Source: Nitrospirota bacterium (GTDB taxonomy: Bacteria > Nitrospirota > Thermodesulfovibrionia > Thermodesulfovibrionales > UBA6898). Taken from it: a stretch of 64,000 nt of DNA. The stretch covers positions 434,001-498,000 of the forward strand of contig JACRMT010000004.1 of assembly GCA_016214855.1 (NCBI GenBank), in the 5' to 3' direction. A program made the translations under genes and the position numbers. Positions 1-64,000 of the stretch are shown here, in pieces (within the stretch, counting starts at the first letter, position 1; the number at the start of each line of letters is the position of its first letter). Below the pieces are notes generated by a model that saw only the letters and a list, made by a program, of their open reading frames with translations, had not been told where the DNA came from and searched no databases.

Positions 1-56
1 TCTTAAATTCCATAGTCATGTTTTTTCAGCTCTGACAAACTCTTTCATATCCGCTT

Positions 57-857
57 TCATTTTAATCCATTCAACTCCCACAGGTAATCAAAGTAATTCA
101 CCGTGTATTTCTGCGTGTCGATATATCTTCTCTCATCCGCCTTAAGAAAGGGGGATATGATATCAACGGCACTGAGCGCACCTTCAGGAAAAGTCTTACT
201 GTCGAATTTGAAGATCTGGGAAAAATAGACGGTATTGTTTTTAGTATCAATCAGAATGCCTTTTTTCGTATTACTCAGAAATCTGCGGGCCTGGTCTTCC
301 AATTGTTCCTTGAGACGGGCGCCGACATAGACCTCTTTTCTCATGTCGGGACAGCTGAGAGATGCGCAGACAATAGCATAATGTGCCATGCGAGCCCTAA
401 ATGTGCCCATGAGAATACCGTGTTCGATTTCATCCAGACTGTATTCCCTGCCACCGATGTTCAAGACATTCTTTTTCCATGGGTTTTTCAGTAGATTGAT
501 CTTCGTGCTCCTTATGCTGTCAACCGGGTAATGGTCCAGAATCATCTTAACCGCGCCGATATTATAGGCGTTGATCCAGAAAGCAATCCTGTCTAAATGG
601 GAAGATATAGTTTCAGGATTAAAGGAGCTCAATTGTCTAAGAATAAATGCATAATCGGACGACGAGGACGTGGACTCTTGATGAAGACCAGCATAGTCGA
701 CTGCGCTAATTGTTATTCCACTGATCGTTTTTCCTTCCTGCACGTAATTGTTCAGGAGCCTCTGGTACTGCTCTCCATCAAAAGGCGACGCGTTTGCCAT
801 TGCCGACATGACGGAAATAATAAAAACCACCAAACCGATATTCATGCTTCTATTCAC
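57..857 (-). CDS. DUF547 domain secreted protein
   Basis: 266 aa with an N-terminal hydrophobic signal segment (residues about 5-24, ending near ANASPF). The body carries DUF547-like motifs: FWINAYN at about 93-99, the ASLSCP segment and the YSLDEIEHGIL segment. The family is of unknown function and usually periplasmic. The start is a GTG at 857, chosen because GGAGG lies 7 bases upstream; an internal ATG follows four codons later. The gene is transcribed away from the Crp/Fnr gene at 1037, and the shared 180-base intergenic region holds a GTA-N8-TAC palindrome. A possible downstream gene may begin at position 19 on the same strand, but too little is present to judge. Confidence 0.85.
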   Translation of the reverse strand: MNRSMNIGLVVFIISVMSAMANASPFDGEQYQRLLNNYVQEGKTISGITISAVDYAGLHQESTSSSSDYAFILRQLSSFNPETISSHLDRIAFWINAYNIGAVKMILDHYPVDSIRSTKINLLKNPWKKNVLNIGGREYSLDEIEHGILMGTFRARMAHYAIVCASLSCPDMRKEVYVGARLKEQLEDQARRFLSNTKKGILIDTKNNTVYFSQIFKFDSKTFPEGALSAVDIISPFLKADERRYIDTQKYTVNYFDYLWELNGLK

Positions 858-914
858 GATTTGACCTCCATCTTTTCTTGCTTAAATTATAAAGCACAAA
901 CATTGCTTTTGCAT

Positions 915-928
915 GTAATAGAGCTTAC
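915..928. promoter_or_regulatory. GTA-N8-TAC palindrome, site 1
   Basis: GTAAT-AGAG-CTTAC lies between divergent DUF547 and Crp/Fnr genes, 58 bases upstream of the former and about 110 upstream of the latter. It belongs to a set of six intergenic sites of the same form. The two-fold symmetry and spacing are those of Crp/Fnr-family operators (NtcA binds GTA-N8-TAC). Binding by the local regulators is inferred. Confidence 0.5.
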
Positions 929-1036
929 AATATAGGCCATTAGGATAAGCACTTTATATAGAAGGCTCCTCCTCGCGCAAGCTGGGGGGAATAATGCTCT
1001 TGGAGGAATTAGACGAACAGTGATAGGGTCAAAAGC

Positions 1037-1735
1037 ATGACACAGGAAAAATCAAAGCTCTGGTATCTTCGCAACCTCGAAATATGTGCTCAAATGGGAG
1101 ATGCCGGACACACGTTGATTCACGATAATTCCGACATGAAAGATATAAAAAAAGGCGAATCTCTATATATGCAGGGGTCTGCGGATCGGAATATCTACAT
1201 ATTAAAAACTGGCACGGTAAAAATGACTAAGCTGTCACCGCAGGGGAAAGAGATTATCCTCGATATCGTTAATAAAGGTTCAATTTTTGGGGAGATGACC
1301 TATACAGAGCCAAGAGAGCGCAACGAATCTGCAGTAGCCATGGAAGACAGCGTAATCTGCATCATCTCGAAACAGAATTTCGATAAACTGCTGGATATGA
1401 TCCCGGGGCTCTCGATACAGTTCACCAAGATATTCGGAAAAAGAAGATGGAAGATTGAAAACAGGTTGTTCGACCTTCTTTATAGCACCGTAGAGCAGAG
1501 GCTTGCGAAGACCCTGTTGAATCTTCTCGATGAGCATTCAGTCCCGCATGATCATGGGAAGCGCCTTACAATCAAGCTTACACATCAGGATTTCGCCGAC
1601 CTCATTGCATCGACACGCGAAACAGTAACTGCCACCCTGAACACATTGAGGGAACGCGAGTTGATTAATTATGAGGGAAGACATATTGTTGTCACTAATG
1701 CTGCGAAACTTAGGAATCTGGCGGAACAGCAGTAA
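1037..1735 (+). CDS. Crp/Fnr family transcriptional regulator (paralogue 1)
   Basis: 232 aa. An N-terminal cyclic-nucleotide-binding-type beta barrel (about 20-140, with GSIFGEMTYTEPRERN) precedes a dimerisation helix and a C-terminal winged helix-turn-helix (about 180-230). The recognition helix contains STRETVTATL, close to the CRP R-E-x-V pattern. There is no N-terminal Cys cluster of the FNR 4Fe-4S type, so the ligand is not evident. It is closely similar to the protein at 3495-4187, and the two flank the radical SAM/peptide cassette. The ribosome-binding site is weak (AGGG about 9 bases upstream). Confidence 0.93.
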   Translation: MTQEKSKLWYLRNLEICAQMGDAGHTLIHDNSDMKDIKKGESLYMQGSADRNIYILKTGTVKMTKLSPQGKEIILDIVNKGSIFGEMTYTEPRERNESAVAMEDSVICIISKQNFDKLLDMIPGLSIQFTKIFGKRRWKIENRLFDLLYSTVEQRLAKTLLNLLDEHSVPHDHGKRLTIKLTHQDFADLIASTRETVTATLNTLRERELINYEGRHIVVTNAAKLRNLAEQQ

Positions 1736-1757
1736 ATCTCACATCTTCACTCCGATG

Positions 1758-1778
1758 CTTGATCAATTTTAGATCAAG
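1758..1778. other. Inverted repeat between convergent genes
   Basis: Perfect 7-bp arms (CTTGATC / GATCAAG) with a 7-base AT-rich spacer, between the ends of the Crp/Fnr gene and the radical SAM gene. There is no T-run on either side, so it is not a standard intrinsic terminator. It resembles a stretched FNR box, but the half-site spacing is wrong. Confidence 0.3.
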
Positions 1779-1849
1779 GACAATCTCGACATCCAGTCAA
1801 AGCATAGTGTCACCTTTGCCAGCGATTGGCCAATACAATTCCTTGCGTA

Positions 1850-2893
1850 TCAGTTAAGCAGAAAACACTGCGGGTCCTCCGCAAGGTAACTGCCCTCGCC
1901 CTGTGACTGGGAGAAAGCATAGGCTATTGCCCTGCATCCTCTGCAGGCAGACCACTTTGAGCAGGTACCGCATCTGCCCTGATATTGGGTCTTGTCCCGT
2001 AATGCCCTTAACGTTTCTGATGTTGCCCAGATCTCTCTCAGGGAGTCCTCCTTTACATTGCCGATTGGCAGAGGCATCCTCCTGCAGGGCGTGATAGTAC
2101 CGTCCGGGAGTATCGTCAGGCCGGACACTCCTGCCGCGCATCCTCCTGAGGGCAGAGGATCAGCAGCATCTCCGGCGGGATTTCTGAACTGCGATGCAAC
2201 CGGGTCACCGGTCACGATTTTCAGCCCCGGTATATGCAAAGAAAATATTTTATGGTATATCTGTTCCACAGCCTCGTTCGTCAGCATCCTGCCGAGCAAT
2301 ATTGCACCGCTTCCCGACGGCACAAGCCTCGAAAAGCCGACCCGCTGCGCGCCGGTTGAAGATGCGAGATCTATCACGTCCATGAAACAGTCTGCGTTCA
2401 GTTCAGAGAGGGTTGTATTCAAGGTCAGTTCGATCCCGGCATCGAGGATATTCCGTATGCCCTTGAGCGATGAGGCGAAGCTTCCTGCACCACGGATGCT
2501 GTCATGCACTTCCTCAGACCCCTCGATGCTTATCTGCACGCCTTTTACCCCGATCGCGGCGAGTCTGGCGGACAGCTCGCGGGTTATCAATGTCCCGTTC
2601 GAAAGCATATAGGTATCAATCGCGTTCTTTCTTAATTCTTCCAGGACCTCGAAAAGATCCGACCGCAGGAACGGTTCACCTCCGGTTACCGTAAAGCTCG
2701 AAGAAAGGTCGATCGCATATGCCTGCCTCCAGTCGTCAAGCATGCAGGACACTTCATCTATCAATAAGACTATTTCGGCCAAAGACATCTCTTTTGGCCT
2801 GTCTTCGGTCTGATAGCAATGTTTGCATTTGAGATTGCACCGTTCGGTAAGGTGCAGCTGGATAAAGAACTCGAAAGGATCAATTACCGGCAT
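1850..2893 (-). CDS. Radical SAM/SPASM peptide-maturase-like enzyme
   Basis: 347 aa. The radical SAM core starts with CNLKCKHC at about 19-26 (the CxxxCxxC cluster ligands), followed by the SAM-binding TGGEPFLR at about 70. The C-terminal SPASM region has C at about 250, a PCRRMP segment at about 269 and the cluster CGTCSKWSACRGC near 308-320, plus a late Cys at about 343. SPASM enzymes of this size typically modify ribosomal peptides (PqqE, anSME, mycofactocin and other maturases). The neighbouring 34-codon gene upstream on the same strand, separated by a terminator hairpin, fits a precursor/maturase pair. I cannot assign a named subfamily. Confidence 0.88.
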   Translation of the reverse strand: MPVIDPFEFFIQLHLTERCNLKCKHCYQTEDRPKEMSLAEIVLLIDEVSCMLDDWRQAYAIDLSSSFTVTGGEPFLRSDLFEVLEELRKNAIDTYMLSNGTLITRELSARLAAIGVKGVQISIEGSEEVHDSIRGAGSFASSLKGIRNILDAGIELTLNTTLSELNADCFMDVIDLASSTGAQRVGFSRLVPSGSGAILLGRMLTNEAVEQIYHKIFSLHIPGLKIVTGDPVASQFRNPAGDAADPLPSGGCAAGVSGLTILPDGTITPCRRMPLPIGNVKEDSLREIWATSETLRALRDKTQYQGRCGTCSKWSACRGCRAIAYAFSQSQGEGSYLAEDPQCFLLN

Positions 2894-2944
2894 ATCATTT
2901 CCCTGGCTTATTATTTGATCGCGAAGACAGTTTCAGCGCTCCTG

Positions 2945-3005
2945 CGAAAAAGGCAGATATGAAAGCGTGCACAGGAACAACTGGCAACGGCCTTTCATAT
3001 CTGCC
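2945..3005 (-). terminator. Hairpin with T-run between peptide gene and radical SAM gene
   Basis: Perfect 14-bp inverted repeat (2952-2965 and 2992-3005, arm GGCAGATATGAAAG). On the minus strand the second arm is followed directly by TTTTTC. It sits 47 bases after the short peptide stop and about 60 bases before the radical SAM start. This is the arrangement expected if the precursor is made in excess and the enzyme by read-through. Confidence 0.85.
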
Positions 3006-3051
3006 CGGGCACCTTGTTGCCTGACCGGCAACGTCAGCTCTTTCAACCCTT

Positions 3052-3156
3052 TCACTTGTGACATACCTTGCCAGGATTTTCTTTGGTCGCCTTCTTGAGA
3101 TTATCCCAGTAAGTGGCCTCCTGAGCGAGGGCTTCTTTGGACAGTGTCTTTTTCAT
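3052..3156 (-). CDS. 34-aa candidate RiPP precursor peptide
   Basis: 34 codons plus TGA. It begins MKKTLSKEAL and ends with a lysine-rich tail containing TYWDNL and ENPGKVCHK. A strong ribosome-binding site (GGGAGGTGAAG) lies just upstream of the ATG at 3156, supporting real translation. It is immediately upstream of the radical SAM/SPASM gene on the same strand, with a terminator between them. Possible modification targets are the Tyr-Trp pair and the single Cys near the C terminus; which residue is altered is unknown. I recognise no peptide family. It could instead be a small structural or regulatory peptide, but the context argues for a RiPP. Confidence 0.72.
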   Translation of the reverse strand: MKKTLSKEALAQEATYWDNLKKATKENPGKVCHK

Positions 3157-3325
3157 CCTTCTTCACCTCCCTTCTTCCTATGGATAGAGAATTACAGATA
3201 GATCGGCTCTATGATTTAATCTTATCATGTTAATTATGCATGTCAATACAAAGAGACATTGTGAAATAATGTCAAGCCTCGGTTACAAAGCTTGCAGGAA
3301 TTACCCTGACGCATATTGTCTAATA

Positions 3326-3339
3326 GTAATCCTGCTTAC
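3326..3339. promoter_or_regulatory. GTA-N8-TAC palindrome, site 2
   Basis: GTAAT-CCTG-CTTAC lies in the divergent region between the peptide gene (start 3156, minus) and the second Crp/Fnr gene (start 3495, plus). It is placed to control both the RiPP cassette and the regulator plus pentose-phosphate operon. Three TTACAA words (3431, 3445, 3458) stand closer to the plus-strand start and may be further half-sites. Confidence 0.5.
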
Positions 3340-3494
3340 ATCTTCTGACAACGAATTAAATGATAATTAATCATCAGGGATAATGTTACTAATGGAAGAA
3401 TCTTTGTATTGTGAATCGTATTTGCAGTGTTTACAATACTCTTATTACAAACGTCTCTTACAATAGAGACTATTAAAGTCTGGAGATTAAGGAC

Positions 3495-4187
3495 ATGACT
3501 ACAGAAAAAACGAAGCTCTGGTATCTGAAGAACCTCGACATGTTCAGTCATCTGCGTGATGAGGAACATAATATGATCGAGAAATACATGGAGATGAAAG
3601 AGATAAAAAAAGGAGATACCTTGTATCTGCAGGGGGCAGCTGATAAAAATATTTACCTCCTGAAAAAAGGCGCGGTGAAGATCACCAAGCTCACACCACA
3701 GGGGAAAGAGCTTATCCTCGATATTGTGAAGGGAGGCTCGATCTTCGGCGAAATGACCTATACAGATCCGAGAGAGCGTGATGAGTGCGCCGAGGTTATC
3801 GAGGATGGGCTGATCTGCACTATAAAAAAAGAGAGCTTCGATAAGCTGCTTGAGATGGTGCCAGGGTTGTCGATTCGGCTCACAAAAATGATCGGCCTCC
3901 GACGCTGGAAAATAGAGAACAAACTGCTTGATCTTCTTTTTTGTACGGTCGAGCAAAGGATAGTCAAAACAATTGTGAACCTTCTCGATGATTTTGGAGT
4001 CCCGCACAGCGGAGGCTATCTGCTAAAGATCAAGCTGACACACAAGGATTTCGCAGATTTGATCGCATCCACGCGGGAAACCGTTACTGCCGCACTTAAC
4101 AGGCTCAAAGACGGAGGATATATCGATTTTGAAGGAAAGTATCTTACTATCAGCAACCTGGAGAAGCTGAAGGGGCTCCTTGACTGA
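3495..4187 (+). CDS. Crp/Fnr family transcriptional regulator (paralogue 2)
   Basis: 230 aa, closely similar along its whole length to the protein at 1037-1735 (both begin MT.EK.KLWYL.NL and share GSIFGEMTYT and FADLIASTRETVTA). Sensor barrel at about 20-140, winged helix-turn-helix at about 180-228. No FNR-type Cys cluster. It ends 39 bases before rpe, with no terminator seen, so it may be the first gene of the pentose-phosphate operon. The near-identical recognition helices of the two paralogues suggest they read the same DNA site. Confidence 0.93.
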   Translation: MTTEKTKLWYLKNLDMFSHLRDEEHNMIEKYMEMKEIKKGDTLYLQGAADKNIYLLKKGAVKITKLTPQGKELILDIVKGGSIFGEMTYTDPRERDECAEVIEDGLICTIKKESFDKLLEMVPGLSIRLTKMIGLRRWKIENKLLDLLFCTVEQRIVKTIVNLLDDFGVPHSGGYLLKIKLTHKDFADLIASTRETVTAALNRLKDGGYIDFEGKYLTISNLEKLKGLLD

Positions 4188-4226
4188 TAGCTACAGCAAG
4201 GCTAACGTAAGGAGTATGCGTGGGAT

Positions 4227-4880
4227 ATGAAGATCGTTCCTGCAATTTTGACCGAGTCCGGTGATGAATGCGTAAATCTCATGCGCCTCGCGCAGTCCTT
4301 TGCTGACTTCATCCAGATAGACATCATGGATGGCCTCTTTGTATCGACAAGAAGTTTTCCCCCTGAAACCCTCAATGGTATGCCGACATCAATATTCTTT
4401 GAACTGCATCTTATGGTAAAAGACCCAATGTCAGTGGTGCAGAGTTTGAACAATAGACATATCAAAAAAATAATATTCCACGCGGAAACCCTGAACAATT
4501 ATCAGCCGATAATTGTTCAGATAAGAAGCATGGGAATCTCTCCGGGCATCGCTGTCAAGCCTGAAACCGAGTTAAACAGGTTCATTCGCTCGGCTCCTCT
4601 GCTCGATACCATCTTTTTTCTTACTGTTGACCCTGGCAATTACGGTAGCCCCTTTAGGCCTGAAGTACTCAATAAGATATCTCGGGCACGAAAGCTATTT
4701 CCTGCAGCAGAAATCGGGGTTGACGGCGCTGTTTCGCTCGATAATATAAGATCTTTTGTTGATATTGGGGTTGATTATGCCTGCGTGGGAAGCAGAATAT
4801 TTCGAAGTGAATCTCCCAAAGCAAGCTATCTGCAATTTATCCGAAAGCTGAAAGAAATCGAGGTGCAAAATGAATTTTGA
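4227..4880 (+). CDS. rpe: Ribulose-phosphate 3-epimerase
   Basis: 217 aa TIM-barrel enzyme that interconverts ribulose 5-phosphate and xylulose 5-phosphate. Visible signatures are IVPAILTES at the N terminus, the DIMDG metal/catalytic segment (about 35-39), ELHLMV (about 64-69) and the phosphate-binding GSRIF near 190. The conserved VDG loop is present (EIGVDGAVS). It overlaps the tkt start by 11 bases, showing translational coupling. AAGGAG lies 13 bases before the ATG, rather far. Confidence 0.93.
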
Positions 4881-6921
4881 AGAGCGTTGCATCACAACGA
4901 TCAGGATGCTCGCCGTCGATATGGTCCAAAAAGCTGATTCAGGGCACCCTGGTCTTCCCATGGGCGCTGCTGCCATGGCATATGTGCTATGGACAAGATT
5001 TCTCCAGCATAACCCGGCGAGCCCTTCATGGGCAGACAGGGATCGCTTTGTATTGTCTGCGGGCCATGGCTCCGCCCTGCTCTATTCGCTACTGCATCTC
5101 ACCGGATACGATCTGTCTCTGGATGAACTCAAACGATTTCGTCAGTGGGGGAGCAAGACCCCGGGGCATCCCGAATATCGTGTCACTCCCGGTGTGGAAT
5201 GTACGACAGGACCTCTCGGGCAGGGGATTGCAAACGCGGTAGGCCTAGCCATAGCGGAACGTCATCTTGCTGCACGTTTTAACAAACCGGAGCATGAAAT
5301 CGTCAATCATTTCACCTATATTCTTGTGGGTGATGGCGATCTTATGGAAGGCATTGCCTCTGAAGCGGCTTCTCTCGCCGGGCATCTTAGACTTGGAAAA
5401 CTTATTTGCTTATACGACAGCAACCGTATCACACTTTCAGCAGAAACAAGATTGCTTTTTACGGAGAATGTAAACAAGCGTTTCGATGCCTACGGTTGGC
5501 ATGTGCAGATAGTACAGGACGGCAATGACCTATCAGCTGTCGAGCAGGCGATAACCAGTGCACGCATAGAGTCTGATCGGCCTTCCCTTATCACCGTTAA
5601 GACCCATATCGGGTATGGGAGTCCGCACAAGCAGGATACCTTTGGTGCTCACGGCTCTCCTCTCGGTCCTGACGAAGTCCGGGATACCAAAAAGAACCTG
5701 GATTGGCCTCTTGAGCCTGATTTCTTTATCCCCGAAGATGTTCAGAGATATTTTAGAGATGCTGTGCGAAAAGGAGAAGAGGAAGAGGCGGCATGGGATA
5801 CTCTTATGCGGTCCTATGAGTCTATATTCCCTGACCTGGCAAAAGAGTGGGAGATGATTATGATCCATGATTTTCCGGAAGGATGGAAGCGAAATATCCC
5901 GGTATTTGAGGCTGACAAGAAAGGGATTGCCACACGCGCTGCCGGCGGACAGGTCATGAACAGCATTGCGAAGGATATCCATAATCTCATAGGAGGCTCT
6001 GCGGACCTCAATCCCTCGACCAATACCGAGCTGACAGGGAAAGGCAATTTTCAACCGGCAGAAACAGGAGTGGAGCATATTCAGGGAGCAGTATCTGGCC
6101 CTTGGGGATATGAAGGCCTAAATATCGCTTTTGGAGTAAGGGAACACGCCATGGGAGGGATCATGAACGGGATAGCCTACCATGGTGGGCTTATCCCCTT
6201 TGGCAGCACTTTTCTCGTTTTTTCCGACTATATGAGGCCGTCCATACGCCTTGCCGCCCTTTCGCAACTGCACGTCATTTATGTATTTACCCACGACTCT
6301 GTTGCAGTCGGCGAGGATGGTCCAACCCATCAGCCTGTTGAGCATCTTGCAAGCCTCAGGGCAATCCCCGGATTGACTGTGTTAAGACCTGCTGATGCTT
6401 CTGAGACCGCTGAATCCTGGAAATTTGCGCTTGATTACCGGGGCGGTCCCGTCGCGATTATCCTCAGCAGGCAGAAACTACCTATTATTGATCGGAAGCA
6501 ATATGGTCAGGCATCGGGCCTTGAAAAGGGGGCTTATATTCTGGCTGATTCAGAAGAGCATCCTGATATTGTCGTAATGGCCACAGGATCGGAAGTTCAT
6601 CTCGCCCTGGAAGCTCGTGAAAGGCTTCTCGGTGAGGGCATTCGGGCAAGGGTTGTCAGCATGCCCTCCTGGGAGCTCTTTGAAGAACAAAGCCCTGAAT
6701 ACAGGCAAGCTGTCCTTCCCGAATACGTCCCTAAAGTATCGATTGAGGCAGGTATCACTCAGGGATGGCACAAGTTTATCGGCAATGATGGTATTGCGAT
6801 AGGCATTGATCATTTTGGCGCATCAGCTCCGGGAGATGTTTTACTGAAGGAAATTGGCTTCACCACTGATGAAGTTGTACGAAAACTAATGGAGCTAACG
6901 AAAAGACAGAGGAGCGCATAA
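4870..6921 (+). CDS. tkt: Transketolase
   Basis: 683 aa, full length for the family. Thiamine-diphosphate-dependent transfer of two-carbon units in the pentose phosphate pathway. The N-terminal domain has [11 protein letters not shown] and the ThDP motif GDGDLMEG (about 153-160). The middle pyrimidine-binding domain has FGVREHAMG (catalytic Glu at about 418) and [15 protein letters not shown] (about 480). A C-terminal domain follows. The stop overlaps the rpiB start (TAATG). Confidence 0.97.
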
Positions 6922-7403
6922 TGAAAATAGCGATTGGTGCTGACCACGGCGGATTCAGTCTGAAAAATATTGCAGTGCCTTTTCTGAAAGAGCTTGGCCA
7001 CGATGTGTTCGATGTCGGCACTGATAGTGGGGCTCCTGTTGATTATCCGGATTACGCCCGGGCCGTATCTATGGAAATTCTGGGGAAGAGGGTTGAAAGA
7101 GGCATACTCATCTGCGGCAGCGGAGTGGGCGCCTGCGTCGCGGCCAACAAGTTTCCTGGAATACGAGCAGCTCTTTGTCACGACTCTTTCTCTGCCAGAC
7201 AGGGGGTGGAAGACGACAATGTAAACGTTCTTTGCCTCGGTGCAAGGATCATCGGCCCCGAGCTTGCCAAGGATATCGTAAAGATATGGCTTGCTGCCAC
7301 TTTTTCGGGGGCAGAACGGCATGTGCGAAGACTGGCGAAAGTGGATGAAATTGAAAAAGAATTCACGGTAAATTCAGAAAGAGGTGACGGCCATGGTCAA
7401 TAA
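6921..7403 (+). CDS. rpiB: Ribose-5-phosphate isomerase B
   Basis: 160 aa of the LacAB/RpiB family; interconverts ribose 5-phosphate and ribulose 5-phosphate. Signatures: GADHGGF (8-14), CGSGVGACVAANKFPGIRAA with the catalytic Cys (about 66), and the LGARIIG segment (about 110). The stop overlaps the beginning of tal. Confidence 0.95.
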   Translation: MKIAIGADHGGFSLKNIAVPFLKELGHDVFDVGTDSGAPVDYPDYARAVSMEILGKRVERGILICGSGVGACVAANKFPGIRAALCHDSFSARQGVEDDNVNVLCLGARIIGPELAKDIVKIWLAATFSGAERHVRRLAKVDEIEKEFTVNSERGDGHGQ

Positions 7404-8538
7404 TCCCCTGCGCGAACTTGGAGAACTTGGGCAAAGTGTCTGGCTCGACAACCTGAGCAGAAAACTCATTACGTCCGGCAGGTTAAATCAGTTTATTGTA
7501 GAAGATGGACTCAGAGGGATAACCACAAATCCGACAATATTCCAGAAAGCTATATCCGGAAGCGCTGACTATGACGGCCTGATCAAAGGGCTTCTGGAGC
7601 GCGGAATTACAAACGAAAAGGAGTTGTTTCTCAGTCTCGCCATGCGTGATGTGTCGGATGCAGCAGATATGCTGTTGCCGATCTATGAAGAGACTGGAGG
7701 ACGGGACGGATACGTGAGCATCGAGGTGTCTCCTGATCTTGCCTATGCCCCTGATAAAACTATACAGGAAGCAGAATATCTTTATGCCACAATCGGACGG
7801 AAGAATATTCTTGTCAAGGTTCCGGCCACAAGCGTCTGCATCCCCGCTATCGAATACCTCATCGGCCAGGGCATCAATGTAAACGTGACGCTTCTTTTTT
7901 CGGTGGCACGCTATGAAGAAGTTGCAGAAGCATATATAAGAGGTCTTGAGAAGAGAGCGGGGGAAAACCAGCCGATCAATATGATCGCATCAGTTGCCAG
8001 CTTCTTTGTAAGCAGGGTAGACACATTGATTGACAGACTCCTGATGGAAGGAACTATGGCAGAAACATCAAACACAAGAAAAGAGGATTTCCAGCGCCTC
8101 ATGGGAAGAGCTGCGGTTGCCAATGCCATAACCGCTTATGGTCGCTACCAGGATATTTTCTCCTCCAAACGCTTTCAGTCCCTGCAGCGTGAGGGAGCAG
8201 CGACTCAGCGGGTGCTCTGGGCAAGCACAGGTACGAAGAATCCGGACTACAGCGATGTTAAATACGCAGAGGAGTTAATCGCCCCTGATACGGTCAATAC
8301 TATGCCCGAATCACTGATGGAGGCTTTCAGAAATCACGGCAGGCCTGTGACTGCCATACGGGGAGACATTGCCGGACAGCCTGACCCTCTCATCACTGAA
8401 CTACGGGATGCAGGCATAGACATTGAGCTGATTGCCGCGGAACTCGAAAATGAGGGAGTAAAGCTCTTTGCAGACTCTTTCTCGTCAGTTCTGAGCGAAG
8501 TTGCCAAAAAAAGAGATATTCTATTATCTAAACAGTGA
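7393..8538 (+). CDS. tal: Transaldolase, long form
   Basis: 381 aa if started at ATG 7393, preceded by AGAGG with 8-base spacing; an in-frame GTG at 7384 would add three residues. It transfers a dihydroxyacetone unit between sugar phosphates. Signatures are GITTNPTIFQKA near the N terminus, the Schiff-base Lys in NILVKVPAT (about 137), NVTLLFS (about 160) and LWASTGTKNP (about 278). The length matches the Tal subfamily of about 370 aa, found in actinobacteria and cyanobacteria. It overlaps rpiB by 11 bases. Confidence 0.95.
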   Translation: MVNNPLRELGELGQSVWLDNLSRKLITSGRLNQFIVEDGLRGITTNPTIFQKAISGSADYDGLIKGLLERGITNEKELFLSLAMRDVSDAADMLLPIYEETGGRDGYVSIEVSPDLAYAPDKTIQEAEYLYATIGRKNILVKVPATSVCIPAIEYLIGQGINVNVTLLFSVARYEEVAEAYIRGLEKRAGENQPINMIASVASFFVSRVDTLIDRLLMEGTMAETSNTRKEDFQRLMGRAAVANAITAYGRYQDIFSSKRFQSLQREGAATQRVLWASTGTKNPDYSDVKYAEELIAPDTVNTMPESLMEAFRNHGRPVTAIRGDIAGQPDPLITELRDAGIDIELIAAELENEGVKLFADSFSSVLSEVAKKRDILLSKQ

Positions 8539-8557
8539 CTTATACCAGGGAGGAACT

Positions 8558-9466
8558 ATGAAAATTGGAATGGTCGGACTTGGAAAGATGGGAATGAATA
8601 TGGCCCGACGTCTGATTCAGAACGGGCAGGAGGTTGTAGCATTCAATAGGTCTCCGGAAAAAGTAGACGAGATAGTGAAAGAGGGGGCAATAGGCGCCTA
8701 TACCCTCAAAGAAATGCTTAATAAGCTTACGGCTCCCCGCATAGTTTGGCTTATGCTTCCGGCAGGAAAGCCGGTTGACGATGCGATTGAAAATCTCAAG
8801 CCATTGCTTGAAGAAGGAGATATTATTGTCGACGGCGGCAACAGCTTCTATAAAGATGATATCAGGCATGAGGAGTCGCTCAGGGCAGAGGGCATTCACT
8901 ACCTTGACGCAGGAGTAAGCGGTGGAATCTGGGGCCTGAAAATCGGTTATTGCCTGATGATCGGAGGAGAAGAGGAAGCATATGAAAAACTTGCCCCGAT
9001 ATTTACAGCTCTTGCGCCAGAGGACGGCTATCTCTATTGCGGACCGGCAGGCGCGGGTCACTTTGTCAAGATGATACATAACGGTATCGAATACGGCATG
9101 ATGGCTGCCTATGGGGAAGGTTTTGATATACTGAACGCCTCACCTTACGGAAACACGCTTGATTTCGGAGCGGTCGCCCACCTCTGGAACCAGGGAAGTG
9201 TCGTACGGTCGTGGCTGCTTGAGTTAGCAGAAGATGCCTTCAAAAAAGACGGTAAGCTTAATATGATCGAGGGTTTTGTCGAGGATTCAGGTGAGGGAAG
9301 ATGGACTGTCCAGCAGGCAATTGATTTTGCGGTGCCCGCCCCGGTAATCACTGCATCCCTTTTTCAGAGGTTCCGTTCGCGCCAGGATAATTCATTTTCG
9401 GACAGGCTTCTTGCAGCTTTGAGAAATGAGTTTGGGGGCCATGCCGTACAAAAAAAGGGGGAATAA
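8558..9466 (+). CDS. gnd: 6-phosphogluconate dehydrogenase, decarboxylating (short form)
   Basis: 302 aa from the ATG at 8558, which follows GGGAGGAACT. It oxidises and decarboxylates 6-phosphogluconate to ribulose 5-phosphate. It has the N-terminal Rossmann motif GLGKMGMNMARRL, VDGGNS (about 92), the substrate-binding AGVSGGIWG (about 120) and the catalytic KMIHNGIEYGMM (about 171). The length of about 300 marks the short YqeC-like/GndA-type form, often NAD-preferring, rather than the 470-aa form. Confidence 0.95.
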   Translation: MKIGMVGLGKMGMNMARRLIQNGQEVVAFNRSPEKVDEIVKEGAIGAYTLKEMLNKLTAPRIVWLMLPAGKPVDDAIENLKPLLEEGDIIVDGGNSFYKDDIRHEESLRAEGIHYLDAGVSGGIWGLKIGYCLMIGGEEEAYEKLAPIFTALAPEDGYLYCGPAGAGHFVKMIHNGIEYGMMAAYGEGFDILNASPYGNTLDFGAVAHLWNQGSVVRSWLLELAEDAFKKDGKLNMIEGFVEDSGEGRWTVQQAIDFAVPAPVITASLFQRFRSRQDNSFSDRLLAALRNEFGGHAVQKKGE

Positions 9467-9468
9467 CC

Positions 9469-11028
9469 ATGACAGAAGGGCATCTTTTTGACATGGCAGG
9501 GAATGTTTCAGGCAAAATTATTTCCAGCTCTGACTCCCACTGTAATATTGATATCCCTTCCCCCTGTGCTGTGGTTATATTCGGGGCTTCAGGTGATCTC
9601 ACCAAAAGGAAGATAATCCCATCGCTCTATCGGCTCTTTGCGATTAATCTGCTTCCGGATCCCTTCTTTGTAATTGGAACTGCCCGAACTCAGCTCGGTG
9701 ACAACGACTTCAGAGAATCGATGAGGGAAGCAGTAAAAGAAGCTGTCCCCAAGGACTTCTCAGAGAGCTCCTGGCTGACTTTTTCTGAAATGCTTCATTA
9801 TCACCGCGTCGAATACGACGTGCAGTATACCTATGCAGGGTTGAAGGACAAGCTGCTGATTCTTGAGAAAGAACATGGCACTGGTGGAAACAGAATATAT
9901 TATCTTGCCACCCCACCCACTGTTTATGAGCCGGTCATCGAAAACCTCGGGATAGCAGGGCTATCGAAGGAAGATGGGGGATACAGGCATATCGTTGTAG
10001 AAAAGCCTATCGGCAGTGATCTTGAGTCGGCTGTGCATCTGAACAAGACACTTGCCGCATTTTTTACCGAGCGCCAGATATATCGCATGGACCATTATCT
10101 CGCAAAAGAGACTGTCCAGAACATCCTGATGTTCAGGTTCGCCAATTCGATATTTGAGCCGATATGGAACAGTCGATATATCGACCATGTTCAGATTACT
10201 GCCTCTGAGACCCTCGGCGTCGAGCACAGGGCTGGATATTACGAGAAGGCCGGCGTGGTACGAGATATGTTTCAGAACCACATCTTCCAGCTTCTTGCCT
10301 TGACGGCAATGGAACCACCTGCGCTCTTTGATGCCGATCGGGTAAGAGATGAAAAAGTGAAGGTCTTCAGGTCTATCCGACCCTTCCAGCTTGACAGCCT
10401 CAATACGCAGGTTGTAGTCGGGCAGTATGGGAAAGGAACTATAAACGGAAAAGAGGCAGTTGCTTACCGGGATGAGTCCGGCGTATTCCCTGAATCAACA
10501 ACACCTACTTATGCAGCGCTTAAAGTTCATGTGGATAATTGGAGATGGAAAGGAGTTCCCTTCTATCTCCGGTCGGGAAAGAGGCTGCGTTCACGGAAAG
10601 CGGAGATTGCTATTCATTTCAAACCGGTGCCTCATCTTATGTTTTCTCATGCGATTGAAGATGGCATTGAGCCGAATGTATTGATTCTCAGGGTCCAGCC
10701 GGATGAGGGCATAGGGATCCATTTTCAGGCAAAAAACCCAGGTTCAAAGGTATGTCTCAATACCGTCCTTATGAACTTCTCATACCAGAATGTTTCTCTG
10801 CTCGATGGCTATGAGCGGGTGCTGCTCGACTGCATGCAAGGGGATCAGATGTTATTCGTGCGTTCTGACGGCGTGCAGCAGACATGGACATTATTGACTC
10901 CCCTGATAGATAAATTGACGGCAGCTGTACGACCCAATGAATTTCCTAACTACGAATCAGGCTCTTCAGGTCCCGCTGCTGCAGAGGATCTCATGAAGAG
11001 AGACGGCAGGGTATGGAGACCTCTCTGA
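9469..11028 (+). CDS. zwf: Glucose-6-phosphate 1-dehydrogenase
   Basis: 519 aa. First step of the oxidative pentose phosphate pathway. The dinucleotide-binding motif GASGDLTKRK lies at about 35-44, and the active-site RMDHYLAKE (with His) at about 204-212. An N-terminal extension of about 30 residues precedes the usual start. The gene begins two bases after gnd ends and overlaps pgl by 16 bases. Confidence 0.97.
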   Translation: MTEGHLFDMAGNVSGKIISSSDSHCNIDIPSPCAVVIFGASGDLTKRKIIPSLYRLFAINLLPDPFFVIGTARTQLGDNDFRESMREAVKEAVPKDFSESSWLTFSEMLHYHRVEYDVQYTYAGLKDKLLILEKEHGTGGNRIYYLATPPTVYEPVIENLGIAGLSKEDGGYRHIVVEKPIGSDLESAVHLNKTLAAFFTERQIYRMDHYLAKETVQNILMFRFANSIFEPIWNSRYIDHVQITASETLGVEHRAGYYEKAGVVRDMFQNHIFQLLALTAMEPPALFDADRVRDEKVKVFRSIRPFQLDSLNTQVVVGQYGKGTINGKEAVAYRDESGVFPESTTPTYAALKVHVDNWRWKGVPFYLRSGKRLRSRKAEIAIHFKPVPHLMFSHAIEDGIEPNVLILRVQPDEGIGIHFQAKNPGSKVCLNTVLMNFSYQNVSLLDGYERVLLDCMQGDQMLFVRSDGVQQTWTLLTPLIDKLTAAVRPNEFPNYESGSSGPAAAEDLMKRDGRVWRPL

Positions 11029-11753
11029 AAGACGATATCCGAATATTGCCTGATCCGGAAAGTTTGGCTCATGCAGCGGCAACCATTTTTGCAGATGCTG
11101 CTAAGCAAGCCATTGCAGCTCATGACAGATTTTCTGTAGCGCTTTCGGGAGGTTCGACTCCACGACAGCTGTTCCGAATACTCGGTTCAGACTATCGTAA
11201 TTCGATCAGGTGGGACTCAGTTCATCTTTTTTGGACCGACGAACGAGCTGTACCGCCGCAGCATGAGCAGAGCAATTACAGACTTGCACATGATGAACTG
11301 ATCTCAAAAGTAGCGATACCTTACAATAACATCCATCGGATACAGGGGGAACTCGCTCCTTCCGGGGCGGCAAAAGAGTATGAAAAGGAACTTCGACACC
11401 ACTTTGGCGACCATGACATACCGGTATTTGATCTCATTCTTCTCGGTCTCGGACAGGATGGACATACTGCTTCTCTCTTCCCGGAATCAGAGGCATTGCT
11501 GGAAAAGGACCATCTTGTTGCTCCTTCATATTCTAAGTCCGCTGATAACTGGAGAGTTACATTGACCTTACCGGTTCTGAACAATGCAGCGAATATAGTC
11601 TTTCTCATAGCAGGAAAGTCAAAGGTCAGTATTATCAATGAGATTTTTTCAAGAGGAAGAGGACATCTTTATCCCGCCGGTCAGATCAATCCCGCAAAAG
11701 GCCACATTACCTGGCTTCTGGACAGAGAATCGGCATCTGAGCTGCAGAGATGA
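11013..11753 (+). CDS. pgl: 6-phosphogluconolactonase
   Basis: 246 aa, DevB/Pgl type. It hydrolyses 6-phosphogluconolactone. Signatures: ALSGGSTPRQLF (about 43-54), FWTDERAVPPQHEQSNY (about 71-87) and LGLGQDGHTASLFP (about 145-158). It has a 4-base ATGA overlap with the next gene. Confidence 0.95.
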   Translation: METSLKDDIRILPDPESLAHAAATIFADAAKQAIAAHDRFSVALSGGSTPRQLFRILGSDYRNSIRWDSVHLFWTDERAVPPQHEQSNYRLAHDELISKVAIPYNNIHRIQGELAPSGAAKEYEKELRHHFGDHDIPVFDLILLGLGQDGHTASLFPESEALLEKDHLVAPSYSKSADNWRVTLTLPVLNNAANIVFLIAGKSKVSIINEIFSRGRGHLYPAGQINPAKGHITWLLDRESASELQR

Positions 11754-12424
11754 TCTCAGTAATTATCCCTGCGCTTAATGAAGAGAGAACTATTGAAAAA
11801 TGCATCGTAGAGATACGTCACGAAAGCTGTGACCTTGAGATTATTGTTGCCGATGGCGGTAGCAGCGATAAGACGGGAGAGATCGCCTCAGGCTGCTCGG
11901 AAGTGGCTGTAGTTACTTCGAGAAAAGGTAGGGGGCTACAGTTGAATGCAGGCGCTGCTGCTGCTACAGGCGATATTCTTCTCTTCCTTCATGCTGACAC
12001 CACCCTTGAAAAGGGCTGGTCACAAAGCATTCTTAAAAGCCTCGATGAGAATTCTGTGGTTGGTGGGGCTTTTACTTTCGCCGTTAACAATCCTTCCTGG
12101 AAATATAGACTTCTAGAGGCATGGGTAAAACTGCGCTGCACCCTCTGCGAATTACCATACGGTGACCAGGCCATATTCATAAGAAAGGATCTTTTCCATA
12201 AACTGAACGGGTATCAGAATATCCCTCTTATGGAAGATGTTGAGCTCATCGAGAAAATGAAAAGAACCGGTAAAATAACCATTCTTGACAAGAAGGCCTT
12301 CACTTCAGAAAGACGATGGAGCAATAAAGGACTTATCAGGACGGCAGCAATTAATCAGCTAACCATGATGCTCTATAAGCTTGGCGTAAGTCCTGAGGCA
12401 CTATTTCGACTCTATTACCGATGA
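11750..12424 (+). CDS. Glycosyltransferase, TIGR04283-type (arsenosugar-associated)
   Basis: 224 aa GT-A family 2 enzyme beginning ISVIIPALNEERTIEKCI, with VADGGSSDKT (about 35-44), the metal-binding FLHADT (about 77-82) and a conserved ERRWSNKG segment (about 183). This fits the short glycosyltransferases annotated TIGR04283, usually paired with the TIGR04282 protein encoded next. The arsenosugar role assigned to the pair in databases rests on context; here the context is central carbon metabolism, so the true product is open. Confidence 0.8.
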   Translation: MISVIIPALNEERTIEKCIVEIRHESCDLEIIVADGGSSDKTGEIASGCSEVAVVTSRKGRGLQLNAGAAAATGDILLFLHADTTLEKGWSQSILKSLDENSVVGGAFTFAVNNPSWKYRLLEAWVKLRCTLCELPYGDQAIFIRKDLFHKLNGYQNIPLMEDVELIEKMKRTGKITILDKKAFTSERRWSNKGLIRTAAINQLTMMLYKLGVSPEALFRLYYR

Positions 12425-13026
12425 CCACGAAGAATTACTACGGCATCATGATAAAGTATCCAGAGCCGGGCAAAGTCAAGACTCGACTGGCCCATGAAAT
12501 CGGTAAGGTCAGGGCCTCTGCAGTATGCAAACATATAGCCGAGCAGGTTTTGAGAAATACAGCTCCCTCTGAAGATGATCGATACAGCCGAATTGTCTTT
12601 ATTGATCCGCCGGAAAGGGAAGATGACTTCCAGGGCTGGCTGCCGGGGGAGCAGTTTGCAGGTCAGCAAGGCAGCGACCTTGGTGAGCGGATGGACAATG
12701 CTATCAGACATCTTCTATCCAGAGGGACAGAAAAAGCTGTTATTACCGGTGCTGACATCCCTGATTTGAGCTGCGATATCATCATGCAGGCCTTCAAAAA
12801 ACTCGATCATGTGGATGTTGTAATAGGTCCCGCTGCAGACGGAGGGTACTATCTCATCGGAATGAAGTCACCCATGACTGAACTCTTTCGCAACGTGTCC
12901 TGGAGTACCGGGAATGTTTTCTCTGAGACGGTTAAGACTCTTCAGCGGTCAGGCAAAAGCTATGGAGTTCTCCCTATCCTTTCAGATCTTGACACGATTG
13001 CAGATCTTAATCGCGTTCTCAAATAG
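12421..13026 (+). CDS. TIGR04282-type glycosyltransferase (DUF2064)
   Basis: 201 aa with a nucleotidyl/glycosyl-transferase-like fold: MIKYPEPGKVKTRLA near the N terminus, GERMDNAI (about 88), ITGADIPDL (about 108-116) and GPAADGGYYLIGM (about 138-150). It partners the preceding glycosyltransferase (4-base overlap). Last gene of the ten-gene plus-strand run from 3495. Confidence 0.8.
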   Translation: MTTKNYYGIMIKYPEPGKVKTRLAHEIGKVRASAVCKHIAEQVLRNTAPSEDDRYSRIVFIDPPEREDDFQGWLPGEQFAGQQGSDLGERMDNAIRHLLSRGTEKAVITGADIPDLSCDIIMQAFKKLDHVDVVIGPAADGGYYLIGMKSPMTELFRNVSWSTGNVFSETVKTLQRSGKSYGVLPILSDLDTIADLNRVLK

Positions 13027-13053
13027 TCAAGAGCTGCTGCGTTGGAATTGAAG

Positions 13054-13260
13054 CTAACTCAGCTTATCAATGGCCAGCATCATCGCCCCACAGCTCCTTG
13101 AGTCGTCGGTCACGACCGCAGCTGGTACGATAGTATTTATAACGAATCCGGCTCTTCTTGTAGGATACTCCTCTGCAGGGTAGAACTCTGTGCCCTGCAC
13201 AATCTCATTTACAACAGGCTCCAAAAAAAAGTCATGTTGTAATCCAAAGACGATAGGATA
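13054..13260 (-). pseudogene. Coding-like fragment without a start
   Basis: An open frame of 68 codons between an in-frame TGA and a TAG, with no usable ATG and a coding-like composition (contains EPVVNEIVQGTEFYPAEEYP and VVTDDSRSCGAMMLAIDKLS). The first segment is faintly like the C-terminal EI..FYPAE.Y region of MsrA-type proteins, but I would not assign it. The rest of the 13027-13355 gap holds only the hairpin at 13268-13305. Confidence 0.35.
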
Positions 13261-13267
13261 TCAGGTG

Positions 13268-13305
13268 ACCTCCCCAAGCACTTTATTTTTCGTGCTTAGG
13301 GAGGT
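13268..13305. terminator. Strong hairpin downstream of the pentose-phosphate operon
   Basis: 14-base arms ACCTCCCCAAGCAC and GTGCTTAGGGAGGT pair with a single mismatch around a T-rich 10-base loop. There is no T-run after either arm, so it may be a terminator of uncertain direction or a remnant repeat. Confidence 0.4.
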
Positions 13306-13355
13306 AATCCCAGGTAAAAAGGACGCTTCGTACATATTAAATACATCAGTTAACT

Positions 13356-13727
13356 TTAAATGGTTTGCTTGATCGAAGTTACCGTAACTTCAAGAACACG
13401 AGTTAAAAAGGAGAATTTAGACTTCATCATGTCATATTCTGAACCTGAAGGTATGAATTTTGCTATTCCTTCAATCAAGAAACCACACCCTTGTCCCATG
13501 CGCCCTGCTACTTCTTTACTCCCGACAGTGAGCAAAACTTTATTACTCTGAAGTACTTTTTTTTCTGTCTTTCTCATCGCATAAGCAGGAATTAGCAGCC
13601 TTCCGTCGTTTGGGCTCACAAGATAGCTATTCCAGGTATTAACCACGTGAGCCTCATTGTCAGCGCATGAAACTATTGAAACAACGCCTTCCTTACCTAT
13701 TACCTCCAAAAACTTGTCTGTGAACAT
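13356..13727 (-). CDS. Pyridoxamine 5'-phosphate oxidase-like FMN-binding protein
   Basis: 123 aa, split-barrel flavin-binding type. It begins with a short helix (MFTDKFLEVIGKEG), then the strands VVSIVSCADNEAHVVNTWNSYL and DGRLLIPAYAMRKTEKKV typical of small PNPOx-like proteins. Substrate unknown. It is divergent from the Rrf2 remnant at 13724, and the two overlap by a few bases, which shows that the 5' end of the Rrf2 gene has been lost. Confidence 0.7.
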   Translation of the reverse strand: MFTDKFLEVIGKEGVVSIVSCADNEAHVVNTWNSYLVSPNDGRLLIPAYAMRKTEKKVLQSNKVLLTVGSKEVAGRMGQGCGFLIEGIAKFIPSGSEYDMMKSKFSFLTRVLEVTVTSIKQTI

Positions 13728-14074
13728 GCTTATGTTCCTCCGGAATTGTCCGATCTATTGCCGGCGTTAAGGGGGGGTACGAGTTGGCAAAAAGAGCGGA
13801 AGATGTCTCCTTCTGGGATATTATAGAGGCAATTGAAGGGGCGTCTCATCTATTTCGATGTGCAGAGATTCGCAAGAAGAACATTTTTGTCACGAATCCC
13901 AGAATATATACGGATAAGTGTCCTTGCTTAATAAAGGTGGTTATGCAGGAAGCAGAGGAGCTGATGCGAGACAAACTAAGGAAAAAGTCACTTCGTTGGT
14001 TGTACGGACAAGTACATAAGGATTTCTCAGTAGAGAAAAAAAAGGCAATAGCTGGTTGGTCAAAAGAGTTATAG
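13724..14074 (+). pseudogene. Rrf2-family regulator lacking its N-terminal helix-turn-helix
   Basis: The open frame from 13724 reads through GIVRSIAGVKGGYELAKRAE (from 13742) and IIEAIEG...LFRC, the wing and linker of Rrf2/IscR-type regulators. The family's N-terminal recognition helix (about 40 residues) is missing, and a divergent PNPOx-like gene occupies that space. A TTG at 13784 is the only start-like codon. It is probably nonfunctional as a DNA-binding protein. Confidence 0.65.
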
Positions 14075-14173
14075 CCTTCCAGCAATCGCTTCAACGCGAT
14101 ATTCAGGCTAAGCACGTCCAGGAAACAGCGGAAGTCGGGTTTCAAAAGTTGAATAAGATGTCTTATGTAGCTT

Positions 14174-14314
14174 CTATTTAATGCCCTGATGACAACCAGC
14201 GCGTCCACAGCGACGCGCCAAAGGGCGGCGCGTTACGCGCATTCTTTTCCAGTTGTGTCTTTGTACCCCTCGCCCGGACAACAGGATTCCCCAGAATATG
14301 GTTGTATATTTCAT
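14174..14314 (-). CDS. Small ORF after the YHS gene, probably truncated
   Basis: 46 codons starting MKYTTIFWGILLS, with a perfect AGGAGG eight bases before the ATG and only 12 bases after the YHS stop. The start looks like an export signal; the remainder is Arg-rich and lies over a GC-rich stretch (14195-14240), as if the original gene was cut by a rearrangement. No homologue recognised. Confidence 0.4.
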   Translation of the reverse strand: MKYTTIFWGILLSGRGVQRHNWKRMRVTRRPLARRCGRAGCHQGIK

Positions 14315-14326
14315 TTAAGACCTCCT

Positions 14327-14845
14327 TTATTTCTTGCGAAGCATTCGGGGCCAGTTCTCGTCAGCCTTCTTTATATATGCCTGCATATCTTTCTCCCACA
14401 ACATCTGGACATCTTTGTTGAGATTCAGATACAGTCTGTCCTCAAAGATGGTCCATGAAGCAGGGTCGATATCAGCGGTTTTCCCCTGACTGACAGCATA
14501 AGCACAGTACCCCCCATACATGGGCGCATATTTTTCAGCATCTTTTTTGAACATTTCAAGGTGAGCTGAACTGGCAAATCTCCATACTGCACCCTTCCAG
14601 ACATACTTGAATTCAGACATTCCCTCGATTGGTCTCTTGTCGGTGAAATATGCAACTGGGTCATAACCTTTGATCGCTAACCCTTCATCAGTTACATTGA
14701 CAGGAGGGACGGATACGCTTTTAACACAAGAAAATAGAGTATAGAAAATGGCAATGGCTATAAGAAGACCTCTTGTCCATGCACTCAAATTCAAATTGTT
14801 GTCCTCATTTCGCCCCCCTGAAACTTCGAAATCCTGATTTTTCAT
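14327..14845 (-). CDS. YHS domain membrane-anchored protein
   Basis: 172 aa: an N-terminal membrane segment (about 25-45, with a Cys at the end that could be a lipid site) followed by a YHS-type domain (GLAIKGYDPVAYFTDKRPIEG at 66-86, then WRFASSAHLEMFKKDAEKYAPMYGGYCAYAVSQG). YHS domains are small metal-linked modules often found near copper or haem proteins; here a di-haem peroxidase gene lies upstream on the same strand. Confidence 0.85.
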   Translation of the reverse strand: MKNQDFEVSGGRNEDNNLNLSAWTRGLLIAIAIFYTLFSCVKSVSVPPVNVTDEGLAIKGYDPVAYFTDKRPIEGMSEFKYVWKGAVWRFASSAHLEMFKKDAEKYAPMYGGYCAYAVSQGKTADIDPASWTIFEDRLYLNLNKDVQMLWEKDMQAYIKKADENWPRMLRKK

Positions 14846-15025
14846 TCAGGATGTATTACATAGTTATTTTATACGATATTAGCTGAATATGTGCAAATGC
14901 GGCGCTTAAGATCAGATCTCAATCTTCCTGTACGAAAAATAGAATAGTTAAAGAGCAACCGGTGGACTTTAGTCCGGGACTAATAATAGATTGTTTGTCT
15001 ATTTAGAATCGGGGGTTGGCGTTCT

Positions 15026-16294
15026 TTATTTCGGAAAACTCAGGGGACCGCTTAGTGTTCGGAGAAACGCCTCTATTTTTGCAAGTTCGCTATCTGTAAG
15101 AGACTGGTGCTCAAGTTCTCTGCTGGTGCTTTTCCTATAGAATTGCAGGACATCAGAAAGCGTTTTCAGTTGTCCCCGGTGCATGTACGGAGCCCGATCA
15201 GCAACGTTACGAAGAGTCGGTGTTTTGAATGCTCCGACATGCTTTGCCTTATTCTTATCGATGAAGCTCAGCTCAGCGCATTCCTCAGGCTTCGCATCGC
15301 TGTACTTTCCGAAACAGTTGAACTCATCGTTCAGGACCTTATCAATGCCTTCAGCCCTTCCCTTATCTGTCCGGTTTTTCAGCCCGATATTATGAAAACT
15401 ACTATTCGTAAAAAGTGGGCCCATGTGGCAGTTTGTGCATTTTGCCTTGCCGATAAAGAGACTGAGACCTTCCACTGCCTCCTGACTAATAATTTGTGCT
15501 CCTTCCCGGTTCTCCCTTACTACTGCTTCAACATAACGATCAAAAGGTGCCGGCTGGGGCAGGATCTGCCTCTCATAGGCAGCAATTGCCTTCCCTATGT
15601 TGACATAGATTCTGTTAACCGATTCCCTGTCCCCAGGTTTCATAGCATTCCATAGCTTGAGTGCAACTGGATTTCCCGTTCCAGGACTTGCCTTCGGCGG
15701 ACAACTCTGATGATCTATCTTCGGCAGCTTCCCGAAGATATCCTCGTATTCCTTCTTGTATTTGCTAATGATAAGGTGCGCGCACAGGGATCGGGTAAAG
15801 CCATGTTCCACGGAGCTTTCGATCGGTCCGATTGCCTGGGACCAAAGGCTATCCTTCCTGCCATCCCAGAAAAACCACGCATTATAGGCAGTCCCGATTA
15901 TAGGCATGGTCCTCCGGGTTGTCGTCCCCATGCCTTTTGCTAATGGTAATTTATCAGTAAAGCTCTCTGCCGGAATATGGCAGGTTGCACAGGATACTTT
16001 CCCGTTGGCACTGAAGCTCACATCAAAAAAAAGCTTTTTCCCGAACGCTACAGCTCTTGAATCCTCAGTGTAGGCATTGGAAGGATCCTTTGGTAACGGA
16101 GGAAGGGCAGAAAGCGAAAGGGAGCGAAGAGTCCTTATTTCCTCTTCGCTCCACTTATGCATTTCTGGTAGAGACTTAGCTTCTGCAGAAACCCGTACCG
16201 CCACATGCAAAACAGACAGAATGACCGTTATGAATACAACAATAATTGTTGCGGTCCTGATAGAGAGAACATTCCGACAGTTTCGCATATTCAT
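15026..16294 (-). CDS. Di-haem cytochrome c peroxidase (MauG/CcpA family)
   Basis: 422 aa, exported. A signal segment (about 10-38) is followed by two c-type haem motifs, CATCH (about 100) and CTNCH (about 285), in the usual spacing. It also has the family motifs FDVSFSANGKVSCATCH and KTPTLRNVADRAPYMHRGQ. It reduces hydrogen peroxide in the periplasm, or performs a MauG-like oxidation. It starts ten bases after the Cys-repeat protein gene stops, so the two are probably co-transcribed. Confidence 0.93.
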   Translation of the reverse strand: MNMRNCRNVLSIRTATIIVVFITVILSVLHVAVRVSAEAKSLPEMHKWSEEEIRTLRSLSLSALPPLPKDPSNAYTEDSRAVAFGKKLFFDVSFSANGKVSCATCHIPAESFTDKLPLAKGMGTTTRRTMPIIGTAYNAWFFWDGRKDSLWSQAIGPIESSVEHGFTRSLCAHLIISKYKKEYEDIFGKLPKIDHQSCPPKASPGTGNPVALKLWNAMKPGDRESVNRIYVNIGKAIAAYERQILPQPAPFDRYVEAVVRENREGAQIISQEAVEGLSLFIGKAKCTNCHMGPLFTNSSFHNIGLKNRTDKGRAEGIDKVLNDEFNCFGKYSDAKPEECAELSFIDKNKAKHVGAFKTPTLRNVADRAPYMHRGQLKTLSDVLQFYRKSTSRELEHQSLTDSELAKIEAFLRTLSGPLSFPK

Positions 16295-16304
16295 CCCGGC
16301 TGGG

Positions 16305-17180
16305 TTACTTGACCTGAATATTGAAGGTTACGCTATCAGTCTTGTCTCCAGCTTTGATATCAAAGGTCATCCTCCACCAGCCGAGCATGCTGAATTTGAT
16401 GCCCTCAATAAGACAGGTGCCGTCAGAGGTATTCTTAGTCACTTTTGGCACGGTCGGCAGGCCATGACCGTGCTCGGGCATTTCACCGCTGACTGTTATC
16501 TCAGCGTCTTTCACTGCCTGTCCTTCAGCTGTCTCCACCTTGAGCTTCCAGGAGATGATCTTGTTCACAGGAATCTCGCCAGTGTACGTCGCCTTGAATA
16601 GCCCATCCTTTGATTTCATGGTTGTCGCATAGTCTGCATCGGATGTTGGTTTTAATTTTGCTTCGTCGCCAAGAGCACAATGGCTGCACTTACAATCTTT
16701 TCCGCACTTGCAGCCGCCGTTACCTTTCCCCTTGCAGTTACAGGTACCTTTACCAGTCTTGCAGTGATCACAGGTGCAACCCTTGCCGCATGCGCAACCC
16801 TTTTCTCCTGCCTTGCATGTACACTCGCCTTTGCCGGTTTTGCAGTGTTCGCATTTGCAGTCCTTGCCACAGTTGCAACCCTTACCATCTAAGCTGCAGT
16901 TACAATTTTTTCCTGCCTTACCTTTTTTCCCCTTAGCGCAATGACCACAATTGCAGTCTTTACCACACTGGCAATCGCCCTTGGCACTGACTTTACACTG
17001 ACACGTTCCCTTGCCGGTTTTGCAATGTTCACAGTTGCAGTCTTTTCCGCACTTGCAGTCCTTGCCGTCACCCTTACACTGGCATTTTGGCGCAGCATCA
17101 GCGAAGTCAAACACCTGTGTCAATGACATTGATCCGAGAAATACAACCGCCAACAGCACAATCATCATTTTTCTAAACAT
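16305..17180 (-). CDS. Exported protein with five metallothionein-like Cys repeats and a YtkA-like C-terminal domain
   Basis: 291 aa from the ATG at 17180, which follows AAGGAGG at proper spacing; a longer in-frame start has no such site. Signal peptide 1-30 (ends ADAAPK). Residues 33-168 hold five tandem repeats of the form C-x-C-x(6-7)-C-x-C-x3-C-x-C-x-H-C, joined by KTGKG-type linkers. That gives 35 Cys and five His in about 136 residues. Residues about 175-291 form a beta-rich domain with EMPEHGHGLPTVP, like FixH/YtkA-type periplasmic modules that often occur with copper proteins. Probable role: binding soft metal ions (copper, zinc, cadmium) outside the cytoplasm. I know no described protein with this architecture. 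A GTA-N8-TAC site lies 173 bases upstream. Confidence 0.85.
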   Translation of the reverse strand: MFRKMMIVLLAVVFLGSMSLTQVFDFADAAPKCQCKGDGKDCKCGKDCNCEHCKTGKGTCQCKVSAKGDCQCGKDCNCGHCAKGKKGKAGKNCNCSLDGKGCNCGKDCKCEHCKTGKGECTCKAGEKGCACGKGCTCDHCKTGKGTCNCKGKGNGGCKCGKDCKCSHCALGDEAKLKPTSDADYATTMKSKDGLFKATYTGEIPVNKIISWKLKVETAEGQAVKDAEITVSGEMPEHGHGLPTVPKVTKNTSDGTCLIEGIKFSMLGWWRMTFDIKAGDKTDSVTFNIQVK

Positions 17181-17352
17181 GTACATCCTCCTTAGAGTAT
17201 TTGATTCGACATTTACAAGCCCTACGATTTTTTCCATATGACGCATCATTCTCTTGAGCCATCCAAGTCTGTTTGCAATCATGGAACAGCGTTCTTTCAT
17301 CTGAGAGACTGCCTATTGGTAAAATACTATCAGAAATAGCATCAATAATTAT

Positions 17353-17366
17353 GTATGCAAGCTTAC
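17353..17366. promoter_or_regulatory. GTA-N8-TAC palindrome, site 3
   Basis: GTATG-CAAG-CTTAC lies upstream of the Cys-repeat gene (start 17180, minus) and just after lgt. It is one of the six similar intergenic sites. Confidence 0.45.
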
Positions 17367-17393
17367 ACATTATCGGGAATCATGATAAACAAG

Positions 17394-18185
17394 TCACTGA
17401 GATTGACTCTCATTCCTCAGTCTAAGCCCATAATTAATCATCGTTCCCGTGAGCATCATCCCTATGCTCAGGATCTGGCCCATCGTCAGAAGTCCGATAA
17501 CAAATCCGACTTGCGCGTCAGGTTCCCTTAAGAATTCGATAAGAAAACGGAATAGGCCATAAAGGATGAGGAAGCGGGATGTGAGACCGCCAGTTCTTGT
17601 CCCTCTATCCCTGGCGACCCATAGGATGATGAAAAGAAGCACCCCTTCGAGCAGGAATTCATAGAGCTGCGAAGGATGCCTTGGCATAGACCCGCCGCCC
17701 GGAAAGACCATCGCCCAGGGAACAGAGGTGACCCTGCCGTAAAGTTCAGCGTTTATGAAGTTTCCGATCCTGCCGAGTCCGAGCCCGATCGGGACGGTTA
17801 CAATCACGAGGTCGGCGGTCTGCCAGAAACTGACCTTCGCCTTCCTGCTGAAAATAATACCGGCGATAACACTACCGACAAGCCCGCCATGGAAGGACAT
17901 GCCCCCGTGCCAAACAGCGAAAGCCTCAAGTGGTTCGCGGAGATACGTATCGAGATCATAGAAGACGATGTAACCGACGCGTGCCCCAATCATGAGGCCA
18001 ACGATGAGAAAGGAGTAGAGAGAATCCACAAAGTCACGTGAGACGGGAAGTCTGTTTTTGCTGATTTGAAGCTTTACGAGCAGATAAGACGATGCGAATC
18101 CGAGGAGATACATCATTCCGTACCACCTTACTGCAAAGGGACCAATTCTCACGATCTCGGGACTTATGTCGGGATAAGGGATCAG
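17394..18185 (-). CDS. lgt: Prolipoprotein diacylglyceryl transferase, probable CTG start
   Basis: Inner-membrane enzyme that attaches diacylglycerol to the lipobox Cys of prolipoproteins. Seven or so membrane segments; family motifs WYGMMYLLGF, the HGGMSFHGGL segment with the catalytic His, and GRIGNFINAELYGR. The conventional GTG at 18152 has no ribosome-binding site and would cut into the conserved N terminus. An in-frame extension to CTG at 18185 gives LIPYPDISPEIVRIGP, which matches the family's start, and AAGGAG lies seven bases before it. I therefore choose CTG. Confidence 0.9.
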   Translation of the reverse strand: MIPYPDISPEIVRIGPFAVRWYGMMYLLGFASSYLLVKLQISKNRLPVSRDFVDSLYSFLIVGLMIGARVGYIVFYDLDTYLREPLEAFAVWHGGMSFHGGLVGSVIAGIIFSRKAKVSFWQTADLVIVTVPIGLGLGRIGNFINAELYGRVTSVPWAMVFPGGGSMPRHPSQLYEFLLEGVLLFIILWVARDRGTRTGGLTSRFLILYGLFRFLIEFLREPDAQVGFVIGLLTMGQILSIGMMLTGTMINYGLRLRNESQSQ

Positions 18186-18239
18186 ATTACTTCTCCTTAC
18201 GGACCTGCTCGGTTAAGTTAAGTCTATCACGCCTGTAAT

Positions 18240-18701
18240 TCAGGAAAGCCTATAAATCATTTCCCGAACCCGGTCAGCATGGGATCTGGTTTCTGAGACG
18301 AGCTTCTGCAATGACATAAGGAGAGGTGAGTCAGAAGTAGCAGGCAATGTCTTTGTAAGGAAACTTTCCAAAACAGTTTCTTCCAAGTGTAGCGCGGCTG
18401 ATAGGGCTTCCCGGATTGTAACCGGTCCCTCCGTAATCCTGCTGTATATCGTTGCAGCAAGGAAAAGGGCCTCTTTCATATCTGGGAGCAACGACGCTTT
18501 CAGATCGGCTGCCACCTTGCCATCCCTGAAAAAGCCTCGCGCAATAATCAATACACTAATATGCTGCTCTTCTTCCCTGGCGAGGTCCTCCCAAAAAACT
18601 GCAGTTTCCGGAAATAACGTAGCATACTTTTTATAGATTCGGCAGCAAAGCGTCTCCATATCAATGCAGGCCTTTAGCTCACCGGGCAGATTATCCTGCA
18701 T
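18240..18701 (-). CDS. Ferritin-like (rubrerythrin-type) helical protein
   Basis: 153 aa from the ATG at 18701, preceded by GGAGG eight bases upstream; a TTG at 18809 would add 36 residues without a ribosome-binding site. All-helical. The ETLCCRIYKKYATLFPETAVFWEDLAREEEQH region has the spaced Glu and E-x-x-H pattern of ferritin-like di-iron proteins, with a second helical pair ending ETRSHADRV. Likely iron or peroxide chemistry, but the exact family is not certain. Confidence 0.6.
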   Translation of the reverse strand: MQDNLPGELKACIDMETLCCRIYKKYATLFPETAVFWEDLAREEEQHISVLIIARGFFRDGKVAADLKASLLPDMKEALFLAATIYSRITEGPVTIREALSAALHLEETVLESFLTKTLPATSDSPLLMSLQKLVSETRSHADRVREMIYRLS

Positions 18702-18978
18702 TAATATGACCCTCCGCAACAGAGATTCCGCAGTCCCTTCCAGTATTGATCTCCGGTTCAAACATGCCTTATCAATATGTTTTTTCCATAATATATTTCT
18801 TGTCGCCAAAAGTTTGCATAACCAATTACCGCCATTTTACCAGATGGCAGGATCAAAAAAATGTAAGGAGAATTACCACCTTTAGCTTCATGCAGGCAAA
18901 CTTAAATTACTTAAATTTACCGGGCAGCAGTCGAGCTGTGATATGTTATCATTATAGCCAGAGAGGTAGAAACTCCTG

Positions 18979-19350
18979 ATGGACAGAGCAATTTCAAGAG
19001 ACCATATGACATACAAAAGCATGGTTATTATAACGTTTCTGGCTCTCACAGGATTATTCGGCTGCTTTATGGTTTTTCCGCCTTCTGCAAAGGCAGAACC
19101 TCGCTGGCTGCTTATGGCCCGCCATGGCGACTGTGTAGAAATCGAAAGCTTGAAAAGAAAAATACCAGACTTGGGTGATATTAATGATCCATTTTCTTTT
19201 ATCAGGTTCATGAATGAGAAGGGACATCGGGCAGATTCTAACGAACTGCCTGCGGGCAAAGGAAGGGCTGTAGAGGTAAGCGTGCCGGAACTGCAGTTAT
19301 TCCTGCTATTTGTGACATCCGAGATGTGCCAACAGACCGGAGCAGAGTAG
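18979..19350 (+). CDS. Hypothetical exported protein
   Basis: 123 aa with a hydrophobic export segment (about 12-38, ending SAKAEP). The mature part has WLLMARHGDCVEIESLKRKIPDL and a possible Cys pair. No family recognised. It is followed after four bases by a lipoprotein gene, so the two probably work together. Confidence 0.6.
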   Translation: MDRAISRDHMTYKSMVIITFLALTGLFGCFMVFPPSAKAEPRWLLMARHGDCVEIESLKRKIPDLGDINDPFSFIRFMNEKGHRADSNELPAGKGRAVEVSVPELQLFLLFVTSEMCQQTGAE

Positions 19351-19354
19351 TTGC

Positions 19355-20092
19355 ATGAGGCTTGGCATGTCACCATTCCGAAACTGTGGCACAAATGTAT
19401 CCAAGCCAGCGTTGTCATCGGCGGTCAGCATTCTCTTGAGGTGCTGGCTGCCAGCTGCATTTGCCACCATAGTAACTCTCTCTGTCACCGCGTGCCACAC
19501 CTCAACGAAAAAGCTGGATGAAGCGATTATATATAACGGCCCAAAATTCAAGCTAAAACTTGTTCGATACCACGAAAATCTTCCGCTTCATTATACAGGC
19601 GAAGTTTTTCGCGTTCAGTGTTCTTCAGACAAGACTGCTAACTCCCCCGGGCATAATATGCAGGATCCCGGCTGGGTGACGCTGGGCAACGGAAGCGCGA
19701 TTGGATCAAAAAGTGCTGTCGAACTTGCGGCACGTGAGAGCTCAAATTATCGAGTTGTGAGCGACGATATCCTGGTCTGGACAGGCAACGGATTGAACGT
19801 CAGTTTCGATGCCTGCGGTGTGTTCAGAGGATGGTATCCTTCATCTCTTCCGGAAACACTCATTAATCCTGTAGAAAAGCCCGACTATTGTGCTCCAAAG
19901 GGCAAGGTTGACTGCCGCAACTACGATTTCATGGACGATCGTCGTCCTATTTTTGAGGATATTCGAGTTACCGAAAAAGGTTCAATTTCCTTTATTGTCC
20001 TTTCGAGGGCTTTCAAGAATGACCAACGCTTTCTCGTCCGGAGCGACGATTACGGACGCAGCTGGTCATTCTTGCACGAACAAGTGAAGTGA
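19355..20092 (+). CDS. Hypothetical lipoprotein
   Basis: 245 aa. Long N-terminal region, then a membrane segment and lipobox LSVTAC (Cys at about 47). The mature part has paired Cys and a YGRSWSFLHE segment near the end, reminiscent of sialidase-type Asp-box turns but with only one copy. Function unknown. A weak start site suggests the true start may be an internal Met. Confidence 0.6.
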   Translation: MRLGMSPFRNCGTNVSKPALSSAVSILLRCWLPAAFATIVTLSVTACHTSTKKLDEAIIYNGPKFKLKLVRYHENLPLHYTGEVFRVQCSSDKTANSPGHNMQDPGWVTLGNGSAIGSKSAVELAARESSNYRVVSDDILVWTGNGLNVSFDACGVFRGWYPSSLPETLINPVEKPDYCAPKGKVDCRNYDFMDDRRPIFEDIRVTEKGSISFIVLSRAFKNDQRFLVRSDDYGRSWSFLHEQVK

Positions 20093-20172
20093 CAGTGCTC
20101 GCGGCAAGCTGCCGCTATTTTGCTCACACAGCCCAGAGTTTAGTTGCTGCGTCTCGTAACACTGATAAATAA

Positions 20173-20940
20173 TCATCTAACCAAAATGGTCATGACAAGC
20201 ATATCATCTTTTGGTTCGGCGTGGTTCCTTTTTATCGCTTCTTCAATCAGAGCATCGTTCAATGCGACACTGGAAAGATGGGAATTGATTGCGATAAACT
20301 TCCCGAGATTATCGATTCCATTGGACATACTCTCTCCCCATCCGTCATCAATCAAACCATCGGTATAGAGAACAACTTTATCACCTGAGTGCAGTGTTCG
20401 CTTATGTAAAGAACAGGCCGGGTACAATGGATGCTGGAGACCAAGAAATGTTGTTTCTGAGGATAACATCTCTGTGGTTCTTCGTCTATGATCATAGTAG
20501 AGGACCGGAGGATGCGCAGCTCCCGTCATTTCCATCTCGAGTGTTTCAGTGTTGAGAAAAATTGCGCAAAACGTCGTGAAAATTCCGGAATTTGACAGGC
20601 GACGACACAAAAACTCATTCAGCGTCTGAAGCAGATCGCATGGATCGATATGGTGCGGACAATGGCTAAGCACAAAGGTATTGACCCGGGCGGCATAAAA
20701 TGCTGAGGCAATGTCATGCCCTACTGCATCGCACATGCAGAGAATAAGCCTCTTTTCGCCTAAAGTAAGGATGCTGCAGTAGTCCCCGCCAATTTTGTTT
20801 CTGGGGCGCGCCTTTATGGCAATATCAAAGCGATCACTGGAATAATCCTCAGGCAGAAAACTGTAATGTACCAAGGCGGCAGTGTTCAGATCCTGTTCAT
20901 CCACGGAAAAGAAACCTCCGGCAATTACTGTCGCACTCAA
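20173..20940 (-). CDS. SpoIIE/RsbU-type PP2C serine phosphatase
   Basis: About 255 aa, cytoplasmic. The PPM motifs are visible: IGGDYCSIL (metal-binding Gly-Asp), CDAVGHDIASAF, GAAHPPVLYY, LYTDGLIDD (metal-binding Asp) and EPKDDMLVMTI. Such proteins dephosphorylate anti-sigma-factor antagonists, but no sensor domain or partner is present here. The start appears to be TTG at 20940, 15 bases after the upstream gene ends; no clear ribosome-binding site. Confidence 0.85.
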   Translation of the reverse strand: MSATVIAGGFFSVDEQDLNTAALVHYSFLPEDYSSDRFDIAIKARPRNKIGGDYCSILTLGEKRLILCMCDAVGHDIASAFYAARVNTFVLSHCPHHIDPCDLLQTLNEFLCRRLSNSGIFTTFCAIFLNTETLEMEMTGAAHPPVLYYDHRRRTTEMLSSETTFLGLQHPLYPACSLHKRTLHSGDKVVLYTDGLIDDGWGESMSNGIDNLGKFIAINSHLSSVALNDALIEEAIKRNHAEPKDDMLVMTILVR

Positions 20941-20955
20941 AATCGGTTTCGATAG

Positions 20956-21687
20956 TCATACACTCTTTTCCCCCTGTCCGGTGGTCACTGCCCGTTCACC
21001 TTCCTGAAGCGAACTCTTCTGAAGATGAGGAAACAGGGGCCTCAGCCTCAAGATATTATTCCTCTCAATCCACAGGGGCAGAAGAAAAAAGATAGCCACC
21101 ATAACGACTCCAAAAGAAATGGCAACTCCTGTATTCACAACAAGTATAGTTCCGAAATAATTATAAACAAATGCCAGAGGGACAAATCCAACCAGGGTTG
21201 CCAAAGCAAAACTTCTGAGAGACATCATCGTAAGACCGGCCCCATAACTGATGATGTCAAACGAAATAACAGGCATAATACGCGAAAAGACAACAACCTT
21301 GAACAGTAACTTATCGGAGCAGGCCGTACAGAAATTGATGTGCCCGCCAAGGAAGCGTTCTATAATGTCTCTTCCGAGGAGACGTGCAATGGAGAAACTG
21401 ATAATCGCACCAGCGGTCGTACCCAATACCGAATAAATCGTACCAAGCACAGGGCCGAAATATGCGCCCGCAGCAACTTCCATCGGCATATTGGGAAATG
21501 GACTGAGTTCCGTTACTGCCATCAGTGCAATATATACGAGCGGAGCGAAGGACCCCGACGATGAAAGCACCTGAAGGACACGGTCCTGGCTGACATACGA
21601 TGACAGTTTCCAGTGATACTCCACCATGAAAAGAATCACAACAAGCGCTGCCAGTGCAAGACCTTTTATTATCCTGCGGCGTCCCAT
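20956..21687 (-). CDS. TVP38/DedA-family (VTT domain) membrane protein
   Basis: 243 aa, about five membrane segments. The VTT region is seen as ELSPFPNMPMEVAAGAYFGPVLGTIYSVLGTTAGAIISFSIARLLGRD. The family acts in lipid flipping or membrane homeostasis. A second protein of the same family is encoded at 50809-51534. Confidence 0.85.
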   Translation of the reverse strand: MGRRRIIKGLALAALVVILFMVEYHWKLSSYVSQDRVLQVLSSSGSFAPLVYIALMAVTELSPFPNMPMEVAAGAYFGPVLGTIYSVLGTTAGAIISFSIARLLGRDIIERFLGGHINFCTACSDKLLFKVVVFSRIMPVISFDIISYGAGLTMMSLRSFALATLVGFVPLAFVYNYFGTILVVNTGVAISFGVVMVAIFFLLPLWIERNNILRLRPLFPHLQKSSLQEGERAVTTGQGEKSV

Positions 21688-21711
21688 CAGTGGCTACAAA
21701 ATGATCTTGAT

Positions 21712-23442
<1,731 letters not shown>

Positions 23443-23468
23443 CTACCAGAAATTATGGCTAACAATAT

Positions 23469-23482
23469 GTATGAGAGCTTAC
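23469..23482. promoter_or_regulatory. GTA-N8-TAC palindrome, site 4
   Basis: GTATG-AGAG-CTTAC, 93 bases upstream of the pgi start on the minus strand. It shares the AGAG-CTTACA core with site 1. Confidence 0.5.
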
Positions 23483-23546
23483 AGTATCAGAATTTTATCA
23501 TGGTCACTGAATAGCAACATTTATAAACAAGGCTCTTACTGAAAAA

Positions 23547-23560
23547 GTAAGTTCCCTTAC
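23547..23560. promoter_or_regulatory. GTA-N8-TAC palindrome, site 5 (perfect)
   Basis: GTAAG-TTCC-CTTAC is a perfect 5+5 palindrome, 110 bases upstream of the HMA/YtkA/LOG/trxB operon. An overlapping CTTAC starts at 23535, so two half-sites face each other on both sides of GTAAG. Confidence 0.55.
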
Positions 23561-23669
23561 AGATTAATTAGCGAGGGGGCGTTACATTTTAATCAGAGAT
23601 GATTGGGACTGGGCAGAAGCTGATTCAACAATTGGTCTAAGCCGTATATAATGGAGGAAAGGAATTGTC

Positions 23670-23903
23670 ATGAAAAAGCTGCTTTTATCCGTAGAAAAGG
23701 ATTATTGTTCGGAATGTTCTCTGGCTCTGACAAGATTTATCGGAAACATGGATGGTATTGATTCTCTTGGCATAGAAAACGGTTCCATAGCAATTGTCTT
23801 TGACGAATCGAAAATATCCGCAGCAACGTTGGTCGAAATAGCAGAGGAAAACATTCGCAGATTCGGTTATAGTCTGCTGAACGCGGATGTCAATAATATT
23901 TAG
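23670..23903 (+). CDS. Small HMA-like metal-binding protein
   Basis: 77 aa with the ferredoxin-like fold of heavy-metal-associated domains. CSEC at about 14-17 replaces the usual CxxC, followed by LTRFIGNMDGIDSLGIENGSIAIVFDE and a second helix. It may act as a cytoplasmic copper chaperone. A good site (GAGGAAAGGAATT) precedes the ATG. First gene of a four-gene operon. Confidence 0.75.
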   Translation: MKKLLLSVEKDYCSECSLALTRFIGNMDGIDSLGIENGSIAIVFDESKISAATLVEIAEENIRRFGYSLLNADVNNI

Positions 23904-23922
23904 AACTTCTGGAGGAATTCCT

Positions 23923-24318
23923 ATGAAAGCAATCAGCAATATCGTCCTGACAGCAGTCGTGTTATTATCGATCGGCATCGCACATGGTAAGGATTACGAG
24001 ATCAATAAAGTTGTGGGCGGTTGCAATGTTGTGATGAAAAGCGACAAGAATCCACCGGTTGCAGGGGATAATAATGTCAGTGTGGATATTACCGATATAT
24101 CCGGCAACCGTGTCAGTGATCCAATAGTAGTCGTCGAATATTCCAGACCGGCGAGAAGCGGCATGCCTCCGATGAACTATACGGCTGATACCGTTATGAA
24201 GAACGGGAAATTTGTAGGTAAAATGAGCCTTTCCCTACCAGGCCCCTGGAACATAACAATAAAAATAATTCGGGGCGGGGAAACAGCGCTGGCGCGACTC
24301 ACGGTTGACGTTGAATAA
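23923..24318 (+). CDS. YtkA/FixH-like periplasmic protein
   Basis: 131 aa from the ATG at 23923, after GGAGG. Signal peptide 1-21 (ends AHGKDY). A beta-sandwich module with [19 protein letters not shown]-like features and [10 protein letters not shown] near the end, as in YtkA-like domains. It probably handles copper or acts as a periplasmic chaperone; exact role unknown. Confidence 0.7.
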
Positions 24319-24344
24319 GGGAATTCTTTCAGGGAGGTGTTTGC

Positions 24345-24971
24345 ATGGATGCGCACTACAGGGTAGTAATTTTCGGATCAGCGAGAATCAGGGAGGGTGA
24401 TCCCGCTTATAGAGATATTTACGAGATTGCGCGGGGATTGGCTGAATCCGGATTCGACATTGTGACAGGAGGCGGTCCGGGCATTATGCAAGCGGCCAAT
24501 GCAGGACACAAGAGTGCGGCAAATGGCACACATTCGATCGGACTGCGCATAGCGCTTCCTTTTGAGCAGGAAACCAATAAATTTCTCGATATCAAGCAGG
24601 ATTTTGACAGATTCAGTAGCAGGCTGGACTCTTTTGCTTCACTTTCGGATGCGATAATCGTGGCGCCTGGAGGCATAGGCACTTTGCTTGAATTCTTTTA
24701 TTCCTGGCAACTTATTCAGGTGCATCAGATGTGTGAGACGCCGATTATTCTGTATGGCAATATGTGGACTACTCTTCTGACTTGGTTGAAAACAGAGGTT
24801 TTGGGAAAAGAGCTATTCAGCGGTACCGATCTTCACAATATCTTTCATGTCACCTCCGTTGAGCGAGTCCTCAGTCTTATCAGGCAAATTCATGAAGACC
24901 GTTTACACATGGAGCATGTATGTGTAAATTATGACAAATACCGCGTCGAGTTTGAAAAAGCGAAGGGGTGA
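24345..24971 (+). CDS. LOG family protein (Rossmann-like)
   Basis: 208 aa. It carries the LOG/lysine-decarboxylase-like motifs [13 protein letters not shown] (about 45-57) and [11 protein letters not shown] (about 107-117, a form of PGGxGTxxE). Family members hydrolyse nucleoside 5'-monophosphates to free base and ribose 5-phosphate. Good ribosome-binding site (GGGAGGTG). Three bases separate it from trxB. Confidence 0.88.
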
Positions 24972-24974
24972 CCA

Positions 24975-25925
24975 ATGAATGATGAAATCCACAGAATTCT
25001 TATCATAGGGTCTGGTCCTGCGGGCCTGACTGCTGCAATCTATGCTGCAAGAGCCCAACTTGCTCCTGTAGTAATAGAGGGTATTGAGTCCGGTGGCCAG
25101 CTTCTAACGACTTCCGATGTTGAAAACTATCCGGGGTTTCCCGAAGCGGTCACAGGCCAAGACCTTATGGACGCAATGCGCAAGCAGGCATTGCGATTTG
25201 GAACTGTGTTGATCCCCGAGATGGTTGAAAAGATAAATTTTCTTGAAAAACCTTTTAGGATATGGACAGATGGGCAGAAAATACTGACTGCCCGTTCTAT
25301 CATAATCGCTACAGGATCATCTCATAAGTGGCTGGGGCTTGAGGCAGAAGTGAGACTTCGTGGCCGCGGCGTCAGTGCCTGCGCGACCTGCGATGGCTAT
25401 TTTTTCCGTGGAAAAGAGGTTATTGTCGTTGGGGGTGGAGACACTGCCATGGAGGAGGCCCTTTTTCTCGCTCGTCTCTGTTCCAAAGTAACGATTGTTC
25501 ACCGAAGGAATCAGTTCCGGGCGTCAAAGATAATGAGCGACCGGGTCGTCATGCATCCCAAAATAACGGTCATATGGGACAGCGTCGTGAACGCTATCCA
25601 TGGAGAGGCTGAAACGACCGGCGTAACTGGAATTGAGACAAAGAATCTGGTGACAGGAGCAACAGAAACACTTGAGTGCTCAGGAGTTTTCATAGCGATC
25701 GGACGGAACCCTAATACTAAGCTTTTCAGTGGTGATCTCGATATAGACAGAAATGGTTATCTGGTAACTAAACCGGGGACTACAAATACAAGCGTCGAAG
25801 GTGTTTTTGCCTGCGGTGAGGTACAGGACAATATCTATCGGCAGGCCATAACTTCAGCCGCGAGCGGTGCCATGGCAGCTATCGATGCCGAGCATTGGCT
25901 GGAAATGTGCGGATACTGCGGGTGA
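24975..25925 (+). CDS. trxB: Thioredoxin reductase
   Basis: 316 aa. FAD motif GSGPAGLTAAIYAARA, the redox-active CATC (about 136-139) followed by DGYFF, the NADPH motif GGGDTAMEEALFL with HRRNQFRASK, and the C-terminal GVFACGEVQDNIYRQAITSAASGAMAA. It reduces thioredoxin with NADPH. It links to the redoxin and selenoprotein genes elsewhere in the window. Confidence 0.95.
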   Translation: MNDEIHRILIIGSGPAGLTAAIYAARAQLAPVVIEGIESGGQLLTTSDVENYPGFPEAVTGQDLMDAMRKQALRFGTVLIPEMVEKINFLEKPFRIWTDGQKILTARSIIIATGSSHKWLGLEAEVRLRGRGVSACATCDGYFFRGKEVIVVGGGDTAMEEALFLARLCSKVTIVHRRNQFRASKIMSDRVVMHPKITVIWDSVVNAIHGEAETTGVTGIETKNLVTGATETLECSGVFIAIGRNPNTKLFSGDLDIDRNGYLVTKPGTTNTSVEGVFACGEVQDNIYRQAITSAASGAMAAIDAEHWLEMCGYCG

Positions 25926-25927
25926 TA

Positions 25928-25960
25928 GTCAGAAATCGATATCGACCTGAAGCGAATCCA
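25928..25960 (-). repeat. 33-base copy of the 3' end of the AhpD-like gene
   Basis: Identical over 33 bases to 43325-43357. Read on the minus strand it encodes the last residues FLDSLQVDIDF and the stop of the AhpD-like protein at 43326. It follows trxB immediately and is probably the stub of a lost second copy. Confidence 0.75.
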
Positions 25961-25994
25961 AAAACCTGCAGGAGATCATTCTTCAGAATCGCCC

Positions 25995-26993
25995 CTACTT
26001 CAGCATATACAACAGCAGCAAATTGGCCACATAGACCATGAGAATTCCCATGGAATCCCATGCCACAAACAATCTCTTCTTCTCTGCACGGTAGGTCAGT
26101 CCGATAATCGCAATAGTGGTCATTGCAATAGCCGCCAATGCCGATATTATGTGATTAGGATTTGTATATGACAGCAGAGGGCCTTTGAGAAAGAGAATGT
26201 CGTCAAGTGCAAGGATAAAGATATTGAAGATATTGCTGCCGAAGAGATTGCCGATTGCAAGATCAACAGCCCCCATCCTGACAGCAGTGATCGAGACGAC
26301 GACCTCCGGCAGAGAAGTTGAAACAGCAATAAAGATATTGCCGACAAAAGTCTGGCCCAATCCGGTTGACACTGCTATACCTTCTCCGATTTTCGGGAGA
26401 AAAATGGCTGCGATGATCACAATGAGTGCATTTATGGCGTAGTTCATTACAGCCGTCTTTATACTGATATCTTTGTACTGCAATTCCTCCGCCATTTCTT
26501 TCAGAAATTCCGCTATCTTTCGTCTTTCGTAAGTGAAAACCAGTCTCATGGCAATAAAATAGATCATCACAAAGAGGAAGCTGTATGAACCTAACCAGCC
26601 GATGGGCGATAACTGATCTCTCAGAAACATACTGACGCATACTATGCTCAAGAGAAGAAGTCCGAAAGCTGCTGAGAGCACATGCCCCTGATGCGCCTTG
26701 GTGGATATTGGTGAGGGACGATACATGGTATCCAGGATTGCGAGGATAAACATATTAAAGACACAACTGCCTAACACATCACCCACTGCGATATCAGGAA
26801 CTCCGGCATACGTCACAGAGCCTATTCCTGTAACAAGTTCCGGGAGAGAGGTAATAGAGGCCATGAGCACAATGCCGATCCAGGCCCTGCCAAGCCCTGT
26901 CTTTTCAGCTATCATATCGCCGTACTTCGACAGTCTTGTGCCGGAATAGACGATAGCAGCAGTGCAGACAAAGAATTCGAGCCAGAGAAGCAT
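25995..26993 (-). CDS. Calcium/sodium antiporter-type membrane protein
   Basis: 332 aa, ten or so membrane helices arranged as two inverted halves. Each half has the signature of the CaCA/YrbG family: SITSLPELVTGIGSV with VGDVLGSCVFNM in the first, and AVSTSLPEVVVSITAVR with AIGNLFGSNIFNI in the second. It exchanges Ca2+ or Na+ across the inner membrane. Confidence 0.93.
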   Translation of the reverse strand: MLLWLEFFVCTAAIVYSGTRLSKYGDMIAEKTGLGRAWIGIVLMASITSLPELVTGIGSVTYAGVPDIAVGDVLGSCVFNMFILAILDTMYRPSPISTKAHQGHVLSAAFGLLLLSIVCVSMFLRDQLSPIGWLGSYSFLFVMIYFIAMRLVFTYERRKIAEFLKEMAEELQYKDISIKTAVMNYAINALIVIIAAIFLPKIGEGIAVSTGLGQTFVGNIFIAVSTSLPEVVVSITAVRMGAVDLAIGNLFGSNIFNIFILALDDILFLKGPLLSYTNPNHIISALAAIAMTTIAIIGLTYRAEKKRLFVAWDSMGILMVYVANLLLLYMLK

Positions 26994-27159
26994 TGTTTTA
27001 TTCCTTCATTACCGTTTGTTAGCCAGAGATGCTCATGTCAGTGTATTGAGGATTTTTCTATGCAGCTGCTTCTGGTTATGATAACATCAATTCATGAAAG
27101 TCACTAATTGCCAGCATGGCATAGTAATTAGTTGGCCAATAAAATAAAAGGAGGAATCT

Positions 27160-27546
27160 ATGAACAGTAACATCCAGGACAACAAAGCCACCGCAACGGC
27201 CTTCTACGATCTTGCATTCAATCAAAAGCGCCCGGACGAGGCAGTGGCTCGCTATGTTGGGAAAACGTACATACAACACAACCCTAACTTCGCCGATGGA
27301 CCGCAAGCATTTATTGATGCTGTAAAGGCATGGGTCGGTGCTTGCCCTTCCCTACGCACTGAAGTCAAGCGCATCATTGCCGAGGACGATTTCGTTGTTA
27401 CTCACGTGTTTATCAAACAACACGAAAAAGATATGGGAACTGCGGCAATTGACATCTTTCGGTTTGAGAATGGAAAGATTGTAGAACACTGGGACGTGAC
27501 CTCGGCAATCCCAGAAAAATCAGCGAATAACAATACGATGTTTTAG
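27160..27546 (+). CDS. SnoaL-like/NTF2-like protein
   Basis: 128 aa. It has the cone-shaped fold signs YIQHNPNFADGPQAF and IDIFRFENGKIVEHWDV, typical of SnoaL-like polyketide-cyclase-related proteins. Substrate unknown. Strong AAAGGAGG ribosome-binding site. Possibly co-transcribed with the DsbA-like gene after an 8-base gap. Confidence 0.85.
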   Translation: MNSNIQDNKATATAFYDLAFNQKRPDEAVARYVGKTYIQHNPNFADGPQAFIDAVKAWVGACPSLRTEVKRIIAEDDFVVTHVFIKQHEKDMGTAAIDIFRFENGKIVEHWDVTSAIPEKSANNNTMF

Positions 27547-27554
27547 CCAAAGAA

Positions 27555-28220
27555 ATGGTAGAGCGCAACGAAAGGCAGAATATGATCCTGCTATATGTGA
27601 TGGATCCTCACTGCGGGTGGTGTTTCGGATTTGGTGCGGTGATCGGGAAGCTATTTGAGCACTACCGCGCCGATGATCGGATCAAATTCGATGTGCTACC
27701 TGGTGGATTGTTTGTCCCAAAGATCGCTACCTCAAAGGCTTTTGCCGCAGAAAAACGATCAATCTGCGAGCGCATTTCGCAGCTCGCTGACGTTACCGTC
27801 AGCGAGTCGTACTTTGCCGATGTTATCGGAGAGGGCGGTTACCTCGATAGTGAAGTACCCTGTCGTGTTATAAACACAGCGAATCACCTGCGTTCAGACC
27901 GCCTTATCTTATTCATGGAAGACCTTTTGGCGCAGGAGTTCATTCATGGCCGAAACATCTCAGACTTTGCAACCGCCGAACCCGTGATCGAGAAATTCGG
28001 CTTCGACCTATGTGAGTTCAGGACCGTCTTCGACTCCGCTCTCATGGCAAAAACTACCCATGCGAATTTCGGTCGCGCAAGAGCCATCACAGATGGCTAT
28101 CCGGTGCTGTTTGCAGTTACTGAGTCGGGCAACCTGAAGAGACTCGCGAAAGGCTTTGCGCCGTTTGACAGGCTGACGAAACGTATTGACGAGATTATTA
28201 GCGATGCACACGCGGCCTAA
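27555..28220 (+). CDS. DsbA-family (FrnE-like) thiol oxidoreductase
   Basis: 221 aa thioredoxin-fold protein with DPHCGWCFGF (CGWC active site at about 20-23), a helical insertion and the C-terminal TDGYPVLFAV cis-Pro-type segment. No signal peptide, so it is probably cytoplasmic like FrnE/2-hydroxychromene-2-carboxylate-isomerase relatives. An alternative ATG lies nine codons in. Its 3' end overlaps the opposing ClC gene by 23 bases. Confidence 0.85.
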   Translation: MVERNERQNMILLYVMDPHCGWCFGFGAVIGKLFEHYRADDRIKFDVLPGGLFVPKIATSKAFAAEKRSICERISQLADVTVSESYFADVIGEGGYLDSEVPCRVINTANHLRSDRLILFMEDLLAQEFIHGRNISDFATAEPVIEKFGFDLCEFRTVFDSALMAKTTHANFGRARAITDGYPVLFAVTESGNLKRLAKGFAPFDRLTKRIDEIISDAHAA

Positions 28221-29430
28221 CCCATTGCTCAACCGGCCGCCCAAAAAGCTCGACTGCCATAATGCTCGCAGAAATAGGGGTATTAGCGGCCCCGGCAAGA
28301 AGGCTTACCATACCTATTGCCGAAAATACCGACACATCGAACCCCGGCAGGCGACCAAGGAGATTTCCGGCTGTCGAGCCTACGAAAAAAATCGGGGTAA
28401 TAATCCCACCGCTGCCGCCGAAACTAAGAGTCACAGAGGTAGACAACATTTTCAGGACAGAGGCATACCAAGGGACTGGACTGCCTTCCACTGAGGTCTT
28501 GATCATTTCAAGACCAAGACCAAGATAACTCGTTGACATGAAAAATGTCAGGACTACAAGAGATAAACCCCCTATTAAAGCCTTCCATTCTTCTCTGATA
28601 GACATTTTCTTGCTGATACTTTCGAATAGTTTCAACATTTCTATGAACAAAAGAGAGAACACGCCAAAGAATATACCTGCCGCACAGACCTTCAGGAAAA
28701 ACAGACTGCTGAAGACGGGACTGAAATTAATTGGTTGATGGAAATATGCAACACCGAGAACTGACGATACCTGGTAGCCAACGATACCGGCGACAAAAGA
28801 CGGCAGAAGGACATCGTAAAGTAACCCTCCAACAAACAGGACCTCGACCCCGAATATGGCTCCGGCGATTGGTGTGCCAAAGACTGTCGCAAAACCTGCA
28901 CTAATTCCACAGATAACAAGCTTTCTTCGATCCCTCTTCCCAAATCTGAAGAGATCAGCAAAACCTGAACAAAGTGCAGCGCCGATCTGTGCAGCAGGCC
29001 CTTCTTTTCCGGCCGAGCCGCCGCAGGATATGGTGATTACTGTCGCAAGAAGTTTGACCGGTACTACGGAGAGCTTGATCGTTCCGGAATTCTGATGCAC
29101 GGCTTCGATGATTTTCTCCGTTCCATGGCCACGCGCGTCAGGCGCTAAATATTTTACCAACAGTGTGCTCGCGAGAAGACCAGCTGGGATGAGCAGATAA
29201 TAGTACGGGACACCTGATACAAGCGCTATACCTTTGTGAAGCAGCCCGAGAAAGACAGCAGTAGAAATGCCAACAATAATGCCAACGCAAGTAGCGAGAA
29301 AAAGCCACTTTAGAATACTGATAAAAAGAACTGACTCCTCAACGACATGCCTCTTCAATTTGTAATCCTCACGTTTTCTCACAGGAGTAATTCTTATAGA
29401 CATCGGATGGCATGTTCCTCTTTCCGCCAT
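28198..29430 (-). CDS. ClC-family chloride channel/transporter
   Basis: 410 aa with about ten membrane helices. Selectivity motifs: GKEGPAAQIGA, which carries the gating Glu and marks a transporter, and GGSGGIITPIFFVGS. No C-terminal CBS domains. The start codon region lies just after the dead VapC gene, seven bases apart. Confidence 0.92.
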   Translation of the reverse strand: MAERGTCHPMSIRITPVRKREDYKLKRHVVEESVLFISILKWLFLATCVGIIVGISTAVFLGLLHKGIALVSGVPYYYLLIPAGLLASTLLVKYLAPDARGHGTEKIIEAVHQNSGTIKLSVVPVKLLATVITISCGGSAGKEGPAAQIGAALCSGFADLFRFGKRDRRKLVICGISAGFATVFGTPIAGAIFGVEVLFVGGLLYDVLLPSFVAGIVGYQVSSVLGVAYFHQPINFSPVFSSLFFLKVCAAGIFFGVFSLLFIEMLKLFESISKKMSIREEWKALIGGLSLVVLTFFMSTSYLGLGLEMIKTSVEGSPVPWYASVLKMLSTSVTLSFGGSGGIITPIFFVGSTAGNLLGRLPGFDVSVFSAIGMVSLLAGAANTPISASIMAVELFGRPVEQWVRPRVHR

Positions 29431-29436
29431 TGGGTT

Positions 29437-29862
29437 TCAATGGAAGGACAGGACCTTTAATCCTTCGATTTCTGCAGCCCGGCAGAGTGCATCATCTGTT
29501 GAAGAAAAAGCAACTGTGACACCCGGGCCAGCTGATTGAATAATTTTTACCGCGGATAAATGCATCGCCGCCAATCTGTTTAGCCGATGTTTTTTTATCA
29601 GCTGTCCTGAGTCAAGATCATTGAAGTCTACTACGGCAATGTCGGCCCAGTCGGTTGTAAAGGCCTCGTATATTCGTTTATATGCAGCAGAAGCTAAATC
29701 GCCATTTTTGTGGCGTTTATCAAGTGCTGCGACCACTTCGGCATATGCAACCCTGCAAGTTGCAATTATCTCGGCGTTAGCCGCCCACTGTCGCACAATA
29801 GCAGTCTGTTCGTCTTCAACATACAACTTAATAAGGCTGGTTGTCCCCAAATAGAGAATCAT
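29437..29862 (-). CDS. VapC-like PIN domain protein with lost catalytic acids
   Basis: 141 aa. The N terminus reads MILYLGTTSLIKLYV. In active PIN toxins this is L-D-T-S, so the first catalytic Asp is replaced by Gly. The second acidic position (usually R-x-x-D-A-x-H-L-A) is also altered to RLAAMHLS. A third acidic cluster (STDDALC) is intact. The antitoxin gene overlaps by four bases. I expect little or no ribonuclease activity; the pair may survive as an antitoxin-binding or regulatory unit. Confidence 0.85.
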   Translation of the reverse strand: MILYLGTTSLIKLYVEDEQTAIVRQWAANAEIIATCRVAYAEVVAALDKRHKNGDLASAAYKRIYEAFTTDWADIAVVDFNDLDSGQLIKKHRLNRLAAMHLSAVKIIQSAGPGVTVAFSSTDDALCRAAEIEGLKVLSFH

Positions 29863-30119
29863 TGCCTTTCCTCCAATATAGTCCCGGACAATGATTTACC
29901 CTTAACCTTGATACCTTCACATCCTTTGGGCCTTCCCCCGGACCACTGGGCTTGTCCATCTTTTACAAGGGATATCATGCAGCGTCTCTCCAGAGATACT
30001 GGGCTAATTACAGCAACCTCTATCCCGTGATCTGTTACGATCAAACTTTCTCCCTCTCGCACCTTGCTGATATAACTGCTAAGCTTATTTTTCAGTTCAC
30101 GAATGCCAGCGTGTTCCAT
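29859..30119 (-). CDS. Phd/YefM-type antitoxin
   Basis: 86 aa, beginning MEHAGIRELKNKLSSYISKVREGESLIVTDHGIEVAVISP, the usual Phd/YefM DNA-binding half. The C-terminal half would wrap the toxin. It overlaps the PIN-domain gene by four bases. A 10-bp palindrome lies 23 bases upstream. Confidence 0.9.
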   Translation of the reverse strand: MEHAGIRELKNKLSSYISKVREGESLIVTDHGIEVAVISPVSLERRCMISLVKDGQAQWSGGRPKGCEGIKVKGKSLSGTILEERQ

Positions 30120-30141
30120 TGAATCCTCTCTATTACAGTAT

Positions 30142-30151
30142 TGTAGCTACA
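30142..30151. promoter_or_regulatory. Candidate toxin–antitoxin operator
   Basis: TGTAGCTACA is a perfect palindrome just upstream of the Phd-type antitoxin gene, where such antitoxins repress their own operon. Position and symmetry only. Confidence 0.35.
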
Positions 30152-30353
30152 TTATAACTACTTTGTTGCTTTTTCTCAATTCTTTTGTAGTATCATAATA
30201 ATTATGAATCAATTGATTTTTAGTTTAGATATTCTGGCTATCTATTAGGATGTCCTGACGGAAAAATGACGAGTCATTATGCTAATCCGCCGTAGGGCGA
30301 TCATTCTATCAATTAAGAGCAGAATCTCAATCCCAATCAACCTGGAGGAAAGC

Positions 30354-30917
30354 ATGAAAAAAATATTAGTCCTTATCGTCATCTCACTTCTCATAATTGC
30401 TGGATGTAGTCACAAAGCAACAACCAAACCTGACGGGCAGGAGAATTTAGCAGACAAGCAGTATCAGAAATCTGATGTTAGCGACCTAAAAAAGACTGAA
30501 AAGATACCTGCCATACCTGTTGAATCGATAGATTCCAAAAACAATGCGTCGACTAAGGCCACTGTCCAGGACAACATGTTCTCTGATCTTCTGTTTGACT
30601 ACGATAAATATGATGTTAGGGATACATTCAAGCCGACACTCCGTAGCGTGACGGATTTTCTGTCAAAGTATCCTGAAGCCAGGATATCCATTGAAGGCCA
30701 TTGTGATGAAAGAGGGACTAATGAATATAATCTTGCTCTTGGTGACCGAAGGGCAAAGGCAGTCAAAGACTATTTGGTATCCATGGGTGTACCCACAAAA
30801 AAGCTTGATACTATCAGTTACGGTGAGGAACGCCCCCTGTGCAAAGAGATTACCGAGGAGTGCTGGGCAAAGAACAGACGGGCCCATTTTGTTGTTTTGA
30901 GCTCGGGAGCTAAGTAA
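30354..30917 (+). CDS. pal: Peptidoglycan-associated lipoprotein (OmpA/Pal family)
   Basis: 187 aa from the ATG at 30354, preceded by TGGAGGAAAG. Lipobox LLIIAGC (Cys 17). The C-terminal OmpA-like domain (about 75-187) has IEGHCDERGTNEYNLALGDRRA, which binds peptidoglycan. Outer-membrane anchor of the Tol-Pal type, though the tol genes are not nearby. It precedes the copper ATPase gene by 12 bases in the same reading frame. Confidence 0.9.
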   Translation: MKKILVLIVISLLIIAGCSHKATTKPDGQENLADKQYQKSDVSDLKKTEKIPAIPVESIDSKNNASTKATVQDNMFSDLLFDYDKYDVRDTFKPTLRSVTDFLSKYPEARISIEGHCDERGTNEYNLALGDRRAKAVKDYLVSMGVPTKKLDTISYGEERPLCKEITEECWAKNRRAHFVVLSSGAK

Positions 30918-30929
30918 AGAGATTATTCT

Positions 30930-33152
30930 GTGTTTACCTGTCCCATGCATCCAGAAGTCAGACTGGCAAGTCCTGGTGCCTGTCCCAAATGCGGAATGGC
31001 TCTTGAGCCTTTGAATCCTTCTGCTGGCGTGACCAAGACCGAATGGACGTGTCCGATGCATCCGGAAATCATTCGCGAAGCGCCCGGAAGTTGTCCTATC
31101 TGCGGAATGGCGCTGGAGCCAAAAACGATAACCTCAGAAGAAGGGGATAGTCCGGAACTTATCGATATGACGCGGCGGTTTAAGGTCAGTGTTGTGCTTA
31201 CTATTCCCTTGGTCATGATCGCCATGCGCCATCTCATCCCTGGTCTCTCAGCCATAGACAATCTCCTCTCGCCGGCACTTATGAAATGGCTGGAACTTGT
31301 TCTTGCGACGCCGGTGGTACTCTGGGGAGCATGGCCGTTCTTTGTCAGGGGCTGGCAGTCGGTCGTCACCTGGAACCCGAACATGTTCACCCTGATCGGG
31401 CTCGGCGTCGGCGTTGCTTACATATATAGCATTGTGGCTGCTTTGTTTCCCGGACTCTTCCCGAAGTCGGTTCGTGGTGAAAGCGGTGAAGTTGGTATGT
31501 ATTTCGAGGCTGCCGCTGTCATCGTCACGCTTGTACTGCTCGGCCAAGTGATGGAACTCAGGGCGAGAACACGGACAGGCGCAGCGATTAAGGCCCTCCT
31601 CGGCCTTGCCCCGAAGACCGCCCGCAGGATTACTGACGGCAATGAAGAGGATGTTCCTCTTGATCAAATTAAGCCGGAGGATCTACTGCGTGTCAGGCCC
31701 GGTGAAAAGATTCCTGTTGATGGCACTGTCACTGAAGGAGCTAGCAGCGTGAATGAATCCATGATCTCCGGTGAGCCGATTCCGGTTATGAAGCAGTCCG
31801 GTGACCGGGTGATCGGCGCAACCGTAAACGGAACAGGAACGCTGATAATGAAGGCAGAAAAGGTCGGGGCCGAGACACTTCTGGCCCAGATTGTCAATAT
31901 GGTGGCTGAGGCTCAGAGGAGCCGTGCGCCGATCCAGAAATTGGCGGACACCGTTGCTGGCTATTTTGTCCAGATCGTAGTGAGCATCGCGATTCTCACC
32001 TTTGTGGTCTGGGCATGGCTCGGGCCTGAGCCGCGTATGGCCTATGCCCTCGTCAACGCAGTTGCAGTGCTGATTATCGCCTGCCCCTGCGCCCTTGGTC
32101 TGGCAACGCCGATGTCGATCATGGTTGCTATGGGCAAGGGGGCAACGGGAGGAGTGCTATTTAAGAACGCAGAAGCGATAGAGGTAATGAAGACAGTTGA
32201 TACCCTTGTCACGGACAAGACCGGCACGCTCACCGAAGGCAAGCCGAAGTTGGTCAGTGTCCTCCCTGCGTCTGGTTTTGACGAGGAGACGCTTCTTCAC
32301 TTGACTGCAAGCATCGAGATGGGGAGCGAGCACCCGCTGGCTGCAGCGATCATTGCCGGCACAAAGATAAAGAATATTTCTCCCTCAAAGGTTGAGTATT
32401 TTGAATCGCTCACCGGCCGCGGGGTAACAGGTCTGATAGAAGGGAGAAAAGTCGCTCTCGGAAACCGCACGCTCTTTGATGAACTAGGCGTCTCACCAGG
32501 CGAACTCCGGGACAAGGCGGAGGCCATGCGCAAGGAGGGGCAAACCGTCATGTTCGTCGCAGTGGATGGAAAGGCCGCAGGGCTTCTTGGTGTGGCAGAC
32601 CCGATCAAGGCAACAACTGCCGAAGCTATCGAGAAGCTTCATCAGGAAGGAATAAGGGTGGTTATGCTCACGGGTGACAGCAGGACAACTGCTGAAGCTG
32701 TTGGGAAAAAGCTCGGTATCGACGAAGTGATCGCCGAGATCCTGCCCGACCAGAAGGCAGAGATTGTGAAAAAGCTCCAGGCTGAGGGAAAGATTGTAGC
32801 CATGGCTGGAGACGGTATCAATGACGCTCCAGCCCTTGCCCAAGCTCATGTCGGGATCGCGATGGGGACCGGAACTGATGTGGCGATGCAGAGCGCTGGG
32901 GTGACCCTGGTGAAAGGCGATCTCAGAGGAATAGTACGGGCGCGAAGATTGAGCAGGGCCACTATGCGCAATATCAAGCAGAACCTCTTCTGGGCCTTTG
33001 CCTACAACGCCCTCGGTGTTCCTATCGCCGCAGGAGTTCTCTACCCTTTTGTCGGTATTCTCCTAAGTCCGATATTCGCAGCTGCAGCGATGAGCTTCAG
33101 TTCCGTGTCGGTCGTAATCAATGCCCTGCGGTTGAGGCGGGCGAAACTGTGA
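30930..33152 (+). CDS. copA: Copper-translocating P1B-type ATPase
   Basis: 740 aa, started at GTG 30930. Two N-terminal heavy-metal-binding domains of the CPMHPE..CPxCGMxLEP type (about 3-27 and 35-59) replace the usual HMA domains. Then come eight membrane helices, the transport motif [11 protein letters not shown] (CPC), the phosphorylation site [11 protein letters not shown], the HP motif SEHPLAAA, and [11 protein letters not shown]. It exports Cu+ from the cytoplasm. Translation is probably coupled to pal, since no strong ribosome-binding site is seen. Confidence 0.95.
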
Positions 33153-33226
33153 ATCAGCTCTGATGTTCATTATTTATTCAATATTAAGTTTTATTATGAA
33201 GCTATAGATTAAGGAGGTGAGAACCT

Positions 33227-33634
33227 ATGAAGATATCAGGACTGAGATTTCTTGTTTTACCGTTTATTCTTGTATGTTTTGCTGTCGGCGTTGAGGCGGC
33301 TCAGAAGCAAAGTGCGGTTGCAAAGGACGAATCTCTGCGCAAGGGTGAGACAAGGGTAACGCTGGCCCCGGAACTATTTAACGACGCCCGCGTGAAAGAG
33401 GCTTACAGAGTTGCAAAAGAAATACCGTGGGTGTTGGACAGTATCTACTGTTTCTGCATGTGCAAGGAATCTCCGACGTTCAGGCATAAGAGCCTGTTAA
33501 GTTGCTACGTTGACAACCATGCTTCTGTCTGAGATATCTGTCTCGGGGAGGCCCTGCGGGCCTTCGAGCTTTACAAAAAAGGATACTCAGTGAAACAGAT
33601 CCGGGATACGGTAGAAAAGGAATTTAAAAGATAA
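33227..33634 (+). CDS. CYCXC family selenoprotein, in-frame TGA read as Sec
   Basis: 135 aa with Sec at position 102 (TGA at 33530-33532). Signal peptide 1-25. The family motif YCFCMC lies at about 77-82, followed by HKSLLSCYVDNHASV-Sec-DIC. Relatives have Cys in GCDIC at this position, and the family is known to include selenoproteins. After the TGA the frame stays open for 33 codons of family-like sequence (ALRAFELYKKGYSVKQIRDT) to TAA at 33634. A standard gene caller would stop at 33532 and lose the C-terminal third. Ribosome-binding site AAGGAGGTGAG. It lies between copA and FMN/NapH-type genes, suggesting copper or redox work in the envelope. Confidence 0.9.
33542..33568 (+). promoter_or_regulatory. 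Candidate bacterial SECIS hairpin
   Basis: Begins nine bases after the TGA. The outer CTCG/CGAG and inner AGGCCC/GGGCCT arms pair around a TGC loop, with a GGG bulge on the left. Distance and stability fit a bacterial SECIS, but the loop is small. Confidence 0.55.
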
Positions 33635-33652
33635 GGAGACAAGAGTAGTATC

Positions 33653-34216
33653 ATGAATAAGTTTGTCGCAATAGTGGTGCTAGTCCTCGGTTTTGTGGTT
33701 ATCGGTTCTGCCGCGTTCGGACATGATCTTGTCTGGCCAGGTGAAAAGCTCAAGGCATTATTCCCACAGGCTGAATCATTTGAGCAGAAGAACCTATATG
33801 TCTCTGATGCGCAACGTGCGAATATCGAGAAGGCATTGGGAATAAAGCTTCCTGAAGAGGACCTGAAACCCTCGATATATTTCGCGATTGTGAAAAACAC
33901 TCCTGATGCTCCCCCGCGTAAAGCGGGAGCTTTGTTGTTTATTGACGCCCATGGCGATGGCGGGAAAATTGAAGTCGGTTTGGTAGTAAGCGGCAAGGGT
34001 GACCTAATGAAGGTGCTGATCTTTGAAAACAAGGAGTCCTCGAAGATTACTCAGCAGGCTTTCCTTAAGCAGTTCGAGGGAAAGAAGGCAACTGACCATT
34101 TCAAGGTAGACTCTGACATTACCGCCCCAGCAGGGACAGATAAGTCTGCTCAGGCTATTGCCTCAGGAGTCCGGAGAGGTATGCTCATCATTAATGAGCT
34201 TTTCAAAAAGAAATGA
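33653..34216 (+). CDS. FMN-binding-domain-like exported protein
   Basis: 187 aa with signal peptide 1-23. The sequence runs ALFPQAESF...YFAIV...KAGALLFIDAHGDGGKIEVGLVVSGKGDLMKVLIFENKE, like the RnfG/NqrC/NosR FMN-binding domain. At the place of the flavinylated S/T-G-A-T motif it has APAGTDKSAQAIASGVRRGM, so covalent flavin attachment is uncertain. It overlaps the NapH-like gene by four bases, so flavin-to-Fe-S electron transfer is a reasonable guess. Confidence 0.65.
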   Translation: MNKFVAIVVLVLGFVVIGSAAFGHDLVWPGEKLKALFPQAESFEQKNLYVSDAQRANIEKALGIKLPEEDLKPSIYFAIVKNTPDAPPRKAGALLFIDAHGDGGKIEVGLVVSGKGDLMKVLIFENKESSKITQQAFLKQFEGKKATDHFKVDSDITAPAGTDKSAQAIASGVRRGMLIINELFKKK

Positions 34217-36321
34217 AAAAAATCGTTGCAGTAATCATTTTCTGCTTATTTGCCGCTGGAAGTAACGCCATTGGCAGCGAAGGCCACGGGACCTCATCCG
34301 GTCAGCAGGAATTCCGTATTGACAAGGCCAAGGCAAGACTATCGATAGTGCCTGAATCGTTTGTGTCCGGCAAGACCCCGGAAGTAGTTATCGAATTGAC
34401 GGATGTCATGAGCGGAAACCCAATGCTTGATGCCGGCATATACATATTTCTTGAAAAGGCATCCGGCCAACCGCCTCACTCCGGACACAACATGAGTGAC
34501 ATGTCAGTTGCCGGTCCCGCACCCAGCCAGCTGTCTCATGCCGGCCATGACATGAATGCGATGACGAAAGGCAGCACCTCGTCAGAAGCAGGTCTGGATT
34601 TTGGAGAATCTGCACAGTCAGACATGTCAGTGGATCTTTCCACGTTTGTGAAAGCCGAACCACAACAGAAGGCAGGCAGTTATGCTGCTGTATATCCCAT
34701 ACTGGAAAAGGGTGACTATACCTACACCATAGCAATAACATCTCTTGGCGGGAAGAAGTTTAAAGAACCTCTTGTCTATGGCGGTACACTGCCCTATCAT
34801 GAGGCTTCAAAGGCAGCTTTTTACAGAATGGCAGCGGTCATGTCTCTGATCCTTTTTTGCGGTATCGCAGCGGTCTGGATCATCGCCCAGCGGAAGGCCG
34901 CAAAAATCAGCGCAGGCCAGAAGCTTAATATCCTCGATATTCCCTGGATCAAAAAGTTTTTCAAATCTGCCTGGTTTCAGCCAGTATTCCAGATTCCCGT
35001 ATTACTGTTCTTTATTCTGATTATCATAGCCGGTCTTTTTGATATCCAGCAGGGCGACAGGAACATCGCCACGATTCTTATGTGGACGATCTGGTGGGCG
35101 GCCATCATCTTTACCTTTGTATTTGTCGGGAGAGTATGGTGCATGATGTGTCCCTTTGGTGCCATCCAGGACTGGCTGGGGCGCCTGTTCAGCCTTAATC
35201 GGGACTTTCCGAAACCGGTAAGAAACATATGGCTGTCGAGCTTCATTTTCTTTGGCCTCACCTGGTGGGATAGCTTTAGTGGTATTGTAAATAAGCCTTC
35301 TCTTACAGCCTTTCTTCTTCTTGGATTCTTTGGTGTCGCCATGTCCATGTCTGTTGTATTCAAGGGCCGTTCTTTCTGCCGATATGTCTGCCCTATTGGA
35401 GGTCTGATCGGACTTTATTCGATGTTCAGCCCAGTGGAGCTCAGAAACCGCTGCATGGATGTCTGCAGAGAGCACAAGGTTAAGGAATGCATCAAGGGGA
35501 CAGACAAATCAAATCCCTGTCCCATGTTTGTGACACCCATGACGCTCGACAGGAACAACTATTGCAACTTCTGCAGCGAATGCGTCAAGTCATGTTCTCA
35601 GGATAATATCGTCATCAGGTTCAGAAGTTTTGCAAAGGACCTCTGGATTTCGTCTAAGGGATACATTGACGAGGCATTTCTTGCGCTGGTACTTGTGGGA
35701 ATGACCATCATTGTGACCGGGGAAATGATAGAACCCTGGCACCACTGGATGGATGTTGTCAGCAAAATGCTGCCTTTTGACACTCTTGGGATAACCTCTC
35801 ATATCATAAGGGAAAAGGCCACTTTTCTTGTGGTGATGACTACCGGTTCGCTTTTTATCCCACTATTGCTGCTCGGACTGACCTCACTGATTGTCAGGAA
35901 GACAACAGGGCCGGATTCTCCTCTTGGTCTGAAGGATGCGGTTATTCAATTCGCGTATATGTTTATCCCTGTCGGATTATCCATGCACCTCGCCCATAAT
36001 ATCTCCCATATGTTCAAGGAGGGGCCCGGTATCATTCCTGCCTTTCAAAGGCTCGCCAATGAATACACAGGACTGAATCTCGGAACACCCGATTGGAATG
36101 TAACGCCATTGATGGGTAATGAGGCCATATTCTGGCTGCAGATGCTTATTTTGGCGATTCTCAATATATTTTCGCTGTACGCCGGATATCGGATAGCAGT
36201 CAGATACTATGGAGATAAGGCTCTGCGTGCTTTTATCCCAATGGCAGCGCTGGCTGTTTTCTTCATGCTCATAAATACTTTTATCCTTGGCCAGCCTATG
36301 GCCATGCGACACACACATTGA
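34213..36321 (+). CDS. Met/His-rich YtkA-like and NapH-like Fe-S membrane protein
   Basis: 702 aa. Signal peptide 1-22. The periplasmic N-terminal part (about 25-200) is a YtkA-like beta domain interrupted by repeated HSGHNMSDMS and SHAGHDMNAM stretches, typical copper-binding residues. One membrane segment (about 213-232) and a NapH/NosR-like core with four or more helices follow (about 255-700). The Fe-S signatures are CMMCPFGA (about 311), CRYVCPIGG (about 392) and the ferredoxin-like CNFCSECVKSCSQDNI (about 450). It is likely to pass electrons through the membrane in connection with copper. The fusion of a Met/His-rich YtkA-type domain to a NapH core is unusual. Confidence 0.8.
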   Translation: MKKIVAVIIFCLFAAGSNAIGSEGHGTSSGQQEFRIDKAKARLSIVPESFVSGKTPEVVIELTDVMSGNPMLDAGIYIFLEKASGQPPHSGHNMSDMSVAGPAPSQLSHAGHDMNAMTKGSTSSEAGLDFGESAQSDMSVDLSTFVKAEPQQKAGSYAAVYPILEKGDYTYTIAITSLGGKKFKEPLVYGGTLPYHEASKAAFYRMAAVMSLILFCGIAAVWIIAQRKAAKISAGQKLNILDIPWIKKFFKSAWFQPVFQIPVLLFFILIIIAGLFDIQQGDRNIATILMWTIWWAAIIFTFVFVGRVWCMMCPFGAIQDWLGRLFSLNRDFPKPVRNIWLSSFIFFGLTWWDSFSGIVNKPSLTAFLLLGFFGVAMSMSVVFKGRSFCRYVCPIGGLIGLYSMFSPVELRNRCMDVCREHKVKECIKGTDKSNPCPMFVTPMTLDRNNYCNFCSECVKSCSQDNIVIRFRSFAKDLWISSKGYIDEAFLALVLVGMTIIVTGEMIEPWHHWMDVVSKMLPFDTLGITSHIIREKATFLVVMTTGSLFIPLLLLGLTSLIVRKTTGPDSPLGLKDAVIQFAYMFIPVGLSMHLAHNISHMFKEGPGIIPAFQRLANEYTGLNLGTPDWNVTPLMGNEAIFWLQMLILAILNIFSLYAGYRIAVRYYGDKALRAFIPMAALAVFFMLINTFILGQPMAMRHTH

Positions 36322-36328
36322 GGATTCC

Positions 36329-37177
36329 ATGAATGAATTGAATAAAATTACTGTTCTATCTGTGATCGCTCTGTTCTTTGTCATCTCCGCACCAGCATTT
36401 GCCGAGCTCGATCTTGAGCAGGAGGTCCTCATTATTCCTGACACTCATAATGAAAAACCTTATATATGGAAGGTCAACAGAAATCCGAAGGATTATGAGG
36501 TTGTTTTGGAGCATGACAATTTAGTAGCTGGTACAGATAATACCTTTGGGCTTGTTGTACGTCCACCATTAGGCGAGAAAATAAGCAATATACATGTCTT
36601 TATCGCCGACGAGGACCTGCATGACTATGCTCATATAAGGCCCGACAAGGATGTGACAGGGAAATATACTTTCAGATTTAATCCACATCTAACAGATAAT
36701 TACAAGGTAGAGATAGTCTTCGAAGCCAGTAACGGCTGGGTAAGTATAGGCAAGAATATCAAGGTGAAAGGAGATAAATCAGGACCGATCTCTGATACAA
36801 AGCCCGGTGATGAAGAGTATCATGTTACCGTTAAGGTCATCCCCAGGAAGATTTATACAAAGCATGTTTTCACGCTGCTCTATGACATTCAATACAGGGG
36901 TGAGCCCTTAAAAGACATTGATAAGGTCGACGGGTTTGACATGCAGGTGGCCACATGGGACGAAGACCTGAAAGAATTTGTCTATGCAACTCCAAAGCAG
37001 AATCTTGGCGGGCCGGAAGTGGCTGTTAGCATGGTCTTCATGAGGCCGGGGAAGCATGCTGCATTTGCTGAATTCAGGCATAAGGGAATAACAAGAAGGA
37101 TTGATCTGGTTGTAGAGGCTCTTGAAGAGCCGGCCGCAGGAGATGGATTCATTAATTCCATCAGACCCGCTGACTAA
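36329..37177 (+). CDS. Exported YtkA-like double-domain protein
   Basis: 282 aa from the ATG at 36329 (an upstream in-frame Met overlaps the previous gene). Signal peptide 1-22 (ends APAFAEL). Two beta-sandwich segments, about 55-150 and 165-265, each with HVF or KHVFTLLYDIQYRGEPL patterns. No Cys pair. Probably a periplasmic partner of the NapH-like protein, perhaps carrying metal. Function inferred only from location. Confidence 0.6.
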   Translation: MNELNKITVLSVIALFFVISAPAFAELDLEQEVLIIPDTHNEKPYIWKVNRNPKDYEVVLEHDNLVAGTDNTFGLVVRPPLGEKISNIHVFIADEDLHDYAHIRPDKDVTGKYTFRFNPHLTDNYKVEIVFEASNGWVSIGKNIKVKGDKSGPISDTKPGDEEYHVTVKVIPRKIYTKHVFTLLYDIQYRGEPLKDIDKVDGFDMQVATWDEDLKEFVYATPKQNLGGPEVAVSMVFMRPGKHAAFAEFRHKGITRRIDLVVEALEEPAAGDGFINSIRPAD

Positions 37178-37211
37178 GAATAACCGCAGACATACTATAA
37201 GGAGAAATGAG

Positions 37212-37646
37212 ATGAGCAGAATAATTATTATGGCAATTGCCCTTGCACTTGGAATAGCTTCTTTCAGTTCGGCTGAAGAAAGGCAGACGCCCAGAGAGCA
37301 TTGCAAAAGCAGGACATCTGATAGCGCTGCCAACCAGCAGCAAATGACAGGCCATGATCATAATATGCAGGGGAGCAACACGGCTGAGTTCAAGGGCAAG
37401 GAAATGACCGGCCATCTCGTGCCTATGACGCAGACAGTTTCTGATACAATGCGGCTGATCAGCCTGAAAATGACCGGGGAGATGACCTCTCAACAGATGA
37501 AACAAATTGCTGATGCTCTTGATGCTGTTTCGACATACACTCTCCGATTGTCAGATATCATGAACAATGGTGTTGCAAGCGAGACAGAACTTCATATGCT
37601 TCATCAGAATATTGACGATTTACTTACGAAATTGAAGGAAAAATGA
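37212..37646 (+). CDS. Small Met/His-rich exported helical protein
   Basis: 144 aa from the ATG at 37212, after AAGGAG. Signal peptide 1-20 (ends SSAEE). The mature protein has MTGHDHNMQG and MTGHLVPMTQ, then helices rich in Met. The pattern resembles small copper-binding periplasmic proteins. Last gene of the copper/redox cluster. Confidence 0.65.
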   Translation: MSRIIIMAIALALGIASFSSAEERQTPREHCKSRTSDSAANQQQMTGHDHNMQGSNTAEFKGKEMTGHLVPMTQTVSDTMRLISLKMTGEMTSQQMKQIADALDAVSTYTLRLSDIMNNGVASETELHMLHQNIDDLLTKLKEK

Positions 37647-37655
37647 TATCTAAAA

Positions 37656-37694
37656 ACAGCTCCAGACTCCCAAGAGGGGCATGTCTGGAGCTGT
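37656..37694. terminator. Strong hairpin after the copper/redox cluster
   Basis: Perfect 12-bp arms ACAGCTCCAGAC and GTCTGGAGCTGT around a 15-base loop. The A-run lies before the first arm, so a T-run would follow it only on the minus strand. It may protect the 3' end of the plus-strand message. Confidence 0.6.
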
Positions 37695-37853
37695 CGGCGC
37701 AACTACTGACATTAAAGTATATTCGGGCTTACCTTTCCGTCTGAGTTCAGTCCTTCTGAATGTTTTTTATTGTCTAATACAATGGGTTACTAACGAGCTG
37801 ACAATAAATCCAACCTAAAGAAGCACTCCATCACCTTGCCATGAAAAGATTAA

Positions 37854-38696
37854 ATGCAAATATTTCCTGCAGTTCTTATAATACAAATAATGAGGCTTAC
37901 CTTAATAATAACACTGGCTTGTCTTGTGAGCATCTTTCCATCAACAGGAATTTCTTCCGCCTCATCGTCAGACATAGGCTATCAGGGTACTCATATCCTC
38001 ACCCACGGGGCACTTGAAGACCTGGCAAAGGCTTTTGAGAAAAAATATGGTGTTCATGTTTATGTCAAAGGCGGTGGGTGCGCTGACGGAATTGCGGTTG
38101 TGGTTAAGGGCGAGCACGAGATGGGGGGACTATGCTGCCCTTTACCGCCTGAGAAGGCGAGGAAACTTAACCTGATCCAGCATAAGGTTGCGGTTGATAT
38201 CAAGGCGGTTATGCTGCATCCCAAGAACCCGCTGAACAACCTTACCCTAAAACAGGTAGCAGACATCCATAACGGCAGGATCACCAACTGGAAGCAGGTC
38301 GGCGGACAGGACAAACCGATTGCCCTGGTTTTCAGGGACCATTGCAGGGATATGGCGGAACCTGTAAGGGAAGTGTTAGGCATAAAAGGGCCAGTAGCAA
38401 AGAAAGCGATTATCGTAAAGACAGACAAAGAAGTTGTCGAATATGTTGAGAAGTTTCCAGGCGCGATAGGTATTGCTCCCAGGGTGTTCGCACAAGAGGC
38501 GAAGGTCAAGATTGTGAGCGTTGACAAGATCGCTGCCACTCCTGAAAATACTGAGAAAGGCTTGTATCCCCTGAAAGGTGACCTTTACATTATTACGAAG
38601 GGACAGCCGGATGGGCTCACAAAGAAATTCATGGACTTTGTCCTGAGCGCTGAAGGTCAAGCAATCATCGGCAAAAACTTTGCCAAAGCGAAATAA
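37854..38696 (+). CDS. PstS-like periplasmic binding protein
   Basis: 280 aa (an alternative ATG at 37890 gives 268). Signal segment about 10-38. The periplasmic-binding fold is visible: GTHILTHGALEDLAKAFEKKYGV, LKQVADIHNGRITNWKQVGG and a C-terminal LSAEGQAIIGKNFA. Unlike phosphate-binding PstS proteins it has a Cys-rich patch (GGGCADG, GGLCCPLPP, RDHCRDM), which could bind a metal. It is nine bases before the histidine kinase gene and probably supplies the signal to it. Confidence 0.8.
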   Translation: MQIFPAVLIIQIMRLTLIITLACLVSIFPSTGISSASSSDIGYQGTHILTHGALEDLAKAFEKKYGVHVYVKGGGCADGIAVVVKGEHEMGGLCCPLPPEKARKLNLIQHKVAVDIKAVMLHPKNPLNNLTLKQVADIHNGRITNWKQVGGQDKPIALVFRDHCRDMAEPVREVLGIKGPVAKKAIIVKTDKEVVEYVEKFPGAIGIAPRVFAQEAKVKIVSVDKIAATPENTEKGLYPLKGDLYIITKGQPDGLTKKFMDFVLSAEGQAIIGKNFAKAK

Positions 38697-38704
38697 AGGA
38701 TTTA

Positions 38705-40435
38705 ATGAAGGATCTATGGAATAAACTTTCGATTAGATATAAGATCATCTCGATCATTGTTGTCACCATCCTGCTCGTCACAGTCACAATTCTTCCCGTC
38801 GTTTCTTACGTTGTCAGAGACGCCCTTCTCAACCAGCAACAAAACCATCTGGAGAGTGTGAAGAATCTTGTCACAAAGCTCTTTGATGACTATCAAAGCA
38901 AACTTACGAATTACACAAAGCTTTTCAGCAATGATAGGGAGATAAAAGACAGCCTCTTTTATCACACCGAGCTTTCCGGTGAACGTGAGCATCCCTTGAG
39001 AGCTATAACCCGTCTATTTAAGTCATTTGATGTCAGCACCATAGAGATCGGTGATATTCGGGGCCGGGTCGTTGCCATTGCCGAAGCGCCTGACAGGTAT
39101 AACGATGACAGGTCACAGGATTCGCTCATAAAAAGCGCTCTTCAGGGAAAGGTAATGTCCGGCATTATGCTCACGAAGCAGGGATTCATCATTAAGGCAT
39201 CTGCGCCTATCCTTTACAATGAGAATCAAACTATCGGCACAATCACAGCCGGCATACTCCTCGATGACAGTCTGCTTTCCAAGATAAAGCAGCTGAGCAA
39301 CACCGATCTTGTTATTGTCGATTCTGCAGGCAGTGTCATATCTTCCACGCTAAAGACTCAAGGGCAAACGGATAGCAAGACTCTTTCAGAAAAAGACCTG
39401 TCCGGCAAGCTGCTTATTAAGTTCCCGCTCAGTGATATGGGCAATACCGCTATAGGAACCATTATGATAATTCAGGAAGACAGGCTGCCCGGTATTATTT
39501 CGAAAACGCATCTGACCCTTTTGATTCTCATTCTGACCATATCCGCAGGTGCAGTCTTTGTTCTGTTCCTTGTCCTGAACAAAGTGATGCGGCCTGTGCT
39601 AAAACTACGAGAAGGAGCCGAAAGAATTGGAAAGGGAGAGTTCGGGCACAGGATCGAGATTGCATCAAAGGACGAAATCGGCGAGCTTTCGGAAGGGTTT
39701 AACCGAATGGCTGCGAATCTCGAAAAAATGAGGAGTATGGAGGAGCGGCTTTATCAGTCTGAGCGCCTTGCAGCCATAGGCAAGTTTGCCGCTGGTATTG
39801 CGCACGAGATTAATAACCCCATTGGCAATGTGATCGGTATTGCCAAGCTCAGACTGAAAAATACTGAAGACACTGCCGCGCGCGAGGACCTTGAATCGAT
39901 CATCAAGGATTCGGGCAGGTGCGCAAATATAATCAAGGACCTGCTTGTCTATTCCCGTCAGTCCCCCCCGAGGAAGGAATTAACAGCGATAGATAGTCTT
40001 GTTGACGGTGCTGTGAAGACTGTTAGGCATCAGGCCAACTCAAAACAAATTGAGATCAACAGGGAGCTTGACCCCCGCCTTCAGGATATCCTTGTCGATC
40101 CTCTCCAGATGAGCCAGGTTCTGGGCAATATCCTGCTTAACGCGGTCCAGTCAATCGACTCATCAGGGAAAATAATAATCAAGACTTTGATCACAGATGA
40201 CCGCATAGCCGAGATATCCGTAACCGACGATGGTGCCGGCATCGCTCATGAGATCAAAGACAAGATATTCTATCCGTTCTTTACGACAAAGGCGGTTGGC
40301 GAGGGTACTGGCCTCGGACTTGCTATAAGTTACGGCATAGTCCAGAACCACGGAGGCGAGATCTTTGCTGAGAGAGGAAAAGAACATGGAAGCACCTTCA
40401 GGATCAGGCTTCCCCTGGGAGAAAGAAATGGATAA
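38705..40435 (+). CDS. Sensor histidine kinase
   Basis: 576 aa. A first membrane helix (about 12-33), a periplasmic Cache-type sensor (about 35-270), a second helix (about 273-295), HAMP (about 296-345), a dimerisation domain with the phospho-accepting His in GIAHEINNPIGNVIG (about 366), and a catalytic domain with N, G1 (VTDDGAGIAHEIK) and G2 (GEGTGLGLAISYG) boxes. The partner response regulator starts eight bases before this gene ends. Confidence 0.95.
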   Translation: MKDLWNKLSIRYKIISIIVVTILLVTVTILPVVSYVVRDALLNQQQNHLESVKNLVTKLFDDYQSKLTNYTKLFSNDREIKDSLFYHTELSGEREHPLRAITRLFKSFDVSTIEIGDIRGRVVAIAEAPDRYNDDRSQDSLIKSALQGKVMSGIMLTKQGFIIKASAPILYNENQTIGTITAGILLDDSLLSKIKQLSNTDLVIVDSAGSVISSTLKTQGQTDSKTLSEKDLSGKLLIKFPLSDMGNTAIGTIMIIQEDRLPGIISKTHLTLLILILTISAGAVFVLFLVLNKVMRPVLKLREGAERIGKGEFGHRIEIASKDEIGELSEGFNRMAANLEKMRSMEERLYQSERLAAIGKFAAGIAHEINNPIGNVIGIAKLRLKNTEDTAAREDLESIIKDSGRCANIIKDLLVYSRQSPPRKELTAIDSLVDGAVKTVRHQANSKQIEINRELDPRLQDILVDPLQMSQVLGNILLNAVQSIDSSGKIIIKTLITDDRIAEISVTDDGAGIAHEIKDKIFYPFFTTKAVGEGTGLGLAISYGIVQNHGGEIFAERGKEHGSTFRIRLPLGERNG

Positions 40436-41798
40436 GCCGCTCAGGGTAGTAGCCATAGACGACGAAGAGACCATGCTGAAGATAATCAGGAGGTCTCTTG
40501 AACCGGAGAACTGTGTTGTTGAGACCTTCAGCAATGCCTCTGCTGCAATAGAAAGACTTCGCGGGGGTGACCCCGTCGATATCGTAATAACCGACCTTAT
40601 GCTACCGGACATTGACGGCTTCAGTGTGATCGAAGAGGCGCACAAGGTTGACAGAAATATATTCGTGATCGTGATCACTGCCTATTCGTCTGTCGAGTCA
40701 GCGGTAAAGGCCATACGATCAGGCGCATATGATTTCATCCCGAAACCCTTTGACCCGGAACACATTGCGATCGTTGTCAGGCGGGCCGCAGAGACAAGGA
40801 GCCTCAAACTCGAAAACATAGGCCTGAAAAGACAGCTGGAAGGGTTGCCGGGCTCAGGCGAGATCATTGGCTCAAGCCAAGCTATGGGCCAGGTATTTAG
40901 CATGATAGAAAAAGTCAAAGACACGGACGGTACAGTCCTGATCATAGGGGAAAGCGGCGCAGGCAAGGAGCTTGTCGCACGAGCAATCCATTATGGAAGC
41001 AAAAGGGCACAGAGGCCATTCATAGCTATCAATTGTGGCGCACTGCCTGACGAACTCCTGGAGTCCGAGTTGTTCGGTTACGAAAAAGGCGCATTCACCG
41101 GGGCGGTTAACAGAAAAACCGGCCTGTTTGAGGCAGCTGACGGAGGCACTGTATTCCTCGATGAAGTCAGCAGCATAAGCCCGATGATGCAGGTAAAGCT
41201 GCTCAGGTTTTTGCAGGAGCGAACCTTTATGAGGCTCGGAGGTAAAGAGACTATAGGCGTTGAAGTCAGGGTTATTGCAGCTACGAATGAATATCTTAAA
41301 GATGTTGTGGATAGGGGAGCCTTCAGAAAAGACCTTTATTACCGGTTGAATGTCATCCCCATCGAGATCCCGCCATTACGGGAAAGAAAAGAAGACATCT
41401 CGCTTCTCATCAGACATTTTATCAAGAAATTCTCTTCCAAAATGGAGAGGAATATCTCAGGCATTAACAAGGATGCAGAAGAGCTGCTCAAAAGATATAA
41501 ATGGGAAGGCAATGTGAGAGAGCTTGAGAATGTTATTGAAAGGGCGATTACGATGACGGATGATCATCTCATCACCACGGAGGACCTGCCCGATGAAATC
41601 AAAACTGAAAGTGCAGCACTGCCGGCAAGTGCTGCAGCGTATCCAAAAAACCTCACCCTTTTCGATCTTGAACAGCTTCATATTGCAGAGGTCTTAAAGT
41701 CCGTAGGCGGCAACAAGAGCAAGGCTGCCAGAATACTCGGAATCGATTACAGCACCCTCCGTAGGAAGCTCAATTCCATGGACATATCCGTAGAGTAA
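40428..41798 (+). CDS. NtrC-type sigma-54-dependent response regulator
   Basis: 456 aa from the ATG at 40428, which overlaps the kinase gene. Receiver domain 5-120 with IDDEE, phosphorylated Asp in ITDLMLPD and the Lys in FIPKPF. AAA+ domain with Walker A GESGAGKE, the sigma-54 contact loop GAFTGA and Walker B GGTVFLDEV. C-terminal Fis-type helix-turn-helix (GGNKSKAARILGIDYSTLRRKL). It activates sigma-54 promoters; a good candidate lies 125 bases downstream. Confidence 0.96.
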   Translation: MDKPLRVVAIDDEETMLKIIRRSLEPENCVVETFSNASAAIERLRGGDPVDIVITDLMLPDIDGFSVIEEAHKVDRNIFVIVITAYSSVESAVKAIRSGAYDFIPKPFDPEHIAIVVRRAAETRSLKLENIGLKRQLEGLPGSGEIIGSSQAMGQVFSMIEKVKDTDGTVLIIGESGAGKELVARAIHYGSKRAQRPFIAINCGALPDELLESELFGYEKGAFTGAVNRKTGLFEAADGGTVFLDEVSSISPMMQVKLLRFLQERTFMRLGGKETIGVEVRVIAATNEYLKDVVDRGAFRKDLYYRLNVIPIEIPPLRERKEDISLLIRHFIKKFSSKMERNISGINKDAEELLKRYKWEGNVRELENVIERAITMTDDHLITTEDLPDEIKTESAALPASAAAYPKNLTLFDLEQLHIAEVLKSVGGNKSKAARILGIDYSTLRRKLNSMDISVE

Positions 41799-41922
41799 AT
41801 TGCGCTGATTAGTGCATTTTGCCTTAGTATTTTGCCCATAGTCCAAAGGCGTTAGGTTCCCATCCCTCGGTAATAAGCCTGTTTCAAGCCTTTTCTATTC
41901 CATATATTTGAGAACTCCCCTC

Positions 41923-41938
41923 TGGCATGATAGGTGCT
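41923..41938 (+). promoter_or_regulatory. Sigma-54 promoter
   Basis: TGGCATGATAGGTGCT fits the -24/-12 consensus (TGGCAC-N5-TTGCT), with GG and GC 12 bases apart. It would start transcription near 41949, about 70 bases before the beta-propeller gene and just after the sigma-54 activator gene. Confidence 0.65.
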
Positions 41939-42018
41939 ATCAGACTTGTGCGAGGAGGTGACAAAAAACTTACTTATTGTCTTTCATAATATTCAAAACC
42001 AACCTAAGGAGGTAAAGT

Positions 42019-43230
42019 ATGAGGAGATTTCTGAAGTATTGTCTTGTTGCTTTGATTGTAGTTGGTTTGAGTAGCCTTGCGTATGCAGCAGTAGCAAAAT
42101 GGATCTTCGTGCCGAATGCGGCGTCAAAGACCCTTTCCTTTGTTGATCCGCAGAAGGACATGGTTATCGGCCATTGCGAAACCGGGGCTACAGGCTGGCT
42201 TGCCTGCCTTACCCCGGATATGAAAAAGATCTATGTCGGTGAAAACGGAGGCGACTCTTTCACGGTAATAGATGCAATGACTCACAAAACCCTGAAACAT
42301 ATCAAAACAGGAAAGAACGTCAAGCATCCGCTGGTAACTCCTGACGGCAAGTATGTGCTTATCAATCATACCGGCGAGGTGAAGGCGGTCCTCTTTGATG
42401 TCAAGACTGACAGAGAGTTGAAGACCTTTGCTGTTGATCATGCTAATAAAGAGCAGAAGGGTCCATTAATGATGCACTCCGCATTTACCTGGGACAGCAA
42501 GTTCGCCTTTGTCCAGAACTATGCCGACAAGAAATCATACGTTCTGAAAATCCCGTCTCTTGAGGTCGCAGCAACAATCGATGGTGACAGCCCAGCTCAT
42601 TATTTCATTCCTACACCCGACAACAAGCAGGTCTGGATAGTGTACGAAGGCAACGATGCTGCTAAAATCAAGCCGTCTGTCTCCATTGTCGACATGACCA
42701 CCTTTAAGGAGGTAAAAAAGATCGAGATACCAACGTCTGAGGGCGAGGTTATCGAAGGGCATCACGGGATCTTCACGCTGGACGGGAAATTGTTCTATTA
42801 CTGTAATCGCGGTCCTGGTCCTAAGTTCGGCGGATCAACTGTTGCTGTCATCGATGTTGCACAGCAAAAGGTCGTGAGGACCATCAAGGCTGCAAATGGC
42901 GTTGGGCATCCGTATCTGACCCCTGACGGTAACTATGTCGTGCTCACCCCCTATGGTTCCAATGTCATAACTATTGTTGATGCCAAGTCAGGCCTGAAGC
43001 TGAAAGACCTTCCTGTAGGCAACGGCAACCATGTAGGCCATATCGTTTTCAGCGCTGACAGCAAGAAGGCTTATGCAACGAATGCATCAGACGGCGCTTT
43101 GTATGTTATCGACATGCAGACACGTGAAGTCGTAAAAGGAATTCCAACTGGCGACAAGGCAGCGCAGGTAATCAATACATACACAAACCTCTTCGAGGTG
43201 CCTGGAGTATACAAGACACACAGTCATTAA
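42019..43230 (+). CDS. Secreted YVTN-type beta-propeller protein
   Basis: 403 aa with signal peptide 1-24 (ends LAYAAVAK). Seven or so repeats of about 45 residues with motifs such as LTPDMKKIYVGENGGDSFTVIDAMT, VTPDGKYVLINH and LTPDGNYVVLTPYGSNVITIVDA. This resembles the YVTN repeat and the cytochrome d1 haem domain fold, but there is no CxxCH. Strong AAGGAGG site. It is the likely target of the upstream two-component system. Confidence 0.88.
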   Translation: MRRFLKYCLVALIVVGLSSLAYAAVAKWIFVPNAASKTLSFVDPQKDMVIGHCETGATGWLACLTPDMKKIYVGENGGDSFTVIDAMTHKTLKHIKTGKNVKHPLVTPDGKYVLINHTGEVKAVLFDVKTDRELKTFAVDHANKEQKGPLMMHSAFTWDSKFAFVQNYADKKSYVLKIPSLEVAATIDGDSPAHYFIPTPDNKQVWIVYEGNDAAKIKPSVSIVDMTTFKEVKKIEIPTSEGEVIEGHHGIFTLDGKLFYYCNRGPGPKFGGSTVAVIDVAQQKVVRTIKAANGVGHPYLTPDGNYVVLTPYGSNVITIVDAKSGLKLKDLPVGNGNHVGHIVFSADSKKAYATNASDGALYVIDMQTREVVKGIPTGDKAAQVINTYTNLFEVPGVYKTHSH

Positions 43231-43235
43231 TTGAG

Positions 43236-43268
43236 GTGGCCCAAGCAGAAACTTGGGCCACTCCCTTT
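43236..43268 (+). terminator. Intrinsic terminator of the beta-propeller gene
   Basis: Perfect 10-bp arms GTGGCCCAAG and CTTGGGCCAC with a six-base loop, followed by TCCCTTTTC, starting six bases after the stop. Confidence 0.85.
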
Positions 43269-43325
43269 TCAAAATCTGTCCCAGCTCCCAAATCTATACA
43301 GCAAATCAAGTTCTATCATTAGCCG

Positions 43326-43850
43326 TCAGAAATCGATATCGACCTGAAGCGAATCCAGAAATTTATTAAATGAGGTGAATACCTCCATAACTCCCAGGGC
43401 TTCCACTATTTCAGCGTCCGAAGCTCCGACTTGCCGCAGCATATCGAACTCCGGGTCCGGAATCCTGAGAGGGTCACGATTTGCTTTCCGTGCAAAACTG
43501 ATGAGTGCCCTCTCCTTTACGCTGAAGTCAGCTTTCGCGATGTCCGTCTCAATTCGGCTAATCTCTTCATCAGAAACGCCGATAGATTTTAATGCCCCTA
43601 TATGAGCGGCAATGCAGTATTGACAGGCATTGTCTTTTGAGACCAACACGGCAATGGTCTGCTTTGTCTTTGGACTTAGAGAGCCATTCATCATGACCGC
43701 CTTCACCTTGTTCCAGTTTGCCTCAAGCAGAGGTGGGTAATGTGCGTACGTCTTAAACAGATTCGGCACCATACCGAAGGCCCCTTTAATCTCATCGAAA
43801 ATCCTCTTTGCTTCTTCTGATACTATTTCGGGTGACTTAATTCTTGACAT
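43326..43850 (-). CDS. AhpD-like/carboxymuconolactone decarboxylase-family protein
   Basis: 174 aa, helical. It has the active-site NACQYCIAAHIGAL (CxxC-x2-H) of AhpD-like peroxidases at about 75-88. Members reduce peroxides together with lipoyl or redoxin partners. Last gene of the minus-strand redox/sugar run. A stub of a second copy lies at 25928. Confidence 0.92.
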   Translation of the reverse strand: MSRIKSPEIVSEEAKRIFDEIKGAFGMVPNLFKTYAHYPPLLEANWNKVKAVMMNGSLSPKTKQTIAVLVSKDNACQYCIAAHIGALKSIGVSDEEISRIETDIAKADFSVKERALISFARKANRDPLRIPDPEFDMLRQVGASDAEIVEALGVMEVFTSFNKFLDSLQVDIDF

Positions 43851-43895
43851 GATACATTTTCTCCTTTCAGTTATATTTATAGTAAATCTCCAATA

Positions 43896-44366
43896 TCATA
43901 AACCGGTCCTTTCAATTATCAACTCGTCTTTTATTGCTATGCAACCTTTTACACTTTGAGCCGCCGGGCAAAGGTGCAGGTAGGATGAAAATGCTTCCCA
44001 TGCCGCTTCGGCCTGATCGGCAGGAACCCTCAGTTGATATTTCACCTCTATCCGCGTGATTCTGAGTATTCCATCAACATCTTCTATGTACCCCTCAACC
44101 TCAGCCCTATAGCGATCCTTTGATATCAAAATCTTCGTGCCGGCCAACACCGTGGCCAGTGTGCCCATCATTCAGGCAGCTGTTGCGGCGACAATATGGT
44201 CCAGCGTGGCCGCGTGTTCCTTATCCGGCTCAACCTTATAGAACTTCTTTATCCCGCCATGGACACCATAGTAGACAGGCTCGTCCAACCCCTCGATAAT
44301 AGCTCGCCTGGTTGGTCCATTCTCCCTGACTATAGTAATCCGTGATTTATGAACAATATCTCCCAT
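43896..44366 (-). CDS. OsmC family selenoprotein, in-frame TGA read as Sec
   Basis: 156 aa with Sec at position 65 (TGA at 44172-44174). The first part reads VYYGVHGGIKKFYKVEPD and LDHIVAATAA, then Sec, then MMGTLATVLAG. In OsmC/Ohr relatives this position is Cys (AATAAC-MMGT), the peroxidatic residue. The second part ends with LHLCPAAQSVKG, which carries the second redox Cys of the family. Both halves are in the same frame with nothing missing, so Sec is much more likely than a nonsense mutation. A SECIS-like hairpin follows. It probably reduces organic hydroperoxides. Confidence 0.9.
44140..44159 (-). promoter_or_regulatory. Candidate SECIS hairpin of the OsmC gene
   Basis: Starts 12 bases after the TGA. 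CTGGCC pairs with GGCCGG (one G-U) around the loop ACGGTGTT, which contains the GGU typical of bacterial SECIS loops. The loop begins 18 bases from the TGA, in the usual range. Confidence 0.6.
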
Positions 44367-44408
44367 TGCATTCTCCTGTGAAATATCAAAGAACTATTTT
44401 CTCTTTGT

Positions 44409-45893
44409 TTATCGTTTTGAGTGTACCTTTTTGAAGTCAATGTAACCCATATCTACATCCGTATGGACAAGCTGAACACGTATTTTATCGCCCACATCGA
44501 CACCCTTGAATCCCTGTATCAGTTTTCCCTCAATCGGGGGATTGAATATGCGAACCCAGGTGCCCTTGGGAGCAGCACCTGTAACAATGGCTTCAAACTT
44601 TTCACCAACCCTTGATTCAAGGAGAAGCGCTGCAGCCGATTTTCCAATCTGTCGCTCCGCCTTTGTAGCAGCATCCTCCTGTTCTGTGCAGTGACTGGCA
44701 AGTTCTGTCAACTCGTCATTATGATATGGGACTGAAGACTTTTTCAAAGCAGCCTTCAGCAATCGATGAGTGATCATGTCAGGATATCTTCGATTGGGTG
44801 CTGTCGAATGTGAGTAATCCTTTACTGCAAGGCCGAAATGTCCGGGCGCACTCTCTCCAGGAAACTCCGCAACATATTCTCCCTTCCCCAAAAGTTTAAT
44901 AATACAGAGCGACAAGTCAGGGAACCTAAGCGGATCGTCAGCCTTTGCCTTAAGAAGAAACTGCTCAAGAGCCTTTGAGTTTGCCTTGGCCGGAAGACTG
45001 AACCCATGCTCATCCGCGATTTCGACAATTCTCTCCCAGCGCCTCGGTGTACGAACTACACGTCGAAGGGAGGGAAACTGACGCGAAGCGAGATAACGCG
45101 CCGTCACCCCGTTTGCCGCCACCATAAAGTCTTCTATGAGATCTTTTGCCCTGTTTCTCTTGTGCTCCTCAAGGCCGCTGATTTCGTCACCGTCAAACAG
45201 CGCCCTGGTCTGAATAGTTTCAAAATTCAATGCGCCATGCTCATGCCTGTAGGCCTTCATCTTCTGCGCGACATGGTCCTGAAGCCGTATATTTTCATCA
45301 ATACCCGTCACTACTGCTATGGCTTCAGGTATTTCGCCCGTGCCCTCCAGCCACGCGGCAACACTGTTGTAAGCAAGCTTAGCCTTATTCCTCACGATTG
45401 CCCGATAAATTTCGGACGACATGAGAGTACCCTCAGCAGAGATCACCATATCAATAATAATGGCGAGCCGGTCTTCATTGAGGTTCAATGAAGTGAGGTC
45501 TGTTGAAAGTCTTTCGGGGAGCATAGGGAATATCTGGGCCGCAGTATAGACAGATGTCGTATTATACCTGGCATGACCATCAATCGCCGATCCGCTCTTG
45601 ACAAGGGCATCTACATCCGCAACAGCAACCAGAATTCTGGTCGTGCCGTCAGGCAATACTTCGCCTGCAGTCAGCTGATCAAGATCACGTGAATCGTCAT
45701 TGTCTATAGAAACCCAGAGAACGTTTCTGAGGTCACGGACCTCCCCGTCAGTAACCATCGCCGGCGACTGAATGGTATTAAGTTGAGCAATCGCTTCCAG
45801 CGAGAATTCCGGGAGCAAACCTCGTTCAAGCATTACCCTGTGGGCTATCTGTTGCAAAATACGGCGATGCTGTTTCCTGTCAATATCATTCAT
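44409..45893 (-). CDS. RNB-domain exoribonuclease (RNase II/R type)
   Basis: 494 aa. The RNB catalytic core has VSIDNDDSRDLDQLTA with the metal-binding Asp residues (about 50-66), then HYSHSTAPNRRYPDMITHRLL near 375, followed by an S1-like C-terminal domain. It lacks the N-terminal cold-shock domains of long RNase R. It degrades RNA 3' to 5'. It overlaps the upstream DUF302 gene by four bases. Confidence 0.92.
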   Translation of the reverse strand: MNDIDRKQHRRILQQIAHRVMLERGLLPEFSLEAIAQLNTIQSPAMVTDGEVRDLRNVLWVSIDNDDSRDLDQLTAGEVLPDGTTRILVAVADVDALVKSGSAIDGHARYNTTSVYTAAQIFPMLPERLSTDLTSLNLNEDRLAIIIDMVISAEGTLMSSEIYRAIVRNKAKLAYNSVAAWLEGTGEIPEAIAVVTGIDENIRLQDHVAQKMKAYRHEHGALNFETIQTRALFDGDEISGLEEHKRNRAKDLIEDFMVAANGVTARYLASRQFPSLRRVVRTPRRWERIVEIADEHGFSLPAKANSKALEQFLLKAKADDPLRFPDLSLCIIKLLGKGEYVAEFPGESAPGHFGLAVKDYSHSTAPNRRYPDMITHRLLKAALKKSSVPYHNDELTELASHCTEQEDAATKAERQIGKSAAALLLESRVGEKFEAIVTGAAPKGTWVRIFNPPIEGKLIQGFKGVDVGDKIRVQLVHTDVDMGYIDFKKVHSKR

Positions 45894-46372
45894 TTTATCT
45901 TTTTCGACCCAATTACTGTCACCTCGTCTATGAGAGAGTGCAGGTCATCCTCCATCTTTTTTATTATTTCCCCGCATTCCCTGGTGACTGCATGCCGCTC
46001 AGCCAGGTAACGAGGACCATTGTATGTCAGCCAGACCTTATCTTCCTTATCCTGCCATACTAGTACCTTCAGTGGGAGATCTATTCCAAATCGCTGATTG
46101 CAGAGCATAAGGAGTGTTCCGCCTCTGGGGTTCCCGTAGATAAATAGCTCGGTAGGTCGAAGTTGCTTGCCAACTCTTGTTGCGTTATCAGCATGATCGA
46201 TTCTTGAAAATAAAGTCATGCCTCTGTCTTTCAGGACTGATTCGAGACGTTCAGCTGTCTTTCTAAACCCAAGAGGGCTTTGTACATTCACCAGGCCATC
46301 TGCTGCGTTGGCCGGTGAGGCGGTTGCCAGAAGCAATATTGCCAATCCAATTAATGTCTTATGAGAGCGCAT
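45890..46372 (-). CDS. DUF302 domain exported protein
   Basis: 160 aa from the ATG at 46372, after AAGGAATT. Signal peptide ending SPANAAD. DUF302 features: GFRKTAERLESVLKDRGMTLFSRIDHADNA, PTELFIYGNPRGGTLLM and IDLPLKVLVWQD. Family function unknown; often found near redox genes. Confidence 0.85.
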   Translation of the reverse strand: MRSHKTLIGLAILLLATASPANAADGLVNVQSPLGFRKTAERLESVLKDRGMTLFSRIDHADNATRVGKQLRPTELFIYGNPRGGTLLMLCNQRFGIDLPLKVLVWQDKEDKVWLTYNGPRYLAERHAVTRECGEIIKKMEDDLHSLIDEVTVIGSKKIK

Positions 46373-46441
46373 ATATAATTCCTTTCTGTCGATTATTCTT
46401 TTGTATTTACTGAGCACCAGTAATATTTTCTCTAATTTTCT

Positions 46442-47251
46442 TCATCCTCCCGTAGAAAATCCGGGGTACAGCAGCATGCCCCCGTCCGCGAATATCGTAG
46501 TCCCGGTAATGTAATCGGCCTCGTCAGACGCCAGCCAAACGGCAACAGAAGCGATGTCCTTGGCATCCCCTACCCTCTTATAAGGGATCAGCTTCAGTAG
46601 TGATGCCTCTGCATCGGGTGTTTGCCATGCGTCTCTGTTGATATTTGTCTTTATTGCGCCGGGACCTATACTGTTTACGCGTATTTTCTGAGGTCCGAGC
46701 TCCTGTGCGATGCTCTTCATCAGCAACATGATGCCGCCCTTTGAAGCGGCATAATTGGCATGCCCTGCCCAGGGAATAACCTCATGGACCGAGCTGATAA
46801 AGATGATCTTTCCCGCCGATCGAGAACATTCGGGGACTACGCCACGTCGGATGAATTCCTTTACAGCCTCTCTGGCACAGAGAAAAGCTCCGGTAAGATT
46901 GATGCCGACTACTTTCTGCCACTGTTCAAGTGTCATCTCTATAAAAGCTGAATCTTTCTGAACTCCCGCATTGCTCACCAGGATATCTATCGTGCCGTAT
47001 TCATCAAAGGCAGCTTTAAACATCGCTACCACCTGTTCCTCATCACTCACGTCTGCCTTTACAGCGATCGCCTTCCCGCCCGCCTCCATTATTTCTTTCA
47101 CGACTCGGTTTGCTCCGTCGGTACTCGCTGAATAATTTACCACCACATTTGCACCCGCAGCACCCATTGCAACGGCTATCTCCGCTCCGATCCCCGAACT
47201 TGCACCGGTGACAAGTGCGGTCTGACCATTTAGGGACTTATTATCATTCAT
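46442..47251 (-). CDS. Short-chain dehydrogenase (glucose 1-dehydrogenase-like)
   Basis: 269 aa. NAD(P) motif TGASSGIGAEIA (about 15-26), NAG at about 94, catalytic Ser-Tyr-Lys in the SSVHEVI...YAASKGG region, and the C-terminal TGTTIFADGGMLLYPGF typical of glucose 1-dehydrogenases. Next to GH13 and upstream glucokinase, a role in sugar oxidation is reasonable. Confidence 0.9.
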   Translation of the reverse strand: MNDNKSLNGQTALVTGASSGIGAEIAVAMGAAGANVVVNYSASTDGANRVVKEIMEAGGKAIAVKADVSDEEQVVAMFKAAFDEYGTIDILVSNAGVQKDSAFIEMTLEQWQKVVGINLTGAFLCAREAVKEFIRRGVVPECSRSAGKIIFISSVHEVIPWAGHANYAASKGGIMLLMKSIAQELGPQKIRVNSIGPGAIKTNINRDAWQTPDAEASLLKLIPYKRVGDAKDIASVAVWLASDEADYITGTTIFADGGMLLYPGFSTGG

Positions 47252-47263
47252 GGCTAATCCTTT

Positions 47264-48751
47264 CTACTGCTCAGGAATAAGGTCAAATATATGGGCCTTG
47301 TACCCATCGAGTATCACATGCAATCCGACAGTAGCCATATCCACACCGCTACGCATATATTTCTGATTGTTCAGTCCATCGATGAGGAGATAATTTCCCT
47401 CCTCGGCAAGTTCATCCTTTAGAGGTATTCTACCCTGTGAGAGGTTCCAGCCCAGATTAACAACCACAAGAATGGTCTGCAGGGATGATTTCCACGTAAA
47501 GGCTATGAGGTTCTGAAAGCTCTCATCTGCAAAAGGAAAGACTTCTTTCAGTTGCCACTCGCCATCATGAAAGACAGACTGTTTTGTGATGGCGAGCAAT
47601 TTTTCGTAAAAGCACCTAACATCCTCATCAGGTTCCTCAGTTTTGACCCTACGGAGTTGCACCGGAAGTTTGATTTTCTTACCCTCAAGCTGTCCTTGTT
47701 GATAGAGCTTCATTCCCGGCAAGGTTGAAAAAAGAATCGTTGCGGTCATAAGACGATCCCCTCCAAAGATATCAGCGCTCCTTGGCTCGTCGTGATTTTC
47801 TATGAAGCGGGTCATTTTATTCTGGAACGAAATATCTGCCTTCAGGTGAAGATAAATATCCGGTGCAGAGAAAGAGACTATCCTGTCGTATAGTCTTTTA
47901 TCATATGTATAATCGAACCCCAGTTGCTGCAACGTCCATTCTTTATCCCAGTATGCCTCAGCCATCAGAAGTGTTTCCGGGAGTTCGTCTCTGACTTCTG
48001 TCCAGAATTCCTTTCTATCTGGTTTATGAACCCAGTTATGGCCGATCTGCTCCCAGGTTTTGGAAAATATTTCATTAAGGATAAGCATAGCCATGTCACA
48101 TCTTACGCCATCGCAATGTCCAGCTATATTTTTCAGCTCGCTGATCAGCGCAGCGCGCATTTCAGTATTGAAATAATTCAATTGGGCAGTGTCAGGCCAG
48201 GGAGCGAAATAGGGATCTCTCCCTCTCGCGATATAGAACACCTTGTTATCGTTCTGAATCGAAAAGAAAGCCGCAGGAGCACGCCGAAAGTCATCTTCAG
48301 TCCCTTGGATATAATAGTCAGGATGATCCATGACCCAGGGATGATCAGGACCTGTGTGGTTAGGGACAAAATCAAGGATAAGCCCAATACCGCGTTTGCG
48401 AAGCTCTGCGCGTACTCTGTCGATATCTTCCCAGGTCCCGATTAAGGGATCAGGTTCGTATGCAGCAATCGAGTACGGCGAGCCGATGATATCCTTCTCT
48501 GTCCATCCGGGCAGCACAGCATTATAGAGAGATCGGTATTCCTCTGCCTCCCGGAAATATGTCTTCCCGGCCTGACTCCTCTTCCAGATCCCCATGAACC
48601 AGACATAATGAAAGCCTCTGTATGCGATTTTGTCCCACTCATGGACAGGGACCTCTCCAGCACTTAACGAGGCTCCATATTGTACGGATAATTCATGAAG
48701 CCAGGCAGCAGCATTTATTTCATAGAGCAACGGACTGCCATTTTGTAGCAT
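47264..48751 (-). CDS. GH13 alpha-amylase-family glycosidase
   Basis: 495 aa, TIM barrel without signal peptide, so cytoplasmic. The catalytic set is visible: DFVPNHTG (about 129-136), nucleophile Asp in GVRCDMAM (about 215), acid/base Glu in LMAEAYWD (about 262) and FIENHDEPR (about 333). It probably acts on intracellular alpha-glucans or oligosaccharides. Confidence 0.92.
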   Translation of the reverse strand: MLQNGSPLLYEINAAAWLHELSVQYGASLSAGEVPVHEWDKIAYRGFHYVWFMGIWKRSQAGKTYFREAEEYRSLYNAVLPGWTEKDIIGSPYSIAAYEPDPLIGTWEDIDRVRAELRKRGIGLILDFVPNHTGPDHPWVMDHPDYYIQGTEDDFRRAPAAFFSIQNDNKVFYIARGRDPYFAPWPDTAQLNYFNTEMRAALISELKNIAGHCDGVRCDMAMLILNEIFSKTWEQIGHNWVHKPDRKEFWTEVRDELPETLLMAEAYWDKEWTLQQLGFDYTYDKRLYDRIVSFSAPDIYLHLKADISFQNKMTRFIENHDEPRSADIFGGDRLMTATILFSTLPGMKLYQQGQLEGKKIKLPVQLRRVKTEEPDEDVRCFYEKLLAITKQSVFHDGEWQLKEVFPFADESFQNLIAFTWKSSLQTILVVVNLGWNLSQGRIPLKDELAEEGNYLLIDGLNNQKYMRSGVDMATVGLHVILDGYKAHIFDLIPEQ

Positions 48752-48771
48752 TCTTACCCGCTCGACCCCGC

Positions 48772-50220
48772 TTATCCGCAGGCCCTGCCCCTGAGACTGA
48801 AGAAAAACTTAAGCGTCTTCTTAACCTTGTCTGAGAAGATCTTCCCGGCAAAGTAATTTCCCACAACCCTCTTGTTGATCTCAGCAAGCGTCGGATAGGG
48901 ATGTACTGCCCCGGCAAGTGCAGAGAGTTTCACTCCTCCGTTCAGCGCAGCAACCCATTCACCGATCAGCTCCCCCGCGTGCAGGCCGAGTATCTGGACA
49001 CCAAGCGGTTTTTCCTTTCCATCGAGCACAAGTTTTATTCTACCGAGCCCTTCTCCCTCAGCCAGCCCCCTATCGTTCATTTTGAACTCTTCCGTCCAGA
49101 CAGCATAGTTCAACCCAGCCTCCTTGGCCGCGGCCTCGTTCATCCCTATATTCGCAAGCTCAGGATCGGTATAGGTGCACCAGGGGAAAAAGGTGTAATC
49201 AGCCTTGCGTGGCAGATGCAGTATCGCGTTGGTCAGCACAACACTTCCCTCATAGCCGGCAGCGTGTGTGAACTGATAGGTTCCGGTAACGTCTCCGGCC
49301 CCGTAGATATGTTTCTGTGATGTTCTCAGTCTGCTGTCAAGCTTGAGCCCCTTGCCGTCATACTCAACTCCGGCATTTTCGAGTCCCAACCCCTTCAGAT
49401 TGGGCTCCCGCCCAAGAGCGACAAGAATCGCTTCTGCTCTGATGACCTCTGTTGCTCCGCTTTTCAGCTTGACCGTAATCTCGCGCGCAGAGCCAAGGTC
49501 TTTGACAGAGAGAATGGCGGCATTGAGGTAATATTTCACCCCTTCAGAGGCAAGATTCTGCATCACAGCGTCAGCCATATCTCTGTCTTCTTTGCCGAGG
49601 ATCTGGCCGCTTCGCTGAATAACCGTGACTTCAGAACCAAGCCTGCAGAATGCCTGCGCCATTTCGGTTGATATGGGACCTGCACCAAGCACGATCATGG
49701 ACTTCGGCAATCTATCGAGATAGAAGACGTCTCTGTTTGTTATGAATGGCGTTTGGTCAAGCCCATCCACCTTCGGAATAGCAGGTGATGAACCAGTAGC
49801 AATGACCCAACTCTTGGCTGTTATATCCTTTCCGTTCAGACTGACCGTATATTCATTCTTGAATACGGCATTGCCGAATTCTACTTTTGCACCAAGTCCG
49901 CAGAATCTCTCAACGGAATCATGTTTCTGAATAGTGGCGATAACCGATCTTATACGGTTTGAGACATCCCTGAAATCCACTGGCATTATTTCATGCCGGG
50001 GGAGTCCGAACTGAGATGCGTTCTTCATAAGATGATATACATGTGCGGTCTTGATAAGAGTTTTGCTCGGAACGCAGCCATAATGAAGGCAATCGCCTCC
50101 AAGTTTATCTTCCTTGTCTATGAGCAGTGTTTTTGCGCCGAACTGTGCAGCTCCCGCGGCAATCGTAAGCCCTGCCGAACCACCGCCAAGAATACCTATG
50201 TCATAATCATATTGCGTCAT
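48772..50220 (-). CDS. Pyridine nucleotide-disulfide oxidoreductase (mercuric reductase-like)
   Basis: 482 aa. FAD motif GILGGGSAGLTIAAGAAQFG, redox-active GGDCLHYGCVPSKTL (C-x4-C), NAD motif GAGPISTEMAQAF, and the C-terminal dimerisation domain with GVQILGLHAGELIGEW and AVHPYPTLAE. It lacks the C-terminal Cys pair and the N-terminal HMA domain of true MerA. Substrate unknown; the redoxin gene upstream suggests a thiol partner. Confidence 0.92.
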   Translation of the reverse strand: MTQYDYDIGILGGGSAGLTIAAGAAQFGAKTLLIDKEDKLGGDCLHYGCVPSKTLIKTAHVYHLMKNASQFGLPRHEIMPVDFRDVSNRIRSVIATIQKHDSVERFCGLGAKVEFGNAVFKNEYTVSLNGKDITAKSWVIATGSSPAIPKVDGLDQTPFITNRDVFYLDRLPKSMIVLGAGPISTEMAQAFCRLGSEVTVIQRSGQILGKEDRDMADAVMQNLASEGVKYYLNAAILSVKDLGSAREITVKLKSGATEVIRAEAILVALGREPNLKGLGLENAGVEYDGKGLKLDSRLRTSQKHIYGAGDVTGTYQFTHAAGYEGSVVLTNAILHLPRKADYTFFPWCTYTDPELANIGMNEAAAKEAGLNYAVWTEEFKMNDRGLAEGEGLGRIKLVLDGKEKPLGVQILGLHAGELIGEWVAALNGGVKLSALAGAVHPYPTLAEINKRVVGNYFAGKIFSDKVKKTLKFFFSLRGRACG

Positions 50221-50260
50221 GAGGACCTCCTGATTTCATTTAAATTCAAAAAAGTTGACA

Positions 50261-50773
50261 TTATTTCACATTCGTGACTTCTGACTGCTTCTTCATGTAA
50301 TAGCCTATGAGTCCAAGGCAGTCTGCTGGTATGAGGCGGCCGATTGCCGATGTGCTGTAAAGTCCGTTTACGATAATTCCTTCAGAGTTTACGACAAAAC
50401 CTGTTCCGTGAATATAACCTTTTTCCTTTTGATAGAATGCTCCGGTTTTGGATGATATCTCTTTTGAATCAACCCCATAACCGACCTTGAACGAAAGTTT
50501 ATACCGCGCAACAGTCTCATGTGCCTGCTCCAGTCCATCCACAGAAGCGGCAATGACCTGAATATTCTGTTTATTAAACTCAGTTATGTTTCTTTCGAAG
50601 TCAAGCAACTGCTGACGACAGAATGTTCACCAGTGTCCCCGATAAAACAGCATTACACTCCACCCTTTTCCAAAATCATCAGGAAGGATAATCTTCCCAC
50701 CGCCGACTGCTTCAATTTCAAGCGCAGGGAATTTATCTCCTGTGTCCAGTATGTTACAGTTCTCTCTTGCCAT
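50261..50773 (-). CDS. Redoxin/AhpC-type selenoprotein, in-frame TGA read as Sec
   Basis: 170 aa with Sec at position 49 (TGA at 50627-50629). The N-terminal piece, cut off by the TGA, reads GDKFPALEIEAVGG and LFYRGHW, then Sec, TFC. This is the peroxiredoxin active-site loop, with Sec in place of the peroxidatic Cys and a resolving-type Cys three residues on (Sec-x-x-C). The rest (VIAASVDGLEQAHETVARYKLSFKVGYG) is typical AhpC/TSA. The conventional frame from 50608 would lose the active site. It probably reduces peroxides, taking electrons from thioredoxin or the flavoprotein encoded 40 bases downstream. Confidence 0.92.
50600..50619 (-). promoter_or_regulatory. Candidate SECIS hairpin of the redoxin gene
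   Basis: Starts seven bases after the TGA. GTC/GAC and AGC/GCT arms with an AGTT apical loop containing GU. Weak stem by eye, but position and loop fit. Confidence 0.45.
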
Positions 50774-50808
50774 GACACTTCGCCTCCCTTATCATTTCAA
50801 TCACACGA

Positions 50809-51534
50809 TTATTCATTGGAATGCTTCCTATCTTTTCTCGTTTTATAGAGAGACAGCCCTTTCCTGACAATGAGTGGAAAGAGTCCGAGTAAGACAAAGG
50901 AGATAATCAGTCCTGGAGAAAGAATTCCGGAGAGAGAATCTATCTTTGAGAGTTCCTTCCCGGCATTTACATACACAATGGTTCCCGGCAGCATGCCCAA
51001 CTGTGATACCCAGAAGAATCTCCGCAGAGGCATCTTTGTAAGCCCCATAACCAGATTTATAAGCCAGAATGGGAATATGGGGATCAACCTGAGTGTAAAA
51101 AGATAAAAAGCCCCCTCCTTTTCGATTCCATCATTAACTGTTTTCAGCTTATCGCCGACCTTCGTTTGTACCCAGTCGCGCAGAATGAATCGGGAGACAA
51201 TGCAGGCAAGAGTCGCGCCGATCGTACTTGCAAAAGAGACCGCAAGGGTTCCAGTCCAGAGACCAAGGAGAGCTCCTCCGGCAAGTGTCAAAACTGCAGC
51301 ACCCGGCAGGGATAAAGCAGTTGCAAGCACATATATCGCTCCATACGCAAGAATGACCATCAGCCTATTTTCAGCATAGAGAAGGGCAAACCTCGCCTGC
51401 GACGCCTTTATATAGGAAAGTGTCAAATACTGCCCGAGGTCGAATATCTTAAAGGCAACGATGGCTGACAGCAGGACGATACCAATTACTAACTTTTGGA
51501 GAAGATTTCTCTTATTTTCTTTGTTGTCACTCAT
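50809..51534 (-). CDS. TVP38/TMEM64-family (VTT domain) membrane protein
   Basis: 241 aa with about five membrane helices and the VTT signature LSLPGAAVLTLAGGALLGLWTGTLAVSFASTIGATLACIVSRFILRD. Overlaps the glucokinase gene by eight bases. Role probably in the membrane, not clear in detail. Confidence 0.88.
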   Translation of the reverse strand: MSDNKENKRNLLQKLVIGIVLLSAIVAFKIFDLGQYLTLSYIKASQARFALLYAENRLMVILAYGAIYVLATALSLPGAAVLTLAGGALLGLWTGTLAVSFASTIGATLACIVSRFILRDWVQTKVGDKLKTVNDGIEKEGAFYLFTLRLIPIFPFWLINLVMGLTKMPLRRFFWVSQLGMLPGTIVYVNAGKELSKIDSLSGILSPGLIISFVLLGLFPLIVRKGLSLYKTRKDRKHSNE

Positions 51535-52528
51535 GCTGATATGCTTCCTTTCCCTGTAGGTCCATCACAGCCTTGACTGCAACGCCCCAGAGGCCGCTAT
51601 TCTGATCCGTAATCAGCCTGACAGGTATGTCTCGGAGGAGATGCCCCATAGTATTGGACATATAAAACTCGTCCTTAAAGGCTTTATGGTTTACTATAAT
51701 AGGGTTTCTTGCAGCAACGCCTCCGGCAATAAACAGCCCTCCAAGGGCCAGGGTTTCAAGGGCAAAATTGCGGCACGCCCTGCCGTAAAAGTGGCTTATC
51801 CATGAAAGCGTCTCGGGGTGATTATCAAAGCCTTTTGCAACCTCTTGTGGCGTCAGTTGTTCCCCGGTAAGGAAACGATGCACGGCACTCAGTCCGCTGC
51901 CTGATACAACGTGGTTGTAGGTGACATGTGAAATCCCGGCAGTCTGCATGAGAAATTTCATAAACTCGTTTTCCCTCTCTGTCACAAAAGGAAAATCTGC
52001 ATGGGCGCCTTCGGATGGCAAAGCACGGTAATTCCCCCTCCCGTCAGGCGCCAAAAGCGCCTTGCCCAATCCTGTGCCTGCTCCTATCACCGCAATGGTT
52101 GCATCACGAACTGCCTTTCCGGGAAGAACTGTTTGTGCCACTTTGCCGACAGGGGACAGGCAGGCATATGCCTGGGCAACAAAGTCATTAATAAGAAAGG
52201 TTTTTTTGAATCCTAAGTCCTTCTGTATCTCAGAAATATCGATTCGCCAGGGGATTAGCGGCGGGGAGCTTATTGTGTCGTTTTCAATTGGACCGGCAAT
52301 TGCGATTCCTACAACATCGGTATCCGCTGGTTTAAGAGGAAAATCAGTGCTAATCAGCTTGTTTATCAGAGATCCAAATGAATCAGCATTTGCGGTCTTC
52401 AGCCAGGATTGAGAAAGCATTATAAGCTTCCCTTCATCATCAGACGAAAAGGATGCAAAACGACTGTTCGTGCCGCCAATATCCGCGGCAAGGATGGTTG
52501 ATCGTTTGATGACCTGCTGATCAGTCAT
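51527..52528 (-). CDS. glk: Glucokinase
   Basis: 333 aa of the ROK-independent bacterial Glk family: LAADIGGTNSRFASF (phosphate 1), INDFVAQAYA with the catalytic Asp (about 96), GAGTGLGKALL (about 135) and LGGLFIAGGVAARN (about 256). It phosphorylates glucose with ATP, feeding pgi and zwf. Confidence 0.93.
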   Translation of the reverse strand: MTDQQVIKRSTILAADIGGTNSRFASFSSDDEGKLIMLSQSWLKTANADSFGSLINKLISTDFPLKPADTDVVGIAIAGPIENDTISSPPLIPWRIDISEIQKDLGFKKTFLINDFVAQAYACLSPVGKVAQTVLPGKAVRDATIAVIGAGTGLGKALLAPDGRGNYRALPSEGAHADFPFVTERENEFMKFLMQTAGISHVTYNHVVSGSGLSAVHRFLTGEQLTPQEVAKGFDNHPETLSWISHFYGRACRNFALETLALGGLFIAGGVAARNPIIVNHKAFKDEFYMSNTMGHLLRDIPVRLITDQNSGLWGVAVKAVMDLQGKEAYQHE

Positions 52529-52543
52529 AGCGGCACCTTGATT

Positions 52544-52750
52544 TCAGGCCTGCTTCCCAGCTTTCTTCTTTCCGGAAGCAGCAGACGCTATCTTTTTACC
52601 TGATGTTTGTGCAGACAGCCTGGCCATAACAATCTTCTCGGCCTCCAGCCAGTCATCAAAATCCTGCCCGTGAGACCCTCTCTTCACATATATCTCATAG
52701 GCGACCTCTGCTATCTCCTGGTAGAATTCATTGCTTTTGTCCATTGGCAC
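52544..52750 (-). CDS. DUF2934 small protein
   Basis: 68 aa. IAEVAYEIYVKRGSHGQDFDDWLEAE is the DUF2934 motif, followed by a Lys-rich tail. Function unknown. First gene of the eleven-gene minus-strand run; a GTA-N8-TAC site lies 138 bases upstream. Confidence 0.88.
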   Translation of the reverse strand: MPMDKSNEFYQEIAEVAYEIYVKRGSHGQDFDDWLEAEKIVMARLSAQTSGKKIASAASGKKKAGKQA

Positions 52751-52887
52751 CTCCCTGCATAAGGTATAGAACGTAAATTATTCTCGACGCTCCACCCAGT
52801 TTTTACACTTCGAACTCACGCAGCCTACCAAGACTCCAATATTGACTGGCTTATTCAAATCATAGCAGATTGGAGAAGCAGAAAAAA

Positions 52888-52901
52888 GTAAGCGGTCTTA
52901 C
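52888..52901. promoter_or_regulatory. GTA-N8-TAC palindrome, site 6 (perfect)
   Basis: GTAAG-CGGT-CTTAC, a perfect 5+5 palindrome upstream of the redox/sugar run that begins at 52750. The rest of the 52751-53061 gap holds only the fragment at 52950. Confidence 0.55.
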
Positions 52902-52949
52902 ACAAAAAGATTAACTAAAGTAGAGACACTACTCGGCGGACGGGATTAG

Positions 52950-53060
52950 CATACAGAGCTTATAAAAATCTTGTCACCCGACTTCATCGATCAAAAGAAG
53001 ATCTACGTTTTCGACAAGGAGGAAGCTTTAAAGAACAGCGTTGATACTGATGAGTTCTGA
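52950..53060 (+). pseudogene. C-terminal coding fragment, unidentified
   Basis: 36 open codons after an in-frame TAG, with coding-like content (SPDFIDQKKIYVFDKEEALK) and no start. It meets the opposing hypothetical gene at 53062 tail to tail. Probably the tail of a lost gene of the decayed element. Confidence 0.3.
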
Positions 53061-53061
53061 C

Positions 53062-53367
53062 TTACGTTGCATTGCGAAGTATTTTTTTGAAGGCTTGGTG
53101 CCAGGCCTCTTTCATGGTTATCGCAGCTTTCCACTCCATCCAGTCATCCTCTCTGGCAACTGACGCTCTGCGCTCGATATCCTTCGATAATGCCTTGAAA
53201 TCCTTGCCATACTTTTGCTCCATCTTCAAAATAACAATACTATATGCATCGATTTTTCTCTGAACATAGTCAGCAACGATGTCTTTCAGCGCACGCCTTT
53301 CGTCTTTATAGACTCCCGTCGACATAAGCGGTTTGAGTATATCGGAAATGGCTTTCTGTGTGATCAT
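53062..53367 (-). CDS. Small helical protein, antitoxin-like
   Basis: 101 aa from the ATG at 53367, just after GAGG. It reads MITQKAISDILKPLMSTGVYKDERRALKDIVADYVQRKI and REDDWMEWKAAITMKEAW. It reminds me of antitoxin partners of TumE-type toxins, but no toxin gene adjoins it. Function not assigned. Confidence 0.5.
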   Translation of the reverse strand: MITQKAISDILKPLMSTGVYKDERRALKDIVADYVQRKIDAYSIVILKMEQKYGKDFKALSKDIERRASVAREDDWMEWKAAITMKEAWHQAFKKILRNAT

Positions 53368-53418
53368 GTGCACCTCATGTTATATAACCACATTTTCGAT
53401 TATAGTTCAGGCCTCTCC

Positions 53419-53787
53419 CTATTTCTTAAGGATCTTGTTGAGATAGGCAATCTTCTTTTGATAGGACTGAATTTCCTTCTCGTATTTCTTTCGCAGTTCA
53501 AGTTTTTTTAGTACGTATTGCACGTCCTTATTCGGTATGTGCTTACTAACGATCTTCTCCCCATCGCGATATTTCAGATAATGGTAAGAATATTCTTTTT
53601 CCTTATAACGTTTTTTCCTCTCGTTTATTGAGCCTCTGGGAAGGCCAGACACAGTCTTCTCAAGATTATCAAACATCTCCCGGCAACGGTTAAGTTCGTC
53701 ACGAAGCATGCCGCTTATGACTTTGTCTTTTTCCACCACTTGCATGCTCATAATATGCTTTTTGTGGTGGAAAAGAGCAAGCTTCAC
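53419..53787 (-). CDS. Small basic coiled-coil hypothetical protein
   Basis: 122 aa, Lys-rich. The middle reads LPRGSINERKKRYKEKEYSYHYLKYRDGEKIVSKHIP, then a helical tail. Similar small proteins occur in mobile regions (DUF6788-like, tentative). A likely start at MSMQVVEKD lies 12 codons in. Confidence 0.5.
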   Translation of the reverse strand: MKLALFHHKKHIMSMQVVEKDKVISGMLRDELNRCREMFDNLEKTVSGLPRGSINERKKRYKEKEYSYHYLKYRDGEKIVSKHIPNKDVQYVLKKLELRKKYEKEIQSYQKKIAYLNKILKK

Positions 53788-53823
53788 GTAAATAGCCTGA
53801 CAATTCCACGCAATAAAGACAGT

Positions 53824-54153
53824 CTAAGATTGCTTGCTGGTCTCGCCTACTTCCTCAAACTGGTTAATCTGAATCTCGCCATCGGGGAACTGTGCAATAA
53901 TTTTCAGGTCACCGCCCATAGCTTTGATGAAGCTGCGCAGCGTGCTCACGTACATATCTGTTCGGCGTTCGAGTTTGGAAATAGCGCCTTGCTGAACGTG
54001 CAACACATTTGCCAATTGCATCTGGCTTAGATGTCGAGCCTGCCGAAGCTCTTGGAGCGGTAGTTCTTTCAGCAGCTGCTGGGTTTTTTGATCAATAGCC
54101 TTTATTGCCTCCGGACTCATTTTATCTAACAGAGTCTTAAATGGTTTTGCCAT
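53824..54153 (-). CDS. HigA-type XRE antitoxin
   Basis: 109 aa from the ATG at 54153, whose first bases overlap the stop of the toxin frame (TGATG). The helix-turn-helix is ARHLSQMQLANVLHVQQGAISKLERRTDM (about 58-86). It would bind the toxin and its own promoter. The toxin gene beside it is broken by a frameshift. Confidence 0.9.
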   Translation of the reverse strand: MAKPFKTLLDKMSPEAIKAIDQKTQQLLKELPLQELRQARHLSQMQLANVLHVQQGAISKLERRTDMYVSTLRSFIKAMGGDLKIIAQFPDGEIQINQFEEVGETSKQS

Positions 54154-54514
54154 CACTGTCCTCCCTCTTCGTTGTCTTGTTCATTAAGATGTTTACCATA
54201 TAGCCTATCTGCAATCGGTATATATTTTTCATACCAACGGTCATCTCCCCCTTTACTGCCGCCTATCAAAAGAAGTGCTGTGCGCCTTGGATCGAAGCAT
54301 AAAGGATTCTATAAGGATCACCCCTATGCTGAATCCTTAATTCTCTCATGTGGTCATATTGGGATCCCTCAATGCCAGAGCTATAAGGAAAACCCAATAA
54401 CGGCCCCCTTTCTTCCAATAGATTAACCACAGGAGCTATATCTATTTGTTCTGCCTCTGTCAAACCGTCCCACCACTCTTCAAATTCATCTGTATATTCG
54501 ACATTACATGCCAT
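54153..54514 (-). pseudogene. HigB-type toxin with a frameshift
   Basis: The first 82 codons encode a RelE/HigB (Gp49-like) start: YTDEFEEWWDGLTEAEQ and LGFPYSSGIEGSQYDHMRELRIQHRGDPYRILYA. The frame then ends at TGA. If one base is added near 54300, the reading continues as FDPRRTALLLIGGSKGGDDR and YEKYIPIADRLYGKHL to a TGA at 54153, the usual HigB tail. So one T appears deleted. Either the toxin is inactive or the assembly has an error. Confidence 0.8.
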
Positions 54515-54553
54515 ATATGGAATATTACCTCAAAGGAATAGTATTGTCAATTG

Positions 54554-54667
54554 TTCACCCCCGCATAGAATCAGCACCACCTCATGAGCAGCTCTGATTT
54601 TCTGCATGCGCCGGTATTCACTTTCACGTCGCTCACGCTTCTTATGAAAAAGATTATCCGTTCCTAT
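54554..54667 (-). pseudogene. RloB N-terminal remnant
   Basis: Directly after the RloA-like stop, the minus strand reads GTDNLFHKKRERRESEYRRM and then RAAHEVVLILCGGE, the N-terminal pattern of RloB (HK...R....VLIVCEGE). It starts at ATA rather than ATG and loses similarity right after CGGE, where the HigB promoter region begins. The partner nuclease-like protein of the ATPase is therefore missing. Confidence 0.6.
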
Positions 54668-55932
54668 CAGTTAGAAAACTCTCCGATATAAGGAATTGCT
54701 CCATAGCGGCCTTTGAGATACCCTCGTTCAAAGGCCTCATTCTTTCTTGGCTTGAAGTCAGACAGGGAATAAAGCGTTGTGGCGCCAAGTTTATCCTTCT
54801 CAGTAAACCAAATCTGATCGCGTCGGTAAATATCCGGATCGAGCAGTGTTGTGTCATGTGTACTGATCAGCAGTTGCGCATTCAGAGGATTGGTCTTGGG
54901 ATTATGGAATAGCCCCACAAGATGACGCACCAGCAGGGGATGCAGGCTTGTGTCAAGTTCGTCAATGACAAGCACTCTGCCTCGTGCAAGAACATCCAGC
55001 CACGGCCCCGCAAAGGCGAAAAGCTTTTGTGTGCCCTGCGATTCCTCATTTATGTCAAGTACCCCTCCGCCAGCTCCTGAGTCGTGGACAAATTTAACCG
55101 CTGTAAGTTCCTTGCCATACATGTCGGCGATAACCTTGTCGCGAAATTCCGGGATCAAAATCGGGGAGACCATTGCAGGATCAAATGCTTTTTTCTCAAA
55201 CAGGATATTGGCAATGCTCATATCCGCTGCATTAAGAAACGAAAGAATTCCCTGCTTGCCAGGTTCTGATGCACACTGATCAATTGTGAATTGAAGGCTG
55301 ATATTTGTCCCCGGCAGAATCACATCGAGTTTGCCTGAGAACCAGTTGAACACCGGCTTTAAGTGGTCATTGTTAAGCTGGATTGCGGTTGAAAGAAACA
55401 GGGCATTGGCCCGCGTAGCTGTTTTAATGACTTCTTTTTGACCAATAAAACTCCTGCTGAACTGCCATTCATAAGAAAAGGTCTTCGGATCGAAGATGCG
55501 CTCAAACCAGCGCTGAGGTTTGCCCTCGGGATAAGCAACAAGCCATTCCTCATGGATTCGCTGTTGAGTTGCAGCAAAGCCATATTGATACCTGACGCTA
55601 TCAACAATAAAGGTGATTTCGAATTCTGACGGGGCTTTTGAACTCTCAGAGTCGAAAATAAAAGGTACGACAGGAATCGGCTGTCCCTCTGACAGGGTGC
55701 TGAACGAATTCAGAACAAGAAAGTGCATTAACCCAAGAGCACGAAGGACATTGCTCTTGCCGGAAGCATTCGCTCCATACATGACCGCAGAACGGACCAA
55801 GTTAGGTAGCTTTGCAATTGGTGATTGGAATGTATTGGTTTCAGCAAGCTCAGAACCCTTAGCCGCAGCAAAACTAAAAGTCTGTTTCTTTTGAATCGAC
55901 CGGAAATTGGTAACTGAGAAATCAATTAACAT
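54667..55932 (-). CDS. RloA-like AAA ATPase
   Basis: 421 aa. It begins MLIDFSVTNFRSIQKKQTFSF, then Walker A MYGANASGKSNVLRAL (about 52-67), a signature-like SQGTQKLFAFAG (about 300), and Walker B VLVIDELDTSLHP (about 322) with ISTHDTTLLD. RloA/RloB pairs occur in restriction loci and are thought to act in phage defence. RloB is reduced to a fragment, so the system is probably inactive. Confidence 0.88.
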   Translation of the reverse strand: MLIDFSVTNFRSIQKKQTFSFAAAKGSELAETNTFQSPIAKLPNLVRSAVMYGANASGKSNVLRALGLMHFLVLNSFSTLSEGQPIPVVPFIFDSESSKAPSEFEITFIVDSVRYQYGFAATQQRIHEEWLVAYPEGKPQRWFERIFDPKTFSYEWQFSRSFIGQKEVIKTATRANALFLSTAIQLNNDHLKPVFNWFSGKLDVILPGTNISLQFTIDQCASEPGKQGILSFLNAADMSIANILFEKKAFDPAMVSPILIPEFRDKVIADMYGKELTAVKFVHDSGAGGGVLDINEESQGTQKLFAFAGPWLDVLARGRVLVIDELDTSLHPLLVRHLVGLFHNPKTNPLNAQLLISTHDTTLLDPDIYRRDQIWFTEKDKLGATTLYSLSDFKPRKNEAFERGYLKGRYGAIPYIGEFSN

Positions 55933-56211
55933 GACACTCTCCGTGCTGTTTTTATTCTATTATTGCTGCATTTATACACTTATTCAATGTAAATTGCATC
56001 AATATTGTCTTTTTAACAACTTTAATATCTATCTCATTCTTCAGTCGCTGCTCCAACTCCGATTCCTAACGAGTCATCTCATGCGTTTAGTGATACTACC
56101 CCGCATTTTCACGGAGGGCTTGTTCAATTACCGATGCTACTGGAGGCAAGGAAGGCCGGTCCTGCCATTATCTCGGTCGAATTTCAATCAAGCTTCTAAA
56201 AAACTTCTTGA

Positions 56212-56451
56212 CAGGCAGTCGAGATCAAGTGGAAGACTAAGGCTGCCGGTGTAAAAGAAATTGATTCCTTTTTCCATAAGGCGTCTCCCTTTGCAGAGAA
56301 ATGCTGGTATATTTCCAAGGCCGGGTTTACGGAAGAGGCAAAGGCCCTCGCCTCCCAAAAAGGTATTTTATTCTCAACCGAAAAAGAACTGCAGATTCTC
56401 GAAAATAAGTTCGATAATCAATTGCAATGGAAAACGAGCACTCGTCCTTAA
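56212..56451 (+). pseudogene. Remnant of an AAA/nuclease-like gene (C-terminal part)
   Basis: 79 open codons after a TGA, reading EIKWKTKAAGVKEIDSFFHK and CWYISKAGFTEEAKALASQK. It has the E-x-K of restriction-nuclease-like folds and the W-x-I-S-K-x-G-F-T pattern at the end of DUF234-type ATPases. No start; the gap before it (55933-56211) holds nothing I recognise. Confidence 0.5.
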
Positions 56452-56546
56452 CCTGAATACTCTGCATCATATTCAAGTTCCCGTCATTTAGAATAAGTTC
56501 TTGTTATTCAATAATATATTTTCCCGACGAATTTACAACAAAGCAT

Positions 56547-56603
56547 AATCTTCGACAAATGTCGCGATATTGTCGTAATGTCGGCGATATTTTCACGACA
56601 TCC
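56547..56603. repeat. TGTCG-rich short repeats upstream of the integrase
   Basis: Several GTCG words and two CGATATT units (following GTCG or GTCGG) in about 55 bases, some in palindromic order (CGACAAATGTCG). They could be integrase or excisionase arm sites. The stretch 56452-56916 has no gene I can support. Confidence 0.3.
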
Positions 56604-56916
56604 CCCAGGGATGTAGGCCATTGCATCCCCCCGATTGAGCTATTTTCAAAGTTATCGTTCTGAGGGCTGGCGCTCGAAGCCTTTTTTTGAGTTGCAGGGA
56701 GTTGTCCAAGGCCCGCATCAGGGGTCGCTGGCATGTGCGCTGGCATTCCCGTATCTCAGCTCCTGTGCATCTCACAAACCTGTAAGTGCGCACTCGCCCT
56801 GCACATGAATGCTCTGCTGACTTCATCTCCCTTTATATTCAGCGAATTCTGAGAAGGTAGTATTAGTGAAAAATACCCTTGGTATTTGAATATGTTCGAA
56901 TTGGAGGTAATGGATC

Positions 56917-57990
56917 ATGTCAGTTTATCTTCGGGCCGGCAAATGGAAGATCAATATTATTCTCGGAGGAGTCAGAATCAATCGAAACATTCCAGTCAAG
57001 ACCAGACGAGAGGCACTTTCAATACAGAAAAAACTTAAGACCCTGTATCGCAAGACTCTTCTCGGCATTGAAGATGAAGCCACCCCGCCGGAGAAAACCT
57101 TTGGCGAGTATGCCGATGCCTACCTTGCTCTTGTTAAGCAGACTCTATCACCGCGCACCTATGATCTCTACCACGGTGACTACAACATCCATCTCGAAAA
57201 GTTCTGGAGGAACATCCCCATACCAGGCGGTATTAATAATACCCTGATACTGCAGTTCCAATGCAGGCAGAAATCATCGGGTCTTTCAAACTGCACCGTA
57301 AACAAACATTTAGCGCTCATTCGAAAAATCGTCTATTTCGCACGGGATACAGAAGAGGGGATGATTCTCCCTATGCTCAAATTCCCCATGCTTGATGAAC
57401 CTAAACGTCAACATGCCTTCTTCTCTCCAGAAGAATTTGAATCTCTTGTCCGAGCCTTCTCACCGCATCCGAAAGCCCACAGAAGTTTTCTTCGTGTAAT
57501 ATTCGGGCGTCTTACCGGCATGCGTCCGGCAGAACTCACGTATCTTGCATGGCCCGACATATCCTTCGACAGTAAGACTGCGAAGATCCAAGGGAAAAAA
57601 GGAAAGTGGGAGCCGAAGAATCTCTTCGAACGTGTTATTCCCCTTAATGATCAGGCAATGCAGATCGTCACGGAACTTTATGCAATCCGCAAGGGACCAT
57701 GGGTCTTCGCGCCCGGCGCAAAACCGGTTAAGTGCATACAAAAAGCTCTGAAGACTGCAGCCAGGAACGCAGGAATCGAGAAGAATGTGACACCAAATAT
57801 GTTGCGGCATACGTTCATCACTCATCTGTTTATGGCAGGAGCTGATGCCGAGGCCGTGCGCCAACTTGCCGGACACAGAAGTCTGGAAACTACAACAAGA
57901 TATACCCACAGTATCGACGATCATCTGAGGGCCACAGTGGAAAAACTTGAAATGAATTGCGCCAAAGTTGCGCCAAAATCGCGCCATTGA
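56917..57990 (+). CDS. Tyrosine-type site-specific integrase
   Basis: 357 aa. The N-terminal arm/core-binding region (about 50-150) is followed by the catalytic domain with Arg in GRLTGMRPAELTYL (about 197), LRHTFITHL (about 288-296), GHRS (about 312) and the nucleophile Tyr in TTRYTHS (about 322). GGAGG is close to the ATG. It is 70 bases from the 3' end of tRNA-Pro, the expected attachment site. Confidence 0.95.
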   Translation: MSVYLRAGKWKINIILGGVRINRNIPVKTRREALSIQKKLKTLYRKTLLGIEDEATPPEKTFGEYADAYLALVKQTLSPRTYDLYHGDYNIHLEKFWRNIPIPGGINNTLILQFQCRQKSSGLSNCTVNKHLALIRKIVYFARDTEEGMILPMLKFPMLDEPKRQHAFFSPEEFESLVRAFSPHPKAHRSFLRVIFGRLTGMRPAELTYLAWPDISFDSKTAKIQGKKGKWEPKNLFERVIPLNDQAMQIVTELYAIRKGPWVFAPGAKPVKCIQKALKTAARNAGIEKNVTPNMLRHTFITHLFMAGADAEAVRQLAGHRSLETTTRYTHSIDDHLRATVEKLEMNCAKVAPKSRH

Positions 57991-58009
57991 AAAAAGAGTG
58001 ATGAAAAAA

Positions 58010-58057
58010 AGAAAGGCCCTTAAAATCTCTTAACTTATTGATTTTAAAGGCCTTTCT
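58010..58057 (-). terminator. Terminator after tRNA-Pro (shared with integrase end)
   Basis: Arms 58010-58027 and 58040-58057 are inverted copies (AGAAAGGCC-TTAAAATC, one extra base). On the minus strand they are followed by TTTTTTT. They lie four bases beyond the tRNA CCA end. Confidence 0.85.
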
Positions 58058-58060
58058 GGG

Positions 58061-58137
58061 TGGTCGGGGCGAAAGGATTTGAACCTTCGACTTCTCACAC
58101 CCCAAGCGAGTGCGCTACCAGGCTGCGCTACGCCCCG
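58061..58137 (-). tRNA. tRNA-Pro (GGG anticodon)
   Basis: 77 nt with encoded CCA. Acceptor stem CGGGGCG/CGCCCCG, D-arm AGCGCAGCCTGGTAGCGC, anticodon stem CTCGC/GTGAG with the loop TTGGGGT (anticodon GGG), and T-loop GTTCAAATC. The 3' half is likely the attachment site of the adjoining integrase. Confidence 0.95.
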
Positions 58138-58142
58138 ATTTA

Positions 58143-58223
58143 CCCCGTTAGAAAGCCCGCAACGTGCGGCGGAGTAGAAATAATGAGCCATCCCGTTAGG
58201 AGGTCGAAGGCCTCTAACGGGGT
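58143..58223. repeat. Three CCCGTTAG words after merR
   Basis: CCCGTTAG occurs at 58143 and 58193, and inverted (CTAACGGG) at 58212. The second and third form a hairpin (CCCGTTAGGAGG/CCTCTAACGGG, one bulge) just past the merR stop, without a T-run. It may slow or end transcription from merR before the tRNA gene. Confidence 0.45.
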
Positions 58224-58622
58224 TTACTTGATACTGTCAGCGATCTGTTTCAGCCGCTTCTTGAAAAAGGCTATGGCTTCGGCAGGGTTTTTCATGATTG
58301 CCGGCTTTGCTTCCTGTGCAGGCTTTATCTCCGCAGGACTCTGGATACCGTCTTCAAACCGCTTCCGCACTCCTTCGATCGTGTACCGTTCCTGATAGAG
58401 CATCTTCTTGACCATCAGGACGACTTCGAGATCCTTTTTCACATATACCCGTTGACCCGACTTGTTCTTGCGGGGATTCAGAAAAGGAAACTCTGTCTGC
58501 CAATATCGTAACACATATGATTCAACACCGGTTATCTTGCTAACCTCCCCGATCTTATAAAAGAGTTTGTCAGGGACTGCCAGTTGTTGAGGTTTTACCC
58601 TCTCACTTGCGTGCTTATGCAT
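58224..58622 (-). CDS. MerR-family transcriptional regulator
   Basis: 132 aa with the MerR helix-turn-helix YKIGEVSKITGVESYVLRYWQTEFPFLNPRKNKSGQRVY (about 22-60), followed by a short helical tail. No metal-binding Cys. It overlaps the IHF gene by eight bases. The order ihfA–merR–tRNA-Pro is common. Confidence 0.92.
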   Translation of the reverse strand: MHKHASERVKPQQLAVPDKLFYKIGEVSKITGVESYVLRYWQTEFPFLNPRKNKSGQRVYVKKDLEVVLMVKKMLYQERYTIEGVRKRFEDGIQSPAEIKPAQEAKPAIMKNPAEAIAFFKKRLKQIADSIK

Positions 58623-58899
58623 CTATCTTCTCTATCTCTTCCTTCAACTGATTGCTGACTCTGAATGTGATAACTCTCCTCGGCGTGATCTCAAGTTCTT
58701 CTCCGGTCTTGGGGTTGCGGCCCCGTCTGGACATCTTCTTGCGCACATGAAATGTGCCGAATCCGGACATCTTTATAGACTCTCCCTCTGAGAAAGTCTG
58801 TTTCATGGTATCAAAAAGGATTTCGACAATGTCCTGCGCTTCTTTCTTGGACAAGCCTACCTTCTCGAAAATCGCATCCACAAGATCAGCCTTTGTCAT
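58615..58899 (-). CDS. ihfA: Integration host factor alpha/HU-like protein
   Basis: 94 aa. MTKADLVDAIFEKVGLSKKEAQ at the start, GFGTFHVRKKMSRRGRNPKTGEELEI in the DNA-binding arm, and ITPRRVITFR. Bends DNA; assists sigma-54 promoters and integrases. An HU assignment is possible; the neighbourhood favours IhfA. Confidence 0.92.
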   Translation of the reverse strand: MTKADLVDAIFEKVGLSKKEAQDIVEILFDTMKQTFSEGESIKMSGFGTFHVRKKMSRRGRNPKTGEELEITPRRVITFRVSNQLKEEIEKIDA

Positions 58900-59118
58900 T
58901 ACACATCTCCCAGTAAGGAATTTTCTTAATTATATTAAGGAGATAGAGCATTGTCAAGAAGATTTTAGTTTAATTTCAGCGCCTTAACAATATAACTCAG
59001 GGAAATTGAACTTTTACAGGCAATTTGTCGAATCAATTCAAGCATTTTTTGGACTCTTCTGACACTGTCAGCAGTTAAATAGATATGCTATTATAATTTT
59101 CGAAACGAGGAGGCTGAA

Positions 59119-60582
59119 ATGGCATATAAAGACTTGAGAGATTACATAAAACATATTGAAAGCAAAGGACTTCTGCAGAGGGTCACTGCTGAGGTTGACC
59201 CGTTGCTTGAAATATCCGAGATAACGGACCGCGCGTGCAAGTCACCCCTCGGCGGCAAGGCTCTCTTCTTTGAAAACGTGAAAGGATCTGCACACCCGGT
59301 CGTGACAAACATATTCGGTTCGTTCGAACGCATGAGCCTGGCACTTGAAGTGGATCACCTTGATGATGTCGGGAAAAGGATCGATGAACTTCTGAACCAG
59401 TCGCCGCCCAAGACACTTATGGAAAAACTTGCAATGCTTCCCAAGCTGTTTGAACTTTCAAAGTATCTTCCGAAAACCGTCAAGCATGGTCCCTGCCAGG
59501 AAGTGATCGAAAGGGATGATCCCGATCTTTCGAAATTCCCTGTGCTTAAGACCTGGCCGGGTGACGGACAGCCGACTGACGAAGGCAGATTCATCACCTT
59601 CCCTATGGTATTCACCAAAGACCCGGAAACAGGCAGACCGAACTGCGGCATGTACCGCATACATATTTATGACAAGACCACAACCGGCATGCACTGGCAT
59701 ATCCATAAGGATGGGGCAAGGCACTACGATAAATATAAGAAACTGCATCAGAGAATGCCGGTTGCGATCGCCGTGGGAAGCGACCCAGCGGTCATCTATT
59801 CTGCAAGCGCCCCTCTGCCTGAGTCGATCGACGAAATGCTCTTTGCGGGGTTCCTGAGACAAGAACCGGTGGAGATGGTCAAATGCATCACTTCAGACAT
59901 CGAGGTGCCTGCAAACAGCGAACTGGTCATAGAAGGTTATGTCGACCCCGGAGAGCAGCGCATCGAAGGGCCGTTCGGCGATCACACCGGATTCTATTCA
60001 TCTGCCGACAATTACCCGGTCTTCCATGCAACCTGCATCACACACAGAAAGGATATGATCTATCCGGCCACGGTCGTGGGCAAGCCTCCGATGGAGGATT
60101 GCTACATGGGCAAGGCAACAGAGAGAATATTCCTGCCGCTCATGAGACTCGACTCTCCTGAGATCAGGGATATCAATCTGCCGATGGAGGGCGTCTTTCA
60201 TAATTTTGTTCTTGTCTCGATTAAAAAGAGTTATCCGGGGCATGCGAAAAAGATCATCAACGGCCTCTGGGGCAAAGGCCAGATGATGTTTGCAAAACTC
60301 ATTATTGTTGTTGATGAGGACGTGGATGTGCAGAACTTATCGTACACTGCATGGCGCGTTCTGAACAATGTTGACTGGAGGCGGGATGTGGTTATCTCGG
60401 AAGGCCCGCTGGACGACCTTGACCATGCAGCCAATTTCCCACGCTATGGCGCGAAGATGGGCATTGACGCAACACGGAAAACACGCGAGGAAGGTATGAC
60501 GCGTGACTGGCCTGACGAGATCTGGATGTCGGACGAGATCAAACAACTCGTGGACAGGCGATGGAAGGAATACGGCTTCTGA
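59119..60582 (+). CDS. UbiD family decarboxylase
   Basis: 487 aa, full length. Prenylated-FMN-dependent decarboxylase with the HWHIHKDGARHY metal/cofactor region (about 193), PFGDHTGFYS (about 286), and the MGKATERIFLPL segment (about 329). It may act in menaquinone biosynthesis (MenA/UbiD-like) or on aromatic acids. Ribosome-binding site GAGGAGG. The flavin prenyltransferase gene is not nearby. Confidence 0.92.
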   Translation: MAYKDLRDYIKHIESKGLLQRVTAEVDPLLEISEITDRACKSPLGGKALFFENVKGSAHPVVTNIFGSFERMSLALEVDHLDDVGKRIDELLNQSPPKTLMEKLAMLPKLFELSKYLPKTVKHGPCQEVIERDDPDLSKFPVLKTWPGDGQPTDEGRFITFPMVFTKDPETGRPNCGMYRIHIYDKTTTGMHWHIHKDGARHYDKYKKLHQRMPVAIAVGSDPAVIYSASAPLPESIDEMLFAGFLRQEPVEMVKCITSDIEVPANSELVIEGYVDPGEQRIEGPFGDHTGFYSSADNYPVFHATCITHRKDMIYPATVVGKPPMEDCYMGKATERIFLPLMRLDSPEIRDINLPMEGVFHNFVLVSIKKSYPGHAKKIINGLWGKGQMMFAKLIIVVDEDVDVQNLSYTAWRVLNNVDWRRDVVISEGPLDDLDHAANFPRYGAKMGIDATRKTREEGMTRDWPDEIWMSDEIKQLVDRRWKEYGF

Positions 60583-60591
60583 TACGCAGCC

Positions 60592-61281
60592 ATGGATAAC
60601 AGGCCTTCAGACAGACCGGAAAAATCAAAGCCTGTTTACTCCTTCATGGATATGGTTGCCAGAGAGGCCGAAGAGTATGCGGCTGAACACACCACACCTC
60701 TGTCAGCCCTGCTTGAAGAGATCGAGACCTATACCCTGATCAATACATCCTTTCCGAGCATGCTCACCGGAAGGGTTGAAGGCCGCTTTCTGCAGACAAT
60801 TGTCGAACTGTCCGGGGCCAGGCATATTGTGGACATAGGGACCTTCACCGGATATTCTGCCCTTGCCATGGCAGAGGTCATACCTGCAGACGGAGAGATC
60901 ATAACGATCGAGCATAATCCGGACCATGCGAAAATTGCCCAGGGCTTTTTCAACCGGAGTCAGAGCGGAGCGAAGATCTCGCTGCGCAACGAGGATGCTC
61001 TGGCGACCCTGAAGACCCTGCCTGACGCAAAGACCGATCTGGTATTCATTGATGCGGATAAACAGGACTATAGTGCCTATTACCAGGAAACTGTGCGCAT
61101 ACTGCGTCCCGGAGGTCTGATACTTGCCGACAATGCGCTTTGGTACGGCAGGGTCTTCGATCCAAAAGATGACGACAGCATGGCCATGGCTGCATTCAAT
61201 GAACTTGTGAAGACAGACACCAGGACTGAAAAGATATTTCTCACGATCCGCGACGGCATCTATTTGATAAGGAAGCATTGA
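60592..61281 (+). CDS. Class I SAM-dependent O-methyltransferase
   Basis: 229 aa, caffeoyl-CoA/catechol O-methyltransferase type: HIVDIGTFTGYSALAMA (SAM motif I, about 80-96), ITIEHNPDHAKIA (about 103), DLVFIDADKQDY (about 144) and LADNALWYGRV (about 178). Starts ten bases after ubiD; they may act on the same quinone or phenol. Confidence 0.92.
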   Translation: MDNRPSDRPEKSKPVYSFMDMVAREAEEYAAEHTTPLSALLEEIETYTLINTSFPSMLTGRVEGRFLQTIVELSGARHIVDIGTFTGYSALAMAEVIPADGEIITIEHNPDHAKIAQGFFNRSQSGAKISLRNEDALATLKTLPDAKTDLVFIDADKQDYSAYYQETVRILRPGGLILADNALWYGRVFDPKDDDSMAMAAFNELVKTDTRTEKIFLTIRDGIYLIRKH

Positions 61282-61359
61282 ACTGGCGGTTATCTGCTGA
61301 CGCAGAGAAATATTGATAGCCCCTATGATAATCAGACGATCGAAACAGGTCAGACTTTA

Positions 61360-62157
61360 TTATTTTCCTTTAAAGGCCGGGCTCTTCTTCTTTATAAAAG
61401 ACGTTGTTCCTTCCCTAAAATCATCTGTCGCAGCCACAAGCCCAAAGTAGTCGGCACCGAGCTTTGCAGACTCGTCAAGAGACAGGTCCATTCCGCGATG
61501 CATTGCCTCCCAGGTCATCCTCACCGCAAGAGGTGCCTGCATAAGAATCTCCTGCAGGAGCGCTTCCGATTCTTCTATAAGGTCTTCAGGCTCAACAACC
61601 CTGTTAACCAGGCCCATACGCAATGCCTCTTCAGCGGAGATCATCCTGCCGGTGAGCAGAAGATCTGCTGCCCTGCCCTTGCCGATCAGCCGCGGAAGCC
61701 TTGTGGTCCCGCCCCACCCTGCAACAGCACCGATGCGGACCTCCGGATGGCCAAGCTTTGCTGTATTGACTGCAACCCTGAGGGTGCATGCCTCGGCAAG
61801 TTCTAGACCACCGCCGAGGGCATAACCGTTGATAGCCGCAATAACCGGCTTTCCAAGATGTTCAATGCGGGAATATGTCTCTATCGCAAGCTGAGCGCGA
61901 GTCCGCACTTCGAGGGGATCAGCAGAATTGAAGAATCCGATATCGGCTCCTGCAGAAAAGGCCTTTTCTCCCGCACCCGTGATAAGGAGTCCTCTGACCG
62001 AGTCGTCAGCCTTCAAAGAATCAAGGAGACGCCCGAGTCTTTCGAGCATCTCCTTGTTGATGGTATTGAGTACGTCCGGTCTGTTCAAGGTCAGACAAAC
62101 AATACCCTTGTTCTTCCTGAGACTTACAGGGTTCTTATCTTTCCTGGATTTTGTCAT
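61360..62157 (-). CDS. Enoyl-CoA hydratase/isomerase family protein
   Basis: 265 aa from the ATG at 62157 (nine more residues are possible upstream). Crotonase features: AFSAGADIGFF (oxyanion loop), AAINGYALGGGLELAEACTLRVA and the catalytic Glu region HPEVRIGAVAGWGGTTRLPR. Hydrates enoyl-CoA esters or performs a related reaction. Confidence 0.93.
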   Translation of the reverse strand: MTKSRKDKNPVSLRKNKGIVCLTLNRPDVLNTINKEMLERLGRLLDSLKADDSVRGLLITGAGEKAFSAGADIGFFNSADPLEVRTRAQLAIETYSRIEHLGKPVIAAINGYALGGGLELAEACTLRVAVNTAKLGHPEVRIGAVAGWGGTTRLPRLIGKGRAADLLLTGRMISAEEALRMGLVNRVVEPEDLIEESEALLQEILMQAPLAVRMTWEAMHRGMDLSLDESAKLGADYFGLVAATDDFREGTTSFIKKKSPAFKGK

Positions 62158-62202
62158 GGAACCCTCAATTAAAACATATCCCATTAATGACCAAATACCG
62201 CA

Positions 62203-62736
62203 TCAGCTCAGCACCGTCACACTGCTTGCCTGCGGGCCCTTGGCGCCCAGTTCCTCGGCAAAGCGCACCTTCATGCCGATCCTGAGCTTCTCAAACCCTT
62301 TATTGAGAACACTGTTTTCATGAAAATAGACCTCAGTGCCGTCTATTTTGGCAAGAAATCCGTATCCCTTATCAAGGAACAGAGAGGCTATCTTGCCCTG
62401 AGGTATCTCTTCATGACGCTTCACTTCCCTTCGCTGCTGGGTAACGAACTCCTCGATCTTACGCTTTGCCGCATTGAAAGAGTCTCTTATGGCCACATAA
62501 AGGTCTTCATTCGGTTCACGCTTGATAACGATCTCACTGCCCGGCACCTTCAGGTCTATATTGACATTATATAGTCTGCCGTCATGTGAATGACGATGGG
62601 GAGCTTCAACAACAACCCTGCACTTGATGATCTGGTCGCAGAAGTTCTCGAGCTTTTCTACCTTTTCCGTGATCTCCGCCTTGATTGCATCTGTGAGTTC
62701 AAAATCCCGCGCCGTGATCTGCAATGAAAGCTTCAT
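62203..62736 (-). CDS. HPF/RaiA-type ribosome protein fused to a cold-shock domain
   Basis: 177 aa from the ATG at 62736, after GGAGG. Residues 1-100 are the S30AE domain (LQITARDFELTDAIKAEITEKVEKLENF and a conserved DLYVAIRDSFNAAKRKIEEF). Residues about 112-177 are a cold-shock-type domain (GKIASLFLDKGYGFLAKIDGTEVYFHENSVL). It replaces the long-HPF dimerisation domain by an RNA-binding module and probably stalls ribosomes in stress. Confidence 0.9.
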   Translation of the reverse strand: MKLSLQITARDFELTDAIKAEITEKVEKLENFCDQIIKCRVVVEAPHRHSHDGRLYNVNIDLKVPGSEIVIKREPNEDLYVAIRDSFNAAKRKIEEFVTQQRREVKRHEEIPQGKIASLFLDKGYGFLAKIDGTEVYFHENSVLNKGFEKLRIGMKVRFAEELGAKGPQASSVTVLS

Positions 62737-62847
62737 AACCTGTCCTCCAAAATATATATATTTACTGTGCTCCTGTTTCCATACTATCAGCAGGTGCACG
62801 TCCTGTCAACGATTGACGCACCACGTTGAGCAGGCTACAATATAACC

Positions 62848-63219
62848 ATGAAACAGGCATTTATAAAGTGGATAATGAATACGATCGCGATCATGCTTGC
62901 AGTCAAATTTGTGCCGGGAATCATATATTCCGGCGAGTGGTGGGGCATTCTGATCGTGGGAGTGCTTTTTGGCCTGGTAAACACCTTCCTGCGGCCATTT
63001 ATCAAGCTTTTCACCTTCCCCCTGCTCATCCTCACACTGGGACTCTTCACCTTTGTGATCAATGCCATGATGCTCAGCATCACGTCATGGCTTTCCGACC
63101 AGTTTCAGCTCGGTTTTCATGTTGAAGGATTTAAGCCTGCATTTTGGGGAGCCCTCGTCATCAGCATTGCGAGCCTGCTCCTGGGCTGCCTCATGCCGCA
63201 GGAAGAGGAAAAAAAATAG
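62848..63219 (+). CDS. Phage holin family 4-like membrane protein
   Basis: 123 aa with four membrane helices. VGVLFGLVNTFLRPFIKLFTFPLLILTLGLFTFVINAMML is the signature of this widespread chromosomal family. Despite the name it is not evidence for a prophage here. Confidence 0.88.
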   Translation: MKQAFIKWIMNTIAIMLAVKFVPGIIYSGEWWGILIVGVLFGLVNTFLRPFIKLFTFPLLILTLGLFTFVINAMMLSITSWLSDQFQLGFHVEGFKPAFWGALVISIASLLLGCLMPQEEEKK

Positions 63220-63260
63220 ATCACGAACGGCTCAAGGCAGATTGATCAACAGCCGGACGG

Positions 63261-64000
63261 CTAAACGTGAGAACGCTTCTGTCTGCTCCTGCTTTTCCTG
63301 ACCTGGTGTTTCTTGGCCTTACCCGATGCACGTTTGACCTTTGCAGCATCATTGTCCACACTTGTTATATAGACAACAGGCTCTTCGAGGTGGTTGATCA
63401 CGCGCGCACCGAAGGCCATCAGATTCGCGGTCTCGCTCCACAAAAGTCCACGAGCCGGCTCGCCCAGCAAGGCAACAACAAGTGTACCGCTGCCGCAGTC
63501 CCCTGCACTGACAAAGCAGTGGCGCGCATCTCTCGTGTACCCGGTCTTGCCCAATATCAGGTCCTGATCTGACCAGAGCAGATGGTTCGTATTACTGATG
63601 GTCTTTGTCCGGCCGTCGACCGTCGAAATTTCAGCGACACGTGTTCCGAGGATCTCCTGCAGCAGGGGATACGTGAGAGCCTCCCGCATGATCTGGGCCA
63701 ATTCCAATGCTGTCGTATACTGGCCGGGACCCGGGAGACCGTTGGGGTTAATGAAGCGGGTATTGTACAGACCGAGCGAGGCAGCCTTCTGGTTCATGAG
63801 CACGACAAAAGCCTCTTCAGAGCCTGCCACCGCCTCTGCCAGCGCAACAGTGGCATCATTTGCAGATTTGATCAGTGCTGCATGGAGCAATGCTCTGATC
63901 GTCAAGGTAAAGCCAGGCCTGAGTCCTATCTTTGTCGGAGGTGTGGCCGCTGCCCGCTCGCTCACCGTAACAACGTCGAACGGCTGCATCCTGTCGAGCA
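63261..64000 (-). CDS. D-alanyl-D-alanine carboxypeptidase, 5' part outside the window
   Basis: At least 246 codons; the frame stays open to the window edge, and the catalytic SxxK lies beyond it. The SxN motif appears as KSAND (about 42), and KTG as LGKTGYTRDARHC (about 146), both of the penicillin-binding DacA/DacF type. The C terminus is Lys/Arg-rich. It trims peptidoglycan stem peptides. Confidence 0.9.
   Translation of the reverse strand, partial: LDRMQPFDVVTVSERAAATPPTKIGLRPGFTLTIRALLHAALIKSANDATVALAEAVAGSEEAFVVLMNQKAASLGLYNTRFINPNGLPGPGQYTTALELAQIMREALTYPLLQEILGTRVAEISTVDGRTKTISNTNHLLWSDQDLILGKTGYTRDARHCFVSAGDCGSGTLVVALLGEPARGLLWSETANLMAFGARVINHLEEPVVYITSVDNDAAKVKRASGKAKKHQVRKSRSRQKRSHV

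Follow-up and report, generated by a model that had tools for sequence, protein, structure and literature searches.

A probable selenopeptide cassette with a radical SAM/SPASM enzyme in uncultured Nitrospirota

The question raised by this locus is whether a short gene lying ahead of a radical SAM (rSAM) enzyme gene encodes a precursor peptide for that enzyme and, if so, where the peptide ends. The window, a stretch of 64,000 nucleotides from the genome of a Nitrospirota bacterium (G000; other G numbers denote relatives and L numbers denote loci), had been read as carrying a RiPP cassette made of a 34-residue peptide, a terminator and an rSAM enzyme with a SPASM domain. From the sequence evidence presented here, we consider it likely that the cassette encodes a selenopeptide together with its rSAM/SPASM maturase, and that the product is used inside the cell. 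The features of the locus are the following.

1037-1735 and 3495-4187: Crp/Fnr paralogues
1850..2893, minus strand: rSAM/SPASM enzyme, 347 aa (Pfam PF04055, PF13186)
2947..3005, minus strand: terminator-like hairpin in the gap between precursor and enzyme, a 14-bp perfect inverted repeat plus T5
3016..3032, minus strand: SECIS-like hairpin with a 6-bp stem and a GGUCA loop
3034..3036, minus strand: presumed real stop codon of the precursor, TGA in the window and TGA, TAA or TAG in homologues
3037..3156, minus strand: putative precursor gene of 40 codons, 34 of them ordinary (3055-3156), followed by the Sec extension
3043-3045, minus strand: TGA of the putative Sec38, with K39-S40 next
3052-3054, minus strand: TGA of the putative Sec35, with K36-G37 next
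3164..3170, minus strand: Shine-Dalgarno GGAGGTG of the precursor

The short gene with a strong ribosome-binding site on which the original prediction was built was recovered as an ATG frame at 3156-3055 (minus strand) preceded by the Shine-Dalgarno sequence GGAGGTG, and the same sequence stood ahead of the peptide in 57 of the 63 homologous loci, with a close variant in the other six. These loci were assembled by searching the 34-residue stretch against 395 genomes of the phylum, which gave matches in 61 genomes at E ≤ 0.1 and in 59 after removal of G084 and G120, where partial chance matches lay in long frames; with the relatives G004, G007, G018 and G024, the set comprised 63 loci in 63 genomes. 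The precursor alignment suggested earlier as a way of finding invariant residues yielded E13, W17, C32 and K34 (window numbering), each kept in 63/63, and the near-invariant L10 (62/63) and P28 (61/63). As had been claimed, the peptide matched no known family: the 34-mer had no match in NCBIfam or Pfam, and the 40-mer described below had no match in NCBIfam either.

The peptide had been taken to comprise 34 residues ending in GKVCHK, an end point that had to be revised, as the frame reaches residue 40 by way of two in-frame TGA codons. The codon following K34 was TGA in 63/63 homologous loci, the second in-frame TGA was also present in 63/63, and the frame read U-[K/S/N]-[G/S/A]-U-[K/R]-S-stop. 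The final stop fell at that codon in 60 of the 63 loci (TGA in 35, TAA in 19 and TAG in 6), and the remaining three loci had one extra residue and then TAG. Residue 37 was always small (codons GGC, GGT, AGC, AGT, GCC or TCC), Ser40 was encoded by AGC or AGT and, in G166, by TCG, and across the 63 loci the codon changes past the UGA were synonymous or conservative in the peptide frame. A comparison of the three frames past the UGA over 42 haplotypes (82 loci) gave 8 protein strings and 64.5% synonymous codon differences for the peptide frame, against 17 strings and 44.5% for the +2 frame, which begins at an ATG/GTG overlapping the UGA, and 24 strings and 9.7% for the +1 frame. The locus thus carries one of the marks by which a selenoprotein gene is recognized, an in-frame UGA with coding-type conservation beyond it.

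The same pattern was retrieved with a 40-position profile, in which Cys was placed at both Sec sites. Among 230 genomes of the class, 75 were matched at E ≤ 0.01, and the strong matches (E ≤ 1.8e-11) occupied 74 places in 73 genomes, each with exactly two internal TGA codons; the weak matches in G218, G356, G370:C219 and G376:C39 were left out as partial. Out of sample, in 18 new genomes, 19/19 new places showed U-x-[G/S/A]-U-K-S-stop, with the stop at codon 7 in 17 and at codon 8 in two. No homologue with a Cys codon occurred among the 74 strong places, which leaves no case for the usual Sec/Cys exchange test. The peptide was single-copy in 72 of the 73 strong-match genomes, a copy number like that of a cofactor and unlike that of a diversified antibiotic. 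The sole exception, G413, carried two copies (L202 and L204) with an enzyme downstream of each.

Downstream of the second UGA lies a hairpin, overlooked in the first reading, that we compared with the bSECIS model, for which the available text of PMC13188914 gives a UGA-loop distance of 16-37 nt, a stem length of 4-16 bp, a 3-9-nt loop with G in the first two positions, and an MFE no higher than -7.5 kcal/mol. The window hairpin, whose loop lies 16 nt from UGA(38) and 25 nt from UGA(35), agreed with all four requirements for both UGAs. Its MFE was -10.0 kcal/mol and that of four other loci ranged from -8.4 to -20.8 kcal/mol, with z-scores that were modest singly (-1.5 to -1.9, and -4.4 in G177) among these 5 of the 63 loci that were folded. 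In a search for the best hairpin within 60 nt of the second UGA, in which no loop sequence was demanded, a stem of at least six pairs with a GGU or GGG loop was recovered in 58/63 loci, compared with 3.0% of 6,300 mononucleotide shuffles. With the loop fixed, six pairs were found in 56/63 loci, five in six loci and two in one, and among 30 distinct segments paired changes were present at pair 1 (C-G/T-A) and at pairs 4 and 5 (T-A/C-G). Counted from the second UGA, the GG of the loop occupied position 19-22 in 55/63 loci. The UGA-loop spacing was 15 nt in G229 and exceeded the bSECIS range in G254, G029 and G360; the hairpin lay further off in G254 and G029, behind an inserted small hairpin, as well as in several f4 genomes and G082, was missing in G360 and was weak in G057 and the sisters G405/G406. 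In the 19 new places, six pairs were formed in 15, five in two and three in two (the same sisters). An Rfam search of window positions 2880-3250 returned sub-threshold matches only. A single hairpin must serve both UGAs, which counts against the selenopeptide reading.

The genome of the window encodes SelB (375 bits), SelA (616 bits) and a tRNA-Sec with anticodon TCA (UCA), and it holds three formate-dehydrogenase-like genes with an in-frame TGA. The one at C3:1694 (partial, 159 bits) has a GGUC loop about 22 nt from its UGA, as in the cassette; of the other two, one has an AGUC loop and the full-score one (C4) a different loop. Across the phylum, SelB was above the cut-off in 172/395 genomes and, judged by E-value, was present in 55/59 peptide genomes versus 117/336 others, an association confounded by kinship. 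SelA was above the cut-off in 55/59 peptide genomes, and also in G064 (56/60). In the 22 genomes searched for tRNA-Sec, it was above the cut-off in 17 of the 18 peptide genomes tested (the exception being G334) and in G064 and G002, and not above it in G012 or G085. Gaps in the machinery were seen in G057 (neither SelA nor SelB), G097 (without SelA and full-score SelB), G334 (without SelA and tRNA-Sec), G387 and G124 (no full-score SelB) and G090 (a SelA fragment only), and are perhaps assembly gaps. Taken together, the UGA pattern, the hairpin, the Sec machinery and the formate-dehydrogenase genes with in-frame TGA indicate that the precursor is most likely a 40-mer ending in C-x-x-U-x-x-U-K-S, and we infer that selenocysteine is the residue inserted. 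As the precursor is very probably this 40-residue selenopeptide and not a 34-mer, its C-terminus, key residues and chemistry differ from those of the first reading.

The enzyme gene was confirmed as encoding an rSAM protein with a SPASM cysteine set at 1850-2893 (minus strand), with matches to PF04055 and PF13186. CxxxCxxC is found at positions 19/23/26 and the SPASM cysteines at 252, 270, 308, 311, 317, 320 and 343, and all three rSAM and seven SPASM cysteines were kept in 60/60 aligned orthologues. A seven-Cys SPASM domain is the type found in enzymes with two auxiliary clusters. The enzyme scored below the cut-off for all 25 NCBIfam families listed of the 91 matched, with bits/cut-off of 183/500 for AhbD (TIGR04545), 180/500 for NirJ2 (TIGR04055), 172/400 for ACGX (TIGR04340), 131/350 for SbtM (TIGR04082), 131/265 for MftC, 94.2/381 for PqqE (TIGR02109), 123/650 for WgkB, 73.6/340 for PapB and 67.8/300 for SkfB. 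The nearest solved chain was SkfB (6efn, 75 bits), and an AlphaFold2 model from five sequences was set aside at a mean pLDDT of 55.9. A contig scan with the enzyme recovered four loci, all in Nitrospirota MAGs (closest L062, 86% identity), and tblastn against plasmids gave 49 records, all below 60% identity and at 30-33% among the 15 listed. Eight relatives of the enzyme (G028, G040, G051, G060, G181, G249, G266 and G336; 207-240 bits, 36-41% identity) were set aside as another subfamily, and the best match of the 34-position precursor profile in those eight genomes was no better than E 0.06. In the f4 loci L075, L079, L082, L084, L088 and L093 and in the f9 locus L083, the enzyme apparently starts at the ATG/GTG overlapping the first Sec UGA, so that the precursor end and enzyme start would share DNA in two frames.

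Loss of the peptide frame beside orthologous enzymes had been set beforehand as the observation that would refute the cassette; the frame was kept, with the enzyme downstream, on the same strand and within about 400 nt in 56/63 loci. The enzyme was on another contig in the other seven (G057, G243, G284, G334, G340, G364 and G385), so that the pair is kept together in the genome even when unlinked. Among the 395 genomes of the phylum, the peptide was found in 59, the enzyme (at least 395 bits) in 59 and both in 58 (2x2 table, P = 1.7e-67 with kinship ignored). In G306 the peptide adjoins an enzyme split between two frames, and the peptide was not detected in the enzyme-bearing genomes G064 and G026 (66% complete). 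In the 19 new places, the enzyme was directly downstream in 15, the contigs of G405 and G452 ended too soon to tell, and no enzyme was present in the 4 kb downstream of the peptide in G448 and G455. Adjacency and co-occurrence therefore support the RiPP-type layout first proposed, in which a precursor would be served by one dedicated rSAM/SPASM maturase: a conserved short precursor co-occurs with an enzyme carrying CxxxCxxC and a seven-Cys SPASM domain, two of the traits by which such systems are assigned.

If the peptide instead ended at the first UGA, the conserved stretch downstream would act only as regulatory RNA (hairpin and terminator). That stretch is indeed structured, and UGA serves these genomes as an ordinary stop codon, accounting for 31 of 66 complete stops of the enzyme-cluster genes (TGA 31, TAA 23, TAG 12, four distant relatives included). 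However, regulatory RNA alone does not account for coding-type substitutions past the UGA, the invariance of the second UGA, the confinement of the stop to codon 7 or 8, the AGC-to-TCG switch at Ser in G166 or the recurrence of the pattern in 19/19 new places, and we regard this explanation as improbable. An equally small probability is given to a frame that continues with UGA read as Cys by a selC*-type tRNA-Cys, or as another residue, and not as Sec. According to the accessible part of PMC7609411, selC* tRNA-Cys occurs in Nitrospirae, and in G364, a few kb away from the unlinked peptide, a second SelB is accompanied by a 94-nt tRNA-Cys(GCA); the anticodon of this tRNA, however, is GCA and not UCA, and the genome of the window carries, besides SelA and SelB, a tRNA-Sec(TCA) of the ordinary kind and formate-dehydrogenase genes that contain an in-frame TGA. 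In addition, none of the strong places has a Cys codon where the UGA stands, an unexpected pattern if the residue needed were Cys.

Alternatively, a second frame (MKxLKEL) could begin in the conserved stretch, at a translationally coupled start that overlaps the UGA; in f4/f9 this would be the N-terminus of the enzyme. The enzyme frame does run from that ATG/GTG in the f4 and f9 loci, and changes at the Leu codons of this frame are mostly synonymous, but the frame is less conserved than that of the peptide (17 protein strings versus 8), is disturbed in G374 (Leu7 to Arg) and G166, and in the window (2933-3064) stops ahead of the enzyme. As the sole meaning of the stretch this is the least probable of the alternatives, and a second-frame start and Sec reading can coexist. 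Only slightly less remote is an enzyme of the tetrapyrrole type, AhbD/NirJ2-like and no peptide maturase, with the peptide as a regulator or small subunit. AhbD (183 bits) and NirJ2 (180 bits) are its best NCBIfam scores, yet both are far under the cut-offs (500), the enzyme co-occurs one-to-one with the peptide even when the two are unlinked, and no haem family was present among the scanned recurrent neighbours.

Under the selenopeptide reading, the hairpin, 16-25 nt further downstream, would direct SelB and Sec-tRNA(Sec) to insert selenocysteine at UGA35 and UGA38. The resulting precursor of 40 residues would consist of a Lys-rich body, which contains the invariant E-x3-W, and a C-terminal C-x-x-U-x-x-U-K-S. 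The perfect 14-bp hairpin with a T-run noted earlier was found as the inverted repeat 2952-2965 / 2992-3005 with T5 next on the minus strand (fold -30.2 kcal/mol, z -6.6 for the terminator-like stretch), and a terminator-like hairpin ahead of the enzyme passed a strict test in 18/63 loci compared with 1/315 shuffles. Such a hairpin favours an excess of precursor, so that where it separates the two genes, as in the window, the precursor would be made in excess over the enzyme. The enzyme would then modify the precursor in the cytosol, most likely by forming a bond at the conserved residues, either a seleno- or thioether in which the Cys/Sec cluster takes part or a C-C link that joins Glu13 to Trp17; we hold a Cys/Sec-centred and a Glu-Trp bond to be about equally likely. 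The absence of an adjacent peptidase or transporter, pointed out previously, was borne out, with neither a peptidase nor an exporter among the annotated recurrent neighbours. Together with the single copy and the conserved full length, this suggests an internal cofactor rather than an antibiotic, and the product would probably serve as an intracellular cofactor of the thiol/selenol redox or soft-metal type. More specifically, and rather speculatively, Nitrospirota might possess a genetically encoded selenium cofactor comparable to PQQ or mycofactocin. It would be made from a double-Sec peptide in which the rSAM enzyme has joined the Cys/Sec/Sec cluster and the Glu-Trp pair, and inside the cell it would carry redox equivalents in an NADPH-coupled manner or bind soft metals, a proposal that we think unlikely to hold in this form.

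Pairs of residues at i/i+4 that end in an aromatic residue are found in PqqA (E-x3-Y) and streptide (K-x3-W). The cassette resembles PqqA/PqqE and StrA/StrB in its short precursor, SPASM enzyme and i/i+4 spacing, here an E-x3-W invariant in 63/63, and differs from the PqqE and streptide types in the low scores of its enzyme (PqqE 94/381, WgkB 123/650 bits) and in the Sec of its precursor. With the ranthipeptide and sactipeptide maturases PapB and SkfB, both thioether enzymes, it shares the SPASM domain, whereas its enzyme is under both cut-offs and the C-terminus of its precursor has one Cys and two Sec. PapB is reported to form a selenoether on a Sec peptide, and Sec substitution to show direct peptide binding at an auxiliary cluster during selenoether formation, in the available portion of PMC10470005.

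Among the 119 prokaryotic selenoprotein families inventoried in 2026, one RiPP-type entry was found in the accessible text, the selenobacteriocin TIGR04081 (SGUG, 2 Sec), and Table 1 of that inventory describes no short CxxUxxU peptide (PMC13188914). SbtM takes four hydrogens off Cys and Sec substrates, the Cys product being a thiooxazole by NMR, as stated in the part of PMC11002830 that was available. Judged from the accessible text of these two sources, the cassette is like SbtA/SbtM in combining a short Sec-containing precursor, a SECIS-type element and an rSAM/SPASM enzyme (PMC13188914, PMC11002830); in contrast, its enzyme reaches 131/350 bits on TIGR04082, its precursor has no match to TIGR04081, and CxxUxxU plus ExxxW take the place of the SbtA SGUG. 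Because precursor and enzyme fail both Sbt profiles, we class the cassette by its presumed working, as a Sec-containing rSAM RiPP and not as an Sbt member. Two Sec three residues apart also occur in UxxU selenoproteins (Prx-like, NF041115 metal-binding and FmdB family, in the accessible text of PMC13188914), but these are named as protein or domain families, unlike a 40-residue peptide with an rSAM partner. Our literature search found no earlier description of the cassette, which does not prove its absence from print.

The cassette thus suggests that uncultured Nitrospirota make a selenium-containing peptide product of a kind not described before. If this is true, a gene caller halting at the first UGA truncates the peptide, and the selenium RiPP of 73/230 genomes of the class would have been hidden by that truncation. 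Natural Sec-containing rSAM peptides, so far represented by selenobacteriocin, would then include a second kind, marked by a CxxUxxU that holds two Sec and one Cys. The cassette would also offer directly testable cases of a single SECIS-type hairpin acting on two UGA codons that lie nine bases apart and of a SPASM enzyme with a selenol as its natural substrate.

The two Crp/Fnr paralogues said to flank the cassette are present in the window but are not a conserved part of it, the cluster occurring in G000 and G252 only in the neighbour listing, and they were dropped as cassette members. A DUF547 protein gene at 57-857 (minus strand) adjoins the first of them. Among the recurrent neighbours were pyridine-nucleotide disulfide reductases, TrxB-like and lipoamide-dehydrogenase-like. 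A YceI-like gene was next downstream, on the same strand and within 300 nt, in 10 loci, following the enzyme in G009, G023, G018, G246, G252, G233, G338 and G073 and the unlinked peptide in G284 and G334. In nine loci (G004, G005, G007, G015, G020, G026, G159, G352 and G383), the enzyme was followed by a small membrane methyltransferase-like gene with weak matches to isoprenylcysteine O-methyltransferase and the methanethiol methyltransferase MddA, which overlapped the enzyme end by 7-21 nt in 7/9. Such neighbours, like the pentose-phosphate genes described next, would be in keeping with a redox or selenium theme but prove nothing.

A zwf cluster was located upstream of the peptide in G127, G124, G090, G111 and G370, with a pgl cluster in four of these, and a transketolase cluster was found behind the unlinked enzyme in G284, G334 and G385. 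The window itself carries rpe-tkt-rpiB-tal at 4227-8538. The pentose-phosphate genes near the cassette are a possible NADPH link. MqnE/MqnC menaquinone genes lay behind the enzyme in seven genomes, all of family f4. Near the unlinked peptide of L077 (G364:C13), positions 6577-11521 hold a fusion of an ArsS-type radical SAM with an ArsM-like methyltransferase, an aquaporin-like gene (by eye), the second SelB and the 94-nt tRNA-Cys(GCA), which resembles the selC* class.

Follow-up and report, generated by a model that had tools for sequence, protein, structure and literature searches.

A predicted exported protein with metallothionein-type Cys/His repeats and a YtkA-like domain, encoded beside a MauG-like di-haem enzyme in a Nitrospirota family

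Introduction

Bacterial metallothioneins, such as those of the SmtA type (PF02069) and MymT, are small cytosolic proteins. Storage of Cu(I) by many Cys residues in an exported protein is known from Csp1, a pre-folded four-helix bundle with a Tat signal (PMC7558416). The periplasmic copper-resistance (Cu/Ag) protein CrdA of H. pylori carries the Met cluster MMXEMPGMXXMXEM, with no His or Cys (PMC9182242), and CtaK (YtkA) of B. subtilis has been implicated in CuA assembly (PMC13344008). Several MauG-like di-haem enzymes are encoded next to a particular partner. For MbnH/MbnP, a di-haem MauG-like gene is fixed beside a partner gene, and this arrangement is widely distributed (PMC3621798). For CorA/CorB and MopE/SACCP of methanotrophs, a surface or secreted copper protein is co-transcribed with a MauG-like di-haem protein, and the copper of CorA and MopE is held by two His residues near a Trp that is oxidised to kynurenine (PMC3912023).

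Exported stores of the Csp1 type, metallothioneins, YtkA/CrdA domains and pairs of a MauG-like enzyme with a partner are therefore each already known. An earlier, sequence-only reading of the present DNA had regarded an exported metallothionein-like repeat protein fused to a YtkA-like domain, next to a di-haem peroxidase, as new. Since Csp1 had been described, export alone is not new; a literature search of limited extent found no report of the combination presented here, nor of the YtkA-MauG pair as such.

Results

An array of Cys/His repeats behind a signal peptide

A gene on the minus strand of the window, by which we mean the whole stretch of 64,000 nucleotides that was analysed, encodes a protein that we refer to as MT-YtkA. 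From the N- to the C-terminus it consists of a Sec-type signal peptide, five Cys/His repeats and a YtkA-like domain. The features of the gene and of the first part of its product are:

17187..17192, minus strand: ribosome-binding site AGGAGG, read from the sequence, with a 6-nt spacer to the ATG at 17180
16305..17180, minus strand: MT-YtkA gene, 291 aa by translation, with a start that is common to the homologues
17094..17180, minus strand: signal peptide, residues 1-29, with the AxA site A27-D28-A29, read from the sequence
17022..17084, minus strand: Cys/His repeat 1, residues 33-53, a motif in the sequence
16938..17003, minus strand: Cys/His repeat 2, residues 60-81, likewise
16842..16904, minus strand: Cys/His repeat 3, residues 93-113, likewise
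16761..16823, minus strand: Cys/His repeat 4, residues 120-140, likewise
16677..16742, minus strand: Cys/His repeat 5, residues 147-168, likewise

The N-terminus, MFRKMMIVLLAVVFLGSMSLTQVFDFADA/AP, reads as a signal peptide of the classical Sec type with an AxA site, in agreement with the signal peptide that had been noted ahead of the repeats, and periplasmic export of the protein is predicted. The description of five repeats with seven Cys and one His each, and of 35 Cys in 136 residues, proved exact on residues 33-168, where these 35 Cys and five His residues are set at a fixed spacing. The repeat unit is CxC-(n)-CxC-xxx-CxCxHC, and can also be given as CxC-n-CxCGKDCxCxHC. The motif was observed five times; when the 138-aa segment was shuffled 20,000 times, no shuffled version contained it more than once. 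The 36th Cys of the protein, C256, lies inside the YtkA domain and is not conserved. A promoter and terminator scan gave a result at chance level.

The similarity of the repeats had been taken to suggest a recent tandem duplication. Tandem Repeats Finder detected no array at a score of 30 in the MT-YtkA gene, and the repeat cores of this gene are 58-83% identical in DNA, so that recent duplication is not indicated for the copy in the window and was ruled out there. The DP16D relative, unlike the window gene, has near-identical repeat units.

None of the Pfam and NCBIfam metallothionein models matched the MT-YtkA protein above its cut-off. The prokaryotic metallothionein model PF02069 (cut-off 33 bits) gave no match with the protein at E 1, and across the whole genome nothing exceeded this cut-off. 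The only metallothionein model that came near was that of the plant Ec type (PF02068; 17.4 bits, below the cut-off of 31.8), which is a Zn protein, and the Ec structure matched in a profile search of solved structures at E 0.4-0.5. Other weak PDB matches (CBP/p300 domains, YTH1 and a defensin) seem to reflect Cys composition and were rejected. In the metal-free AlphaFold2 model the repeat region is unfolded, with pLDDT values of only 37-65, which would be expected of a metallothionein but is not diagnostic. At these low pLDDT values the model shows no helix bundle of the Csp1 type. By its Cys pattern the array is of the metallothionein type and is predicted to bind metal; the same Cys residues could equally accommodate Zn, Cd, Ag, Hg or As(III).

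A CrdA-like domain with conserved Met, His and Trp residues

The C-terminal part of the protein comprises the following features:

16308..16631, minus strand: YtkA/CrdA-like beta domain, residues 184-291, from PF13115, the model and the CrdA match
16461..16481, minus strand: MPEHGHG motif, residues 234-240, with the putative copper ligands M234, H237 and H239, from its invariance in 50 rows and the CrdA alignment
16374..16391, minus strand: SMLGWW motif, residues 264-269, with M265 and the Trp pair W268/W269, from conservation and the doublet tally

The YtkA-like domain of the sequence-only reading was recovered by PF13115 on residues 190-272 (E 2.2e-9; 38.3 bits against a gathering cut-off of 25.9), and AlphaFold2 models it confidently, mostly with pLDDT over 90. 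The closest solved structure to this model is H. pylori CrdA (Z 13.4, rmsd 1.9 over 98 residues; next fold Z 9.6), which was also found in a profile search with the domain sequence (E 0.00038). The Met cluster of CrdA aligns onto the MPEHGHG and SM-G-W motifs, and along these CrdA motifs the YtkA domain carries Met, His, His and Met. Invariant in a YtkA alignment of 50 rows are M234, P235, H237, H239, G240, P245, G254, M265, G267 and W269, and W211 and W268 are nearly so. On the strength of the CrdA match and the role of B. subtilis CtaK, we infer that copper may be bound at M234/H237/H239/M265. No CuA subunit is detectable in the genome, so the known role of CtaK does not carry over and the client would differ.

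We scanned the species-genome collection with the YtkA alignment, which yielded 55 loci. A WW doublet is present in 49 of 55 partnered MPEHGHG domains; all 53 other YtkA/FixH-type domains lack it and have G-x-W at this place. The scan patterns favour GW, but members with KFQMGGWW or RFNMGGWW could enter solely via the other pattern. The remaining six partnered domains, among them those of Planctomycetota and a myxobacterium, have G-x-W, and W268 therefore cannot be an obligatory substrate everywhere. W269 is invariant, yet general in YtkA domains. A second YtkA gene in the window (23887-24318, plus strand; PF13115, E 1.6e-10) encodes a single-domain protein with GPW, not GWW, and no di-haem gene was seen adjoining it.

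The adjoining gene encodes a MauG-like di-haem enzyme

Directly downstream of the MT-YtkA gene lie:

15026..16294, minus strand: MauG-like di-haem enzyme gene, 422 aa, 10 nt past the MT-YtkA stop, from PF03150 and the model
15977..15991, minus strand: first haem motif CATCH, residues 102-106, with invariant Cys and His
15425..15439, minus strand: second haem motif CTNCH, residues 286-290, with invariant Cys and His
15137..15139, minus strand: Tyr386, the equivalent of MauG Tyr294, from alignments

This neighbour had been named a di-haem peroxidase. Its di-haem nature is borne out by a match to CCP_MauG (PF03150; E 2.8e-36, 125.8 bits against a cut-off of 25.6) and by the invariance of C102/C105/H106 and C286/C289/H290 in an enzyme alignment of 33 rows. 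The name peroxidase, however, has to be amended. Y386, invariant in the same 33 rows, aligns with MauG residue 294 and with the column of the Met ligand in cytochrome c peroxidases (CCPs), and by this Tyr at the second axial ligand position of the C-terminal haem the enzyme is MauG-like and not an ordinary cytochrome c peroxidase. It scored below the equivalog cut-offs both of MauG proper (TIGR03791, TTQ biosynthesis; 159.4 against 443.85 bits) and of MbnH (TIGR04039; 137.7 against 362.85 bits), and thus resembles the MauG type without being either. The enzyme model has the CCP/MauG fold, with the top structural scores against peroxidases (Z 27) and a Z of 25 for MauG. Two places before the second CXXCH, where we take the relay Trp199 of MauG to sit, the enzyme has Ala, so that the electron path would differ.

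Genomic context of the pair

Following the pair in the window is one further gene:

14327..14845, minus strand: YHS-domain (seleno)protein-type gene (NF041384), whose link to the pair is uncertain

A YHS-domain paralogue is also found near the MT-YtkA copy on contig C18 of the same genome. This gene (L037 1979..1497, minus strand) has an in-frame TGA exactly at the position of a Cys in the paralogue of the window (14845..14327; GGY[C/U]AYAVS), and the two are likely, from their sequences, to be a selenoprotein/Cys paralogue pair; SelA is encoded in the genome. Near the C18 copy there are also apparently exported MsrA- and MsrB-like genes (L037 213-1402), which were named from the sequence by eye; MsrA and MsrB are methionine sulfoxide reductases. 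A second small Cys-rich family, apparently exported as well (L037 6431-6811; L039 7581-7967; L050 7383-7766; L051 8408-8830; L142), has modules of the form CxCGxxCxC...PGxCxCGK that recall a heavy-metal-binding domain with altered spacing, and one member searched against Pfam gave no match over the cut-off.

Within the window of 64,000 nt no copper transporter gene was noticed near the pair. In genome G002, CopC and CopD-like genes adjoin the operon. The neighbours tallied around the pair were for the most part housekeeping genes and two-component systems, with three multicopper oxidases among the rest, and with this mixed outcome the neighbourhood alone does not fix the metal.

Repeats detected in one family, added to a widespread gene pair

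The genome (3.3 Mb, 23 contigs) has three MT-YtkA loci, located in the window and on contigs C10 and C18. The C10 locus is a second intact MT-YtkA/di-haem pair, and at the C18 locus (L037 5763-6110) the di-haem gene is cut to about its first 87 residues and MT-YtkA is intact. The full architecture, with a metallothionein-type Cys-rich array fused to a YtkA-like domain as the sequence-only reading had seen it beside the di-haem gene, recurs in nine proteins from this genome and related ones and is thus no sequencing oddity. Among 60 related genomes it turned up in additional genomes from two genera of the same family; the named carrier records (UBA6898, UBA6905, SZUA-452, SW.3.86 and DP16D) are filed as Nitrospirota or Thermodesulfovibrio. 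The search for the repeat pattern that had been suggested found the C.C.HC core with its His in all nine proteins, at 2-5 full cores each. Two of the nine genes have no intact adjoining di-haem gene, namely the C18 copy, where it is truncated, and that of DP16D, where none was found, which shows that repeats and enzyme are separable. The close relative G003 has the same operon without the repeats. In more distant Nitrospirota a second FixH/YtkA-like domain is fused in front, where the repeats would be, and a homologue of this domain is encoded by a separate upstream gene beside the C10 copy and in G002 and G003. In several Nitrospirota the pair is followed by genes for larger proteins that start with a FixH/YtkA-like domain (L067 5323-8309; L063 6736-8217; L083 6549-8090).

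The 55 YtkA loci belong to Nitrospirota, Desulfobacterota, Chloroflexota, Pseudomonadota, Acidobacteriota, Gemmatimonadota, Myxococcota and Planctomycetota, with one record named Rokubacteria. A di-haem gene lies directly downstream on the same strand of 41 of the 46 named MPEHGHG-type domains that have room downstream, and nearly all of the YtkA-MauG pairs across these about eight phyla are without Cys repeats. The ancient and widespread unit is the YtkA-MauG pair, and the di-haem gene is a conserved partner, not an incidental neighbour. The repeats were found in no group other than one Nitrospirota family, where each protein has 2-5 copies. In a tree of the YtkA domain and the enzyme, all repeat-bearing proteins and G003 fall into one clade (support 99/97), and this tree requires at least two changes, most readily explained by a single gain and a single loss of the repeats. 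A repeat-only search gave no match in 297 genomes from the phylum of a Desulfobulbaceae locus or in 398 genomes from the phylum of a Variovorax locus; the same query gives matches in four positive genomes. Outside the family, none of 396 sampled genomes of the same phylum had the repeats, the one weak match being a different Cys-rich protein, and searches of plasmids and of viral contigs revealed no carrier.

Discussion

We consider it about an even chance that the locus specifies a periplasmic unit composed of a thiolate buffer for Cu(I) or another soft metal, a YtkA copper site and a MauG-like enzyme that oxidises its partner. MT-YtkA would be exported by Sec, with the putative copper site (M234, H237, H239 and M265) in its C-terminal beta domain. 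The Cys/His array would fold only around metal and, as a buffer, could take up several soft metal ions per repeat; Cu(I) would be the most likely of these in view of the fused YtkA domain and the CopC/CopD-like genes beside the G002 operon. By analogy with MauG, MbnH/MbnP and CorB/CorA, the enzyme probably oxidises the YtkA partner, turning on it the oxidising power derived from peroxide, most likely at W268/W269. This Trp pair is the obvious candidate substrate on those analogies, although its candidacy is weakened by the G-x-W exceptions and by the Ala at the place of Trp199. Because there are loci with repeats but no intact enzyme gene, and loci with the enzyme but no repeats, we regard the array as an additional store and not as a substrate of the enzyme. 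On the tree, the repeats arose by a single gain in the ancestor of one Nitrospirota family, and in this lineage they have probably added metal storage to a copper-protein/enzyme pair of much wider occurrence.

Three other explanations have to be weighed against this proposal. The array might serve as a store or detoxifier of Zn (or Cd), with the YtkA domain and the di-haem protein forming a separate copper/redox module that merely shares the operon. With seven Cys and one His, each repeat offers eight ligands, as many as two tetrahedral Zn sites require, the nearest metallothionein model is that of the Ec type, and the separability of repeats and enzyme would fit as well; the fused YtkA domain, its match to CrdA and the CopC/CopD-like neighbours in G002 nevertheless point to copper, and we regard this explanation as unlikely. 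That the Cys residues form a metal-free, disulfide-linked structural stalk or surface protein is far less probable still. Exported Cys-rich repeats can in general be disulfide scaffolds, and a varying number of repeats would be in keeping with this; but there are seven Cys in each repeat, the total is odd in five of the nine MT-YtkA members, where the Cys residues cannot all pair as disulfides, the CxC spacing is repeated, and every C.C.HC core has retained its His.

The third explanation concerns the enzyme, which could be a peroxide-scavenging peroxidase that shields the thiolates and Met ligands of an unmodified partner from H2O2. Its CCP-type fold, for which peroxidases score higher than MauG, agrees with such a role, and oxidative stress on Met is suggested by the exported MsrA/MsrB-like genes near the C18 copy. 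The Tyr in place of the Met ligand of CCPs speaks against it, as does the fact that the enzyme is also paired with YtkA domains that lack Cys repeats, and we judge this explanation improbable. Oxidation of the YtkA partner by a MauG-like enzyme remains our preferred reading. In its most extended and more tentative form, to which we would give somewhat less than an even chance, the pair would represent a further class of MauG-like enzyme with a copper protein, present in about eight phyla. The enzyme would oxidise the two adjacent Trp residues of a YtkA/CrdA-type domain and thereby build or tune a copper site, and one Nitrospirota family would also have gained an exported metallothionein array.

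If so, a modular exported metallothionein with a variable number of repeats and a fused copper domain would extend a kind of protein that is known as small and cytosolic, and would illustrate how a periplasmic store can be joined to a copper system that a bacterium already possesses. Storage, a chaperone site and post-translational redox modification would be united in one protein in this family. For MauG-like enzymes, which are widely distributed, the YtkA-MauG pair points to a defined candidate partner and, within it, to two specific residues. This bears on the question of what most of these enzymes do.

Comparison with known systems

The system shares with MbnH/MbnP a di-haem MauG-like gene with a fixed adjoining partner, and the present enzyme matches PDB entry 6e1c (Z 24.8), the title of which describes a MauG-like protein associated with copper homeostasis. 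The partner here is instead a YtkA domain, with Cys repeats in this Nitrospirota family, and in a test for MbnP (TIGR04052) no NCBIfam family matched the MT-YtkA protein at E 1. The two His residues and the Trp at the copper site of CorA and MopE have a parallel in the YtkA partner, which has, as judged from its sequence, two conserved His residues and a conserved Trp pair, but the fold is many-stranded there and a small CrdA-like domain here. CrdA has the matching fold and the collinear motifs MPEM-GMP and SMNGTW, but is a single domain with no His or Cys; we found no report of a MauG-like partner for it. With SmtA and MymT, MT-YtkA shares a Cys-rich composition and likely metal-thiolate clusters; it differs from them in its predicted export, its 2-5 repeats, its fusion to another domain and the lack of a PF02069 match. 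Csp1 is likewise an exported protein with many Cys residues, whereas those of MT-YtkA lie in short Cys/His repeats without a predicted fold, behind a Sec-type signal.
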